Assembly (NCBI GenBank): GCA_021904315.1
Contig: CM038911.1
Coordinates: 22,417,390 to 22,481,389 of the forward strand
Length of the DNA stretch: 64,000 bases
Reading direction: 5' to 3'
From: Sphagnum magellanicum
Lineage: Eukaryota > Streptophyta > Sphagnopsida > Sphagnales > Sphagnaceae
The translations under genes and the position numbers were made by a program. The stretch's first letter is position 1. Each line of letters opens with the position of its first letter. The notes under the pieces are model-generated. The model did not search any database and had not been told where the DNA came from. It saw only the letters and a program-made list of their open reading frames with translations. Below, in pieces: positions 1 to 64,000 of the stretch.

Positions 1-852
1 TGCACTGCTGCCCGTCTTAGGCCCCTTGTTTTGTGAATGCACCGCCCAGGAGCTTTAGCCTACACATAACACTATTTCAACATTCTTCCAGCGATATTAC
101 TACCTAAATGTCAACTTCCCTTATTTTCAGCTCTTTATTTGGCTGAAATTGTAGACAGAAGACTCCTCATGGCTGAAAAGATGACTCTTGGGACATCTCA
201 TACATTTCATTCCTGCTAGCAAAACCTGAATTTCAGTAAGTTGGTGTAGGGTAAAGCACATGGTGAGTGCATTCCCAAAAGGAGGCCTAGGATGGCCTGG
301 CCCAAAGTCCAGCCCAGGATGGCCTACCCCAAAACCCGGAAAAAGGCCATTAAGTTAAATATAGCCTTGGGTGAACCACCACCCTCATGGGTACCATGGT
401 GCAAACCAGTGTTAGATGGTTTTGTACTTTTATGAAGAAACTCTGGTCCCACTCCAAAAAAAAAAAATCAGGACTGTCTCAGTTCTGGTTCCACTGGTCT
501 GGTTCTTAAGAAGAATAATTATTTGTTCCAAAACTGAAAATCGGATCCAGTTCGGATCCAGTTCCTATTGACTTGGATCTCATAACTCAAACCAGAACTT
601 ATATTGTTGTAAACAACTACTGTGTTGCTTCCCTCTACTGTTGGTCTGAGGGACAACCTTTTTAGGGTGTGCAAAATTTCGCCAAAAGAGGCTCCCCAGA
701 AAATGTGTCTCCAACCTAAACTTATCCGTAAAGTCAGATGAGTAGAGGGCGAGAACGGCCAGTTTAGGCATAATATGGTGTCAAACGCATAACTGGGAAT
801 TAAATTTTACAAAACGAAATGACAAGGGACACAAACTGATTTTCCACCAATT
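1..852. other. Spacer, no gene seen
   Basis: No coding pattern, intron-exon structure or RNA gene could be recognised. A short piece near 370-415 resembles the ends of the small TIR elements found elsewhere in the window (a GTGAACC-type end and a TACCATGGTGC segment), so a truncated copy may lie here. Nothing else is supported. Confidence 0.5.
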
Positions 853-1115
853 TTGGTGGTAAACTGAGTCTCATCCCCTCTTTCCTTTTTCCTGAGCGCC
901 ACCAGTACTGCTACACACATTTTCGCTGCTCTTACCTCCATTACTGCTACATATATTTTCGCTGCTCCTACCTGTACAACCACTATAATTACTCTTGAAC
1001 CTTGTGCATTAAATGCTGAGTTTCAGCATTTCATTCTGAGATTCAATGAAATTTAGCATTTCATTCTGAGATTCAATGAAATTTCCTTACTTTGCGGATA
1101 TCAATGAAAGCAGTG
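853..1115 (+). repeat. Direct repeat, copy 1 (pair with 1978-2200)
   Basis: This stretch and 1978-2200 share the same ordered blocks: a start ending in GTAAACTGAGT, a pyrimidine-rich TCTTTCCTTTTTCC block, a GCTACATATATTTTC block, a block ending in TTGTGCATTAAATGCTGAG, and a short duplicated ATTCTGAGATT motif. Divergence looks moderate with small indels. The pair flanks the complete TIR element at 1475-1796, so they may be two ends of an older element into which that one inserted. No protein-coding signal is visible. Confidence 0.6.
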
Positions 1116-1474
1116 TTTTTTTTTCATTTTCTTATGTGACACAGGTGGCGATCATCCCACAAGAGATTTAGATTGACTGACAGTGATCCCACAGAAGGTT
1201 TAGCCTTAATGGCGAAAATACTTAAGAAAATTGTCAGAACAGTGAAAACTAGCAGAAAAACTGCCTTACGCAGTAAAAATCTGGCAAAACTTCCTTTGTC
1301 ATTGGATGCAACCTGGCACCTTAAAGCTCACTCAATTACAGCGTCTGGCGATTTGGAGCTATAAATTCCTGCTGTGGTGGTTGCGCCTCCCCAGCTGAGG
1401 ATGAAATTTTGCCCCAGTTCGCCAGAAAAAAGAACACTGACTGAAAGAGGGGACAAGGGGTGAAAGAGGGCCAT

Positions 1475-1796
1475 GGTGAACCAGCACCCACCAGCGCACC
1501 ATGAAGGATGAATGATGACTGGTCAGGAAACAGTTTTCTGTTTTGTTCCAGTTCTTTAGCTAACCATGGTGGTTAGCTCATTTGCTTGTAGTAAAAACAA
1601 CCCTTAACTATGTACAAACCACCTAGTTACCTAGTAATTATCTATTTTCTTACCTATCTACCTATATATGAGACCTATTTCTTGCAAAATTGGTTGTTAC
1701 CAAGGTGAAACCATATACTAACCCAGTTAAGGTTCATCTACAACTGAGTAATGACAGGCATCTAGTGGATGGTCCCGCAGGCGGGTGCTGGTTCAT
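1475..1796 (+). mobile_element. Small TIR (MITE-like) element, family A, complete copy
   Basis: The element begins GGTGAACCAGCACCCACC and ends GGGTGCTGGTTCA, an inverted repeat of the start. At about 320 bp with no coding capacity it fits a non-autonomous DNA transposon. Internally it holds a near-palindrome (AGCTAACC, ATGGT, GGTTAGCT) and CTACCTA-rich stretches. The same layout recurs at 17,970-18,349, and partially at 37,990-38,100, 38,395-38,845 and 51,290-51,540. Target-site duplications were not resolved, so the superfamily is not assigned. Confidence 0.65.
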
Positions 1797-1977
1797 TGTG
1801 GCCAATGACACCTAGCCATACAATGCGAAGTTTCGTAGATATTAGAGTTATCCGTAAAGTAAGAAAAACACAGTACCAGAACCCTGAGTTTGGTCATACA
1901 CAGGGTGCGATTGAAAAAAAAGTTGCAAAAAAGTACATTAGCATTCAATGGGGGGTGAAACTCAGAAAACCATCAAT

Positions 1978-2200
1978 TTTGGTAGTAAACTGAGTTTCAT
2001 CCTGTCTTTCCTTTTTCCTTGGCGCCTCCACTGATGCTACATATATTTTCACTGCTCGTAACTGTACAACTACTATAATTAGTCTCGAACTTTGTGCATT
2101 AAATGCTGAGTATCAGCATTCATACTGAGTTGGAGCATTCCATACTGAGATTTATTAAAATGTCTTTACTTTGTGGATACCACTGAAAGAGGGGATAGGG
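1978..2200 (+). repeat. Direct repeat, copy 2 (pair with 853-1115)
   Basis: It aligns by eye with 853-1115 through the GTAAACTGAGT, TTTCCTTTTTCC, GCTACATATATTTTC and TGTGCATTAAATGCTGAG blocks. It continues into a purine-rich GAAAGAGGGGATAGGGGGTGAAAG stretch that also has a counterpart at 1439-1470. It is noncoding and its element class is unknown. Confidence 0.6.
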
Positions 2201-3759
2201 GGTGAAAGGAGGCCCAAAGACAGGGTGAAGACAGGGTTACTTTACGGATAAGTCTATTGTCAAGTCTCTCACTATTTATAGAGACATCATGTCTTGTTTG
2301 TTGGCCCACGTAGGGTCCAGGCATAAGACAGACGGAATCCAAGATTTTAATAAGAGTTAAAGAGTACTCAAAGGACGGTTCCACATTGCCAATGGGAACC
2401 ACCCGGTCTTTGGTGGGCATTTACTTAGGCCCTAAATCTCCACTTGTTACAAACCTAGTTCTTTAATCGCAGTTACATTTTAAATAATCCCAATTGTTTG
2501 TTAGACTTACTAGGTTACTACAGTTGAGATAATATTGCAACTTGGTTTTCTTAATTTGGTATACTTAGGGCGACTTTAGACAAGGGCCCAAGGTCCAGGG
2601 ACCAATGAATTCAAACAATTTTATCGGTCGAAAGCTTTAAATTGGTCCCAAGGCCTTTAAAGAGGGTCCAAGACCAAAAAGTGGCAAATTGAGGCTAAAC
2701 CTACATGGCATCTGCTTTGGAGGGAAAATCAATTGGTTCAAACCAAAAAACAGTCCTAAAAGGAGAGCTCCTGATTTTGGAGAACCAAGAATCAGGCTGG
2801 GGACCAAAGTGCGGTCCAACTCAAGGATTCAATTTGCTTCAAATCCGTCCAAATTGGTTCCTAGGAAATCGGACCCTGGAACCCTGTCGAAAGTGGTCCT
2901 TAATTCAACTGCACTTTATTGCTGTACCTACAAAACTACTTTTGACAATATTTTGGCCAGTACATTTGGTTTCATTTTGGAGTTGACAACAATGGAAATG
3001 TTGAAGAAATAATCTATTTTTGACGAGAATACACATTGCAAGGACTGTTTTTTTTTCAACAATTTTTGTAAATTTTGGACCGAAAAATTGGGATTTTTTT
3101 GGAAAATATTTCTTTCTGGTGTAAATTCAACTATTTTTCTAATTTTTGAGGAAAAATTCTATTTATTATATCAATTCTATTTTATAATATTAAAAATCCC
3201 TGATTGCAACATGCTTTTTTTTTGGTGTGAGTATCCCAAGCATGTATACTGACTGCATTACAAGGTCTTTGTTGTCAACATAGTGGCATTTTGGAATAGC
3301 CTATCGTTGTATTGTCTATCAAACCAACCAAGGAACAAACAAGCCCTATTCTAAGATGTAGGTGATTATCATACTACCTTTACCATTTCGGCAACAAACT
3401 GCCAAATATTTAATTAAATTTGAAATCTTAACTTCAGCATTTGGTTTTTTAATTTTGAAAATTTTGGCAGGTAATGGTTATAAGTAACAATAAGCTAAAT
3501 GTTGTCATTGTTATGGAATTGTCTAGTGTGTTTATACTACATTAGTTTTAAGTCATTGTTATTGGAGGTTTGTGATTCAAAATTGTGGAGAGTTTGGAGC
3601 TTTTTGATTTTATTAAAAATTTTGCACAAATAATAAATAAAATTTCAAAAGTTTGAAAGAAAGAAAAATAATTTATGCCAAAATGATAAAGGTACTACGG
3701 CAATTGTGAAAGATTTCTTTCACTTTTTCAATTGTACTTCAATGTGATCAACAAAATCA
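2201..3759. other. AT-rich spacer, no gene seen
   Basis: Overlapping short open frames near 2640-3010 on both strands show no recognisable domain and no splice-supported continuation. The rest is AT-rich with homopolymer T runs. No RNA gene or element boundary could be supported. Confidence 0.5.
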
Positions 3760-6300
3760 AAGCTTTATTCAAATTCAAGTGGCCATTCTCCAAAGATTGG
3801 ACTTCCTAGAGGATGGCACTCCCAAACTCCATAGTGGATTTCAATTGCCTCCATTTTTCCTTGTACATTCTTCAACTCAACCAAAGTTTTGAAATTGTAG
3901 TGATCATTTGTTCTAACAACATTAAATAAAACATGTAGTATTTCAAAAGATTTCATCCACTTGATTATGAGGATGGAATTAATGGAATGGATAGTGCGGA
4001 TGCAAGTTGTGTTTGAATGGGATTCTTGGAAATTGAAACTCGAAAATGCATTCCGTAATTCTTCAACAATCAAACAAAGGGGTGAAAAGTTTGAAATCAT
4101 TAGGATAATATGACACATTTCACATACACTTCTCAATCATTTTTAATATGACACCTAAATCACATAAATAAATAAGATGGTTAATACAACTTTAAACCAA
4201 AATTGAATAGATTCAACCATGACTTGGACTCCTATGAAAAGCACCATTATCTTTATAATATATTTTGCATGTACCCATGTAGATTGCAAAATTTAAGCAA
4301 GATTCCATTGAAAAGTCTTCTTTCAAAATTGGATGCTACTTCATTAAGCAAAATTTCCAAGACTTCCAAGTCCTAGTTTCAAAATTAAGACATTTTGGTG
4401 TCTAACAAAGTTCATGTCCCAAAAATTTGGAGTTTCATAACTATTAAAGACATTAATCAAACCAAACATGTGAGTACACCATATAGTCCTCATTAAGAAC
4501 ATTTCAATTTGATGTTAAGCTTTTCAATTAAACATTGTTTTCTTTTCCAAATGGACATAATTCCTAAAAAATAGCTACTTTTTGAAAACGTGAGCCCAGT
4601 TTGTCATAGCCCTTTTCAAAATGTTTGTGATTAATTAAAGAATGTATTCAATTTGAACACAATTGCTCTCACCAAGCTTTGACCCAACTTGATTTGAGAC
4701 TACATTGTAGTTGTAGTCCCCAAAGGCGAAATGCAACTTGGGAGTCTTAAAAAAATTTCATTTTGATTCCCAAACATTCACCTGATCATTTGGGTGAGGG
4801 TTTCATCCCCACCATGTTTTAAGTTTCTTTCAACATGTTTTCTTGTCTATGCACCAAGCCCAAAGCCATAGTTGTGACATATTAAAATTGATCATGAGCC
4901 CAAGTTAAGGTCACGATGTTGTGGTGTTTTACAATTTTTTGGATTCGTAACTCCCCATAAAATTGACCTATTAGGACATTAGATTTTTTTTTATAGCCCT
5001 CCTAAATATATTTCCCACGTCATGTGAAGTTATTCAATTTGACACAATTTCCTTTCCAAATCAAATTCTAAATCATGTCACCTTGGTGTATTGCAAATTT
5101 TTGGGCCTCATAACTCCTTGTAAATGTAATAGACTAGGATTATTAGATTTTATTCTTTTGATTTCATCAAGAACTTTCCAAAGTTGTTTGAAGTTTCTCA
5201 ATCATACACAATTCTTTCCACTTTGACTGATTAATAATCATGTTGGTACTTTGTGTTTTGATTTTTCAAATAACTAAAATATCATTCAATTATGTTTTTA
5301 AAATGCAAAGCCATCACCTATAACTCTCATTGGAATCTTTCAAATGATACCAAGATCATTTAATTGAAACATGTTAAATTTTCAAACATCATTTAAAAAT
5401 TTGAAAACTCATTTTGAATGTTGTAACTTTAACCTTGGGCTCATGATTAAAGTAATATAAGACAAAGGAAAACCAATAAAGAGGAAAGCCATGTCATGCA
5501 CCCCTACATGTTCATTATGTGATCTTAGTGGTAATTTCCAATTTGCAACATTGAAATTCAAAACATAGGACATGTTCCCTAGTTTTCTATGATTATGACA
5601 AGGGCACAAAATCTCCAAGATGACTAAAATGAGTTGATGCACTTTATAAATAACCTTCAAACAACTTGATCGCACAAAACATGTAGGGAAAAAAAATTAA
5701 CTATGCAATTTGAATGGATATCAAATTTGAAACTCATCATGAACTCACATAGATTTCACCATGGATTGAACCCATGAAGAAGGAAATATTCTACATATAA
5801 TATATTGTGTAGTTCCCATGGGGAATACATTGAAATGAAAAGGATTCTAAGGACTCGCAAATCCATTATTAAAAATAATTTTCCCTCTGAATATCTCACA
5901 ATTTTGGAGTTTCATAATTATTAGATAGTTAACCAAATTGAACATACGAGTATACCATCTTGTAGCTTGTAATCATGTATTGATGTCTTCAATTATAAGC
6001 CACTTACTCCTCCAATTCAACTTTTAAATGATTGAAGTGTTTTTTTGGTAGTTTGTGTTTAACTTTTCAAGTGGATATAACTTTCAAGAAACAAGTATTT
6101 TTTGGGAAGGTGAGACCATTCACTTTTAACTCCCCTAGAGATCTTCCAACAATCCCAATATCATTTTCTTAACCTTATTTTTAATATCAAAATATCTAGA
6201 GGAATTCTAATTCCTATATTATAAATTCATGTTGGGAATCCTCAAAATGTTTTTCTTTGATATTCAAACATTTCCATTTTCCCAAGTGAATATGGCACTA
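3760..6300. repeat. Long degenerate internally repeated region
   Basis: Blocks recur in the same order about 1.46-1.55 kb apart. The phrase around 4425 (TTTGGAGTTTCATAACTATT then GAGTACACCATATAG) recurs around 5890 (TTTGGAGTTTCATAATTATT then GAGTATACCATCTTG). A later GGACATAATTCC...CTACTTTTTG block near 4552 recurs as GGATATAACTTTC...AGTATTTTTTG near 6070. A TTCAACCATGACTTG block near 4213 has a counterpart near 5757. Shorter related phrases lie near 4935 and 5090. It looks like ancient tandem or segmental duplication of noncoding repeat DNA, perhaps the non-coding part of a large LTR element. Confidence 0.45.
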
Positions 6301-6649
6301 TCGTTGAACTAAACCATGTGTTGGATTTGCATTCATTTCAATTTTTTATTAAGGTTTTAATTTAGCTTTATATTCCAAAAAGGACATTCATTGTGAGGGA
6401 TTGTGTCCATGGTGACCACACCATTTTGCAAATAAAGTTCAAAAATCATTTAATTACAATTGTGTTGCAACTACGTCTTTTAAAGTGCAACTTCTATGCA
6501 ACTACATTTTATAAATGCGTGATTTAATAAATAAATTTTCATGTTAGAAAATAAACTAGTTGTTCGATAATTGCACCATAATTCTAAATGTGTTTCATAT
6601 ATGATAATTTATATGCATTGTATTTACATATGTAGTTAATTATGTTTGA

Positions 6650-7240
6650 CTTTTTAAGGAATTGCATTGTAATTGTATTGTCATGCACGCCCATGGTTTC
6701 ATACATGATGGCCAATTACAGGCATGCCCATCATGCCTTTTAGGGTTAATGTATGGTCTTAGGTGATTATACGCTATTAGGTACTTAAGGTTTCAATTTG
6801 TTGGCGGCTATATAAAAGGCCAAGCCTTTCTTTTCTCTTTTTAATTTTTTTAGAATTCCTTTGTCAAGAGAGTTTCCTCCATAGTCAGATTGGATTTCTA
6901 GATGTTCATGGCGGCCACCATCTACATACATTACATGTTCTTCCTTCTTTGTAATTCAATTTTAGAAAAACTCTACTTTTTGTTGCTTCATGTTAAAAGC
7001 AATAGATTTTTTGTGCCTTTAAATTCTTGAATTATTGCTACTGAAGGCAGTGTAAGTTGTTATTAGTGTTGCTATTGGTGTTGCTGGAGGGAGCTTGTGT
7101 TGTTACATTTCTGCTAACCAGCAGAACAGGTTTCAAACTTCCTCCCCCCTTCTTTTTTTCTTTCTTGATTTCTTTCTCTCTCTCTTGCGTAGAGACACAT
7201 GAAGAGGCGATCTTGAAACTGCTGAGTAAAAAAAAAAAAA
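6650..7240 (+). promoter_or_regulatory. Candidate 5' LTR/promoter region of the gypsy relic
   Basis: A canonical TATA motif (GCTATATAAAAGG) lies at about 6807-6819, followed by a pyrimidine-rich leader, the arrangement of an LTR promoter upstream of a gag leader. Its position, 1.4-1.7 kb before the first gag-like codons, fits the 5' LTR plus leader of the element that follows. I found no matching copy downstream of the element and no convincing tRNA primer-binding site. The LTR assignment is therefore inference; it could be an unrelated promoter. Confidence 0.3.
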
Positions 7241-7244
7241 AAAT

Positions 7245-7680
7245 TGCTTTTCCACGCTGCGCTGTTGGCCATCGTTGTAGCGCACTACTAGCCATTGTCG
7301 CATCATCGTAGCATTGCGAGCTGCAGCGCACTATTGGCCATTGTCACATTGCTGTAACGCCACAAGTTGCAACATGTAACCGACCATTGCCATAACATTA
7401 CGAACTGGAGTGCGTTGTTGGCCATCGCCATAGTTTTGCGAGTTGTAGCGCGTTGTTGGCCATCGCCATAGTGTTGCAAGCTACCGACGATCGTCGCAGG
7501 GCTGCAAGTTGTCGGCCATCATTGTAGTGTCGTGATCTCCTGGCCATCACCGTAATGTTGGGAGCTGTAGTGCAGTGCCATGAGCTACAACACGTTGTCG
7601 ACCATCGCTATAATGTTAGGAGTTGTAGTGTAGCACTGCGAACACAGCCGCCCGCCATTGTTGTAACGGCGTTTGAGCTA
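7245..7680 (+). repeat. Degenerate tandem repeat, TTGGCCATCGCCATAG type
   Basis: About eight imperfect units carry the core phrase GGCCATCG(C/T)(C/T)(A/G)TAG followed by TTGCGAGCTGTAGCGC and GTTG. Spacing is mostly 40-60 bp. It is much richer in G+C and CpG than its surroundings. It lies immediately before the second periodic tract and upstream of gag, so it is probably part of the retroelement leader. No frame is consistently open. Confidence 0.6.
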
Positions 7681-7685
7681 TGTTC

Positions 7686-8140
7686 GTTCGACATTAGTCG
7701 GACTCTTGGGGACTTCTAGTCGAACCCTCGTGGGACTTCTGGTTGGACTCTCGTTAGATTTTTAGTGGGACTTTTGTCAGACTTCTGGTCAAAATCTCGT
7801 CGGACTTTCATTGGACTTTTGTCGAACTTCCGTTCGACGTCTGTCCAAGTTTTGTCAGACTCTTGTTCGACTTTCGTCCAACCTCCATCAAACTTTCATC
7901 GGACGTTTGTCCAATTTTCGTCGGACGTCCATCTGACTTTCATTCAATTTTCATTCGACATCCGTTCGAATTTCGTCCAACTTTTGTCTGATTGTCGTCT
8001 TGCATCCTGCGTTCTACCATCCTGTGTCCTATTATTTTGCCATATTGCCTTTCCATCTGATGTCCGTTTGACTTCCGTCCAACCTTCGTTTAGCCTTCGT
8101 TCAATGTCCATTTAACCTTCGTCCGATGTTTGTCTATCAC
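7686..8140 (+). repeat. Short-period TCGGACTTCCGTTCGAC-type tract
   Basis: About 450 bp of an imperfect 12-13 bp motif of the form (T/C)CGNACTT(T/C)CGT. One plus frame stays open from 7765 to 8115, but its Ser/Phe/Val-rich product simply mirrors the repeat, so it is not called as a gene. It lies between the preceding repeat and the gag-like region of the gypsy relic. Confidence 0.6.
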
Positions 8141-8479
8141 TAGTCATTCTTGACGACAGACCGTATTCTTCAAATTGTACGTTGTGTTCAAACTTTGTAG
8201 CTAGTGCTTTGTATTAGTACAAAATTTGGGGCATGGGACAACACCATGTCCTCAGATGATGAGAGCACTACCGCTCAGCCAAAGGCCAGGTATTAGCTAC
8301 GAAGTAGCACATAATCCTTTGAACCGATTTTTTCAAATTCATAATCTTCACGACGGTAGTAGTAAGTATCTGTAGCACCACCGTCATCCATTAAAACTCG
8401 TACTAGGAATTCAGGTTCAAGTTACATTACATCAACGGTACATCAGAGTCCATTTGGAAGGGCTCATTAGTGGGGTACG

Positions 8480-10300
8480 CATGTTGCCACACCGGCTTTC
8501 ACACCATCACTGTATATTCCGTTGCAAGTAATTACCTTTACACCCATATACACCATAGAGGTTAGTAGTTCCTCTGGGATAATTGAGAAATTTAGCAAAA
8601 GGCCATGTACTATTTCTTTGAGGGAGTTCAAGGCAACTTTCTCAACTGTGATCTGTGAATTGGAACTCAAGTATGGCGCTAATTACACCGAGGCGTTCAC
8701 ATTGAAGCAACTGGCCCGTTATGTGCACTATGAGGCATTGGATGTCTACGAGTAGCATTCTCCAAGAATTTCGGGTGTCGCCAAGATCTCCAATCCAACT
8801 TATGCCATAGCCATTACCACCGCCTCTCAAGCTGCACTACAAGCTACCATTGCACATCATGGACTATGCCCAATAATCCAGATTTGATACCTATTTTAAT
8901 AAACTTTTCTCCTCAACAACTCATTGTTGCTACTACAAACATTCCTCCCACCATCGATGCACAAGCTTTTGCTAATCGAGTGGGGGAGTTTTTTTAAGTT
9001 CTTGAATTAGAATTTTCGATTAAGAGTTTTGAAAAAATTCTACAATTTGCCATTTTCTCTTGGCAAAAGGATGAAACCCTTCAGATGCTTTAGAGGAAAC
9101 TTTTCAAGCTTAAAGAGGATACTCAAAGCATCACAAACCTAGAAGCTGCCCATTGGTATCTTCATTCATTAAAAGGTACTCCGACATTCCATGCGGAGGT
9201 CTTGCAACGAATTTTTGCAGAATTTGGAGACTCGTAACTTTGTTGGATGTGTACAATATTTTTGAAAAGCTAGAACTGGCTCATGCACACTATGAGGCTA
9301 ATACTATGAGGCTTCCTTCACGTTCAAGGCTTTAGCCTCCACCAGTTGCGCCAACCAGATCATCACATTCTTCTTCAAGGGTTAAAGAAGTGCACTAGGT
9401 TGCACCCATCCTACCTTCTTACAACTACTATGACAATCCTGCCCACAAAGTAAGTGAGTGCAATATTCCTTCTAAGGATTTCTTTTGTGATTACTGTGGG
9501 AAAGAGGGACATTAAGAAGTTGTTTGTTTTGTTAAGTTCCCGAAAAGGAAACAATTTTGATTACCACTGCAAAATCTTCTAGCATCTTTCGCTATCCTTC
9601 AACCAAAAGCCAAGGCACCTCAGCCTTCCACTCAAGTTTTCCCCACCAAGGGTAATTTTAGTAAGAATGCTAAAAAGAAGGAGCACAATGCTGACAAAAG
9701 GGAGGTGCTTCAAGCCCATGCCACTGAAGTTCAAACTTTGCAAAATGAACTCGAATCATTGAGGGCCCAACTTATTAATCTAAAAGGCAAGTCCTCCCAA
9801 CTAGCTAGTCATGCCCAACGTGTACAAGGTTCAGGATCACAAGAGGGACCTCCTAGGTCGTTCTATGGCCTCCCACATGATGCCATGCTTGGGGAGTATG
9901 TTCTTTCCAGTGCACACAATTGTAATTTCACACCAGAATTTGCTATTTCTTTTTGCCCTTCGTATGTTGCGGCATAAGAGGCTAGTGTGCCACCTAGAGT
10001 TTTTGCCACTAGGCAGGTAATTCAGACTAATGGGCTCGCATCTGGTTCAAGTCCTATTACCAGGGCTAGAGGAGTTCGAGCAATCATGCCACAATCTTTT
10101 CGTCCTTTCAACACAAAAGAAGAATGCAACTTGTTGGCGAGGGGGAAGAAACTACTACACCACAAGCTATTAAGGCATAAAATTCATGTGTCCCAGGAGT
10201 ACATGTACATCAGGAAAACACACAATTTTCCACTGATCAGCTTATGGAATGCCAACTTCAAATGCGTGAAGTGGTGCAAAAGCTTGTGAATACACTGTTG
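8480..10300 (+). pseudogene. Gag-like region with CCHC zinc knuckle and coiled coil (broken)
   Basis: Gag would form the RNA-packaging particle. Readable blocks include an open stretch at 8522-8755 (rich in LELKYGANY and LKQLARYVHYEALDVYE-type helices), a helical stretch near 9120-9330, and a retroviral-type knuckle at 9486-9527 with Cys-X2-Cys-X4-His-X4-Cys spacing. A TAA sits directly after the knuckle His. A Leu/Glu/Gln-rich heptad segment at 9705-9800 predicts a short coiled coil. Several frame changes and stops interrupt it, and the start codon cannot be fixed (an ATG at 8249 is soon followed by a stop). Assignment rests on the knuckle and on position before protease. Confidence 0.6.
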
Positions 10301-10599
10301 TTTAGTTTTCAAGATTTGAAGCTAAGCACCAGGGACATAATTACAATACTAGAGGATACCCTGAACATTACATTAGGTCCTCTACCAATCCCTGATCCAC
10401 ATGCTATAGAGGTCCCATCCAACACCTTGGAAAGACATTCAATTGGTTCACGTGTTGCAAATGGCATTCGTAATTTGGTCATTAGTTCTAGCATGACTAA
10501 ACTAGTGGGCTTTCCTATTTCTGATTCTAAATTCACATATCAGAAGGGAGTTAAAAACACCTCACTTGTGGATTTGTTACTCAACAAAGGTGTTGTGGA

Positions 10600-11260
10600 T
10601 AACCATTATTTCCACAAAGGCTCTCACTCATTTCTGAAGGTGGTGTCTAATGAGAAAACTTCCATCGCCACTGGAGTTGCCATTGTCGACAATATTGGGT
10701 CAGCAATCCAAGTGGGAGGACATACACTTAGAGTGGTACTTCTTGATACAAGTGCCCAACTAGTGATTCTTGGAGTTCAATTTGCCAAGAAGATGGGCAT
10801 GCTTGACTTTAAATTATGAAAATCTATGTGGCAGATTCGCACCGCTAGTGGGACCATAGAGGAGGTATTTGGGAAAAGCTCGGATTTGATTACATTTAAC
10901 TTCAATGAAGGTACAAATCAGGAGCTTTGCTTACATGTCAGATGTTTAGTCACCAATGCCATTAGTTATGATGTGTTCATTGGGTAGGAAGCCCTATTTC
11001 CACCAGGTTTCACAATTGACAACTGGTTTGAACATGCGTACTACCGAATGGATTAGGAGACTAATGACCACCATTTGGGATACATACCTTTTGATTTACA
11101 TGGGAACCATAGTCCTAAGGCTCACCATTATATGCTCAAGGAAACACACACTATTTTTTACATCCAATAAGTTAACCACAAGTGGATAGAGGGAGATGAA
11201 GAGGAAACAGCTTACGCCCAAGCTACTGAAAGCTTGAAGGTGGTTTCCTACTGACATTCA
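10600..11260 (+). pseudogene. Retropepsin-like aspartic protease region (broken)
   Basis: This would be the polyprotein-processing protease. The active-site loop reads L-L-D-T-S-A-Q at about 10,741-10,761 where the family has D-T/S-G-A, so the usual Gly is Ser. It follows a beta-rich stretch and precedes an I-L-G-type segment. An in-frame TGA falls at 10,817 and several more follow, including a TAG in the Y-D-V-F-I-G segment near 10,985 that otherwise matches the second half of retropepsins. The frame then runs, with stops, toward the methyltransferase domain. Host cellular aspartic proteases are excluded by the single short domain and the gag/pol context. Confidence 0.55.
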
Positions 11261-11402
11261 ACACAGACCAGAGGTTTTATAGAGGTTCAAAGCAGCCCAC
11301 GAGGTTTTGGTCAAAACTCTGTCTAGTTTTGAGAACATGGAGAACCATGGTGAACCAATTAAGCCAGTACTTTGTCAATTAATCGCCTAGACACCACCTA
11401 AG

Positions 11403-12281
11403 GAAGGGATTACATTACTAGAGCTTTTTGGTGGTATTGGTATAGGTCTCGAAGCCCTACTATAGTTAGGGATGGTGGTTTGGAGGTATTTCTACATAGG
11501 CATTGATCTTATTGCAAGGCAAATGGCGACATCGAGAATGATGGAGTTCACAGCTAGATTTTCACAACAGTTTTCAACCACTGCATGGAAGGCTGGTTTC
11601 ACTTTCTTGCCCTTTGACATACAACTAATTCAAAAGAAGCCTATGGAATTATTTGGCCTCGTGGACCTCGTCATTTCAGGTTGGGAGTGTCAAGGATTTT
11701 CAGTGGCTAGATTTGGAGAAGGCTTGAGTGACACAAGATCCGGTCTTTTCATGGACATGGTATGATTGATCACCTAGGCTCAATCCATTTTTCCTACACT
11801 TGGTTATGTAATTGAGAACACCCCTTCTTAGCTTGACCAAAAGGAGAAAGTCCAAGAGCATCACACACTGGTCAAACATTACCTTGGAGAGCCCCTTGTA
11901 CTTGATGCAACACAATGCGGTTCCTATGCGCACTGGTTGCGTAATTGGTGGAACAACCTGGCACCACTCTCAGTTCTACAGCTGGCTCTGAAATACACCA
12001 TAAGAGACCCCAACCTGTAAGTTTTTCACATATTGGATGATTAGAGCTATTGCCAACTAGTTACAAGGCAAGAGAAACCTCCTTGGTTTTTCATAAATGT
12101 AATAGGAAAACCAAGAGGTGCTTGGCCCACCTTTGTTTCCTTCCCAGGAGCACACGCCTTTCAAGGGGATGGACCATGCCTAGTGTATTGTCATGCTTTA
12201 GCCACTTGGGATGAACCAAGCCCAAAAGAAAGAGAAAGGGCTATGGGGTTCCAAGTTAGCATATTAGTCACACTAAGGTGA
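11403..12281 (+). pseudogene. DNA (cytosine-5) methyltransferase-like domain inside the gypsy pol region (broken)
   Basis: One frame of 292 codons carries C5-methyltransferase motifs in order. Motif I is E-L-F-G-G-I-G-I-G at 11,421. A Cys-Gln motif IV, G-W-E-C-Q-G-F-S, lies at 11,679-11,702 with the catalytic Cys kept but the usual Pro replaced by Glu. It is followed by an R-S-G-L-F segment. Motif VI is I-E-N-T-P-S near 11,811-11,828. A D-A-T-Q...R-N-W-W motif VIII-like segment lies near 11,905-11,950, and R-E-R-A-M-G-F-Q near 12,232 matches the conserved C-terminal part. In-frame stops lie at 11,463, 11,763, 11,775, 11,829, 12,018, 12,042 and 12,279. Such enzymes move a methyl group from S-adenosylmethionine to cytosine C5. 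The domain shares the element's strand and lies between protease and RT. The subfamily is unresolved. Confidence 0.8.
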
Positions 12282-12484
12282 CTAGATTAGAGCGTAACGC
12301 TCTACTAAAGAGAAGCATGGACATGAACTCCCTTACATGGTTGTTGGTAACCTGTGTATTCTTTCAAATGTACACAACACTAACACTGATTTAATCAGCT
12401 TGTAGTTCTGGCGATGTGATCACATGGCACCTTGACTAAGTACATTTACCTATTTTCAACACTCTACATTTCACTCTTAATGTT

Positions 12485-12497
12485 GGGGGGGAGGAGG
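12485..12497 (+). other. Polypurine run between methyltransferase and RT regions
   Basis: A run of seven G followed by AGGAGG lies about 200 bp before the RT-like codons. Retroelements use polypurine tracts to prime plus-strand DNA, normally next to the 3' LTR, so an internal one could be a secondary tract or chance. No function is demonstrated. Confidence 0.3.
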
Positions 12498-12675
12498 TAC
12501 CATGTAATTTGACTCAAGTTGTGTCTGATACACCTGGAGGTACTTCAGTTTCTGGAGAAACAATTATTACCTTTTACAAATCTGCGTAGTTGGATAGTGG
12601 AAAACCCAATACACCAAGTTCTTCAAACACATTTTCCAATTCCATTCCATGTGTTTCCAACTACCTTTTCATTAT

Positions 12676-12935
12676 GGGTTACCAGCTCACCAAGAAGGAA
12701 AGAGACCAGGTCACAGATTTGTTAATTAAGTACAAGAATGTGTTCGCATTCTCAATGAAAGACTTAGGTAGGTGTAAGACCATGCAGTTCTTTATAAACT
12801 TTACAAATGAGACACCCGTCTATCGGAGGAGGCATAGGTTGAGCAAGCATGAGTGGGAACTAGTAGATGAAAGATCCAAAGAGCTCCATGAAGTTGGTCT
12901 CATTCAGCCATCAAGTTTTGATTTCGCAGCCAAAT
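12676..12935 (+). pseudogene. Reverse transcriptase N-terminal part, catalytic core deleted
   Basis: The open stretch begins M-G-Y-Q-L-T-K-K-E-R and contains the gypsy RT entry region: T-P-V-Y-R-R-R-H-R, then a long helix with L-H-E-V-G-L-I-Q-P-S-S. At about 12,930 the sequence jumps directly into the linker before RNase H. Fingers and palm, including the Y-X-D-D catalytic motif, are absent. The same frame is open until 12,973 but its last codons no longer match RT. The element therefore lost on the order of 150-200 codons by internal deletion. Confidence 0.75.
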
Positions 12936-13165
12936 ACGGCCCTTGCTGTTGTATGGGTCGTCATACATTTTAGGCCCTATCTTTATGGCACCAATTTCAT
13001 TTTGTATACCGACCATCAGCCTATCAAGTGGTTGATGACCAATGATAAGCTTACTGGTAAGTTAGTTCGTTGGGCATTTATACTTTAGGAGTATGAGTTC
13101 AAGGTTATTCACCGACCTAGTATTACACATTAGAACGCGGATACCATGTCATGGAAACCCCTCAT
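12936..13165 (+). pseudogene. RNase H domain of gypsy pol (partial)
   Basis: The region reads A-L-A-V-V-W-V-V, then F-I-L-Y-T-D-H-Q-P-I-K-W-L and a V-I-H-R-P tail, the signature of the Ty3/gypsy RNase H-like domain that degrades template RNA. A TAG falls where the family has the Leu-Gln-Glu-Tyr-Glu segment (near 13,087), and the H-Q-N-A-D segment has TAG in place of the Gln codon. The domain starts abruptly at the RT deletion, so its N-terminal strand is missing. Confidence 0.75.
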
Positions 13166-13284
13166 TACCTTTGAAGATTTCTTAGAAATCAGGCAAGACT
13201 TCGACTAAATTCCAACAATACATGTATTTGATGCATTTAGTTATTTTGCACTAGTACAATGTAACTTGGTTGAACATCCCGTTA

Positions 13285-14180
13285 TGGATATATGGGAAGA
13301 CTTGGACACTTTGAGGTTTCTTCAACATGGGGAATACCCTCCCCAAGTTACATCAAGTCAGCAGGATCACATACAACAATGGTCCAAACGTTACTCATGA
13401 CGGGACAATCACCTCGTCTGATGCTTACCACAAGGCGACAAAGTGGTCCCTCCACCACACAAACGGTTTGGTCTTATTTAAAAGGTATATTCAGAGCTTG
13501 GACACTTTGGAGTTAAACGTATTTATAGCTTTCTCACTCCTCATTACCATTGGAGAGGCATGTATGCTCAAGTCCGAGACGTCATTGCTAGGTGTGAATA
13601 ATGTGATAGATTGAGAATTTACTTCTCCTTTCGATAGTTCACGCTTTCTCCACTCCCTATTCATGGCATGTTTTATCACTGGTCATGTGATTTAGTTGGA
13701 GAGTTACCATAGACCTCCAGGGGTAATGTCTACATCATGATTATGATTGAACATTTTTCAAAGTGGGTCGAGCTTGTTGCATTACCAAACAAGTCATCAC
13801 ACAACACCAGCCAGGCTTTCTTATAACAAGTTTTAAGTAGGTTTGGGGTTTGTGTTGAGTGCCTTACTAATCAAAGATCAGAATTCAGGGGAGAATTCCA
13901 AGACCTACTTGACCATGTTCTCATTGACCATCGACGGATCTCAAAAGATCATCCCCAAGCTGATGACCTTGCAGAAAGGATAGTTCAGACATGCAAGAAG
14001 GGACTTCAGAAGATTTGCTTCACTAGGAACAAAGAGGATTGGGACTTGGCCCTCCCTTACATCGCCATGGGTTACAAGATGTCCAAACACGCCTCTTTGT
14101 CTCATTTGTCTCCTTATTTTCTACTTTTTGGGAGACATCCCATTCCAACCTTCTTCCATTGTTGTTCAAATGGATTAGGT
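13285..14180 (+). pseudogene. Integrase of the gypsy element (broken)
   Basis: A His-His-Cys-Cys zinc region is readable near 13,490-13,600 (H-F-G-V-K-R, then H-Y-H-W-R-G-M, then A-R-C-E and C-D-R). The DDE core follows: first Asp in the W-S-C-D-L-V-G segment near 13,685; second site reading N-Q-R-S-E-F near 13,875, where the usual Asp is Asn; Glu in A-D-D-L-A-E-R near 13,970. The L-S-P-Y-F-L-L-F-G-R-H-P block near 14,110-14,150 is typical of the end of gypsy integrases. TAG, TAA and TGA stops interrupt it repeatedly. It continues in frame toward the PHD finger. Confidence 0.75.
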
Positions 14181-14181
14181 T

Positions 14182-14583
14182 GTGGACTTAGACTTTCTAT
14201 CCATTTGGGCTAGGGTCATCGCAGATAGGGTTGCTCTATTCAAGAGGGTTATGCCCATGGCCATGGAAAACTTGTCCATTGCACAACATCAAGACACCTT
14301 ATGGTATGCACACACACGAGGTGGCAGTTACAAACCTAAGGTGAAACAATTTGATGTTAGTGATTTTGTGTATCTCCAGTGACAATCTAATAATACTTTA
14401 AACACTTCTTCTGGTCGCACTATCTTGAGGATTAAGGTGATCAAGCCTTTAGGTGTGTTGGAGTTGCAAGGAGTTGATAGACACACAATTCAAGATCACT
14501 CCAAATACTGTGCACCTTACCACTTGCCGAACTTGGATCCTACCATCATCACGTCGATTTGGATTCCTCCACGTGATTATCCA
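14182..14583 (+). pseudogene. Integrase C-terminal extension linking to PHD finger
   Basis: The frame from 14,182 is open for 66 codons and includes a Y-K-P-K-V-K-Q-F-D-V-S-D-F-V-Y-L segment, which matches the SH3-like region at the end of gypsy integrases. After a TGA at 14,380 the frame continues with L-G-V-L-E-L-Q-G-V-D and a Pro-rich stretch into the cysteine cluster. No chromodomain aromatic cage was recognised. Together with the next feature this looks like a C-terminal targeting tail. Confidence 0.5.
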
Positions 14584-14718
14584 TGTCAGGTATGTTAGAA
14601 GACAGATGATGTTGATTAGATGTTACTTTGCAATAACTGTAATGGTGGATACCATCTTTTATGCCTCAAGCCGAAGCTCACTCAAGTTCCCATTGGCAAT
14701 TGGTATTGTTCATCATGT
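14584..14718 (+). pseudogene. PHD zinc finger fused after integrase (two stops)
   Basis: The frame shows C-Q-V-C, two stops where residues should be (14,596 and 14,617), then M-L-L-C-N-N-C, G-G-Y-H-L-L-C, an L-T-Q-V-P-I-G-N-W-Y-C turn and C-S-S-C. This is the complete C4-H-C3 cross-brace of a PHD finger, with Cys at 14,584 and 14,593 and the last Cys at 14,716. PHD fingers read histone H3 tail states. Being in frame with the integrase tail and ending at a TGA at 14,734, it probably formed the polyprotein C-terminus and could have steered insertion to chosen chromatin. A host PHD gene is unlikely given the continuous frame. Confidence 0.8.
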
Positions 14719-14760
14719 TTTCCTGCAGCACCTTGATTTCTATTTAGACCATGCCACATT

Positions 14761-17243
14761 TTTTTCGGCTCAAATCTAGGGTGGAATACATGAGAATTTC
14801 ATCTCAGCCTCCTCTTGTGCATTGTATATATATGTGCGTGCATCTCTTTTTGATATAATAGTTTCTACCTTTGATTAGTTTTAGTCTTTTTGTTTAGTAG
14901 AGTTTATTATGGATTTATACCTTTACGACATCGTATGTCACGACACTACATGTCACGACAGTATAAGCAACTAAGTGAAGATTGTTAGAAACGAGTTACA
15001 CATTGAACAACTTTTTACAACTAGTATATAACTTTCATACACGTGATTACGCCATGTCTCCACATTCTTAGTGTCCATGGGGTACAAGTTTAAAATAAAT
15101 AAAAATGAAAACAAAATGATTTTGGAATGGTTCAACCAATGTTGGGGTGATTCTTTCAATTTTTGTAACATTAAAGGTTTTCAAAAAATGGTTTTCTAGC
15201 TGATTTTTTGATTTTATCATATTTTTGAAAACCACGGTTACTTACCAAAATTAGTTTTTGAATTTTTTGAAAAAAAATAAAAAATGAAAATTGAGTTGAT
15301 AATCCATGGGTATCTATCCTTTAATTCCAAAAATGATGGAGAAAAATTGAAAAGCCAACTAATTTTTTAATTTTTTGAAAAACAAATTCAAGTTGTGAAA
15401 ATTCACTAAAAAGAAAACATGCTAATGTTTTAGAGTGAAGGAATGCTTAAGCCTTTTTACTAGTGAATTTGTTGCATTTGATGTCAATAGGTAATACAAT
15501 AACATGGCTCTATTGAGAAGTTGGGATTAGTATTATTATTGTGTTTGAAGTTCTTGATCCTTTAGTCCTCATGATGATGAGATAAAGAACATGTTTTTGA
15601 TTTTCAAAAAAATTTCTTATATTAAAATTAGAGAATTTTACAATAATACCACTTGATAAGATTGGGCTGTGTCATTAACATGAAAGGCTGTTCCCATTTT
15701 ATTTATGAAAAGGTGATCAATTTGGATGAATTGAGGGAAGAAAATGATCAAACCTAAAAATTGAATCAATGTTGTGAATGTAAATGGTTTTAAACCTATG
15801 CTCAGTGCAGCTGTGAATGACATAATGGGATTTATTCACACAACACATAAATGTAAATGTAAAACAAATAAACTTACATAGTTTTACATTGCCATGTAAA
15901 ACAATTTTAAAACACGTAATTTTGAAGGGGTGGTGAGGGAATGTGGGTGTAATGTTTGGTCAAATTCTTTTGGGGGAATGCACCACAAATAATTAAATTA
16001 ATTAATATGAGTCACAATAGGTACCGAAGCTGTTGTAAAAGCAAGAGCCAAAATCTGTTCATGAGTAAACTTTAAAATAGAAATTCTATTCATGGTATGA
16101 GGTGAGGTAGCATGTAACCAGGATGCCTTCAAGAATGTGCACTCAAAATATTTTCCAATAACTTAGCACCATAGTTTGTCCCATTTGCTTAAAATTGTGC
16201 ACTTTACATATTGTATATAAGTGAGTTGAAGGAAACATTGTCATGATATTATCTTGATAATAAAAGCTTTTATTTGGAGAGTATTAAAAATATTAAACTT
16301 TTTATTTGAAGAACCAATCATAGCAACCCATTGCAAAAAAGAAAAAAACAACCAACAACATTGAGTTTAGAATGCATGCATAACTATTTAATGTGGATTG
16401 CAAATAGGTACAATCACTTAGGTTACATAATAAATACATTGGCACATCTCAAATTGTTTACATGACATCATGTAAATATATTTAACAATCACTTATACTG
16501 CTAAAGTATAAGTGTACGAAAATTAAATAAACATTACTTGCAATATATATAAGTGTAAGTGTAATGGGTAGGGTCATGTTCCACGGTTTTTATATGCCTA
16601 TTTACACTTATATACACAACATTAGTAGAGACTCATAAGGCATCACAAAATCAACAATTCATTGCACTTGTTTAATATTTGCCCTTTCGTTCACCCTTGA
16701 ACAAGGGGGTGAGGGATATATGTTATTACATTTTATACTGACCTTCGAAAGACTCACTTGAATGAACCTCATGAGTCCTAGTAGTTCTGTAGCACTTGAA
16801 TGCAAATGATGACTAAAGGGTTACCTACTTCTTCTATGCCCTAATGTAGCGACCTACTAAAGACCCACTTCCATAAACTACTACTGACAAGTGGACTTAA
16901 ATGTTATTTAAGTTTTGCCACTGAGTCAATGACTAACTAATAGTAATATCCAGGTGTCAAATCATTAGTGGCAGTTTTTCACCATAGATATCTCTGTTAT
17001 ACCTAACCAAGGGAAAATCTTATGGCTATAATTGGTAGTGTGGACAGTGGCCCTTGAGAATTTCCAATACTTGGAAGCTATAATAAGTGTAGGGTAACAC
17101 CCTTGGAGTAGTGGAGTTCCACAACAAAGTATCCCTCTGCCTTGGGTGGGTAGCTTACTTTCAAAACTCTCCACAAGGTGGAGGTGTTGGGAACTCCTGC
17201 CCTTCCCCTGAAGGGCAATACTGAGTATACAATTCCACATGAT
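14761..17243. other. AT-rich spacer downstream of the gypsy relic
   Basis: A short cluster of TGTCACGACA-like repeats lies at about 14,930-14,962, just beyond the polyprotein end. A TGTTAGAAACG sequence at 14,981 could be the start of a 3' LTR, but I found no upstream copy to pair with it. The remaining 2 kb is AT-rich with no recognisable gene, splice-linked frames or RNA gene. Confidence 0.4.
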
Positions 17244-17390
17244 TTTAAAATTAATTTTTTTTCCCATGATAGCCAATGGGTACTAACCAAATATAACATA
17301 AATTTCTTTGAAATACAAGATTTAAAATTAAAATTTTTTTCCCACAATACCCAATGGGTACCAACTGAGTATCACAGGAATTTCTTAACA
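17244..17390. repeat. Two tandem units of about 77 bp
   Basis: Each unit starts TTTAAAATTAA, runs through T-rich sequence to CCCA(T/C)(G/A)AT and CCAATGGGTAC, and ends AATTTCTT. Unit starts are at 17,244 and 17,321. The unit is noncoding; open frames across it are by-products of the repeat. Confidence 0.65.
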
Positions 17391-17969
17391 AAACAACGCC
17401 ACTTCAAAAAAAAAAAAAAAAAAACAGAATCCAAGTGCATGAGCATCTTGTTTTCAGAAGTGCCCCCCACCGGGTTTTATGATCTGGAAGCATACCTCCA
17501 AATACACTAAGAAAAATCTCAGAAGTTTTTAAGCTTTCAATACTTGCAACCCAAGAGTAGAAAGAAATTACATTAAAATACAATACCAACCCAGCTACAA
17601 ACTAGAAACTACTGTGCATCACAAGTCCGGCCAATTAATAAGTTCAGCCGAATTTTGAGTTAAGAGCGGGAGCAAGGGTACTTACTACTGGCTTGATCTG
17701 ATGAATAATAACTTTGAAGGTAGCAGCAGCAGAGCAGGGCAGTTGCAACTTGCAGCTTACCAATTGTATGTTAATTAATGATTCCTTGACCGCAACAACC
17801 ACTCCCTGCTTTATAACTTAATTACAACGCTGCGCAAGGTGCACCCCTCCTCCTCTACATTCGCTGCCACCACCATTATTGTGCTGCATGTGGGGAAGCG
17901 AAAAAGAGCCTCTAGACAGGCTTCACCAGCTCACTAATGCGGCCATAATGATCGTGATCACGGCCCAGA
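17391..17969. other. Spacer, no gene seen
   Basis: It contains a long A run near 17,408-17,424 and otherwise mixed sequence. Short open frames have no domain content and no splice partners. Confidence 0.45.
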
Positions 17970-18349
17970 GTGAACCTTCAACCGGCACCAACCAGCGCAC
18001 CATGAAGGATAGATGGATGGCAAGCAGTCGGGAAACAGTTTTCTGTTGGGTTCCAGTTAACCCAGCTAACCATGGTGGTTAGCTCAGTTGCTTCTTTTAT
18101 TATTACCTACCTACTAACAGCCCGCAAGCAGGTTAGTAAGTAGTTGGTAAAAGTAGCCCTTATAAGTGTATAAATCATCTACTTTCATGGTAGTCATCTA
18201 TTTTCTTCCCTATCTATCTACATACAGCACCTACTTCTTAAAGAATGGGTTACCAAGTTGAAACCAGATAGTAATTCAGTTGAGGTTCATCCACAAGTGA
18301 ATCATAATAGACATCCAGTGGATGGTGTACTGGTGGGTGCTGGTTCACT
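17970..18349 (+). mobile_element. Small TIR element, family A, second full copy
   Basis: It aligns over its whole length with 1475-1796: a GTGAACC...GCACC(A)ACCAGCGCACC start, AAACAGTTTTCTGTT, the AGCTAACCATGGTGGTTAGCT near-palindrome, CTACCTA-rich middle, TTACCAAG(T/G)TGAAACCA, and end TGGGTGCTGGTTCAC. The last 17 bp are duplicated directly to 18,367. No coding capacity. Being shared between sites 16 kb apart, it is a dispersed family rather than a local duplication. Confidence 0.65.
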
Positions 18350-18369
18350 CTGGTGGGTGCTGGTTCAGC

Positions 18370-18940
18370 TTAAAATCTGTGATAGTTGCATTCTTGCCTC
18401 TGTAATGAAATGAAACTTTGTAAAGCTTTAATCAGGGCACCCATCAAATTTTAAATCACTCCAAACAGACTGAAAATGAGAAAGATATGGGGCTGCAAGT
18501 AGAGAGAGGTCTACAGCTAATTTTTCAAAAAAATTAAAGCTAACTTTCACTCATCCTCTTGGTGTGTTTTCTGCTATGCTCCTTTACTTATGATGTGAAA
18601 GAACATTTGTGGCCCTCCAGTTTACTTGTCCAATGACACAAAAATCACTCAATTTGGTGGTAAAAAATGAACTTTTAATTAAAAAAATTAAGGCAAATTA
18701 AGGTCATGATGTTTCCCAGAAAAATCCCTTGTATGTGTGGAAATCATATTTTTCAGGTCGAAACAATGCCAAAATTCGCCCCAAAAGGAACTGCTATAAC
18801 TTCGAAGTGGACTACCTAGTAGCCAAAGCAGTGGAGACCACACTGGCTGGAAAACTGGTACAGTTCGGCCAAGGTCCCACGCTCCACCTTTATAGTATTG
18901 TGTAGAACAGGTGCGCGCGTACCCATGATGCAGCAGCGCT
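18370..18940. other. Spacer upstream of the aspartic protease gene
   Basis: No gene recognised. It presumably contains distal promoter sequence of the downstream protease gene, but no specific element could be supported here. Confidence 0.4.
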
Positions 18941-18949
18941 CATTTGTTT

Positions 18950-19000
18950 GAGAGAGAGAGAGAGAGAGAGGGAGAGAATAAATACTGGCGCGCGCGACAG
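18950..19000 (+). promoter_or_regulatory. GA microsatellite and core-promoter candidate of the protease gene
   Basis: A (GA)n run of about 26 bp at 18,950-18,976 is followed by AATAAATACT (a weak TATA-like stretch) and a GCGCGCGCG run. GA/CT tracts are common in plant core promoters and 5' leaders. It lies about 370-420 bp before the chosen start codon, leaving a long 5' leader. No transcription start can be read from sequence alone. Confidence 0.4.
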
Positions 19001-19368
19001 TTGTGGACCAGCCTAGTGGAGCAGTTGGTACCAGTTGCAGGAGCCCATGCAAAACTTACTAGGTCCCACCAGGCGTCAGTAGAAGAACTGGAAGGAGAAA
19101 GCTGTCTTTGTTTTGGTCGTGCCAAAGAGAAGAGTACGCGAGCTCACAGTCAGTAGTGACTACTGGCAAGCAAAGAGGCGGGCTGGGTATCTCTTCTCTA
19201 GCTTGTCAGAATCGAAGAGACAGCAACTTCAGAGTTGCATTAGAGATAGGAGCTGCAGGACGTCCAGCAGCTGCAGTAATCGCCGCGCGTGACGTCCTTG
19301 TCAATAAAATGAGATTGCACAGCTCTGGAGCTGGATCAGATGCTGCAGGGAGGAGCTGGAGAAGAAAT

Positions 19369-21438
19369 ATGGGAAGAGTCTCGCGCGTCTTGTATGTGGT
19401 GGTGATATTAGTGGTACTAACAACGGTGGTGCAATGTGTGGGAGCGGAATCTCTGAAGCGCACCTTCCTGCAGCCGGCCCCAGATTTGATTAAGGAGATT
19501 TTTCCGCTCTCGAATTTGACGAGACATGTCGTCGATCGTGTGCAGCTCGCTGACTGCAAGTATGAGACAACGAAAGATGACGATGTGAGTAGTTGTGGGC
19601 TGTTTGTTTTGAGGGACATTCATGTGTGCACGAAGCTCTGGAGGTATCATGCCGTCTTTACTGGTGCAATAGCTAGCTTCATGACAGGATTTGAGCAGCT
19701 CTCCGTTCCCATGGTCCAGTCCCACGTTACCGTGCAAAAACTAAGTTGCTTGATGATCCTGTGTTGTATGATCTCTTGCAGGTGGTTCGTGTTCGGCTTA
19801 TGCACCGAGATCACCCGGATTCTCCTTTCAGTTCTTCTAGCAGCAAAAGCTTTCAAACGCGGTTTGCCGAGGCTTTGCAAAGGAGTTATTCTCGTGCCGC
19901 TTACTTGGGAGAGAAAATGAGAACCCCAGCTTCCGCCAGCGCCCAGAACAAATTTGAAAGCGCAGTCTCGGCGGGCACCGGAGAATATCTCATGTCGCTG
20001 TCTCTTGGAACTCCTCCTCAGCAATTCGCTGCAATAGTCGATACTGGTAGTGACCTGAATTGGGTGCAGTGCTTGCCGTGCAAAGTCTGCTATCAGCAGA
20101 CAACCAGCAAGTTCGATCCTTCGAAATCATCAACATTTCACGCCGTGCCTTGTACGAACCAGTTGTGCCAGGTACAAGTTTTAGGTGCAAATCTCCATAT
20201 GTTGCATACTTCTGAGAGTTAGCCCAGCTGTCTCTTCTCTCAGTTTTGGATTTCCAGCTACATCAGACCTGATGTGCGTGGTGCTCACCTTCTGATCTTC
20301 TTACAGGCCCTTCCGGTTCAAGGATGCGCCTATGCAGCCTGCCAGTATGACTACGTATATGGCGATCAGTCGAGCACTTCCGGTGAACTAGCTTTCGATA
20401 CCATCTCTCTAAGGAATGGCGGCATTCCTGAAGGCATCCCAAATTTTGCTTTCGGCTGTGGACACTCGAACCAAGGCACGTTTGCTGGTGCTGGTGGGCT
20501 TGTAGGACTTGGGCAAGGTCCTGTGTCTCTCATATCTCAGCTCAGCTCAACGTTTCCCAATAGATTCTCCTACTGCTTGGTCAACTTAAATGCGGCCGCC
20601 ACCACCACCAGCGCACTTCTGTTCGGGAATGTGGATGTAGTTGCTGGCGTTCAGTATACTCCTATCGTCAGCAACCCTCTACACCCTACCTACTACTATG
20701 TTCAAATGGTGGGTATCAGCGTGGGAGGAAACAATCTTGATATCGCTGCAAGCACTTTTGACATCGACAGTTCCGGCGCCGGTGGAACAATCTTGGACTC
20801 GGGAACCACCATTACTATGCTTACTCTGCCTGCCTACGAAGCCGTTTTAACGGTGAGAGACGCATAGGCTGCCAACTAGCTCTACCCATTTGTGTTGTGT
20901 TGTTCGTCCCATACACAAATGTTTATTGCATGGAAATCCTCGGCAACATGTCCGTCCCGGCAAGAGGAAGCTGGACATAATACCCAGACATAGAGATTCT
21001 ATTTTGCTCTATTTTGTGAGTGATGCAGAATGCAACGAACTAGCAGCAACAACAGCATCAGCAGCAAATCCTGTGCTTTGCTATTCACCAGTCCTAATGA
21101 TTTTCTGATCCTGTTTCTCACGGATGCAGGCTTTCAAGGCACAGATCACGTATCCTTTAGTCGATGGTACTCCATACGGACTGGATTTGTGCTTCGACAT
21201 TGCAGGTGTTACCAACCCTACAGTTCCAGAAATGTCATTCCAGTTCCAGGGTGAAGCAAACTTCCAGCTCCTTCCTGAGAACCTGTTTGCCATTGTCGAC
21301 ACAGCCAATACTGTGCTCTGTTTGGCTATGGCAGGCAGTGAGGGCTTTAGCATCATTGGCAACATTCAGCAACAAGATCATCTGGTGATCTACGACCGGG
21401 TGGCTCAAAGGATCGGCTTTGCTGTCACCACTTGTTAG
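19369..21438 (+). CDS. Nepenthesin/CDR1-type aspartic protease, 4 exons
   Basis: Predicted 486 aa secreted A1B-type aspartic endopeptidase. Exons: 19,369-19,584; 19,782-20,171; 20,307-20,852; 21,130-21,438, all joined in phase 0 at GT-AG sites. The chosen ATG opens a signal peptide (M-G-R-V-S-R then a Val/Leu/Ile core); in-frame ATGs at 19,108 and 19,309 would bury it. The propeptide contains L-M-H-R-D. The catalytic loops are D-T-G-S with Asp about 159 and D-S-G-T with Asp about 366. The Cys-rich C-L-P-C-K-V-C insertion and F-A-F-G-C-G are typical of plant nepenthesins. The C-terminus has I-I-G-N and I-G-F-A. Length suits the family. Relatives act in the apoplast in defence signalling or protein turnover; the actual substrate is unknown. 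A 10-bp hairpin (CACTCTTTCT/AGAAAGAGTG) lies in the 3' region at about 21,494-21,519. No break is seen. Confidence 0.93.
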
Positions 21439-22559
21439 ACATCAAGAAGTTGAGCACTAGATACACACAAAATCTTCATACATCATGTCAATTCACTCTT
21501 TCTAGATAAAGAAAGAGTGTAAGGTTTGTGCAAGCAGCAATTCCCAGTCAAGTCATCCACAAAATTTGTGATTAAACTTTTACAAAGTCATTACAACTGT
21601 AGCTGCAAATCTCCCTCAGTAGAATTTTGATGTATCAACAGCTAGACAACCCTAACGAATTCATCACTAATGGACCTCTGGGACAACTTTATAATTTACA
21701 AGCAGATTTGTTAGCAAAGTAATTACCTCTTGCTACAGAGGTTACAAAGTTGTGTAGTTATCAATGATGTCATTTCATTGCCAGTGGATGTACTTGCAGT
21801 TTCATTCATAGTTGGTGTTGGCTGTGGTGTGCATCTCTCTACATACCCAACAAGTGGCCCATCCCTCTAATAGTTCTGTGCTGCATGTCAAGTTAAAGCA
21901 ATCATGATAAATGATGGAATCTTGATACTGCAGTCAGTCATGTAACTGCAAAACAAATTTGAGCAACAAAGCACAGCTTTGACAATGCGGCTAGATCTCC
22001 TGCGATTACCCACATGATTGTTTCTAAGGTCAAGCCAACATTTTTCACAATGTTTTCCACCGGAGACAAGTTTCTTCAATTTCCTAAGAAATTTATATGC
22101 CAATTTCCTAACTTTGCTAAAAATTTAGGGTGAGGAAGAATGCAAGGGTGTAAACCTTGCAAGGCTTGCTGATTTGACGTTTAAGGCTTGATGCGCTCTG
22201 TAGCAATTTTATTGTTGTTTAACCAGAAGTTTTGTACCTTGCTGTATTCAGTTGCTAACCTTAGGTGAAATTGCAAGTTATTCTTAGTATTTTGTTTTCC
22301 AAAGTCTTGTTTCCTTAAGAACTGATGGAAATTCATAGATAAACAGAAAACAGACAATGCTAATAAGATCACAAGCACATATCGATATAGAAATGTGACC
22401 ATCTTTTATTATGCATTTGTGAAGAAAGCAACTACTGCAACAACAGAAAGCCAGCAATCCCATGTCAGCAAGGTACCAACCTGACAGGAAAAGCAATTCA
22501 AGAAATACTCTTTTCTCATTCTTTTCACAGATGTGACTACAAAAAACGTCTGTGAACAC
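21439..22559. other. 3' region of protease gene and spacer
   Basis: It includes the short 3' hairpin noted for the protease gene. No other gene was recognised; short minus-strand open frames at 21,888-22,402 carry no domain. Confidence 0.45.
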
Positions 22560-25250
22560 CGTGAAACTTTCTTCAGCTTTCTTTGTGTGAGTTGGATATC
22601 AATCCGAGCATTCTCTGAAAAGGGATGAACTTGTCAAATGTGAGCAGTTTCATAAGAATATCTTCCATTTATATAGGTATATTCAAATACACCATGAGAT
22701 GTGGATCTCATTTTACCCACCAAAATCCCCTAACATGTGGAACTACAAATTTATGTGCTTTGAGCCTTTGGTGAAACTCCAGATTAAGCACTAATTGAAT
22801 AGCACTTTGACTATTGTTGTAGAGAATAGTGGGTTGATTCTATAACTATCAATAAGCACTACACCTACACTACTTTTTACTACCAAACATGCTACTACAT
22901 CTCTGGTAGACCTTGCAATGCAAAGTTGTTATTTGTTGACCCATAACATTGCTCCTTGGTTGAGCATCAAGACACACACACTTCTAGACTTTCAATCATT
23001 GAAGTCTTCAGCATAGATAACAATTGCAAAGGATGTCAACTCAGGTTCTCTCCTTATGAATAACATAATGAGTATATTGTTGTCACCTTCAAGTATTTGA
23101 AAATCCTCTTCATTGTAGTGCAATGAATTTGCTTACGGTTTTGAGAAAATGTTGCCACCGTGTTGACTACGTATGCAATGTTTGGATGAATACTCCTAAA
23201 CATAAGACTTTTTACTACCTCTTGTATGGAAAGTCTTCTTCACATTGTCATTTTCATGTGAAACATTTAGGCAAATTACATTTGAGACCACCAAGGTGAT
23301 AACAATGTATGCTTCAACCAATCCAAATTTAGCAATGATATGTAAATGTAACATGTTTCATCAAGAATTCTCAACTTCAAACTTTTGATTTCTATAGTTG
23401 GCAAACCTACATAAACTTCTACATCACTGAATGTTAATTCAAATTTCTAATGGAGAAAATTGACCATTTCTATAAGCTTTCCCCCATCTAAGGAACAATT
23501 TAAACCATCATCCACAAATATAACAGTGAATAATTTTTGGGGGTGTACCATAAAGGTAGATACAAGGATTTACTACATGGGGATGAAGGTCATACTAGAA
23601 AAGATGAACCTTGTGGTTGCTCCTCCATAAAAATTTCTTATGTGAACTTGCCATGCAAGAATGTTGTTCTTATGTCAAATTGTATCATGTCAAGATCTTC
23701 AATTGCAACAATGGAAAGGATTGTCATGATGGAATCAAATTTAGCAACATGTGCATATGTCTATTGATAGTCAATACCATACTTCTATGAACACCCCTTT
23801 GCTACAAGCTTCATCTTGTATCTTTCAACAATGCCATCAACTTAAGGTTTTATTTCAAAAACCCATTTGCACTTTACAGATTGTCTTCCCTTTGCCTACC
23901 AATTTCCATGTCTCATTTTTCATGTGTAAAGAAGTAACTTCCTCTTCCATGGTTGTTTTTCATTTCAACCATAGTGATGACATCATTATTGAACCTCAAA
24001 TTGTGTTGGTTCATTTGGTAAAGGAACAAACTTAATGTGTCCTACAAATGTAGGATATGCGTTTGTGTTCATTCCTCAAATGAATGTGGTGGTTTTTGTA
24101 CCTTAAATACTTTTGCATACTATTGTGGTACTTCCACATGCATATATAATATCTTTACATGTTTATTAATCGGAACTTGAATGTTCACTCGAACATTGTC
24201 ACCATTTCCTACCTCTTGGTCTTCATTTTGTTGCATCTTTGTTTTTCCATTTCCAAAACTTCTGTTAAACATGGCATTTCAATGGGAAAATTGTGTTCTT
24301 CTAATTGTCAAAGTCATTGATGATAATTGCAATGACATTTTGGTGAAGTTTCCATTTCATATGTTGAAGTTATGGGGTTTCCTTCTTCTTTGAATAATAC
24401 ATTTTAGCTCACAGTCACTTGTCTTTTGTCAACATCCCAGCCTTTGATTCTTGCACAAAATCTTTAAACTCTCCATTCACGGATTCACCTCCTCTATCAC
24501 TTGATTTCCTTGACATCATTGCCTATATCTCTCTTGGAATCAATAAGTAATTGTTTAAATTCCTAAAAGACTTCACTCTTTGAACTTTTGGTACAACTTA
24601 AAATTGTATAACCACTATGGTCATCTTTGAAACATAAAGTGACAATTTTGTTCCTCCCATTAATTCCACATTCAATATGCACACATTGGCGTGATAGAAC
24701 TCACTAAGTACTTCAAATCTCTTTCATTATTGGATGATAGGAAATGCAAGTCAATGATTCTTGCCAATTGCACAAGTTTCACATAATTTGAGGTTAGCCT
24801 TAGGATTGAGTATATGTAATCCTCCCACTACTTTGGTCCTCCCCATTACCTTGATAGTATCTACATTGATATGACCAAGTTTGTCATGTCAAAGTTGTAA
24901 TGTCATTCCCTTTATTTTTGTTGCAACATTTGATGTATTTGGTGAACAATTTTCATGTTTACAATCTCTACAAATTTTCTTTTTTAAGATTCATCATTAA
25001 GAATTTTCCTTCTCTTTTGTTAGAAAACATTTTGCAATTTGTTTTGACATACATAGCTACAAACACCAAGTTGTCAATAGCCTTCCCAATAGAGAATAAT
25101 CTCCTCAAATTTAATACAAGTAGAACATCATGTAGGGTGTTTTTTCTTCATTTATCAAGTACAAGAGCCAACACTTCAATGTCACCAATTTTCACAATTG
25201 TTAGATATACTATTTTGTAGATGATTAACCTTTGAAAATATAGATCTTGG
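22560..25250 (-). pseudogene. Decayed Ty1/copia polyprotein (integrase, RT, RNase H)
   Basis: Read on the minus strand with many frame changes and stops. From high to low coordinates: protease-to-integrase linker near 25,200-24,900 (G-D-I-E-V-L, then L-H-D-V-L-L-V-L-N-L); an H-D-K-L-G-H-I-type segment and C-E-T-C-A-I-G-K near 24,780; a W-K-L-V-G-K-G segment near 23,900; the RT entry L-V-A-K-G and I-D-Y-Q near 23,780; an F-D-S-I-M-T-I-L-S-I-V-A block near 23,720; catalytic F-V-D-D at 23,507-23,518; and RNase H-type text to about 22,570. IN before RT identifies Ty1/copia. LTRs were not located. It is old and immobile. Confidence 0.75.
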
Positions 25251-27126
25251 GGTTATTTCTTTTCACACAAGCCTAAGTACCACATACCCAATTGGACATA
25301 GCTTAGTTATTGCATCACTTACCCAAGTCTCACATCTCTTACCTTGATTATTACAATCACCTCACACAATGGTCACCCTCTATCTACATCTACAAATAGA
25401 GTGCATTATTCCTTTATACCACACATACGCAATTTCACATTCTATAGTCCAAGATCTTGCAATAATGACCTCCCCACATACTCAAATACACCCCCATAGA
25501 TACTTACACACACATGCACATATACATAGCATAAACTACCGTATCTAAAATCATCATTACATTCACCAAGAACACTACAAAATTGGAGCACTAACTCCCT
25601 CTCCATGTCTTTGAATGACCCCCGGGCCTTGGAAGTCCTCCCATTTCCTCTTTATATTCCTAATGCAATGATTATGTTCTTTAACAAACTCCTACCAAAT
25701 TTTGATTAGTTGTAACTAATTGCCATCGTTGGCTTGGTTGGTCATCAACTTACTAAGAGGTTGGCTAACTACAACTTGACTTGCTATGTGTTGCATATCA
25801 ACTTGCTACATATTAATTTGCTATTGTCTATATCTTGTCTTACTTCCTTCTTGGCTTACCTATCCTATAAAGCTTCATATTTGCACTTTCATCATTTTTG
25901 TAATTATCATTACCTAACATTATCGCCTTCTTACGTTTGTAGTGTCCTCACACATTTAAATCTTGTTGTTTGCAATTGACCTCTTCAATACTGTGTTAGA
26001 GATGGAGATGATATTGCAACAAGAGTTGTAAGTACTTGTGATGCTCCTATAATAAGGTACCTAGTCCTTATTTTGTTGTTCCTTTTTTCAAAATTTAGAT
26101 TAATCTCAAAATTTAAATTATCATCTAATTGTTTTTGGATTTTAGATTCAGGGTGTGAATGCAGCATTGAAGGACATGGAGGGTGCCATTTTTTTTCTGT
26201 TTTTTGCATGGAGGTTGTCATCTTCCATGGACTAAGTCTCTATAGTGACATTGTGATTGGGGGGGTGCACATGTGATCTAACTAGGCAAAATGATGACCA
26301 TGAAGAGGCAAGTTAAATTGGACTAATGAAAAAACAATTAAAATTATATATTAAACTTTGTTTTCCTGAACCCAACTTCCAAGGTTGATCAAAAGACTTG
26401 AATGCAAAATGAATCTTTACCCAATGAACTAGCAAACCAAGTTCACCTGATTCAAACTGTTGACACAACTTTTCTCCCCACTTCGCACCTCAATCATAAA
26501 CTACCAAACTTGATTAAACGAACACTTATTGAGGTATGCTAAAAAAAATTAGATAATTGAATTCTAGAATATTCACAATCATAGTATGTGAACAAGGCAA
26601 TGACTTGTGCTGATCACATGACAAACTAACCCATTCAAACACTTCAAAGCATGAATATGCTGTCACAATTTGACCTTGCCTCCAATTTCTTTTGCTTAAT
26701 TTTTCACCAATCAGTTGTACAAGGCATCCACAGCCTCTTCAATGTGGTCCATATCAAACTCCTTCACCAACGCTGGGTTTATCACATGACAACCTTGACA
26801 TTTGACCAAATGTTCTTGTTCATGTCCACACCTTTGAAATGATGTCAACTTTAAATTTGGGTTCAATGAGTTTGAGTCGTTGCAAGTCAATGTGCCACTT
26901 CTGGCTATGTAAAGTCTTAGAGAAAACATGAAATGACAGATGAAACTTGAGATATTCCAAGTATTCCAACTTATAAGTATCTGAATAATTTTGTTGGAAC
27001 ACTTTAGGTAGACTGTGGTATGACCTAAAACATTATGAGTTAAAAGTCTTCAGTTATTCATGAGATTGCACAATCCATGGAGTAAAATCACAATTGTAGT
27101 AATTCACAAAAGACTAACACGACTAT
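25251..27126. other. Spacer between copia relic and PES-like gene
   Basis: No gene recognised. The copia gag region would be expected near 25.3-26 kb on the minus strand, but no CCHC knuckle is readable. The last few hundred bases before 27,126 are likely the 3' untranslated region of the minus-strand gene that ends at 27,127. Confidence 0.4.
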
Positions 27127-30100
27127 CTATGGCTTAAATGTGGGCGCAGAATGACCCCATGTGTTTTCAAAGATGATTCTAGGAATGAAGCTTTCATAAG
27201 GATCTTCCTTTCTCTTTTGCAACAAATAATGTAGACCTGATTCAATCTCGGCTTTCACTTGCTGGTACAAGTCGTCCACTGCTTCTTTGTTATGCAAAAT
27301 TTGAGGAAACTCTGCAAACATCAGGAAAAATAGTCATTTAGGAAAGAAAGAATTAACAGGCCCCCTTGCACCTGGTTTATCTTGCACATGTCTAATGCAG
27401 GCTGCACAAAAGGCTGGTGTAGACTTTTCAAACTTGAGAGCAAGAATCTTTCAGGAATAGGGACTCTATAATCAACCTACTTTATGAATAAATTTAGAGA
27501 AAGAATGGTGCTTACCATGTGTGTAAATAGGCTTCTGGAATGCAAAGTACATACGTGGAGGTGGCTTTGGGAATCCAATAGATCCAAGAAGTGACTCCTC
27601 AGCTACTTCCGTCCTGTTTGCTAACCTGCATTTTTAGTACTTATCTGGTAAGCCATATTTCATGCAGATATGGACTGATGGATGAAAAATGCTGAGAGTG
27701 ATCAGAGATGGGAGTTCTGAATCCACCATGTGTTGTTTGTGACCTACATGCTCTACCCATCCTAGTGGTGATGCAAGTCTTTGCAAATCAATCTGAACCT
27801 GAACCAGCATTATCTGAAGCTAGCTCTATTTGCTTGCTGTTCATTGAATTCTATTTGTCCATCTGAAGACATCATCACAGTGACCATCTCCATCTCATCA
27901 CTTGATCTAACTTTCAGAAATGCAGCATAGGGCAAGCCTGCTGCGGTTCTGACTTGGTTCTGATGCTTCTTGTCAATTGGCATTGGAAACTGAGAAAGAG
28001 CATTGATTGCAGGCCCAAACAATGTAGTCTTGCTGATGTGCACAACCAAAAAGATGTATTCCAAATCTCCATCCAGTTTAAGCCAACTGACAACAAAAGG
28101 GACAGGGATCTGAAATATGTTGAGTGGTGTTATTTTCAATAACACTTGAACACTACTTTAAGGTTGTGTTGCCACATACCCACTGACCAATGGCAAGTGA
28201 GGATCCAGACTATCCCTATTAGCAATGGTGTCATGATAACACAATTATCATGCTTGTTTCACAAATTGTTCATGAGATAGTAATGCAGTATTACCTTGCA
28301 CGAGGGATATTGGCTCCAATATTGCGGATAGCTTCTCCTATTACAGGGAACTGTAACACCTGATCTTGGTCCAGTAATATCTGTCCCAATCACAATCCGC
28401 AATTTTATGAAGCCCAGGGCTATAACAAGCTATAGATATCAGATTGTGCACATTGAAAACTAAATAAGGCTAATTCTATTGTATGACTTCCTTCCATGAC
28501 ATCAAATGATGAATAGCTACACCGGATGCAGTGAACAGGGCTATCTTTACTTGGAGTACCTGAATAAAATCGTCGCCACCAACAGCTGCTACAGGGATTA
28601 TGGTAGCCCCATGACGAACAGCTGTTCTTACAAACTCTGGTTTCTTTGGCCATATAAGCTTATATGCCTCTCCCTGTCAAGTGTGCAAAGCTTGTAAATG
28701 CTTCCAGAAGATGGGCACCAAACTAGCATTTGAAGGAGACCAAAGACTAAGAAGAGGGGTGTCTTTTGTGCAATTACTTCTTTGTGAGAATGGTTCTGTC
28801 AAAGCAGTTGAAATCATAGGTTAGTTATCATACCTTTCGCTTCACTGCTTCACGTAAGCCACCAGGAAGTAATAGAACAGCCTCATGAGCTGCCATAAGC
28901 TTGTACAGGTTGCTTCCGGTAACAGGTACTGCCCCAAGCAGACGGACTAGATCTGGTAACCCGGATTCTTGTAAGTCTCCCACATAATCTGCACAGTGTA
29001 CAGACATGTATAGATGTTCATCCCTGGCATTTCCATGTCTCCCACTCTTGTTATTCTGATGCACATGGACACTCTCTCTTCTGATTTTCTTTCTTTTCTT
29101 CTTCCTGTTGGGTGGCAAGGTCATTGGCCAATATGTCTATCAGAAGTTCCATTCTTCTATAATCTTTGCACTTTGACATACCAACACATTACATAGTATC
29201 CGCACGATGATTCTGAAATGGCTCCAACTGTCATATGTTGATTCTGCAATGCCCTACCACACTGAAGTCCTTGACAGATCAAAATCTTCGGGTTCTTACA
29301 AAGAAGTGTGAAGTGCTGAAATACCTGCCATGATGAGAGCTGGATGAGCCAAACTCCGAATCATCACATTTTGATCTTCTAGAAACTCATTCAAAAGGAT
29401 GCCCAGATCAAATCCCACAAATGTATGGTTACAAATGAAGAGGATTGGGTGCTCCTTTGTTATTCGAGGCACACCTCTTTTCATCTTCCCCTTTTCATCC
29501 ACAGTCAAAAACACAGGGCTAAAGAGCTCCTTCATAATTCTGTGCATGTCCAAGGAGAAGAAGAAACTTCACTTCTGTGCAATTTCATTGTAACTTTTGC
29601 TCTTGCTGCTTCCCATGAGAAAGAGTAACAAACTGAATTCTAGTGATGGTGTACTTTAGACAATGTGCATATGGCACAAAGCACACATTTTTCATATTTT
29701 CAGGTTTTCTGACAGAACTCAATCCAAGCAATAAACAAATGAAGCATATAACAGAAACACATTACACATATCCAAATCAGCACCTATTCTGAACTTGCAG
29801 CACATATTCTAAAGTTGCAATTGCACTGCAGGAGTGAAAAGGTACCTGATGTGTGAATTATGGAAGGTTTTAATTTCATCCTCAGTTGGTGGTAAATAGT
29901 CAAGGACAATATCACGATGTTTTTCGAGGCGATACATATGTGTTGCTTTTATCAAGCTTGCCACCTGCACGCGTTCATCCTGGGACAGAAAATATGTGGT
30001 ATGTGTGAGAACAATCACTCCCACTACCTGATGTTGAAGGGTCCAGTATCTTGATACATGTTCCAGTGAAACCTTGACATGACCATTTTTAGTGGTCAAT

Positions 30101-33100
30101 CAGTTCACATGTATTCTTGTTTTCCAGTTTTGTCATCTTAACAATCTGAAGTACTCCAACACTCTTCAGTGCCAGAGGCATTCCAATTTTGTTTAAAAGT
30201 TGGAAATGTTTCATTTTTGCTATAGAACATAGACTCCAAGATCTAGCAGTGAAAAACAATCAGCTCAATTTACAAGAAGATTGGGTACAGAACTTCCATG
30301 GCAAGTCAGAGATGAGGAAAGGTACCATGAGAAGGGCTGGCTTTGAGTCTTTGAAGACACGCACAGAACAGGAAGGAAGCAACTGCTTCAACTTCTTAGC
30401 CTCTTGCAGATTTCGTTCCCCCCCACTGAGGACAAAATTTTGGTTGTGCATAAAGATAAGCAGATATCTGACAAATTGAAAGCTGAGGAGTAGAGATCCA
30501 ACCTTGTTCTCACAAACTGTTAGTTTCAAATATCAACACCTAAGTTTCTTGATGACGGATACTGTCAGGTACCAAACACCAGAATTGAGAAGTAGAAACA
30601 TTCAACCTCCAGAGCTAATAATATCTTCTACTCAAACTTAAACCCTCACATGGAGAATACTGCACTCTGAAAGTGAGGAAGATGTGAATACATACCTGGC
30701 TAGCAAAAGGATATCAGCTCTAATTTTATCCAGCTGCCTGTTTGCACTGTGGGCTGCAAGCTGCAACTGTTGCACCTTCCATTGACATTGTGCCTTGGAC
30801 CACACTAACATGGCTGTCTGCAGCATTTACAATCCAACATTTATTGCATTCTCTTTTACCCCAAATAGTGGACAGTTCTTGTCTGAGGTGGAACTTCCAT
30901 TTCTATTGTGGATGTGCATCAGAAACCACACTTGATAGCTTCAAACCTTTGTTCATCAGACCTTTGTCAGGCTTAGTAAGAGTTCAACATTCTCATACTA
31001 CATGGGTCATCGACTATTCATTGTTTCTTCTCTCAACTGCTCGGGTTTGTTGCTCTCCAGCAAAGAATGCATTTACAGCTGCAGAGACACAAGCAAGGAT
31101 CTGCCAACGTAGTGTCTGAAGTTTGGTACTGAGAGTTTATGATGTTGCACTGTACTAGAAAGCAACAGATAAATACTGTCAAGGGACATCAACAGTGCAC
31201 CTATATTGCAACCTACAAAGATACTTACTGCAAGTATCTGAAGCAATTCTTGCAAGATTACTGCAAGGTGCATTGTTTGTTCTAACTGTCGGCTAGAGGG
31301 ATCCATATTCACCGCCTTTGCTACAGTCACTGGGTCCCCTGCCATCCCCCACAAAAGTCTAAACCTTTCAAACAGATGCTTCTCTTGTAACTTGGTTTTG
31401 AGCCAACTTGGTCTTTATCTCAGGAAATACTACATCAACTGTGTAAGTACCACACTGTAACCTCTGCAGATTCCTCATGTACTTCTCCATACCTACTGAG
31501 AACTCAAAATACTTTGAACATCAATATGCTGGACAAGATCAATGTGAAGAGTGGAGAGACAATTGATGACAAGGTGAGGGTGACTAACCAAATGTCAAGG
31601 AGAAGAGGAAGGGTACAAGTGAAGAAAAGGGCACAGGTGCTGCTGCCTCAAGAAGTGATTGGAATGGTGACAATACTTGGTAGTCATCACACCATGTAGC
31701 TGTCAGGTATCCACACCGACAGACATTGATTACATCAGAACATGACAAGGTCCATCTTTCTTCAAGGAAGATGTAAACTCACTACAAATTGATACAAATG
31801 GCCCTACTCAAGAAGAACATTTTTATCCTTTCTCTCATACACTGAGCAGACCGAATATAGAGAGGCTTGAGAGCTTGAAGAGAAAGACTGAAGAAAAATT
31901 GAAGAAGCGAGCAAATCGCACACAAACTAAGAACTAGAGTATTGAAAAACAAACCATTTTCTTATGAGGAAAGACTGAAAAGCTTTGAAGCTCAAAATTG
32001 AATAGACCCAAGCTTGAATCTTAACACCTTTCCTAGGTCTTGTTTATTGTAACAAAGAGTGTGACAGAAGGAAGGATAGAGAGAGACAGAGAAAGAAATT
32101 TTCACCAGGGTCAATGAGGACTAACACAAGGTTGACATGGGGATTGCGAGCAGCAAGCAAGAGTGCAAGCACCCCTCCATATGCCTCCCCCATCAAGTAT
32201 ATGGTGCTTTTTGGCCGGACAATTTGTTCTTCTTTTATCACTGCTTCCACTTGCTCCAACAAAGCTGCAAAGTGATTCTTCACATCATCATCATCATCAT
32301 GATGGGTGTGAAGGCAAACACTTTCACAAGATGACATGATCCTTTTGCAATGCTGTAACAGGTAGGTCTGGGAATCCTTTTGTCTCAAGATGACAATTCC
32401 ATACAAGTGTTTGAGAGGCTGAACAAGATGATGATGACATGATCCTTAAATTCAGCTTGGCTGCTGCACACAGATCTGGGAATAACTTACTTTACAAGTC
32501 TCAAGTTGACAAATTCCCTGGAGAGAAGTGTTTTTGAGAGCCTGGAGACAAATTTGCAGAGGAGAAACTGTATGAAGTGCACTCATACCTTCATAGGGGG
32601 CTTGATTGCAGAATGGAACATGCAGACACTGCACCTTGAACAGCCTGAAATCAATTTGTAAAATCACAGACAATCCAACAACAGACAATAGACAATCAGC
32701 AGTTTGAGGTCCCTTCCTTTCTTCTTTGCTTTGGAAGGTGAGTCCCATGAGCCTAATAACAAGAAGAGGATGATGCTTGCAAGCACAAATCTTGCACTCT
32801 TTTCAAGAGATTCTGTGATAGATCTGTTTCATATTCTCTGGAAAACCTCACCAACAAGTGTTCTTACCTCGCTAGTTTTTGTTGATGGAGTGTAATGCTC
32901 AATCCATTGCAAACTATGTCTGCAACATCATGGATGTCTTGAAATTAGGGTTTGCGGTACTTGTGCAATTGAAGATCTGCAAGAAGATTTCATTTCGTGT
33001 TTGCGTTTCACAAAGAAACTATTCATCTTGAAGCCTTGTTTCTGATGAGAAATTAGAATTGCTGCTACTGCAACAGGAGAAGGCGCACGCACACCTGGAA

Positions 33101-33623
33101 GGCAGAGAAGGAGCGGAGCATTCTCTGGGAAGCCTGCAGCTTCCACAGGGCAGTACCACCTCGGGGGGCCTTGGTCCTCGTCGACCCGTATGATCTGCCG
33201 AGCTTCATCTATCAGCCATGATTCCCTAGTTTTCCATGGAGCCGAGTCCGGCCTAATTGGGTTTACACTAGTGTTCGCCCCCGCCGACGCTGCTGCACTC
33301 TTGTACAAAAGCGCTACTCGTGCGTCTGTCTGCTTCGAATCTTGCAAAGAGAGTTGGATTTGATTATCGCTAGACTGCTTCTGAAGCTCGATCTCGTCTC
33401 TTGTCGCTCCTCCTCCGTTTCCACCTTTGCTTCTTCTTCGTGATCTTCTGGAAGCTGCAGCATCTGCAGGCGAAGGCGATGTAGATCCAACCACGATCAT
33501 CTGCTGTTGCTTATTATAATATCTTCTGGACCCGGAGGAACGAAGAGCTAAGCTCTGAGAGCACGTGCTCAACAACATCCAGGGGTTTCTGAAGCTGGAA
33601 CTCTGCATGATAATGGATTCCAT
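27127..33623 (-). CDS. PES-like: Phytyl ester synthase-like hydrolase/acyltransferase, 15 exons, hydrolase centre degenerate
   Basis: Predicted 745 aa (Arabidopsis PES1/2 are about 700). Exons in transcript order: 33,623-33,095; 32,919-32,868; 32,644-32,589; 32,264-32,106; 31,699-31,589; 31,338-31,229; 30,817-30,696; 30,425-30,326; 29,979-29,846; 29,539-29,325; 28,988-28,834; 28,673-28,560; 28,380-28,295; 27,625-27,516; 27,311-27,127. All join in phase at GT-AG sites. The Ser/Arg-rich N-terminus resembles a plastid transit peptide. Residues about 150-415 match the alpha/beta-hydrolase half; about 460-740 match the acyltransferase half (C-N-H-T-F-V-G-F-D at about 494-502; P-G-G-L-R-E-A at about 571). 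Family enzymes esterify phytol or diacylglycerol with fatty acids in plastoglobules. Here the nucleophile elbow is G-E-A-Y-G-G (Ala240), the triad His region reads S-K-P, and the G-I-D-G-T-G loop reads D-I-V-C-N-G. The hydrolase half is probably inactive; the acyltransferase half looks intact. Confidence 0.88.
27810..28145 (-). other. Unexplained 111-codon open frame inside intron 13 of the PES-like gene
   Basis: On the gene's own strand, between exons 13 (ends 28,295) and 14 (starts 27,625), a frame stays open for 336 bp. It begins after a TTTCAG-like acceptor near 28,110 and its product starts I-P-V-P-F-V-V-S-W-L. Its phase does not fit the flanking exons: joined in phase, the alternative frame stops after about 60 codons. 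It may be a captured exon, an alternative-transcript end, or chance. No family is recognised. Confidence 0.3.
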
Positions 33624-34222
33624 TTGTTCCGAAATTCAACTAGTCTGGTGAGCTAGAAAATCGCTCAAGCAACAACAACAACAACCCATCATGGGGATGA
33701 GCTTTTCAAATCTTCCAAGTACCCAAGGGGAGAAATTTGAAGTACTCTTCAATTCCACAGTCTATGTAAGAATATCAGGAGCTGCTGCAATCCCGATCCT
33801 ACCTTTTAGACTCGTATAGCTATGCAGTAGAGCAATGCTGGTGCGTCAACAACCCATCAAATGCAAAAATTTCATTCAGTTACACCAGACTTTAAATGAG
33901 TCACCTCATGATTACAACATCGTCATAGAAGTATTTGAGAAGAAACGTCCCTCATCTTAACTTATAGAAATTGCAAAAGTGGAAGAATAGTGCAAGCTTT
34001 ACAGCTTTCATTGAGTGCTAATTTTCAGTTTCAATTATGAAATAGGAATTAAAATTGCTCAGCAATTAGCGATGATGATCAGATTCTTCAGCAGCTTCTT
34101 GAGTACAAGCCGAGCTCTCTAAAAAGAACCCCATTTTCTCACACTAGTTGTTACAGTCAAACTTTGAAGTCTTCAAATGAGGAGATTGATCAGAGTTTAT
34201 AATAAGACATAAGTCTTTATTT
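33624..34222. promoter_or_regulatory. Upstream region of the PES-like gene
   Basis: It contains the presumed 5' leader and proximal promoter of the minus-strand gene starting at 33,623. A CAACAACAACAACAACAAC-type run sits at about 33,668-33,687. No clear TATA box or named cis-element was identified. Confidence 0.35.
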
Positions 34223-34770
34223 ATTGGCCTTGGATATTCATTATAGAGTATAGTAGCTTATGGGATTTTGGCCCCTAGGTAGATAGTAGGTCTATTTTTA
34301 TGTGAGGATTTTTTGAAAGATGATATTTTGGCTGGTGTTGAAACTTGAGTTGGTTATAGAGTTCATGACATCTTGAACAATTTTAGTTTCTTTTAGAGGA
34401 TTTTTTTGAAGATTATAATTTTTGCATTGGTGAAATATTTAAATTTCCATAATTCTTCTTTTGCCTTAAGATACTTTTTGTTGGCCTTGCCTTGGTCGGC
34501 AAGAATATTGTGTCTAGACTCATTATAGAGTATAGTAGCGTAATGGATTTTGGCTCCTATGTAATAGGCTTATTTTTATATGATGCTTTTTGAAAGATGA
34601 TATTTTAGCTTGTGTTGAAACTTGAGATTAGTTATAGAGTTATGACATTTTGAAGGATTGTGGTTTCTTTTAGGGGATTTTTTTGAAGATTGTATTTTTT
34701 GCATGGTGAAATATTTGAATTTTCATAATTCTTCTTTTGCCTTTAGATACTTTTTGTTGTAAATGGCAAG
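34223..34770. repeat. Tandem duplication of about 282 bp
   Basis: Two units start at CATTATAGAGTATAGTAG (34,239 and 34,521). They share GGATTTTGGC(C/T)CCTA, TTTTTGAAAGATGATATTTT, GTTGAAACTTGAG, TTTTTTTGAAGATT and CATAATTCTTCTTTTGCCTT in order. Divergence is modest, so the duplication is fairly recent compared with other repeats here. Noncoding. Confidence 0.75.
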
Positions 34771-35086
34771 GCCACAGTGTGACACACCCCCTGTTTATTT
34801 ATTTTTGGGGATTTCATGGGTGGGTTCCATAATTTAATCCCATTTTGTGTGACTGTTGAAAAGATTTCATCATTAGTTTGCCTATTTTTGACATCTTCAA
34901 GTTATTGAATAGGTAACTTATAAGAGGGGATTTCATTTCTGTATATGTATGATAATCTGTAAACCCATTTTGCAAGCAAAATGATCAAATAAGCAAAAGA
35001 CTAAAGTGTTATGTATCAAAGTCCATTTTGTTCACTTCTACCCATCAATTATTTTGAAAAATCAAATGTGCCCCAACACTGAATAA
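34771..35086. other. Spacer, nothing recognised
   Basis: AT-rich, no coding or repeat structure recognised beyond short T runs. Confidence 0.4.
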
Positions 35087-36450
35087 GTGGGGTGTTCTTT
35101 GCAAAGGGCGTTAGCCCATGCCAAAAATGGTGATGAAGTCTTTTGGGAAGAAAAATTTCATGCAGCCAATGGGAAGGCCCAAGTACGCACTCAAGGTGCC
35201 TTGTTTTTTTTCTTTTTATGTTTTGGGGTGGGGGCCGAGGGGGAGGGGGAGAGATTTTTTTTCATTTTTCCTGACTTCCCATGTGTGTTTGCACTATGTT
35301 CCTTTCAAGTTCCTAATGGGTTCCCAATATTTTCCCCAACATTTTTTCCATATTTCCTCACTTTTATATGCTTGAAAAATGATGTCCTCCTTTCACCTAA
35401 ATAGGTGGGCCAAAGGGGTAGGAACTATATAGTTCAAAATTGAACCTTCTATTTTGGGGAGTTTTCATTATTTCTTTTTTTTGGGAGTGATGGGTTAATC
35501 AAATTGGCATGTTGCCCCCCCCCCCCCCCCCTCAAAAAAAGAGAACTTGGGAGGCACCTCATTTAATTAATAGGAGAGATGACTATTTCCCCAAATTTAT
35601 TTCCCTGCCATTAGCCTAGGCCAGAAAAGTAATTAACAGTTTTGGAAATGAAAATTGCATGCAATCAATGGGAAGGGTCAGCATCCACTTAGGCGCCCCA
35701 AGCTTTTTAATTTGGGTTTTGAGGGTAGGGGGGAGGGGGAAGAGGTTTTTTTTTTCATGAATTACTAATGTGTTCTTACCATGTTCCCAAGTTGTTCCCC
35801 AAATTCTCAATGTGTTCCCTAAAGGTGTTGCCAATAGCATTTAATATCAAACCCATATGATTTGCTCAAAATCCTCCTCTTCTCACCTATATAGCCAAGG
35901 GTTCGTTGTGAAGGGTAATAGCCTGGACGAAAAATTGTGATGAATATTTTTGAAAAGGGTAATAGCCCGGACGAAAAATTGTGATGAATATTTTTGAGAA
36001 GAGAAATTTCATCCAACCAATGGGAAATGCAATCATGTTTTCAGGGTGCCTTGGATTTTTTCCTTTTAAGTTTTGGGTTTAGAGTTGGGAGGTTGCAGGT
36101 TGAAGGGGAGATTTTTTTGGGTGCAGAGTGGACACTGGACTTTCCATGCAAGTTTTATTGGGGGGGGGGGGGGGTGGGTGGAGGATTTATTTTCCTTTCA
36201 GCCAATAAGAGGGCCCAAGGTGCCTTGCTTTTATTCCTTTTAAGTTAGGGGAGAATAAGGAAGATTTTATTTCAGTTTTTTCTGTTTTTTAATGTGTTCC
36301 CACAATGTTCCTTTTAAGCTCCTAATGAATTTTCATAATGTTCCCCGAGTTCACAATGTGTTCTTCAACATGTTCTTCATATAAACACCTCACTTTTAGC
36401 CCATATGCTTTGGCATTTTCACCTATATACATCAAAACAGAACCTTCTAT
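35087..36450. repeat. Tandem array of a roughly 350-550 bp G-rich unit, at least three copies
   Basis: The block GAAATTTCAT/GCA...CCAATGGGAA...GGTGCCTTG followed by a T-rich then GGGTTTTG...GGGGGAG stretch occurs near 35,155, 35,650, 36,005 and partially 36,195. A TGTTCCCA...ATGTTCC tail follows each. Homopolymer runs (C at about 35,514-35,532, G at about 36,160-36,173) sit inside. A closely related block lies in reverse orientation at 37,745-37,925, so the family is dispersed in both orientations. Open frames here are by-products. Confidence 0.6.
35911..35998. repeat. Near-perfect 44-bp tandem duplication
   Basis: AAGGGTAATAGCC(T/C)GGACG... starts at 35,911 and again at 35,955, differing at one or two bases. 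It is nested in the larger array and must be recent, by slippage or unequal exchange. Confidence 0.85.
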
Positions 36451-37744
36451 TTTGAGGAGCCTTCACAGTTTCATTTTTTTTTGGGAGCAATGGGCCAATT
36501 AAATTAGTTTTAGCCCATAATTTTCGCATAGTTTGTTGATGAGAGCAAACATTCTGGAGGATTCACCAATCCTGAATTATGGAATCAAGCATGTGCGAAC
36601 ACCCATTTTTTTATATAAGTAGAGAGTACCTTGACATCTTTGACACCTAACTATATTATTTTTTCAGATACGTTAAGAACATTAAAAATAATCTAAATTT
36701 CAAACAAAATTTTGTGAAGGAAAAATATCGAGTCTTCAAGAATATTCCATTTGTTGGAATGAAAATTTCAAAATTGATTAATTAATTATTGGACAGACAT
36801 GTGTGAAAGTTACTAAAGTACCATGGGTATATACCTATGCAGAGAAAGTTGGTACCAACCTAGATATAGATTTTGCGTGTTCATGTGTATTTCAAGATCT
36901 TGGGGCCTGGGGGATGCGGTGGGGGTGAGGTGGGGTGTGCGGGGTGGCGTGGGTCTGGGGTCATCAAAATCATGCTATTGGTCAGTATCTTAATGTTATT
37001 TCCACACGTACCGGCATATAGTATCATGTTTTCTTTTTGGTGAATTTTCACAAATTTTTGGCGATTATTTTTCGAAAATTGAGAAAAGCATGACGTATTT
37101 ATGATTTTAATGGATTTTTAACATCATTTTTCCAATAAAAAATGATTAAATTAGTCACATCTAGACCTAGGCACTTGCTAGGTCGCCATTTGATGCTAAT
37201 TAATAGTGAGAATCCTCGCCACTAGACCTACTTGAGGAATTTGGAAAAAAAAAAACCTGTATAAAATATGTTCTCCTGACTTATTATAATTTTAAAAATG
37301 TTGCACTTAGAATTGCCTATTCAATGGACTGCAGTTGCTTGTTGTGGGGCTTGCGGGATTTGTGTGGGCTGGGGCCAAGGAACAAGAAATGTCAACTTGG
37401 CAAATAGCAAAATCAGGGTGGGGGGTGAAGGTTCGGTTCTGTTTTTTCTTTTTAGGAGGAGCCACATTGATTGGCCCATCACCAATTTTTCTGGAACGTT
37501 CAACACTTAATCAAAATTTCACTTAGACAAAAAAAATTTCCAAAAATTTCTCAATTTCTTTATCAAAAAGTAGCGAAATTATGTCAGACAAAAAAGCCCA
37601 TAGATATGCTTCCCTTGGGTGACCCCTTTACACTTTAGATACATGGAAGTTGAACTCTAGCCAAATAATAGGGGATACAATTGAGGTGCTATTGGGAATA
37701 TCTTGGTAAACATGATGAGAACCCCTTGGAAACTTGATGGGAAT
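36451..37744. other. Spacer with a G-rich tract
   Basis: No gene recognised. It holds the G-run cluster at 36,902-36,960 (separate entry) and a mixed AT-rich remainder. Open frames at 37,298-37,526 run through G/T-rich repeat-like sequence and have no domain. Confidence 0.4.
36902..36960 (+). other. G-quadruplex-prone tract
   Basis: Seven runs of three to five G (GGGG, GGGGG, GGGGG, GGGG, GGGG, GGG, GGGG) are separated by short spacers within 59 bp on the plus strand. This satisfies the usual G3+N1-7 quadruplex pattern several times over. The surroundings are AT-rich. No adjacent gene is evident, so a regulatory role is speculative. Confidence 0.7.
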
Positions 37745-37925
37745 GTACTTTTAACACATTGGGAACCAAAAAATAAAGAAAAAACCTCTACCCCCCAAAA
37801 AAAAACCTAAAGGAAAAAACTAAGTCCCCTTGAGTGCATGCTGAGCCTTCTCATTGGCTATATGAAATTTCTATTTCCAAAATTGTTTGTCACCATTTTC
37901 AAACCTGCTGGGCTAATAACCCCAT
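37745..37925 (-). repeat. Reverse-orientation copy of the 35-36.4 kb repeat family
   Basis: Its reverse complement gives GGGGTTATTAGCCCAGCAGG, then GGTGACAAACAATTTTGG, AAATTTCATATAGCCAATGAGAAGG and a T/G-rich end, the block order of the unit at 35,087-35,240. Being inverted relative to that array, the two could pair if transcribed together. Confidence 0.6.
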
Positions 37926-37989
37926 TATAAACCATGGACACTTACTTATTCTCTGACTTGAAGAGCTCTCTTGAGGTCCATGGGGGATT

Positions 37990-38100
37990 ATGTGACCCAG
38001 CACCTACCAATGCACCATCCACTTGTAAACCAGTTATCGCTCAGTTGTGGTTCATCCAACCACAACTGAGTTATGAAGGTTCTACCTTGGTGACCTAGCC
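37990..38100 (-). mobile_element. Family A TIR element, truncated reverse copy
   Basis: Reads GTGACCCAGCACCTACCAATGCACCATCC and on through CAGTTGTGGTTCATCC to CTACCTTGGTGACC. This is the reverse complement of the right part of the family A element (TTACCAAGGTGAAACC ... GGATGGT ... GGTGCTGGTTCAC). The remainder is missing. Confidence 0.5.
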
Positions 38101-38394
38101 CCCTAGACCATCCTACTTTTTTTTCCAATTTTTTTGAGGTAGGTGAAGTGGCAATCATTCAAAAGAGGACTTAGCCAAATTTGGCTATACATGTCACATG
38201 GGAACATAGATTTTTTTGTGGAAATTCACCATGTTTTGGCAACAAACTAAACCTATGGTTCCTAATATGGTGACTTTGGGCCAAATTTTCCAAAAACAAT
38301 CCTTTCTATAAGTCTCAGCCACTTTTTAAGGTCACAAGTGGCAAAAGTTCACCACAAACAAAAGATGATGTGAGTTTGGCCCTCAATCACTAGC

Positions 38395-38845
38395 CAATGA
38401 TGGTAATTAGCTCAGTTTCTGTTTTCACTATGTGCCCATTAACAACATGCTAGCCCTTACCAAGGTACCATACATCTACATGTATCTACTTCCAGCACTC
38501 ATCCTATTATCTTACCCACAAACCTCATCCTTAATGTGGTAGGTTACCAAGGTGAATCCCACCCATTGTTAACTGAGTTGGGTTTCATTCACAACCAAGT
38601 CATAACTCATAACAGGCTTGGCCACAGTGAACCAGAACCCACGAGCGCGAAGGATGGATGGCAAGTGATCAGGAGACAGTTTTCTGTTGGATTCCAGTTC
38701 CCTAGCTAACCATGTTGGTTAGCTCAGTTGCTTTTTTATTACTTCCTAGCTTCTAACAACTCACTAGCAGGTTGTTAGTAGGTAGGTAGTAAAAAGGGCC
38801 CTTACCTATCTATAAACCATCTACTTACCTAGTGGGGCAATCCCA
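38395..38845 (+). mobile_element. Family A TIR element, two truncated copies side by side
   Basis: The first piece (about 38,395-38,615) carries the middle and right part: TTAGCTCAGTTTCTG, GGTTACCAAGGTGAA, AACTGAGTTGGGTTTCATTC and CATAACAGGC. The second (about 38,627-38,845) carries the left part: GTGAACCAGAACCC, ACAGTTTTCTGTTGGATTCCAG, AGCTAACCATGTTGGTTAGCT and the CTACC-rich middle, then stops before the right end. The order right-then-left suggests two insertions or a tandem joined at the ends. Confidence 0.55.
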
Positions 38846-38930
38846 AAAGAAGGGAGTAAAGGGCCAAATTGAATACTACTCATAAAAAGCAATGGCACCA
38901 TTTTTTATTTCTTCAAAGTGATGAAATCAC

Positions 38931-39005
38931 GGCATTTTACACATGTTGTATTTGAATTACAACAATTGATCAGTTGAAATTCAAATACAACATGTGTAAA
39001 ATGCC
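38931..39005. repeat. Perfect 28-bp foldback with 19-nt loop
   Basis: Arms 38,931-38,958 and 38,978-39,005 are exact reverse complements (GGCATTTTACACATGTTGTA then TTTGAATT on the left arm), with loop 38,959-38,977. Pairing weakens outside. It is small enough for a precursor-type hairpin, but is more simply the core of a foldback element together with the neighbouring inverted arms at 39,164-39,342. Confidence 0.85.
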
Positions 39006-39163
39006 ATGACATAATGGCCTTTCATGCATAATTAGAACTTCAAATTTGTCATGTGGAACTTCATGGAGCTTGTTTTATTGAAGAACAAATCCAACCATTG
39101 CAAAACATTGGAATCAAAACAAAGCTGAATTTGAATATTTTGAAATGAATGATGTTAATATGC

Positions 39164-39342
39164 TATGGAATGGTCAAGCCCCTGCCCATTATGTTGAGTA
39201 AGGTGCTAGATGAGCTGTTAGCATTTACTTGGGGGTCTTTGACCTTAGCATTATGTGTTTGATTATATTTGTCTTTAAATGGGAAAGCTCAGGGCAAGCT
39301 TGGTGGCGTACACAACATAATGGGCAAAGGCAAGACCATTCC
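39164..39342. repeat. Second inverted pair: 31-bp arms about 115 bp apart
   Basis: Left arm TGGAATGGTCAAGCCCCTGC...ATTATGTTG near 39,164-39,195 and right arm CAACATAATGGGCAAAGGCA...GACCATTCCA near 39,312-39,342 are reverse complements with a few mismatches. ATGACATAAT motifs at 39,006 and about 39,487 bracket the whole area. The region 38.9-39.5 kb may thus be a nested foldback transposon. Confidence 0.7.
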
Positions 39343-39499
39343 ATGACATTAAGGTCTGGGGTTGCAAATTTAGCAGTTAAAATAAAATTGATGTTCAACA
39401 GAGATTTTGGTCACTATTATGAATGTATGACCACCACTGGAAAATTATGTCACTGGAAAATTATGTCATAATGTGGTCAAGAAAATGACATAATTTGCT

Positions 39500-42400
39500 A
39501 CCCCAGACATTATTAATGTTCCAAATACACTGCAAACAAAATGTGCTTTCTCATCACCTTTTTCATACTTTTTGTTGTATATATTGAAAACTTACATATT
39601 CAAAGCAACAAATTGTTTGATTCTGCCAAGTATGATCATCATGTGCTGCAATATATTGATTCAATCTTGTATAAGTATAAGCCTGGCTTGAATGGAGGCT
39701 TCTATTCAGAGGAATCACATCTACATACATGAATACTTTATTTCTGGATAGTGAGTAAAACTCCCGTATTGGATTAGTTTGACTACAGTTGAAACTTAGG
39801 TAGATAAAGTAATCATGGAGATCATGAATGTGCTTGACAAGACGATGATGCAATCCACTTGCAGCTCATAGTTGTATCCATCAAGAGATTGGGGCTGCCT
39901 CCTGGGGTGAAGAGTGGAGACATCAGTACCTTCTTGTCCTAAGCCCCTTATTCTAAGAATGCCCCCACCCTATTATCACACACATATATCACAATTGTTA
40001 CATGCTTGTCCACATCATAGCAATATGCCTCATACGACTTATTTGACAATAGTAAAGTAATTCTATCCCTTGATGTGAAACTTGTAAATTATTTGGACAC
40101 GACCAATGTTGGGCAATTACTTGGATTGTTGGGTTTGAACTATTGATTTCGTGTAATAAAAACCAAACCAAATGGGTTTTATTTTTGGAACTAGAAAAGA
40201 ACCAAATTATTTTCAGAACATGATTATAATTGGGTTCCTAATTATTTACTCTGACCCCATTAAATAGTCATCCCAAAATTGATAACCTCTCTAATTTGAT
40301 AAAAATCTTGTTCATGGATGTCGTTCCCTAAATTCCAGAATGATAGCCTTAGATTTCTGATATCTAATAATTTTTCAAAAATAAAAAATTGTTTAGAGAC
40401 ATTTAAACATTTGTGATAAGCCAATCATCCAAAGATTTTTTTTTTAATCTGTTAATATCGAAAATTACATTGAAGTTCCCAAAGCACTTTATGTGCATTT
40501 CGTTGTGATGGTATGGACACATCTGACATTGCTACAATTAAGGAAAGGGCCTTTAACTTTTCAAGCATGGTTGTTGTGATATGCTTAAATTATTGGTACA
40601 ATTAATTAAGATTCATAACTTTGTGATGCACATTGCTAGCCAAAACCAAAATAAACGACATAATTTTATCACACATTAATGTTTTTTTGGTTCAAAATCT
40701 TAACTCCAAAACATTAACTTTTTTTACTTGATAAATATCATTTATAAGAGGAATTTCAGTTTCATAATATCCTTCACTAATTGATTTTATTTTAGTTCAC
40801 CGATCTAATCACTTAATGGAGGCCAGTTTGTATTTATTTGTGGAACTGAAACTGGAATGGGAACTGATACTTTTGACAATTTTTTAAATTAAGAAAGACA
40901 AGAATAGAGGGTTAATTGAAGGTGGACTACTACTTAACCACTGATTTTGGTTCAGATTACTTGGAACAAACTAAAATTGAAACCATTTTAACTATTTTTG
41001 AACAAGAATTAAAGATTCTTCATAGAAGTAAATCATTGCCGAACATTGGACATGATTTGATCAAGTGTTTGCATGGTCCCAAAGCTTCCAATGCTATGGT
41101 AACAATGAAAATTTGACATTGTTTTGATTTGCTATTTTGTTGCATTATAGCGCCAAATGAAGTTGACATTTAGACATTCAATTTTGTTGTTAAAAGGGTA
41201 GTGCCCAAACACAACATTTTTTTTCTACTACTATTTCTACCAGTTTTTGGGAACTTTTTGGAGGTAATCTTTATGGTATGGCAACATCAACAACTTAATG
41301 AATGTAGTATGTAGTATTAGTTGGTGTTTTGAATGTGAAGCTTTGGGAATTGAGAAGGTTTTGGAACAAGGTTGAAGGAGTATAACTTTGGTAAAATGAA
41401 TGTGAAGTGCATCTTCTACTAGGGAAGAATTGATTAGGTAGTGGTGAGTGATGCTGATGAAAAAGATGAGGAGATGAAAAATTTAAGGGACTAGCAAAGC
41501 TTTTAGAATTCCAATAGGATGAGTATATTTTGCGTATCTTGGTTTTGGCTTTTGAAGGGGTATCTTGATGTGAATGGATTGAAGTGAATATTTATTTTAA
41601 AATAAAGAAATATTTTAGTTATCTATAGGTTGTGATCTATCTTCACTTAGGCCTTGCAAGGTAAAAAATGGTTAGGTGGCTGATTTTTTAGATTTTGAAA
41701 AGTTCACATTTATATTAGTGAAATTTTGTGTAATTATAATAATTATTAAATTTATAATTTATAATTATCTCTTATGTTTTTGATCAAATATATTGATAGG
41801 TCACCTTATAAATATCATGAAACATGTGATTGGTCCAAAAATTCATGTGAATAGTTGGAGATTTCAATTTGAAATTATAAATCATAAAAAATAATGAAAA
41901 TAATGGCATCATCAAAATGTAGATTGTAGTGATCATCTATGCTTCCCTTTTATTCCTTTTGCACCTTTCTTTCCAAAAAAGGGAAATAGGCTATAAAATG
42001 AAATTTTCCTTTTCTTTTATAATATAAAGAAAGGCAAGCGAAGGGACATAAGTTCTCTTTCACCCCTTTTTGGTTACAATACCTTGTCTGAAAGACAAAA
42101 CTTTTTTTAAAAAGGCGCAAGAAAAAAGAAAAAACCAAGAAGGAAGTTAAATGATCTAAATAATAGATTGAAGTGATCACATCAAAATGTTAACAAGGGA
42201 TGCTAATGGACATTGATAATCCTCAAATAAAAATTAATGATTTAAAAAAAATTATGGTTAGGTATGCCTTTTAATGAAGATATTCACAATATATGACATT
42301 TTTCAGTTGAAGAGGGTGACTTGAAATCATATATTAGATGAGTTTTAGAAGGTTCAAATATGGGAAGAAAAAGATCTAATCAAACTTCCAAGCTTACCAA

Positions 42401-45400
42401 ATTAATTTTATTTAGAAATCGAATTAAAAAAAATTCAACATTTATCAAACATTAGTTGCAAGCAAGTTGATTAACAAATCAAAATTATTGATGAAACTAC
42501 ACAAAGAGGAGACTCAATTTAGTGGTTGAAAACAATACACCAAAATGGTGAAAACGTACTAAAACCCCTTAAAATTGTAGTCACAAATATAATCCTTTTG
42601 CAATTTATTTTTTGGGTAACATATGGACATCACATCTAGGATCATTTTTGCTTGTTTGAACTATATTTAATGAAATTTAGACTTAAGCCAATCAATTATT
42701 TAAATTTAAAAAAAAAATGAAAAACTTGAACATATGGATTATATTTGTGACAAAATAAAACTCATCGTAAAGTTTGAAAAATTGTATATGTACTTCAAAA
42801 CCAAGTTTGTGGGGTGGAATTTTTGGGTGAATGTTTTTTTGTAGTGTATGATATATATATATATCAATTAAATTTAGGATCATTTTAAAATTAATTTTTT
42901 TTGCTTGAAAATACATTTAAATTGCATTTAAAAATAAAATAAAGGCATATTAAAAAAATTTAAAGGCAAAACCATTATCATATGAAAAAAGAGAAGATTT
43001 TATAACTCAATATTGCATTATTTTTTCATTTTTATATTTTTTGGTAATTTTTTATGAATCACAAACATGAGACCTTATGGTTGTTGCGAAAATGCAAGTT
43101 ATATACTTTATATACATTGATTTTGTTCTTTTCATCTAACTATTGGATCAAAATTAACTTTGATTCAAAGTTCATTTTGAATTTCAAAGTTATACAATTT
43201 TTTAAGTTTTTTACTTGTGTTTAGAATAACCAAAGGATGCCATTAAGATTTCAATTTATTATGTACTATGATAATTGTTATACATCACCTTTGTGGATAA
43301 AAAATTGTTCACTTTCCATGTGCTTTCACTCAAAAATGTTATTTTTCGATTAAAAATTATACATGCGGTCATTAGTGGAAACATCAAAGAACAAAAAACC
43401 TATTGGGTAAACAATTGAAAATTTTCAATCATTGGATTTGATATCTAAAAGCTTTTAATCACTTGGTTTCACAATGGAAAATTGACAACCAAGTTTTCCA
43501 AATGATGACCAAAATTGTTTGGGCAACAAGCAAAAAACTTCAATCATTGGATCAATGGTGAAAATTGATGCACTATTTAGTTGAATGATTGAAATTTTTT
43601 GGGCAACTATCAAAATTGTTTTGGGCAATGAAAAAATATTTTTCAGTTGCCCAATTCAACAACCAAATTTTTTTCAATCACTCAGTTTAGTGGCCAAAAC
43701 TTTTTGGTCATCAATTTCAAAGATTCAAAAATTGAGTGATTAAAATTTTTCGATTGTTGAAAAAAAATGGTCAACATCCATCCTAATCAATGAAATTGAC
43801 ATGTTTGAGTGAACATTGATGTGATGATCGACGTAGGATGATACATCAAGCCATTTTTACCCTAAAAAAACAGAAAAGAAAAGTGGTGTGTTAAATTTTT
43901 TTAAAAAGAAAATTATCTTGAGATTAATTTAACCAACTAATTATGTGACATGTGGATTGAAGAAGATCTCACATCTAGTAAATAATGAAGTTGATCAAAT
44001 AAAAAAGTTCAGAATTTATTAAGCCATGCCTTTAGACAAGGACTATGCATTCAATTGGGTGTAAAATATCTTAATGCTAGAAATAGCATGGACCTTATGG
44101 TGAGAAATGGGAGATCTTTGAACAGAACCACAAAAAGTATAATAATCTAGATCTAACTTAAAAGGTAGAAACTTAAAACCCTAGAAGTAATAGGAGACAA
44201 ATTATTTGATAATTTATTTATTTTAAAAATCTATTCTCATTTCTAATTACATTGTAAGGTGTTTCATTTATTTCCTTGTGTAAATTTCTTGTTCGATTGC
44301 AATCGTAGTGTTTGTTAAGTAAAAAATTTGTTATGTGTATCCATAAATAATAGTAACCTAAATTATAGATATAATAAAAAACTAAATAAAAACAATGCAA
44401 ATATCATGACATGGCTTTCATGTATTGTACACTTTTTTGGAAATTGGATTGTTGGGTTTTCATGTGATTAGAGCACATTCAAACATCTATATTAGCACAA
44501 AACCAAAACAACAAGTTTATAACAATAATATATGACCTAATGGTTGGGTATTCATCAATAATAACAAGTAGATGATAATCAAGAATCAAAATAATAAATT
44601 ATTGGTTCTAGGAATTTGAAATGGCAAACATTTGCCATTTGCTTGTAGAATCTTGATGAAGAAGGAAAGTGGGAAAGAATGATGACCTATCAAATAAGAA
44701 ACTTGATATATAATGAATACCTAAAAGAGGTTACCCATGGTTGATTAAAGTTGATTTGATACACCAAATTTTGCTTGATTAAACAAAAAAATTCACTTGA
44801 GATCAGTCCACAAATTGAACATGATTAAAGAATTGAAATGGAAATCATACCTAAAATGATATTGATTGCATAATGTATGCAATGATTTGTACACTTGATT
44901 TGGTCATGCATTTGGAATGGAACTATTATCTCAATTTCTCTCCCAAGTCCAAGTCCAATTCTTTAAATTACCCTCAAAAGAATATTAAAGTACTTGCAAA
45001 ACATCCACGACTGCTGTTTTAACTTATATTGTGAAAGCTAGACGCAATATGGAAAAGGAGCAAAATGATAGCACTAGTAGGGTACACATGTACTCTAGCT
45101 AAATTTGGAGACACTAATACAAGGTAATGTACTTCAGGTTATTGTTTTCTTGTAACTGGAGTAAGCAATTTCATAGAGTTGCAAACTTTAGCTTAATAGA
45201 GGTTACAAGTTACAACATTCAAGGTTAGAGCTACAAAAAGAGGACCTTTCAGGAACCTTTTTTGTTGATTTTGTTGAAAACAAAAATCACCCATAATAAC
45301 CAATTGCATTAATCAAATTGTAATAGCACTTTGCTGGCAACTCAGGTATCATGCAAGGACAAAACATGTTGAGATACCGCATTATTTCATTAAATTAGAA

Positions 45401-46778
45401 GATTAGAACTTGAATGTAACTATGTCACAAATACAAGCAGATATCTTTTTCAATGCCCTTCTGGAGATAAAACATACACTCTTGGAGTGATAAGGAAGGA
45501 AGTATACACACCTCATGTGGTGCACTTGGAACACGCAAGACCCTAGCTACATCTTCAGCAACTAAAGGAGTGATGAACAAAAGCTGCATCTTAGCAAGCA
45601 AGCGTTTGAAAATTAAGAATGAAGCTAAAACCTTAATCATGAAGACTCCATCAAAGTGATCGCTAGGTATATTCCTTCACCCCAAATGTGGAATTTGTGG
45701 ACTAATGGGGTTCATCATTTTAAGGTTATCATCCCCAAATGTGGCAATCAACGATAAGTAGGGTTGCTACAAACAGTGGAGTTTTTATGGGTTGATTCTT
45801 GCCAAATTTCAAATATGATTTTAATGATCTATACAAAGGATTTTTCATGGAAAAAAATGGCCCAAATGCAATAGATTTTTATTTTATTTTGTCCCAAATG
45901 ATTTGAAATTTTCATATCTCAATTAAAATAGTACTACTGCGCAAAGTGAAATTAGCTGTGGGGATCAGGAATTTGACATGGGGTTGAATTGGTGTCCAAT
46001 AGTAGTATGAAAAGAACCCCTAGAATGTTTTTAATGTATGTCAAGGGTGTCTTACCCTCTGCAAAATTTCCACCGTAACAAAGGAGGAACCTTCCGCATA
46101 ATGTTCCTCCAAAAACCTAGAGTAAGGTGCTCCTCTAATGAATTATATCTGTCTGTTTCTAAACACAAAATTCCACTGGTTCTATATGTTGGGTAATGAA
46201 CTTGAATGGGGCTGCTTTGGGAATTAGGGTCAAACACTGGGCTTCCATCTTGTGAAGGTCCCTCATTCTTCAGTCCCCTTCTTGGTACTTACCCTACACA
46301 TTCAAAACCACATAATCCAATGACCCAAAAAGAAGGTGCAAACTCAAATCTCCAAATAAGCACAACAAACTTTTTTAGGATTCACCATGGGTCAACGTTG
46401 AGAAAAACTTGAATTTCCATTAAGTTATTTGTTTAACAATGGGAAAATACAATGATCCCCCTATTTTACAATGGGAAATTAAACTGAAACATTGAATATT
46501 GGTCTCACAATTCCCCTGTAGAGTTTTCCTGGTGAAGCAAATTATGGCGCAAATCCCCTCCCTAAAGATAAGTGATTTGCCACCATCTGGGGAGGTTGCA
46601 AATCTTTGTTGTGAAGGACTGACTCAAAAACAACTTTTGGTATCGGGCAGATTGGAAAAACCCCATTTTGAAATTCAGTCCAGGGAAGAAAAAACAGTAT
46701 TGCACACTTCGATATAATCAAGCTGGGAATGAATTCAACGACCCCAGAAAAAGGTTGCAGGTCACACACCATATGCCT
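39500..46778. other. Long AT-rich spacer, no gene seen
   Basis: No domain-bearing frame or splice-linked gene was found on either strand. A stretch at 43,390-43,760 repeats short phrases such as CAATCATTGGAT, GGGCAAC and CCAAAATT in both orientations, giving weak self-complementarity. Short A+T-only runs occur near 41,735-41,770 and 42,845-42,870. Open frames near 45,425-46,800 have no recognisable content. Confidence 0.45.
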
Positions 46779-46968
46779 TGGGTGAACCAGCACCTTCACC
46801 TTCTCAAGTGAGGCCTCTTAGAGGGTACATATAACCTGGGAGATGTTAAATTTGGACTCGGAAGTCCCCTGATTTATTTCAAAGAGGGGATATTTATAAT
46901 GTTTAGAAGCAACCCAAAAAACATTGGGATTTTTACCATGGTAGCATTGTACATGCTGGTTCACCCTC
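46779..46968 (+). mobile_element. Small TIR element, family B, complete copy
   Basis: It starts GGGTGAACCAGCACCTTCACC and ends TACATGCTGGTTCACCCT, an inverted pair. Internal hallmarks are TGAGGCCTCTTAG, GATGTTAAATTTGGACTC, GATATTTATAATGTTTAGAAG and ACCATGGTA. About 190 bp, noncoding. Further copies lie at 54.35-56.15 kb. Its terminal bases resemble family A, so both may be mobilised by the same transposase. The superfamily is not assigned. Confidence 0.65.
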
Positions 46969-47732
46969 GACACACCATATCATGCATTGCCTAAATATTG
47001 GGAAATGAGTATAAAGAGAGAAGTCTGTGGGGGGGGGGGGGAAATAGATGGGTGGATAAGCCTCATGTAGGTAGAAGGTATGTAAATTTGTAGGGTTTAA
47101 TTGACTTAAGACAAACAGGTCTACACCATAATTTTTTAATATGTATGATCTCGGGGGCAAACAAAAGGATCAGCAGTGGTGATGCAGCTGCAAAGTTGTA
47201 CATAATTTCTTAGTATCAGAAGCAAACTCAATTCAATCCAAGATCAATCTGTGAAGGTAAAAGAAAACCTAAGTTAAAATCAATTCTATGTTCTGAAGAA
47301 TTGAAATCAGTATATAGACAGAGAGGCATAAGTCAGTAAGATTCAGATAGCCAGACAGACACCATTAATCAGTTTAAAGTATAAAGATGGAGGCCCTGGA
47401 AAAAAAGGGGGAAAAAAAAATGTAACCAATATTAGTGCTCCAGCTAGAAATTGTATCATAATTTTAACAATATCAGAAACAAACTCAATGAATCTCAGGA
47501 CTAGTATTGATCACACTAGTGAAGAAGGTAAAAAACTGTAACCTACGAGAGAAGAAAAACATGATCTGAAAAGTGTTTTTTTGAAGATGAATAGGTACAT
47601 TGAGGAGGAATTAATTAGTTGCTAGTACTGATGGACTGCTCATGATGAGTGTTATATATAAATTTTACATCGCTAATTGTGATCCAAGCTGCCAGTACTG
47701 CAGCAATATGTGCACTGCAGTAGTTATAACCA
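46969..47732. other. Spacer, no gene seen
   Basis: It contains a G run at about 47,029-47,042. Paired copies of a phrase resembling TCAGAA(G/A)CAAACTCAAT at 47,216 and 47,473 suggest a degenerate local duplication. No gene recognised. Confidence 0.4.
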
Positions 47733-47763
47733 TGGAGGAGGAGGAGGAGGAGGAGGAGGAGGA
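47733..47763 (+). repeat. (GGA)n microsatellite
   Basis: About ten GGA/GAG triplets follow ATGGAG at 47,733. On the minus strand this is (TCC)n, downstream of the ERF gene stop codon and possibly in its 3' region. The frame is not extended in either direction. Confidence 0.85.
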
Positions 47764-48527
47764 GAGCTCTCATGATATCCGAGTCTCTTCTTGCATGATG
47801 TGATTCTACTCTTGCAGGAGGGCTCTCATCTGCTGCTGCTTAATCCTATGAGTACGCCGATACAAGTACCTGATACAAGTTTGTTGTGGTCCACAAGTAA
47901 GCTAGAATGATCAGAATATGGGTTCCAATTATGTTCTAGTTGTTGGGGTTGATGAGGAGCTATTAGTAATACTGGGACTCGCTACATGGATTTGTTTTCT
48001 GAGTTGGCTGGGTTTGAACTATGAGCTTCGGATCAGCTTAGAGTTTTGGCTCCAGTAAGTACTACTCGTCCAGCTACAGCTGCAGCACCGGTGCCTTGGA
48101 GGGAAGTTGGAACTCAAGTGATTTACTAGTGGCAAAAATTTGTATACTGTCTCCGGAGGATCATCGATCCAGGACTTTTATATAGACGTGTGTAGGACTC
48201 ACCCAGCCGCCTCCGTGCGGTAATCGCGTGAACTCACGTCGGTGAACGTGGAAATCACAAGTCACCTGTGAAATTAGACCAAACGATTGCTTATAATTTC
48301 AGAAACGGTACAAGCTCGCAGGTCTCAAGCTAATTTGCTTCATCTTTTGATCGTTTTGGGGCTGGAATTGAACACTTTGGGCCCCGACCTCCAGCTTGCT
48401 AAAACCTCTAGAAAATATTGTAAGAGTATATATCAAAACTGCAGCATTTGACGATATACAAGGAAAGTCTATATATAAACTCCTCACCCAGGAGCTTGCA
48501 ACTGGTGCAGAAGATAAATTATTTACC
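47764..48527. other. 3' flank of the ERF gene
   Basis: Likely contains the 3' untranslated region of the minus-strand ERF gene next to 48,527. No other gene or RNA was recognised. Confidence 0.4.
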
Positions 48528-49781
48528 TCACGAGAATGCTGTGAAACAGGACGTGCTGCTGCAGCAGCTGGAATCAGACACTGACGGCGATGGAAGCTGG
48601 AGCTGACCAGAGTTGTTGTATCCTAAAAGTTCCTCAATCATCTCCGAAGCGAACTTATCTTCCTCACTCATACAACTCTCGGCACTGGATAGTTCAGGCT
48701 GTAATGAAGACGTTGTGGAGTTGCAGCAGCTTGATCCGAACTCGACTTTTCTCAACCAGTTCGCCTGATCTGAGGTCTGCCTACCTGTCTGTTTCTGCCA
48801 GATCCCAAGGTTTGATTGCTCAGCATCCAGGCACAAGCATGTGAGAGACTGTTCCATTCTGGTGTCATTAATGTTGTTGGCCTCCTCCTGCTGCTGCTGA
48901 TGCTGCTGCACATGATTTTGATCCTGAGCATCCTGCTGAGACGCTAAGTACCAACGATGCAGCTTTGCACTCAGAGTTGCGGAAAGCTTCTGGAATTTGG
49001 GGCTTTGTGGAGCATTCGGGTCCAATGGGAAATTCGTGCGTGCCCGTATACCACACATGAGTCGAGCAGCTTCGTCGTAAGCGTGAGCCGCATCCTCGGC
49101 TGTTTCGAAGGTTCCTAACCACACTCTAGTCTTCCTGCAAAACCCCGCGGCACCCAACCCCGGAATATATAATCATCCGCGAATCAGCAAAAACACTAGT
49201 CATCTGCTCTCGATCGGCCGGGAAGTTGTGACAATGACTGCAGCAATATCTACAATGTTTAGTGAAAACAATTGTCGGACTGCAAGAACTCGTCTCAAAT
49301 ACTTGCCAGCCTCACGTTGCTGCAGCATTCATCGATTGAACGACTGTGACAAAGCTAGGTCTACGAAGAATCCAGAGTCTAAGTACCAGACAATCACTAC
49401 AATCTGAAATAAATATAATTTCGGACGGAGGCGCTATAACAAGCTGCTGCATTAAAGCTGGATCATATAACTAAACAACGGGAAATCTCAAAAACTACAC
49501 TTGAAAGCGATAGAGCTCCACACCGGAGTTCTGCACAATGCATTTATACAAAAACAGGTCAACCGTCACACAGTTGCAGCAATGACCTGCATAGAGTAAA
49601 GCTAGATCCAGGACCAGGAAGACGAATCTCAGCAAGCTAGCTAACTATACATAAGCTGCACCTAAAGGAGAAATGCAGCAGTAGAGGATCAGGGAATATA
49701 CAAGAGAGGATGTCGAATCTCCGATACCCAAGAGCCCCAGTGCCTCTGTCGCACTCCCCTGTATCTCTGAGGTCGTCCCAT
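48528..49781 (-). CDS. SHN: AP2/ERF transcription factor, SHINE/WIN1 clade, 2 exons
   Basis: Predicted 228 aa nuclear activator. Exon 1 is 49,781-49,702 (80 nt), exon 2 is 49,134-48,528, with a 567-bp phase-2 GT-AG intron. The single AP2 domain spans about residues 7-63: [21 protein letters not shown], then [15 protein letters not shown], ending R-T-N-F-P. The intron splits the domain after H-P-L-L, the position used by SHINE genes. A short middle motif L-S-A-T-L-S-A-K-L follows, then a Gln/His-rich linker and an acidic C-terminus with M-I-E-E-L-L. SHINE factors bind GCC-box-like sites and activate cutin and wax genes. The ATG at 49,781 sits directly before the domain, as in relatives. No break is seen. 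Other ERF subgroups lack this intron. Confidence 0.93.
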
Positions 49782-50640
49782 ACCCTTGAAAACTACTTGG
49801 ATCTCTCTTCTCTCTTTGTGTGTGCGTGTAGTCTCTGTGATCTGCTCCGCGTCAAAAGCTGGTCTCTAGAGTAATCTAGAACCACGGTTGCTTGCTGCTC
49901 ATGTGCAGTAAGGTAGTGTGGCACGGGAGTCTTCTACGGGACCCTATCAAAGCACTTCCTGTGCCCCCTTTGGCCCCTTTTTGTAAACACGCGGGCGCCT
50001 AACTACAAATTAGCTCGTTGCTTATTAATCTAGCATAATATTTGTATGGATTGTTGTGCACTAAGAAAAGCTAGCTAGCTCGCTCTAGAGGCGTCCTTTT
50101 CCTGGGCAATAAATCACGCTGCGAAATCCAATCTATTCCTTGACGGACCGCACTAGCCGGAGGAGCACACAACACAGTGCACATATAGCTAGCTAGCTAG
50201 ACTCATCATCATCACCACCCACCCGCTGCCCCTCCCTCCTCTCCCTTTCCCCCCCGCACCCCCCACCCCCCTGGCCTTCCCTCCGCGCTCTTGCTGCACG
50301 GTGCAGACACTGCAGGGTTTCTGCGGCTGCTACTACTAGGTAGTACTAGTTATTAGTATTATTCTGTCACGGCTTTCGCGGGTCAATCCGTTGTCGGCTT
50401 GCCTCGACTCCGTTCCGTTGGCTAGATAGAACGGAAATAACTCCAACACCGTTTTGTGAAAATAGTTACCTATTGTGCAACTGTAACAGTAACTGTTGAA
50501 TGCTGATCTAACACTGCATCAAATTCTTCTTCTGCCCCTACTAATAACTTGTTTGTTCTGCTGCCAACTAGCAGTCACTAGTATGTATAGTAGCTGACTT
50601 GGTTATGGGAACCACTCAGGGTGGGTGGGTTTGGTTTCTT
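49782..50640 (-). promoter_or_regulatory. 5' leader and promoter region of the ERF gene
   Basis: On the minus strand the immediate leader is GA-rich (complement of TCTCTCTTCTCTC, 49,801-49,816). A repeated GCTAGCTAGCTAGC palindromic run lies at 50,187-50,200, with a TATAT stretch beside it at about 50,182. A C-rich block at 50,225-50,272 gives G6-G7 runs on the minus strand and may form quadruplex structure. TSS and true cis-elements cannot be set from sequence alone. Confidence 0.4.
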
Positions 50641-50643
50641 ATT

Positions 50644-50710
50644 TCCAGTTTTCTGATATAGCATTGCTGGTGATCATCTCAAACAAGATTTAGTAGGGTC
50701 AATTGGCCAA
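50644..50710 (-). repeat. Inverted copy of the 93-95 bp tandem unit
   Basis: CAGTTTTCTGATATAGCATTG...ATCTCAAACAAGATTTAGTAGGGTCAATTGG-type sequence is the reverse complement of the unit repeated at 50,877-51,160, with an indel. It lies about 170 bp upstream, so a transcript across both would fold into a long hairpin. Confidence 0.7.
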
Positions 50711-50876
50711 AAGTTTGTAGGAAACTGTGAAACTGTAGGAAAGGAGAAAAAACTGTCCCAACAAACTATGTTGAAATTTCCCATTTAAACTGTAAAAATG
50801 CTAGTGAAAATAAGTGAATAATTTTGACCACATTTTTCACACTGGTAATTTTTACTGTTTGAACAGTTGTCTAGAT

Positions 50877-51160
50877 ATTTTTGGTCAATTGATGCTAAAT
50901 CTTGTTTGAGATGGTTGCTAAGTTAACAATGCTACATCAGAAAACTGAAAACAAAAACACTCTACTAATTTTTTGGTCAATTGAAGCTTAAATCTTGTTT
51001 GAGATGAGTGCTAAATTAACAATGCTACATCAGAAAACTGCAAACAAAAACACTGCTAATAATATTTTTGGTCAATTGATGCATAAATCTTGTTTGAGAT
51101 GAGTTCTACATTAACAATGCTACATCAGAAAACTGAAAACAAAAACAGTGCTAATTATGA
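50877..51160 (+). repeat. Three tandem units of 93-95 bp
   Basis: The phrase AACAATGCTACATCAGAAAA starts at 50,925, 51,018 and 51,113. Each unit also contains TTTTTGGTCAATTGA(T/A)GC and AAATCTTGTTTGAGATG. Divergence among units is low. Noncoding. Confidence 0.85.
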
Positions 51161-51289
51161 GGACCTTGCAAGTGAGCTACTTGACTCCAATGTGTACACC
51201 TATGTGGAACAATGCGCAACCTTCATGAACCACACACAAGGAAACATTTTATGTTACATTCACATCTTCGCATAGCTAATCAGGTGGTT

Positions 51290-51540
51290 AGGTATGTACT
51301 AACCATTCATCATATATTTAGTACCTAGTTGACACCACCTAGTAGTCACCACTGGCCTTTATCTACTTACTTTTATATATGTTACATACCCACTCACACC
51401 TGTAGTTACGTAGGTAAGGCAAGGTGAAATGAGGAGGGTTCAAAATACACCGGATAGATTACATTAGTTCTGATTCATCCACAACTCAGGCGTAACAAGT
51501 TTCCAAATGGATGGTACATTGTGGGTGCAGGGTCACACAA
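51290..51540 (+). mobile_element. Family A TIR element, diverged partial copy
   Basis: It keeps the right part: GGTTAGGTATGTAC, CACCTAGTAGTCACC, AAGGTGAAATGAGG, TTCATCCACAACTCAGGCG, ATGGATGGTACATTGTGGGT and GCAGGGTCAC. The left terminus is missing or too diverged to place. Confidence 0.45.
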
Positions 51541-51864
51541 TCCCAAGTTCAACTCTAATAAGTCCCAGGTGGAACAACTGGGGAGGAGGAGCCGGATTTC
51601 TCCCCACCATTCCCCCACCCCAAAATTGGAGGGGAGTATAGGTCCACCTTATGTTGCAAGTAAAGTGCATGGCCTCCACAGAGCACATATTTGAATGAAT
51701 TTTGAACTTGGGCAAAAACTACTCCTTTAGCTTAAGTTTGAAATAGAAATTTCATTAAAACTTTAATGTCTGATTTTAATTGAATTTTCAATGATGAAAA
51801 TTACTAAGGGGAAACATGGTTTGGCAGACCTAAATGTGACAAAACAAAAAAAAAAAAATTATCG

Positions 51865-52670
51865 AGCAAACTTATCTTTGGGTGGTACCAATAAGAATGT
51901 CACATCCTAAATTTATGAGACCCATCCAGTTTTAGAACAACATAGGACTCATTTTTTTTTTAAAAGTTCATTTCCAATTATTTATCAAAAGGTTACTTAA
52001 ATCATATAAAATTAAAAAATCTAATTACATTTTAAAAAGATATGTTTTGTTATGAAAAATGAATGCATAAGGAAAATTTTTTAATAATGTAACACGAGGG
52101 ATGTTTTTGATCAAGAACACGAAAAAAAAAATTTTTTTGAAATTTATTTTTGAATTTTTATTTTTAAAAAAATTTCAAATTTCAACCTATTTTATTTTTT
52201 ATATAAATAATTGATTGAGTCAATTTTCATTTAGTTATGAATTTTTAAAGTCAAAATTGTGAAATCCTAAAAGGCCATTGATGTCAAGAACATAAATGAT
52301 AATTATTTTCATCTCTTGTTATCTTAATAAGTAATTTAGATCATTCCTTTGTGCATGTACTAAATAAACAAGAAAAAAAATCTATTGTGTAAATGTAAGG
52401 ACATTTTTTTTTAAAAAGTCCAAAATTAAATAAAAAATGGATTAGGATTGGTTCAAGATTTTAAAATGTTAATGCATATTATAGGTTTTTGGGTGTTCAT
52501 TATTTTGCATGGGTGTGTATATAGGTGGAGAAAACATAACCCACCTAGTCCAATCAAATAAATCAATTTATAAGTAGATAAAATTTTATTCCTTAAATTG
52601 GGTCCAACTTTCCTATGATTTTGGCAAAGTGATTCTTAGAGGTACCACCCAAGGATATTTTGTCCTAATA
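51865..52670. mobile_element. About 800-bp element with 33-bp inverted ends
   Basis: Arm CTTATCTTTGGGTGGTACCA...ATAAGAATGTCAC at 51,871-51,903 pairs with GTGATTCTTAGAGGTACCAC...CCAAGGATATTTTG at 52,629-52,665. The interior is AT-rich and noncoding with long A and T runs. This is the layout of a non-autonomous TIR transposon; target duplications were not resolved. Confidence 0.5.
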
Positions 52671-54346
52671 GATGGATTATGATTTTTTTTTTTTTTTCTC
52701 TATTTTTGCTTCTTCTTGAGTTATAATAAATTAATTTCCTTTGGAATAAAGTTTTGGTTGGTTCATATTTACATGGTGTACAATGATGCCATTGAAGTTA
52801 AGCAATTAGGATATATGAGTATTTAATTCTAGTGACCTTGTTTAGGTAAAACAACTTTAGATTTCATGCATCATTGTTGTCAATCAGATGGTTCCAATAT
52901 AAAATTTGTTTAATTCATTCTCAAGTAAAGAAACATGAAAAGTGTTTTTTTGCATGTATGCTTTTTATTTTGTTTTTTCAACACCTATTCACAAGTAGAT
53001 TTTCAATATTTTCTCCATCAATTTGCATTTCATTTCTCAATTGAATTCAAATTTCATGCAATGTCTTTGTATTGAATTTATGAATTTGAATTTGAATTTA
53101 TGTCAATTAGATCTGACATCGATTCAATTCAATTCTAATCAAATTTAATATAATTCAAGTTGCATGCAATGTCATTGAATATTTTTGTTCATTGAAATTT
53201 TTTCACAAAATTGATTCATTCTTTTCATCAATTAATCAATTGATTGTCATTAGTAGTGCGTAACAAAATGAAGGGTTAGTTCTATTAATCAGTTGTGAGG
53301 TGCATCCCAAAAGTTTCTTCTTCTTTTTCATTTAGTGAACCACTTTGATTAATATTGGCCCATGACCAAAAAAAATCTGAAACTTTGGATACGTGCCAAA
53401 TGGAAGTTTGCAATCCCAAAATAGTATTATAGAAATGCTTCCCTTTAGCCCACCTGTATTGGTTACAGAAATTTAATTTTGGGCAAAGGCTAAGGGATCA
53501 ATTGTGGTGTTAATTGGGAACACCTTGGAACACATTTTGAATATCAAGATCCAAAATACCAAAATAATTTTGTCTACTGATCTTTTGACTTTTGACTACT
53601 GATAACAATATTTGTTCTACTGATCTTTGACAGGATATTTCAATTTCAACCTGTCCTTTGACATGCTAGAATTTTAAAACGACTTGTAGAAAATAATTCA
53701 CTGACTTTGAACCCCCCAAAAAAAAGAAGATTAAACTTGAAAATTAAAAAATAAAATCAAAGCAACTAAAATTTCATTTTCAATATCACCAACTCCTCAT
53801 TTTATTGCTTGAATCCCACACATTTATTCCAAATGTCAAACAAAACAAATATTGAGAAATTAATGACAAAATTAAAATGTACACTTTAACCCCTAAAGGT
53901 CAGACACACCCAATATGGGCTGCATTTCATTGTGAATTCACACGGTCCTGACAGTTAGGGGTTAAGTGAAAAGAAAGACAAGATTGAAAAACCATCATCT
54001 CCCATGTAAAGGAAGGAATCCATGGAAGGCTGGTATCTGTCTATCTCACAAATTCTTCAATTTTTGGAAAACAGCTCACAATCAGATATCTATTGCATTG
54101 ATCTTGCACAATGATCCACACATCATTGCAACCAAAGTAATATTCATCTGAAGTGGCAAAGGAGGAGGGAGCTTGATAAACCAAGCCCTCTGGATAAAAT
54201 TCCAGGTCAATATTTCAGCAAGCCATGAACTGCCCCTTTCTCCTGAAGGCTAACTTCTCTCACTCAATGCTTATTTTGAGTTGCAAAGTCCAGGGCCTTT
54301 ATAGCATTGATCTGGAATTTGAAGGTAAATTGCTTGTCATGTTCCA
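52671..54346. other. AT-rich spacer
   Basis: No gene recognised. A small inverted-repeat element at 53,882-53,968 is listed separately. AATTTGAATT(C/T)-type phrases repeat around 53,040-53,170. Confidence 0.4.
53882..53968. repeat. 87-bp foldback
   Basis: CACTTTAACCCCTAAAGGTC at 53,882 pairs with a right arm ending CAGTTAGGGGTTAAGTG at 53,968, with a few mismatches and about 40 bp between arms. It is probably a tiny TIR element or a deletion derivative. Noncoding. Confidence 0.65.
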
Positions 54347-56150
54347 GGGTGAGCCAGCACCTACACTAGTACCTTCGCCTTCTTGAGTGAGGCCTCTTTC
54401 AAGCTAGTTTTAAATTTTAACCCAAGAAACGTCAAATTTGGACTAAATTTATAGTAGGTACAGTATAATGTGCAGAAGCGATCCAAAAACCTTACTGTTT
54501 TTATGATGGTAGGATCATCCATGGTTTGGATTATACCATGGTAGACGCTGGTTCATCCAAACCTCTTATTATGTAGGAAAAAATGACATGAAACCCATAA
54601 ATGAGTACTTTATTTTTTTCATTTATCTTTTGACAAGCAAGCAATATTTAATTCATCTACCTTTGGATGGGTTTGAGATTATTTGATCATGTCTTTTTAT
54701 AACGTGATTTTCAAAATGCAAAGCCACAGTGAACAGTGTACCTTCACCCTCTTGAGTCAGGTCTTTTAGCTGCCCTGTTCAACTCAGTAAATGTTAAATG
54801 TGGACTCAGTGACCTTGATTTAGTCTTAGAATGGGATATTTATCATGGTTAGATGCAACCTCAAAAAATTCCTGTTTTTATTTTATAAAAAATTTACAGT
54901 GGTACCAATGTAGGTGCTGGTTCACCCTGGTATTGAGGTGAGGTATTCAAGGATATGACATATGTAGGGGAAATTTTTGAGAAGAAGGCGAGTTCAGGTC
55001 AGGACTTAGGGGAGAGAAGAATAGAGAGAGTGCAGCCAGGCAACCAGCAAATCATGGCAGCCACTAAAAGCCATGATGATTGATCCCAACACATGACTGC
55101 CGCCAAAATGGTTTTACTAGTCCGTGTGGTCCAGCCCATTATAAGCCAAAAACACACATCTAGAGCATGAACTCTTCTGGGACCCAACACATTCGGACAG
55201 ATTTAGCTAGACCCAAAATAGTGATGATTGGCTTCATAAATGCACACTAGTGAAGCAGTCATTAAAGCGATTCTTGAGGAAGTGGGTTCTAGTTCTAACT
55301 CTCTACCGTCAGTCTCCAACTTCCTCCCTATATTTGGCGCGCTTTGCTGGAATTAGTTTGTTGCAGCTACCCAAGTTTTAATCAACCTATGTAACTTACT
55401 GTCTGCATTCTTTTTTCCTATGCGTTGCTGCATCAAACATTAGGTGAATGGCTCCTACACCAGTACCTTCACCTTCTTGAGGGAGGCCTTTTAGTGGCTG
55501 TATTAAAAAACCCTATAAATGGTAGATTTGGACTCTGAGACTCTGATTTAGTCTATGCATGGAATATATATAATATTTAGAAGGGGTTTAAATGGATTTT
55601 TGGGTTTTGGCCATGGTACCAGCGCAGGTGCTGGTTTCCCGAAGCTGTTATTAACTAAGGAAAACTGTCAAAAAGAAATTTTAACAAGGGGTAGGCAATT
55701 CTAAACTTGTTAGCAACTCCCCATTCTAATCATTGTTTTTCAATTTCATGATGTTGCTCAAGAGACAATCATCACAAGAATATTTAGCCAAACTTGGCAA
55801 TATTCAAAATATGAAAGTACAAAAATCTTAAGTGCCCCTTCATGTTGCAGGCAATTGTGGAGATTTTTGAAAAAAAAATTCAAAAAACAGAATTTTTGTA
55901 ATAGAATTTTTTTCACAAAATGGTGTAAATTTATCACAAAAAAATCTCATGGTCTCCAAGCCCACATTTAACATTTCTTAGGTTTAATGAAGCCACTAAG
56001 AGGACTCATCTGCAGAAGGTGAAGGTACAAATGTAAGTTAGGTGCTGGTTCACCCTGGCCCTCAAAGGAGGCCTCTTAGTGGCTATATTTAACCTGAGGC
56101 CGAGTAAATTTGCACCCAGAGACCCTGATTAAGTGAGTATAGCAGGGGGC
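54347..56150. mobile_element. Cluster of family B TIR elements
   Basis: At least four copies in 1.8 kb: 54,347-54,558, 54,727-54,930 and 55,442-55,640 in plus orientation, and about 55,955-56,057 in reverse orientation and truncated. Part of a further plus copy (56,058-56,150) starts inside the element at CTCAAAGGAGGCCTCTTAG. Shared marks are the CAGCACC(T)-CTTGAG(T/G)GAGGCC start, TTTGGACTC and CATGGTACC before a GGTGCTGGTTCACCC end. Copies differ enough to be separate old insertions. Confidence 0.65.
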
Positions 56151-57508
56151 AAAACTACTGAAAGGGGATAACCCTAAAAGAAAGGTTAACCACAACATTT
56201 GTTGGGACAGAAAGAGTCATCCTGTGTTCTTGTGGCTGGCTTTTCATTTTTATTTAACCTAATGTGGCTCCATTTATTAAGGTCAACATGATAAATGTAG
56301 AGGCATTTCTGGATGAAAGAAAGTCCACTACAATAAAAACACTTCCCAGTGAAATTTGAACCTGCTACTTAACAATATGCCCAATAGGTGAAATAAAGCT
56401 TGTAGTGGGACTCAAAGCCTGCTAGATATTTATGGGCTTGGCCTATTATTGTGGTGGAGTGAAACAGAGAGCTTTTGCTACTTTGCATTGGACATGTGCG
56501 GAAAAACAACATTCGAGTTGTAACTTGTAAGTTGCCATGTGACACCGTATTTAGGGAGTGTTTGTACGCAATGAGCCAAAGAGTGCATTCAACTTCTTGG
56601 GTCTGTTGTCCATGAAGAGTTATTTGAAATCCCTTTCACTTTACCAATTTGTTTGTACTACAAAAAAGAAACTTGATCCTTGTGGTCTGCTGCTATAATA
56701 ATGTTGGTTGTGAAGAATTATTTGGAAAGTCCCCTTTGATGATTTTGGCAGTTCTAGTATCTAGTAGCTAAACATGAGTGGCAGGCCTCATAATTATGCC
56801 AGGTTAACCTACACAATGGATATATGTATAATTTTTTTGTTGGCAATTGTACCATCTCTCATTCAATCCTCTCATTCCTCATACAGGATTGGGTACTGAA
56901 AACCTGCTGACAAAATCGCCTACTCAAGATCTATTCTTGTTCCTAGCACCACTAATAAAATGTTTGTCTTTGCTCATCACATCTTATGAAGATTTGGTTT
57001 GAGAACTTGTGCAGGAAAGGTCTGATTTTTTTTGGCTCCGTCTATTTGGTGTGTAAATTCATGTTCAAGAAAACTGAACAAGCAGAAACAAAAGGTGGAG
57101 AGGCTTTAACCAATAAGACCAAAAACAAGACAACAAAAAGGAATATATATATATATACTATGTATATGTAATTCACTAAATTAACCAGACTCAAGGATGG
57201 ATTAGAACCTTGCAACAGCAAACTATGGCAGGGCCTAGAGTCATGCAGAAAGTGGGGATGAGTATTGTAAAGGCAACAGTCCTAGTTGCCTTCACTACCG
57301 CCGAAGGTCCAAAAGAAGGAATTATTCAGATCTGATGCAAATGTATTGTTTTTAAAAAAAGGTGGATTCTTGTTGTAAGAATATCAGATACACATCTCGC
57401 ACTTTGATTTTAATATAACATATTAATTCTTCAAAAGGTATCCATTTATTTTGAGGCTTCCAGTAAAAGCACCCGCGTTCTGAGAACTGCCCAGAGTCAG
57501 CAGATAGA
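56151..57508. other. Spacer, no gene seen
   Basis: Contains a short (TA)n run at about 57,144-57,156 and no recognised gene or repeat. Confidence 0.4.
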
Positions 57509-58602
57509 GTGCACGATTTCCTGGTTCTGTGCTTCTTCCATTTGACTTCTAGGTTTTTTGAATGCAAAGAGTATGGTTATGGCCCTTTGGTGAGTAACAT
57601 GATGTCTAGGCTTGGAAGCCGGCCTTTTCTAGAATGGCCCATGGAAGGACGTTACATGGGAGCAATGTTTGGTTGGCAAGAACATTTACAGGCCTATTAC
57701 GAGGTATTCAACGATTTGGCATTGTGTGCCAAGACTTGGCAATATAGATTACTTGGATTGAGGACAATGACAAGGTTTTCATTCAAGTCATATGGTCAAA
57801 GGAAAATGTTAAAGAGATAGTTTGGTCTCACCTTATTGAATAATATGCCACATTAGCTTGGAATAGAGTAGTGATTAGATCAATTCAACAAGGTTGTACT
57901 AAAGAGGAGATCACATTTACGGATTTTGATAATAGTTGGGGCACAAGGTTTGTCAAATTTGCAATACCAAATGTCCTCAAGTTCAGTAGTATTAGCCCAA
58001 AGTGGGTAGCTTTTGGTGACTCTTTGCTGAGGTACTTTGTGGGCCATTCCCATGCTAAATCTCACCTCGCTATTATGACATTCTATTATATGACAACCTT
58101 GATTATGTGACGAAATTGTGCATAGTCCACCATAATATGACTGTGACACACAATAATAAAATAATCCAAAACCTGAATTTGTGATATTGTGGAGAGAATA
58201 GATGCTAAAAAATGATGGGACCCACACATAATTCAGCCACTTGTAAGTGGGAGCCTTATGAGAACTTTAACTTTAAAGAAAATTGACAAAACACTTAAGA
58301 ATAACAAGAGTTGGTTTAGGGTTCCAAAATCCATGTGAACTTCACTAGTTCTCCATAGTACATATTGTTTTTGCATCTATTTCTTGTCCTATTGCTCATA
58401 GTTGTTGGCACTCTCCTTCTATAAGGCACATCCTTCATGGACTCCACAAAGTGTTGCCAATGACTTTAATCAAAGATTTTGTAACCAATTGAAAAGAAAT
58501 ATTATTCCTCAAATCATCAAGGGTTTTGAAAAAAATTACATATCGCAAGTGCGGCTACAAAGAAGTGAAAAGAGCCATGAAAGCACAATTCTCAAAGTTT
58601 GA
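57509..58602 (+). pseudogene. Possible decayed coding region, family unknown
   Basis: Open stretches follow one another on the plus strand (57,509-57,820, 57,871-58,110, 58,402-58,602) with frame changes and stops between. They contain protein-like text such as G-R-Y-M-G-A-M-F-G-W-Q-E-H and N-S-W-G-T-R-F-V-K-F-A-I-P. The pattern resembles a decayed transposase or viral-like gene more than random AT-rich DNA, but no catalytic motif is recognised and no splice model joins them. Confidence 0.25.
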
Positions 58603-61070
58603 AACACTACTATTAACATGGTTTAAGTAGGCACAATTTTTATATTCCAATCTTTGATGTCATGAAATTATGGGTGTTTATTGTGCATAATATATGAATG
58701 TCTGAAATAATACTAGGGGAACACAAACTCTTAACAAATATTTGAAACTTCAAATGTGAAATGTTTGGAAAAGATAAACTCTTAATTGTCCCAAGCTAGC
58801 GTGACAAATTTTATCACAATTTAATTTTTTCCCCCAATTGCATCTTTGCATTATGTGTAGCTTTCAAATGCAATGCTATTCAAGCCATCTCTTTGATTGA
58901 CTTTTTTTTGTTTCAATGTTTTGTGCAGGTACACATTTAGGATGGGGCAATGACATATGAGATCTGTTAATGAGAAAGGCCATAATCTTTCATGAATCAC
59001 TTTTTATACAACTTGCAAATGATCCCAACAAAGTTGAGAAATAGTAAAGCTTTAAGATCTCACAAGGTTGGTTGGGCAAATTTAAAAGGAGACACAACAT
59101 TGGCTCAAGCATAACACTTGTTAATTTTGTTTCTATTTCAAATAATAATAATAATGTTTTCATGTTAATGAATTTCAACCTCAATGATTTTTTGTGATTG
59201 CCAAATGTTTCATTAGTCATTAAGTGAATAGAAAGTGATGGGCAATATGTCATTGACTAGTGTTTTTTAATTCAAACTTCCTTTTTGCTCATCAAATGTG
59301 CCCATTCATTTTCAAAATTGAGGAAGTTTTCATGTTGATAATTTTAAAAACAAAAGGAATCTTGGAGTTGTTGAGATTCTTGTTCATTGCACATGTAGAT
59401 GCATTTGGTTCAAACACATTTTTAACAACCAAATTTATGTATTTTACATGTCACATGTTTATTCAAGAAAAGTTTTTCATTTTTATGTGTGAAGGGGATG
59501 GATGCATTATATACATGAGATAAAATCAATTCACCAATTATTTTGATACATGTGTTATATGTTCTAAATAAGGTGTATTGATTTTTAGGTTCAATAACCA
59601 TAGTTTGCATAGTTCACAAAATGGGATTGATAAGCTTTTTTCAAATAATGTTAAAACAAAAATGCAACCTTGAAATGTATACTTTGTGTTGAAATGTAAG
59701 TTAAAAGCATGTTAAGGTCCAATATATATATATATTTTGTGATGTGGCATGAATGGCAATGATCCCACAAAATATTTTAACATTAATGGCAACAAGTTTG
59801 AAGAAATTACCAAAATAGTAAAAATTAATTAATTTTTTCTTTAAAGAATAGAGTCTAATGAAACCTCTTATGTGACTAATGCAAACTAGCACCTTAATCC
59901 TCATCTAATAATAATGTGTGACAAATTGGAACTAAAAATTCCTTTTAGGGTGGTTATGCCTCCCCAACACAAGGAATTTTTTTGCATTAGTTTGCCAAAA
60001 AAACAACTATTAAGGTTTAGAGCTCACTTTCAACAAAAACAATTATAATGTTAATAATTATTACAATATATTTATAGTATTTTTGGCAACATGCACTATA
60101 AAAAATTTGTATAGTGCTGCTTAGATTTGTGATTAATTTTAAGTTGTAAATACCATGTGATTGCTACAATGTCCAATCACCTTAAACATTAATTACAATA
60201 GATTTTACGTGTGTCCAACCAATCACATCCTCCATGTCATTTGAAGGTGAAAGCACATTAAGGTGTAACAATTTTAAGCACATATGGAAGTCCATAATTG
60301 CCTAAATTAACATTATGGAACTAGTGTGAAGGCATGATACTTTGAATAACATAAGTCATTTTGCAAGTTATCATTAAAAATTCATTATTAAAAAAAATTC
60401 GCCCTATTTTATCTTATGGAGACCTTGAATTTGAAATATGAATTTCTAAATTATTACTTTAATTGAAGAAAGGACTTAATAGGGAAAAAATCATAACTCA
60501 AAATACATAAATATTTTTTATCATCAAAATCCTTTCAAAAAGTTTTCCATATAGTATCAATGTTATCATTGAAGACTTCCTTTATTCAATAAAAAAAACG
60601 TTATATGAAGGTGCATGAAGTCCATATTCATTGATTATGGATTGTTGCAAGTTCTTGGATACTTTTCAAAAAATCCATTACATGTTCCAAAAATTCATAT
60701 AATGTGATTATAATATATATAACATTGTAATGTTGAGTTTTTTATCAACTTAATCATTTTTATTTAATCACATAACCAATTTACAAATTTCAAAATCTTG
60801 CAAAAATGGCCTTGTGACAACATTTTATGGATTATGTAGTGTGCTTTCACCTTTGACCAAGGTTTTTCATCCATTATCTTGGATGGCCATAAGTTTAGTC
60901 ACAACCCAATTGTGACTACATTATTTATCATTTTTATGAGGGGCCTATCACCAAACATATGAATGTGTGCATTTTCATATGATGACACATGTGCAATGTA
61001 TGACTAGACACATGTGCATACTTATTCTATAGGTGAAGAAAAAACTATGGTAGGTAGCTTGGGCTAAATA
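58603..61070. other. AT-rich spacer, no gene seen
   Basis: No coding or repeat structure of note was recognised; short A+T runs and scattered open frames only. Confidence 0.4.
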
Positions 61071-61790
61071 ATTTAGGCCTACCCAAGGCTATTTCTAGCC
61101 TTGCTAACAACATAAACCTATCCCTAGATTAAGTAGATTAGCTAGCCACTTAGGTTTAATCTATGTGAAGTTACCTAGTTAGCAACCTAAAACTAACCTT
61201 GGCATATAAATACCTTATTTACCATACCAACTTTCCACATTTCTACCCTTGACCTCGGCCTTGGTCAAGGGGTCCTTTACTATTGCACCACATGTTCAAT
61301 AAACAATACTTTGTGTTGTCTTATTATTATGATCTTTTTTTTCCTAACCTACCTAGGTAGCCTAGCTTAATTAGCCTAACTAACCTATGCATCAAACCTA
61401 GCCTACCTAAAGCCTAGTTAACTACCTAAACTAGCTTACTTAACCTAGCTTAGCTAGCCTAAAGCTACCAATTCTAACTTACCTACTTAGCTTACATAAC
61501 CTACCTACCTTCCTTCCTAGCCTACTTACACATAACTTAATTTTATACATGTAACCTAGCCTACCTACCTAATATACCTACCTACCTAACCTATGTACCT
61601 ATGCAACCCAACAACCTATACCACCTAGCCAACCTAATTTCTACCTAATTTACCAAGCCAAACAATCCACTTAATTTAAATACCTACCTACTTAACCTAC
61701 TTACCTACACCTAGTGCCATTAATTAGTCTAGCCTACCCACCTAAATACCTACCTAGTGTAATTACTTTTGTAGCTTAATCTACCTAGGC
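61071..61790. repeat. CTAC-rich low-complexity tract
   Basis: Dominated by CCTACCTA, CTAGCCTA and TAACCTA words over about 700 bp, with short (CCTA)3-4 runs near 61,500-61,590 and 61,680-61,760. It looks like an old, decayed CCTA/CTAC simple repeat. Similar runs return near 61,930-62,030 and at 63,250-63,340. Confidence 0.75.
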
Positions 61791-63240
61791 TTCGGTCCCT
61801 TGGCTTTTTGCACCTAGGTGTTAGTCCCTTTTTGGGGGTTTATTAAGGTGATCCCTTGCTTTTACGTTTGGGTGTTTACTTGGTGTTTAGGTTGGTGAGT
61901 GCTTTTCTATGCTCTTTGTAGCTTCCCCCTATTTACCTACCTAATGTAGCTACTTTTGTAACATAATGTACCTAGGCTAGTCACCTATTTAGATTAATTG
62001 CCTACCTACCTAGTTACCTAGCCTAGCCTACATAGCCAATGCTAAAAAAATAATTACTAGATTAGAAGTTGTGGTTACTTTCTAATATTTGTTAAAGTTT
62101 GGTAATTTAGAATTACTAGAAATAGGTGGGAGTGATTGAAAATACTATTTCCATTGTTTTAAGAATTTTAATTGACTTTTAACCTCCATAACTTTAGGAA
62201 GTGTTCTATGAGAATATCAGGTGGCTTAAAAGTAAGAACTTGGTTCATTTGCTCAACTATCTTCCTTAATCAAATAAGAGGTAGGTAAAAAAATCTACGG
62301 GGTAAAAAAATCAAAGGAAAAATTAGTGGATCGAAACTTGTTGTGGTTGCCACTTGGGTAGGAAGTAGGTAAGATCATTTCACCTATTTAAGTCATGTGG
62401 AGGTGTTGTTTTGTTGTTGGTGTAAGTTCGTAAAAATAATATTGTTTTTGTATGTTGTTTTGGTATGGAGTTTGTAGTATTTAGTTTTGAAGGATTACAA
62501 TAGTGCTACTAGACTACTCTAATGTGTGTGTGATAAAATAGATCATATGTGAATAAGGTTGAAATAGTGGTACTAAACTATTGTAACATATTTCCAATAA
62601 CTTTACAATGTATGTGGGTGTGTGTAGATCAATCCTAAATAAAGGTTACAAGAATAGTAGTAAGCTATTATATTGATATAATATTTCTATGTTTTATGGT
62701 CCTGCAAAAAACAAGGAGTATATCTTCATTTTTTGTGTGCTATTTTCATTACTAGATTGTGTGTTACTTAGATGCAAATAGGTGTGGAAGTTATTCTATA
62801 TAATAATGTTAAATCATAATAGAAAGGCTTCAAAAGAATCACTATGAGAGTTGTTACAATGTTAGAATAATCTACCAAGGACTAAAGTAATAACTTATTA
62901 AAAGCAAACTCCATCATAGTAGATTAGAATGACATGTTGTTTATTCCAATAAATTCCTATCTATGTTAACTAACTACTATAAGACTTGCTCCTTCAATAT
63001 TTAGGTGTATTAGTTTTTTTTTCTTTATTTGCAAATCCAATAGTTCTACACCTCCTAAAATATTTTGGCATTTAAAAACTCTTGGATAGTAACTCCAAAT
63101 TTGATGAAGTTTGTTGTGTTAGAATCTAAAATAGGCAACCTATTTATTGTAATATTTATTTTGGCAAGTTATATTTCTCAATAAGATTGATTTGTTACTT
63201 TCCACCTAGGTATTTTGTCCTACTAAATTGGGAAAAACTA
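61791..63240. other. Spacer between CCTA-rich tracts
   Basis: AT-rich, with a short CCTA-rich piece near 61,930-62,030. No gene recognised. Confidence 0.4.
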
Positions 63241-63340
63241 AGTTTCCAACCTACCTACCTACCTACCTAATTTAACTATGTAACTAACCTAGTTATTTAT
63301 TAAACCTACCTACTTACCTACCTACCTATTAATTATTAAA
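63241..63340. repeat. CCTA microsatellite-like run
   Basis: (CCTA)4-5 at about 63,250-63,269 and again at about 63,306-63,328, separated by TAACTA-type sequence. Confidence 0.8.
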
Positions 63341-64000
63341 CTCCTTAACATTTTTGTCCATCTATTCATCGAAATGCACAACTTAATCATAATAAATAAT
63401 CATGTTTAGGATTTAAAATTGAACACATAAGCTCAATACGTGCATTTTTTCTATTAGAAGGCACAAGCACCAATTTCATAAAATACTTCTAAGGAATGGA
63501 TGAGGCAATCAAGTTGATGTGGCACAACATGATTGGTCAATTAAAGATAATTTTTTCATAATCATGATTTACAAGTTTTCAAAAAAATGAATTTAATTCT
63601 TATGACCCAAAAAAATGTTGCATTATCATATGTGAAAGTTTCATTTTAAAACATTCCCATAAATAGAATTTTCAAGACCTTTTTAAATTCCATTAAGTAA
63701 TGAAAGGATTGCTTATAGACACATTATTGTGCTTTTGCATCGCCTATTCTTATTATCATCATCGTTTACTTTGGACTTTAGTGACATAATACATAGTGAA
63801 AAACTCCACACGAAAAAAATTCAAGATTTTAACGATGTATTCATTTTGAAGCCATAAAACCTCCAAATCTAATTAGTAATTATGCCAAAGGTGGCTTCTA
63901 AAAGAAAGTATGCAGCTCAACAATACATATGGGGGCAGTTAGGCTATAATGAACCATTTATGATTGTCACCAATGCTTAATTTTGCTTAACTTATTTCAT
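63341..64000. other. Spacer to window end, nothing recognised
   Basis: AT-rich with no recognisable gene, RNA gene or repeat family member. Confidence 0.4.

Follow-up and report, generated by a model that had tools for sequence, protein, structure and literature searches.

The closest described system is KnitGypsy-Dnmt3 of the charophyte Klebsormidium nitens (de Mendoza et al., 2018; PMC5890265), which in that account has a Dnmt3-class domain, free of the DRM-type rearrangement, within the Pol ORF of an LTR-Gypsy element and with a Ka/Ks below 0.2. Its gypsy domains are combined with repeats that the legend to Fig. 4 of PMC5890265 describes as "the same as that of a DIRS retrotransposon". In yeast the domain gave no activity, a result its authors called inconclusive, and the charophyte element is viewed there as acquired independently in the lineage of K. 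nitens. The same source describes two dinoflagellate elements, SymbioLINE-Dnmt and SymbioDIRS-Dnmt3, and for the latter de novo CG methylation was demonstrated. Chromodomain gypsy elements and the Tudor gypsy elements of Ectocarpus carry a chromatin reader C-terminal to the integrase (PMC12477816), and an orchid Ty3/gypsy element carries an m6A RNA demethylase in an extra ORF (PMC9289625). According to a 2019 hypothesis paper (PMC6338049), DNA-methylase transposons are absent from land plants "such as tracheophytes", and their loss is the basis of an argument made there.

Here we analyze a 64,000-nucleotide stretch of the Sphagnum magellanicum genome (the window) that holds a decayed gypsy element with a cytosine-5 DNA methyltransferase (MTase) domain. 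Like KnitGypsy-Dnmt3, the Sphagnum elements combine gypsy domains, an unrearranged Dnmt3-class domain within the polyprotein and DIRS-like repeats; unlike it, as judged from the published description, they occur in a land plant, give more than 100 matches in one genome, have an E-C-Q active site and bear a PHD finger, a word absent from the main text of PMC5890265. They resemble SymbioDIRS-Dnmt3 and SymbioLINE-Dnmt in being retroelements that bear a DNMT, but those are DIRS and LINE elements, whereas the Sphagnum elements are gypsy elements with a DDE integrase. As in the chromodomain and Tudor elements, a chromatin reader lies C-terminal to the integrase, although here it is a PHD finger accompanied by a DNA-methylation writer. 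Like the orchid element, they are land-plant gypsy elements that have captured a modification enzyme, although the orchid enzyme is an RNA demethylase in a separate frame. Among the papers listed by our literature search, whose coverage of subscription journals and preprints was thin, we found no bryophyte case and no PHD-bearing one. The elements belong to a known kind, the DNMT3-bearing gypsy element, and widen it in three ways: a land-plant host, a polyprotein tipped by a PHD finger and an E-C-Q site that recurs. A first-pass annotation of the window had placed such elements in a few algal and protist lineages; that limit does not hold, as named relatives occur in mosses and liverworts.

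The copy in the window

The window contains a Ty3/gypsy-type insertion of 8,282 bp (6679-14960; all element features given here are on the forward strand) with outer ends TGTCATG...CACGACA. Flank comparison finds GTAT on each side (6675-6678 and 14961-14964) as a target-site duplication. Below, L numbers denote MTase-bearing loci of the same genome and P numbers database proteins. At the 5′ end lies the remnant of a terminal repeat, A (6679-6930, beginning TGTCATG), matched by the A repeat of L012 at 6699-6757, 6757-6908 and, weakly, 6912-6930 (E = 0.047); at the 3′ end lies a terminal repeat, B (14786-14960), 85% identical to that of L012. Between the A repeat and gag, at 7300-7886, lie short degenerate repeats of two families (37-38 nt).

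Coding pieces of L009 align to the window with 64-85% identity overall. They delimit a decayed gag-like region at 8531-10324 (72-82% by tblastn), a retropepsin region at 10325-11203 (81% over 293 aa), the C-terminal remnant of RNase H at 12924-13145 and a decayed integrase with H2C2 and rve regions at 13146-14370 (76-81%). A Pfam search with the L009 gag piece returned no gag family match. The L009 protease piece matches PF13975 (E = 1.1e-7), the open part of the window protease reaching E = 0.046, short of the cut-off, and the L009 integrase piece matches PF17921 (6.7e-16) and PF00665 (5.7e-12). Alignment with L012 and L009 leaves an N-terminal remnant of reverse transcriptase (RT) at 12563-12931. 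The RT core is deleted at about 12931-12941, where the match jumps and L012 carries 926 bases, and 893 of 1074 aligned RT-RNase H bases are absent from the window copy. The first-pass annotation had placed the MTase between retropepsin and RT/RNase H; the protease does lie upstream, but this copy has lost the RT core. The polyprotein ends in a PHD finger, a feature additional to that annotation, at 14584-14718, where it carries two internal stops; the L009 PHD piece aligns to 14521-14733.

The MTase, with an N-terminal linker, spans 11247-12463 as delimited by tblastn with L009 and by PF00145. With stops read as X, the window frame matches PF00145 at E = 1.8e-7 (31.3 bits, cut-off 22), and TIGR00675 at E = 1.6e-7 but with 31.3 bits against a cut-off of 100.65. 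Because the domain is 82% identical over 337 aa to that of L009 in its own genome (plus 64% over 81 aa in a second frame) and has 257 matches at E ≤ 0.01 in the protein database (best 4.4e-151), its likeness to MTases, on sequence comparison, is far above chance. Motifs I, IV, VI and VIII lie in one frame in canonical order, with a C-terminal G-F-Q block, as the first pass had read them. By translation, motif IV is G-W-E-C-Q-G-F-S (11679-11702), motif VI is E-N-T (11814-11822) and the motif VIII region, which falls within a match to the DNMT3A profile, is A-H-W-L-R-N-W-W (11913-11966). Motif X (12260-12349) is instead in the shifted frame; its weak match, to DNMT3A 245-285, is the third stretch (i-Evalue 0.3) of a whole match of 6e-25. 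The 292-codon frame at 11403-12281, previously taken as open, has six internal stops and is closed by a seventh. Nor does the domain end at 12281, as the second-frame match reaches 12463. The two matches lie in different frames and overlap at 12221-12257, so a frameshift cuts the window MTase.

The ordered motifs I, IV (with its Cys), VI, VIII and X and the significant PF00145 match place the domain among cytosine-5 MTases, although the Pro-Cys dipeptide of motif IV is absent from the window copy, which has E-C-Q. The profile check that the first pass had called for thus proved significant, for the C5-MTase family as for DNMT3A. DNMT3 outscores the tRNA enzyme Dnmt2 (6e-25 versus 1e-6), DNMT3-DNA complexes rank first in fold comparison, DNMT3 is the nearest among solved C5-MTases and the motif order shows no DRM-type rearrangement. 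Profile and fold point to DNMT3 as the class of the domain, which in the better-preserved relatives looks able, by prediction, to methylate DNA.

With six internal stops, a frameshift and no RT core, the window copy is dead. At protease, MTase and integrase sites where 13 copies agree, 104 of its 170 changes are C>T or G>A, and change rates are 0.20-0.29 at CG and CHG versus 0.06-0.12 at CHH. The pattern suggests the expected trace of host CG/CHG methylation followed by deamination; it fits the host pathway and is uninformative on the element's own enzyme. Elsewhere in the window, 19695-20867 (forward strand) and 48528-49172 (reverse strand) appear by eye to be host genes for an aspartyl protease and an AP2/ERF-type protein. 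Rfam at gathering thresholds gave no match in the window and ARAGORN found no tRNA in it. Viral and genome contig collections, from which records of this or very near genomes were possibly excluded, yielded no related locus.

Copies and repeats in the same genome

A search of the assembly (438,994,042 bases in 31 contigs) with the PF00145 profile at E ≤ 1e-3 gave at least 124 matches. A few are host genes, among them L024-L027, which by eye, from their translations, are three DRM-like genes and one MET1/CMT-like gene. Eleven of the matches lie within open frames of at least 1,000 codons, and in ten of these the matched part is free of stops. We read 19 retroelement loci, 16 of the window's type (family A) and three of a second type (family B); the ten-kb loci were picked because their frames were long or their scores high, a choice that favors young copies. 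All 13 ten-kb family-A loci have the order protease-MTase-RT-integrase-PHD. The short family-A loci (3.2-3.3 kb) show parts of it: protease-MTase in L006, MTase-RT in L007 and gag-protease-MTase-RT in L008. The three family-B loci, L021, L022 and L023, have the same order, with about 3.6 kb separating protease and MTase in L023. The family-B MTase has the canonical P-C-Q and E-N-V residues and shares about 40% identity with that of family A.

In L009 a single frame of 2,379 codons covers the whole polyprotein, so open-frame copies exist; this is a paralogue of the kind that the first-pass annotation had proposed to look for, with gag, protease, MTase, RT and integrase in one frame and the PHD finger in addition. 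Pfam matches to its pieces are PF13975, PF00145, PF00078, PF17917, PF17921, PF00665 and PF00628. The order protease-RT-RNase H-integrase with an rve integrase places the better-preserved relatives in Ty3/gypsy, the window copy being without its RT core. The claim that a C5-MTase forms part of a Ty3/gypsy polyprotein is borne out by the 13 family-A and three family-B loci, all of which carry it between protease and RT. Mean dN over mean dS (NG86; 78 pairs from 13 family-A copies) was 0.39 for protease, 0.22 for MTase, 0.27 for RT-RNase H, 0.16 for integrase and 0.10 for the PHD finger; the pairs are non-independent, and stops in several copies raise the ratios. Constraint on the MTase is about equal to that on RT.

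The layout of the repeats was read in seven family-A loci whose stretches contain the 5′ A repeat as well as the 3′ end. Four (L012, L014, L015 and L028) have a long form: A1 (~311 bp), coding region, G-run, B1 (~178 bp), GC, A2 and B2. Three (L009, L017 and L018), like the window copy, have a short form, A-coding-B, without A2-B2. Outer ends of the long form are TG...CA, with 4-bp duplications CAGC, GTTC, CAAT and ATAT; those of the short form are CTCT (L009), GGTT (L018) and GTAT (window), so that seven of the eight loci read have a 4-bp duplication, the exception being L017, where none is clean. A1 and A2 differ at 3/315, 4/311, 3/311 and 10/309 bases in the four long-form copies, and these insertions are therefore recent. 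The short form could have derived from the long form by recombination between B1 and B2. L010 has B1-A2-B2 on its 3′ side, and in family B the B1-GC-A2 junction of L021 is as in family A, with the start of B2 at the edge of the stretch. In L019, both A repeats (1-270 and 9152-9427) are inverted relative to the remainder of the element.

Elements of the DIRS/PAT type have split direct repeats in the layout A1-ORF-B1-A2-B2, together with a tyrosine recombinase. The same layout is present in the four long-form copies and, in part, in L010 and L021. Unlike DIRS/PAT, the Sphagnum elements have a DDE integrase and 4-bp target duplications; the Pfam matches of the L009 and L021 pieces include no tyrosine recombinase, with rve and H2C2 matches instead. 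Two identical long terminal repeats were found in none of the seven family-A loci, long or short. A repeat search of the window at 5000-18000 likewise gave no LTR pair, because the family has split repeats and the window copy retains one A and one B.

Relatives and the active site

Named family-A relatives are P0086 of Sphagnum compactum (80% to L016 over 241 residues) and P0092 of S. balticum (90% to L011 over 242). Database searches extend the wider relatives, not every one of which passes the Pfam cut-off, to the liverworts Marchantia polymorpha and Calypogeia fissa, the mosses S. troendelagicum, S. jensenii and S. fallax, the algae Closterium, Haematococcus and Monoraphidium, a protein labelled Chrzof1, which we take to be from Chromochloris, and to metagenomes and many unlabelled proteins. 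P0137, labelled as a protein of a bacterial MAG (Candidatus Obscuribacterales), falls within the retroelement MTase set and probably comes from a misbinned contig.

Forty-four proteins have both MTase and RT matches. The MTase precedes RT in 13, from Marchantia, Sphagnum, Closterium and unlabelled proteins, and follows it in 31, from Chromochloris, Monoraphidium and unlabelled proteins. These chlorophyte-type proteins (P0197, P0225 and 29 others) have, where Pfam was run, the order RNase H-MTase-integrase; P0197 reads RT-RNase H-MTase-integrase-PHD. For 28 polyproteins, MTase and RT trees have 14 of 25 splits in common and the two sets of distances correlate at 0.58, a value reached in 0 of 500 permutations; the MTase therefore moves together with its element. 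A quick tree of 88 rows, made after 7 of 88 candidate rows (mostly Marchantia near-copies) had been excluded, groups the window with L009 and P0192 (SH-aLRT 99) and family B with liverwort elements (99), and both families fall inside one 45-row set (99). When DNMT3A, DRM and bacterial outgroups were included in a careful tree of 40 rows, the DNMT3A row being partial (39% of columns) and on a very long branch, the result differed: family A was placed, weakly (86/13), next to the class with RT before MTase.

How many captures lie behind the two orders? DNMT3 may have been captured twice, between protease and RT in the bryophyte-type and Closterium elements and between RNase H and integrase in the chlorophyte-type ones, or else once, long ago, and then relocated. 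The existence of both orders speaks for two events, whereas the PHD finger at the C-terminal end in members of both types and the splits common to the RT and MTase trees speak for one; the outgroup trees, with the partial DNMT3A row, accept either (AU p = 0.52 and 0.32). We regard two captures as a serious possibility, if somewhat the less probable one.

The first-pass annotation had singled out Glu-Cys-Gln as unusual. The residues stand, in the window and in other copies, but they are not the oddity of one copy. Among the 120 of 257 matches listed, 94 proteins cover motif IV: Cys is present in 91, and the position before it is Glu in 86 of the 94, K in 3, G in 2, D in 2 and R in 1. Motif VI in the listed matches has Glu in 79/89 (Lys in 8/89), Asn in 89/90 and Thr in 82/90; motif VIII has His in 71/75, and its two Arg positions are R in 50/75 and 40/74, otherwise mostly Q, W, C or H. 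Some of the listed ORFs probably come from dead copies, which may be the source of the motif VI Lys and motif VIII Arg variation. In the wider relatives whose match is long enough (101 of 119), Cys follows P in 68, E in 28, A in 1, D in 1 and a gap in 3, and 18 of the 28 E-type relatives have E-N-T instead of E-N-V. The quick tree requires at least nine changes between E and P, with six independent pairs on supported branches. Judged by this distribution, the Pro-to-Glu change is a family trait that recurs in wider relatives. We know of no other C5 methyltransferase with an E-C-Q / E-N-T active site.

The PHD finger matches PF00628 over the whole profile (window 9.6e-12, with stops read as X; L009 9.3e-12; L021 1.2e-8). 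PDB relatives of the L009 finger (best match 3e-16) include the PHD fingers of KMT2D, MLL3, KDM5, WSTF, KAT6, ATXR5, AIRE, BAZ2 and UHRF1, several of which bind H3 tails with unmodified K4. By analogy, the finger may parallel the ADD domain of DNMT3.

Possible roles of the methyltransferase

The window copy is almost certainly an old, degraded copy of a Ty3/gypsy-type element whose preserved relatives encode gag, protease, a DNMT3-class MTase, RT, RNase H, a DDE integrase and a PHD finger, with the MTase under purifying selection. What might such an element do with the enzyme? The first pass had suggested that it methylates its own or host DNA, which we retain as the proposed function. In our model, the protease would free the MTase, alone or with RT, inside the virus-like particle, and the MTase would methylate cytosines of the newly made double-stranded cDNA or of DNA beside the insertion. 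The PHD finger would read the histone H3 tail and steer or tether the integrase, so that histone reader and DNA-methylation writer might cooperate like the ADD and catalytic domains of animal DNMT3. A pre-methylated copy would resemble silent host DNA, escape detection as naked cDNA and do the host less harm; once inserted, it would be silenced by host CG/CHG methylation and decayed by deamination. We propose this combination of self-marking and PHD-guided integration tentatively, at slightly less than even confidence; as a whole, the account of the element together with the model is, on balance, probably the best explanation. Against the model stand the Glu next to the catalytic Cys, the occasional motif VI Lys, the variable motif VIII Arg and the negative yeast result for the KnitGypsy-Dnmt3 domain, which its authors called inconclusive.

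The Glu and the variable motif VIII Arg raise the possibility that the ECQ-type domain no longer transfers methyl groups and is kept for another task such as nucleic-acid binding, scaffolding of RT and integrase, or shielding of cDNA, only PCQ-type domains being enzymes. The loss would account for Glu beside the nucleophile in most listed family-A relatives and over a quarter of the wider ones, and for the E-N-T of most of these E-type wider relatives; however, Cys, motif VI Asn and motif VIII His are kept among the listed relatives, the MTase dN/dS is low, and repeated E/P switches fit a tolerated variant better than one loss, and we consider this reading unlikely. It is also conceivable that the target is RNA, either element RNA or primer tRNA, as RNA methylation has been suggested for the LINE-borne DNMT (PMC5890265); since the profile favors DNMT3 over Dnmt2 and DNMT3-DNA complexes lead the fold comparison, this seems very improbable. 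A host MTase fragment that landed by chance in one gypsy copy could fit the window copy alone, stops included, but is virtually out of the question, being refuted by the same order in every ten-kb family-A and every family-B locus and opposed by the relatives in other species. Beyond our preferred model of self-marking, the elements could belong to an ancient and still active clade, common to green algae and bryophytes, of gypsy elements with a DNMT3 domain and a PHD tip. Its members would combine histone reader and DNA-methylation writer in a single polyprotein and so insert copies that they have methylated themselves, some of them by means of a distinct E-C-Q / E-N-T site that evolved repeatedly; this larger picture is rather doubtful.

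MTase-bearing elements abound in peat moss, some of them young, and show purifying selection; named relatives occur in liverworts. The moss thus offers a workable system for asking why a retrotransposon carries a class of enzyme that silences retrotransposons, and the presence of ECQ and PCQ types in one genome provides natural pairs for testing the active site. If the model is true, the element may mark its own new copies through its MTase and a histone-reading finger.
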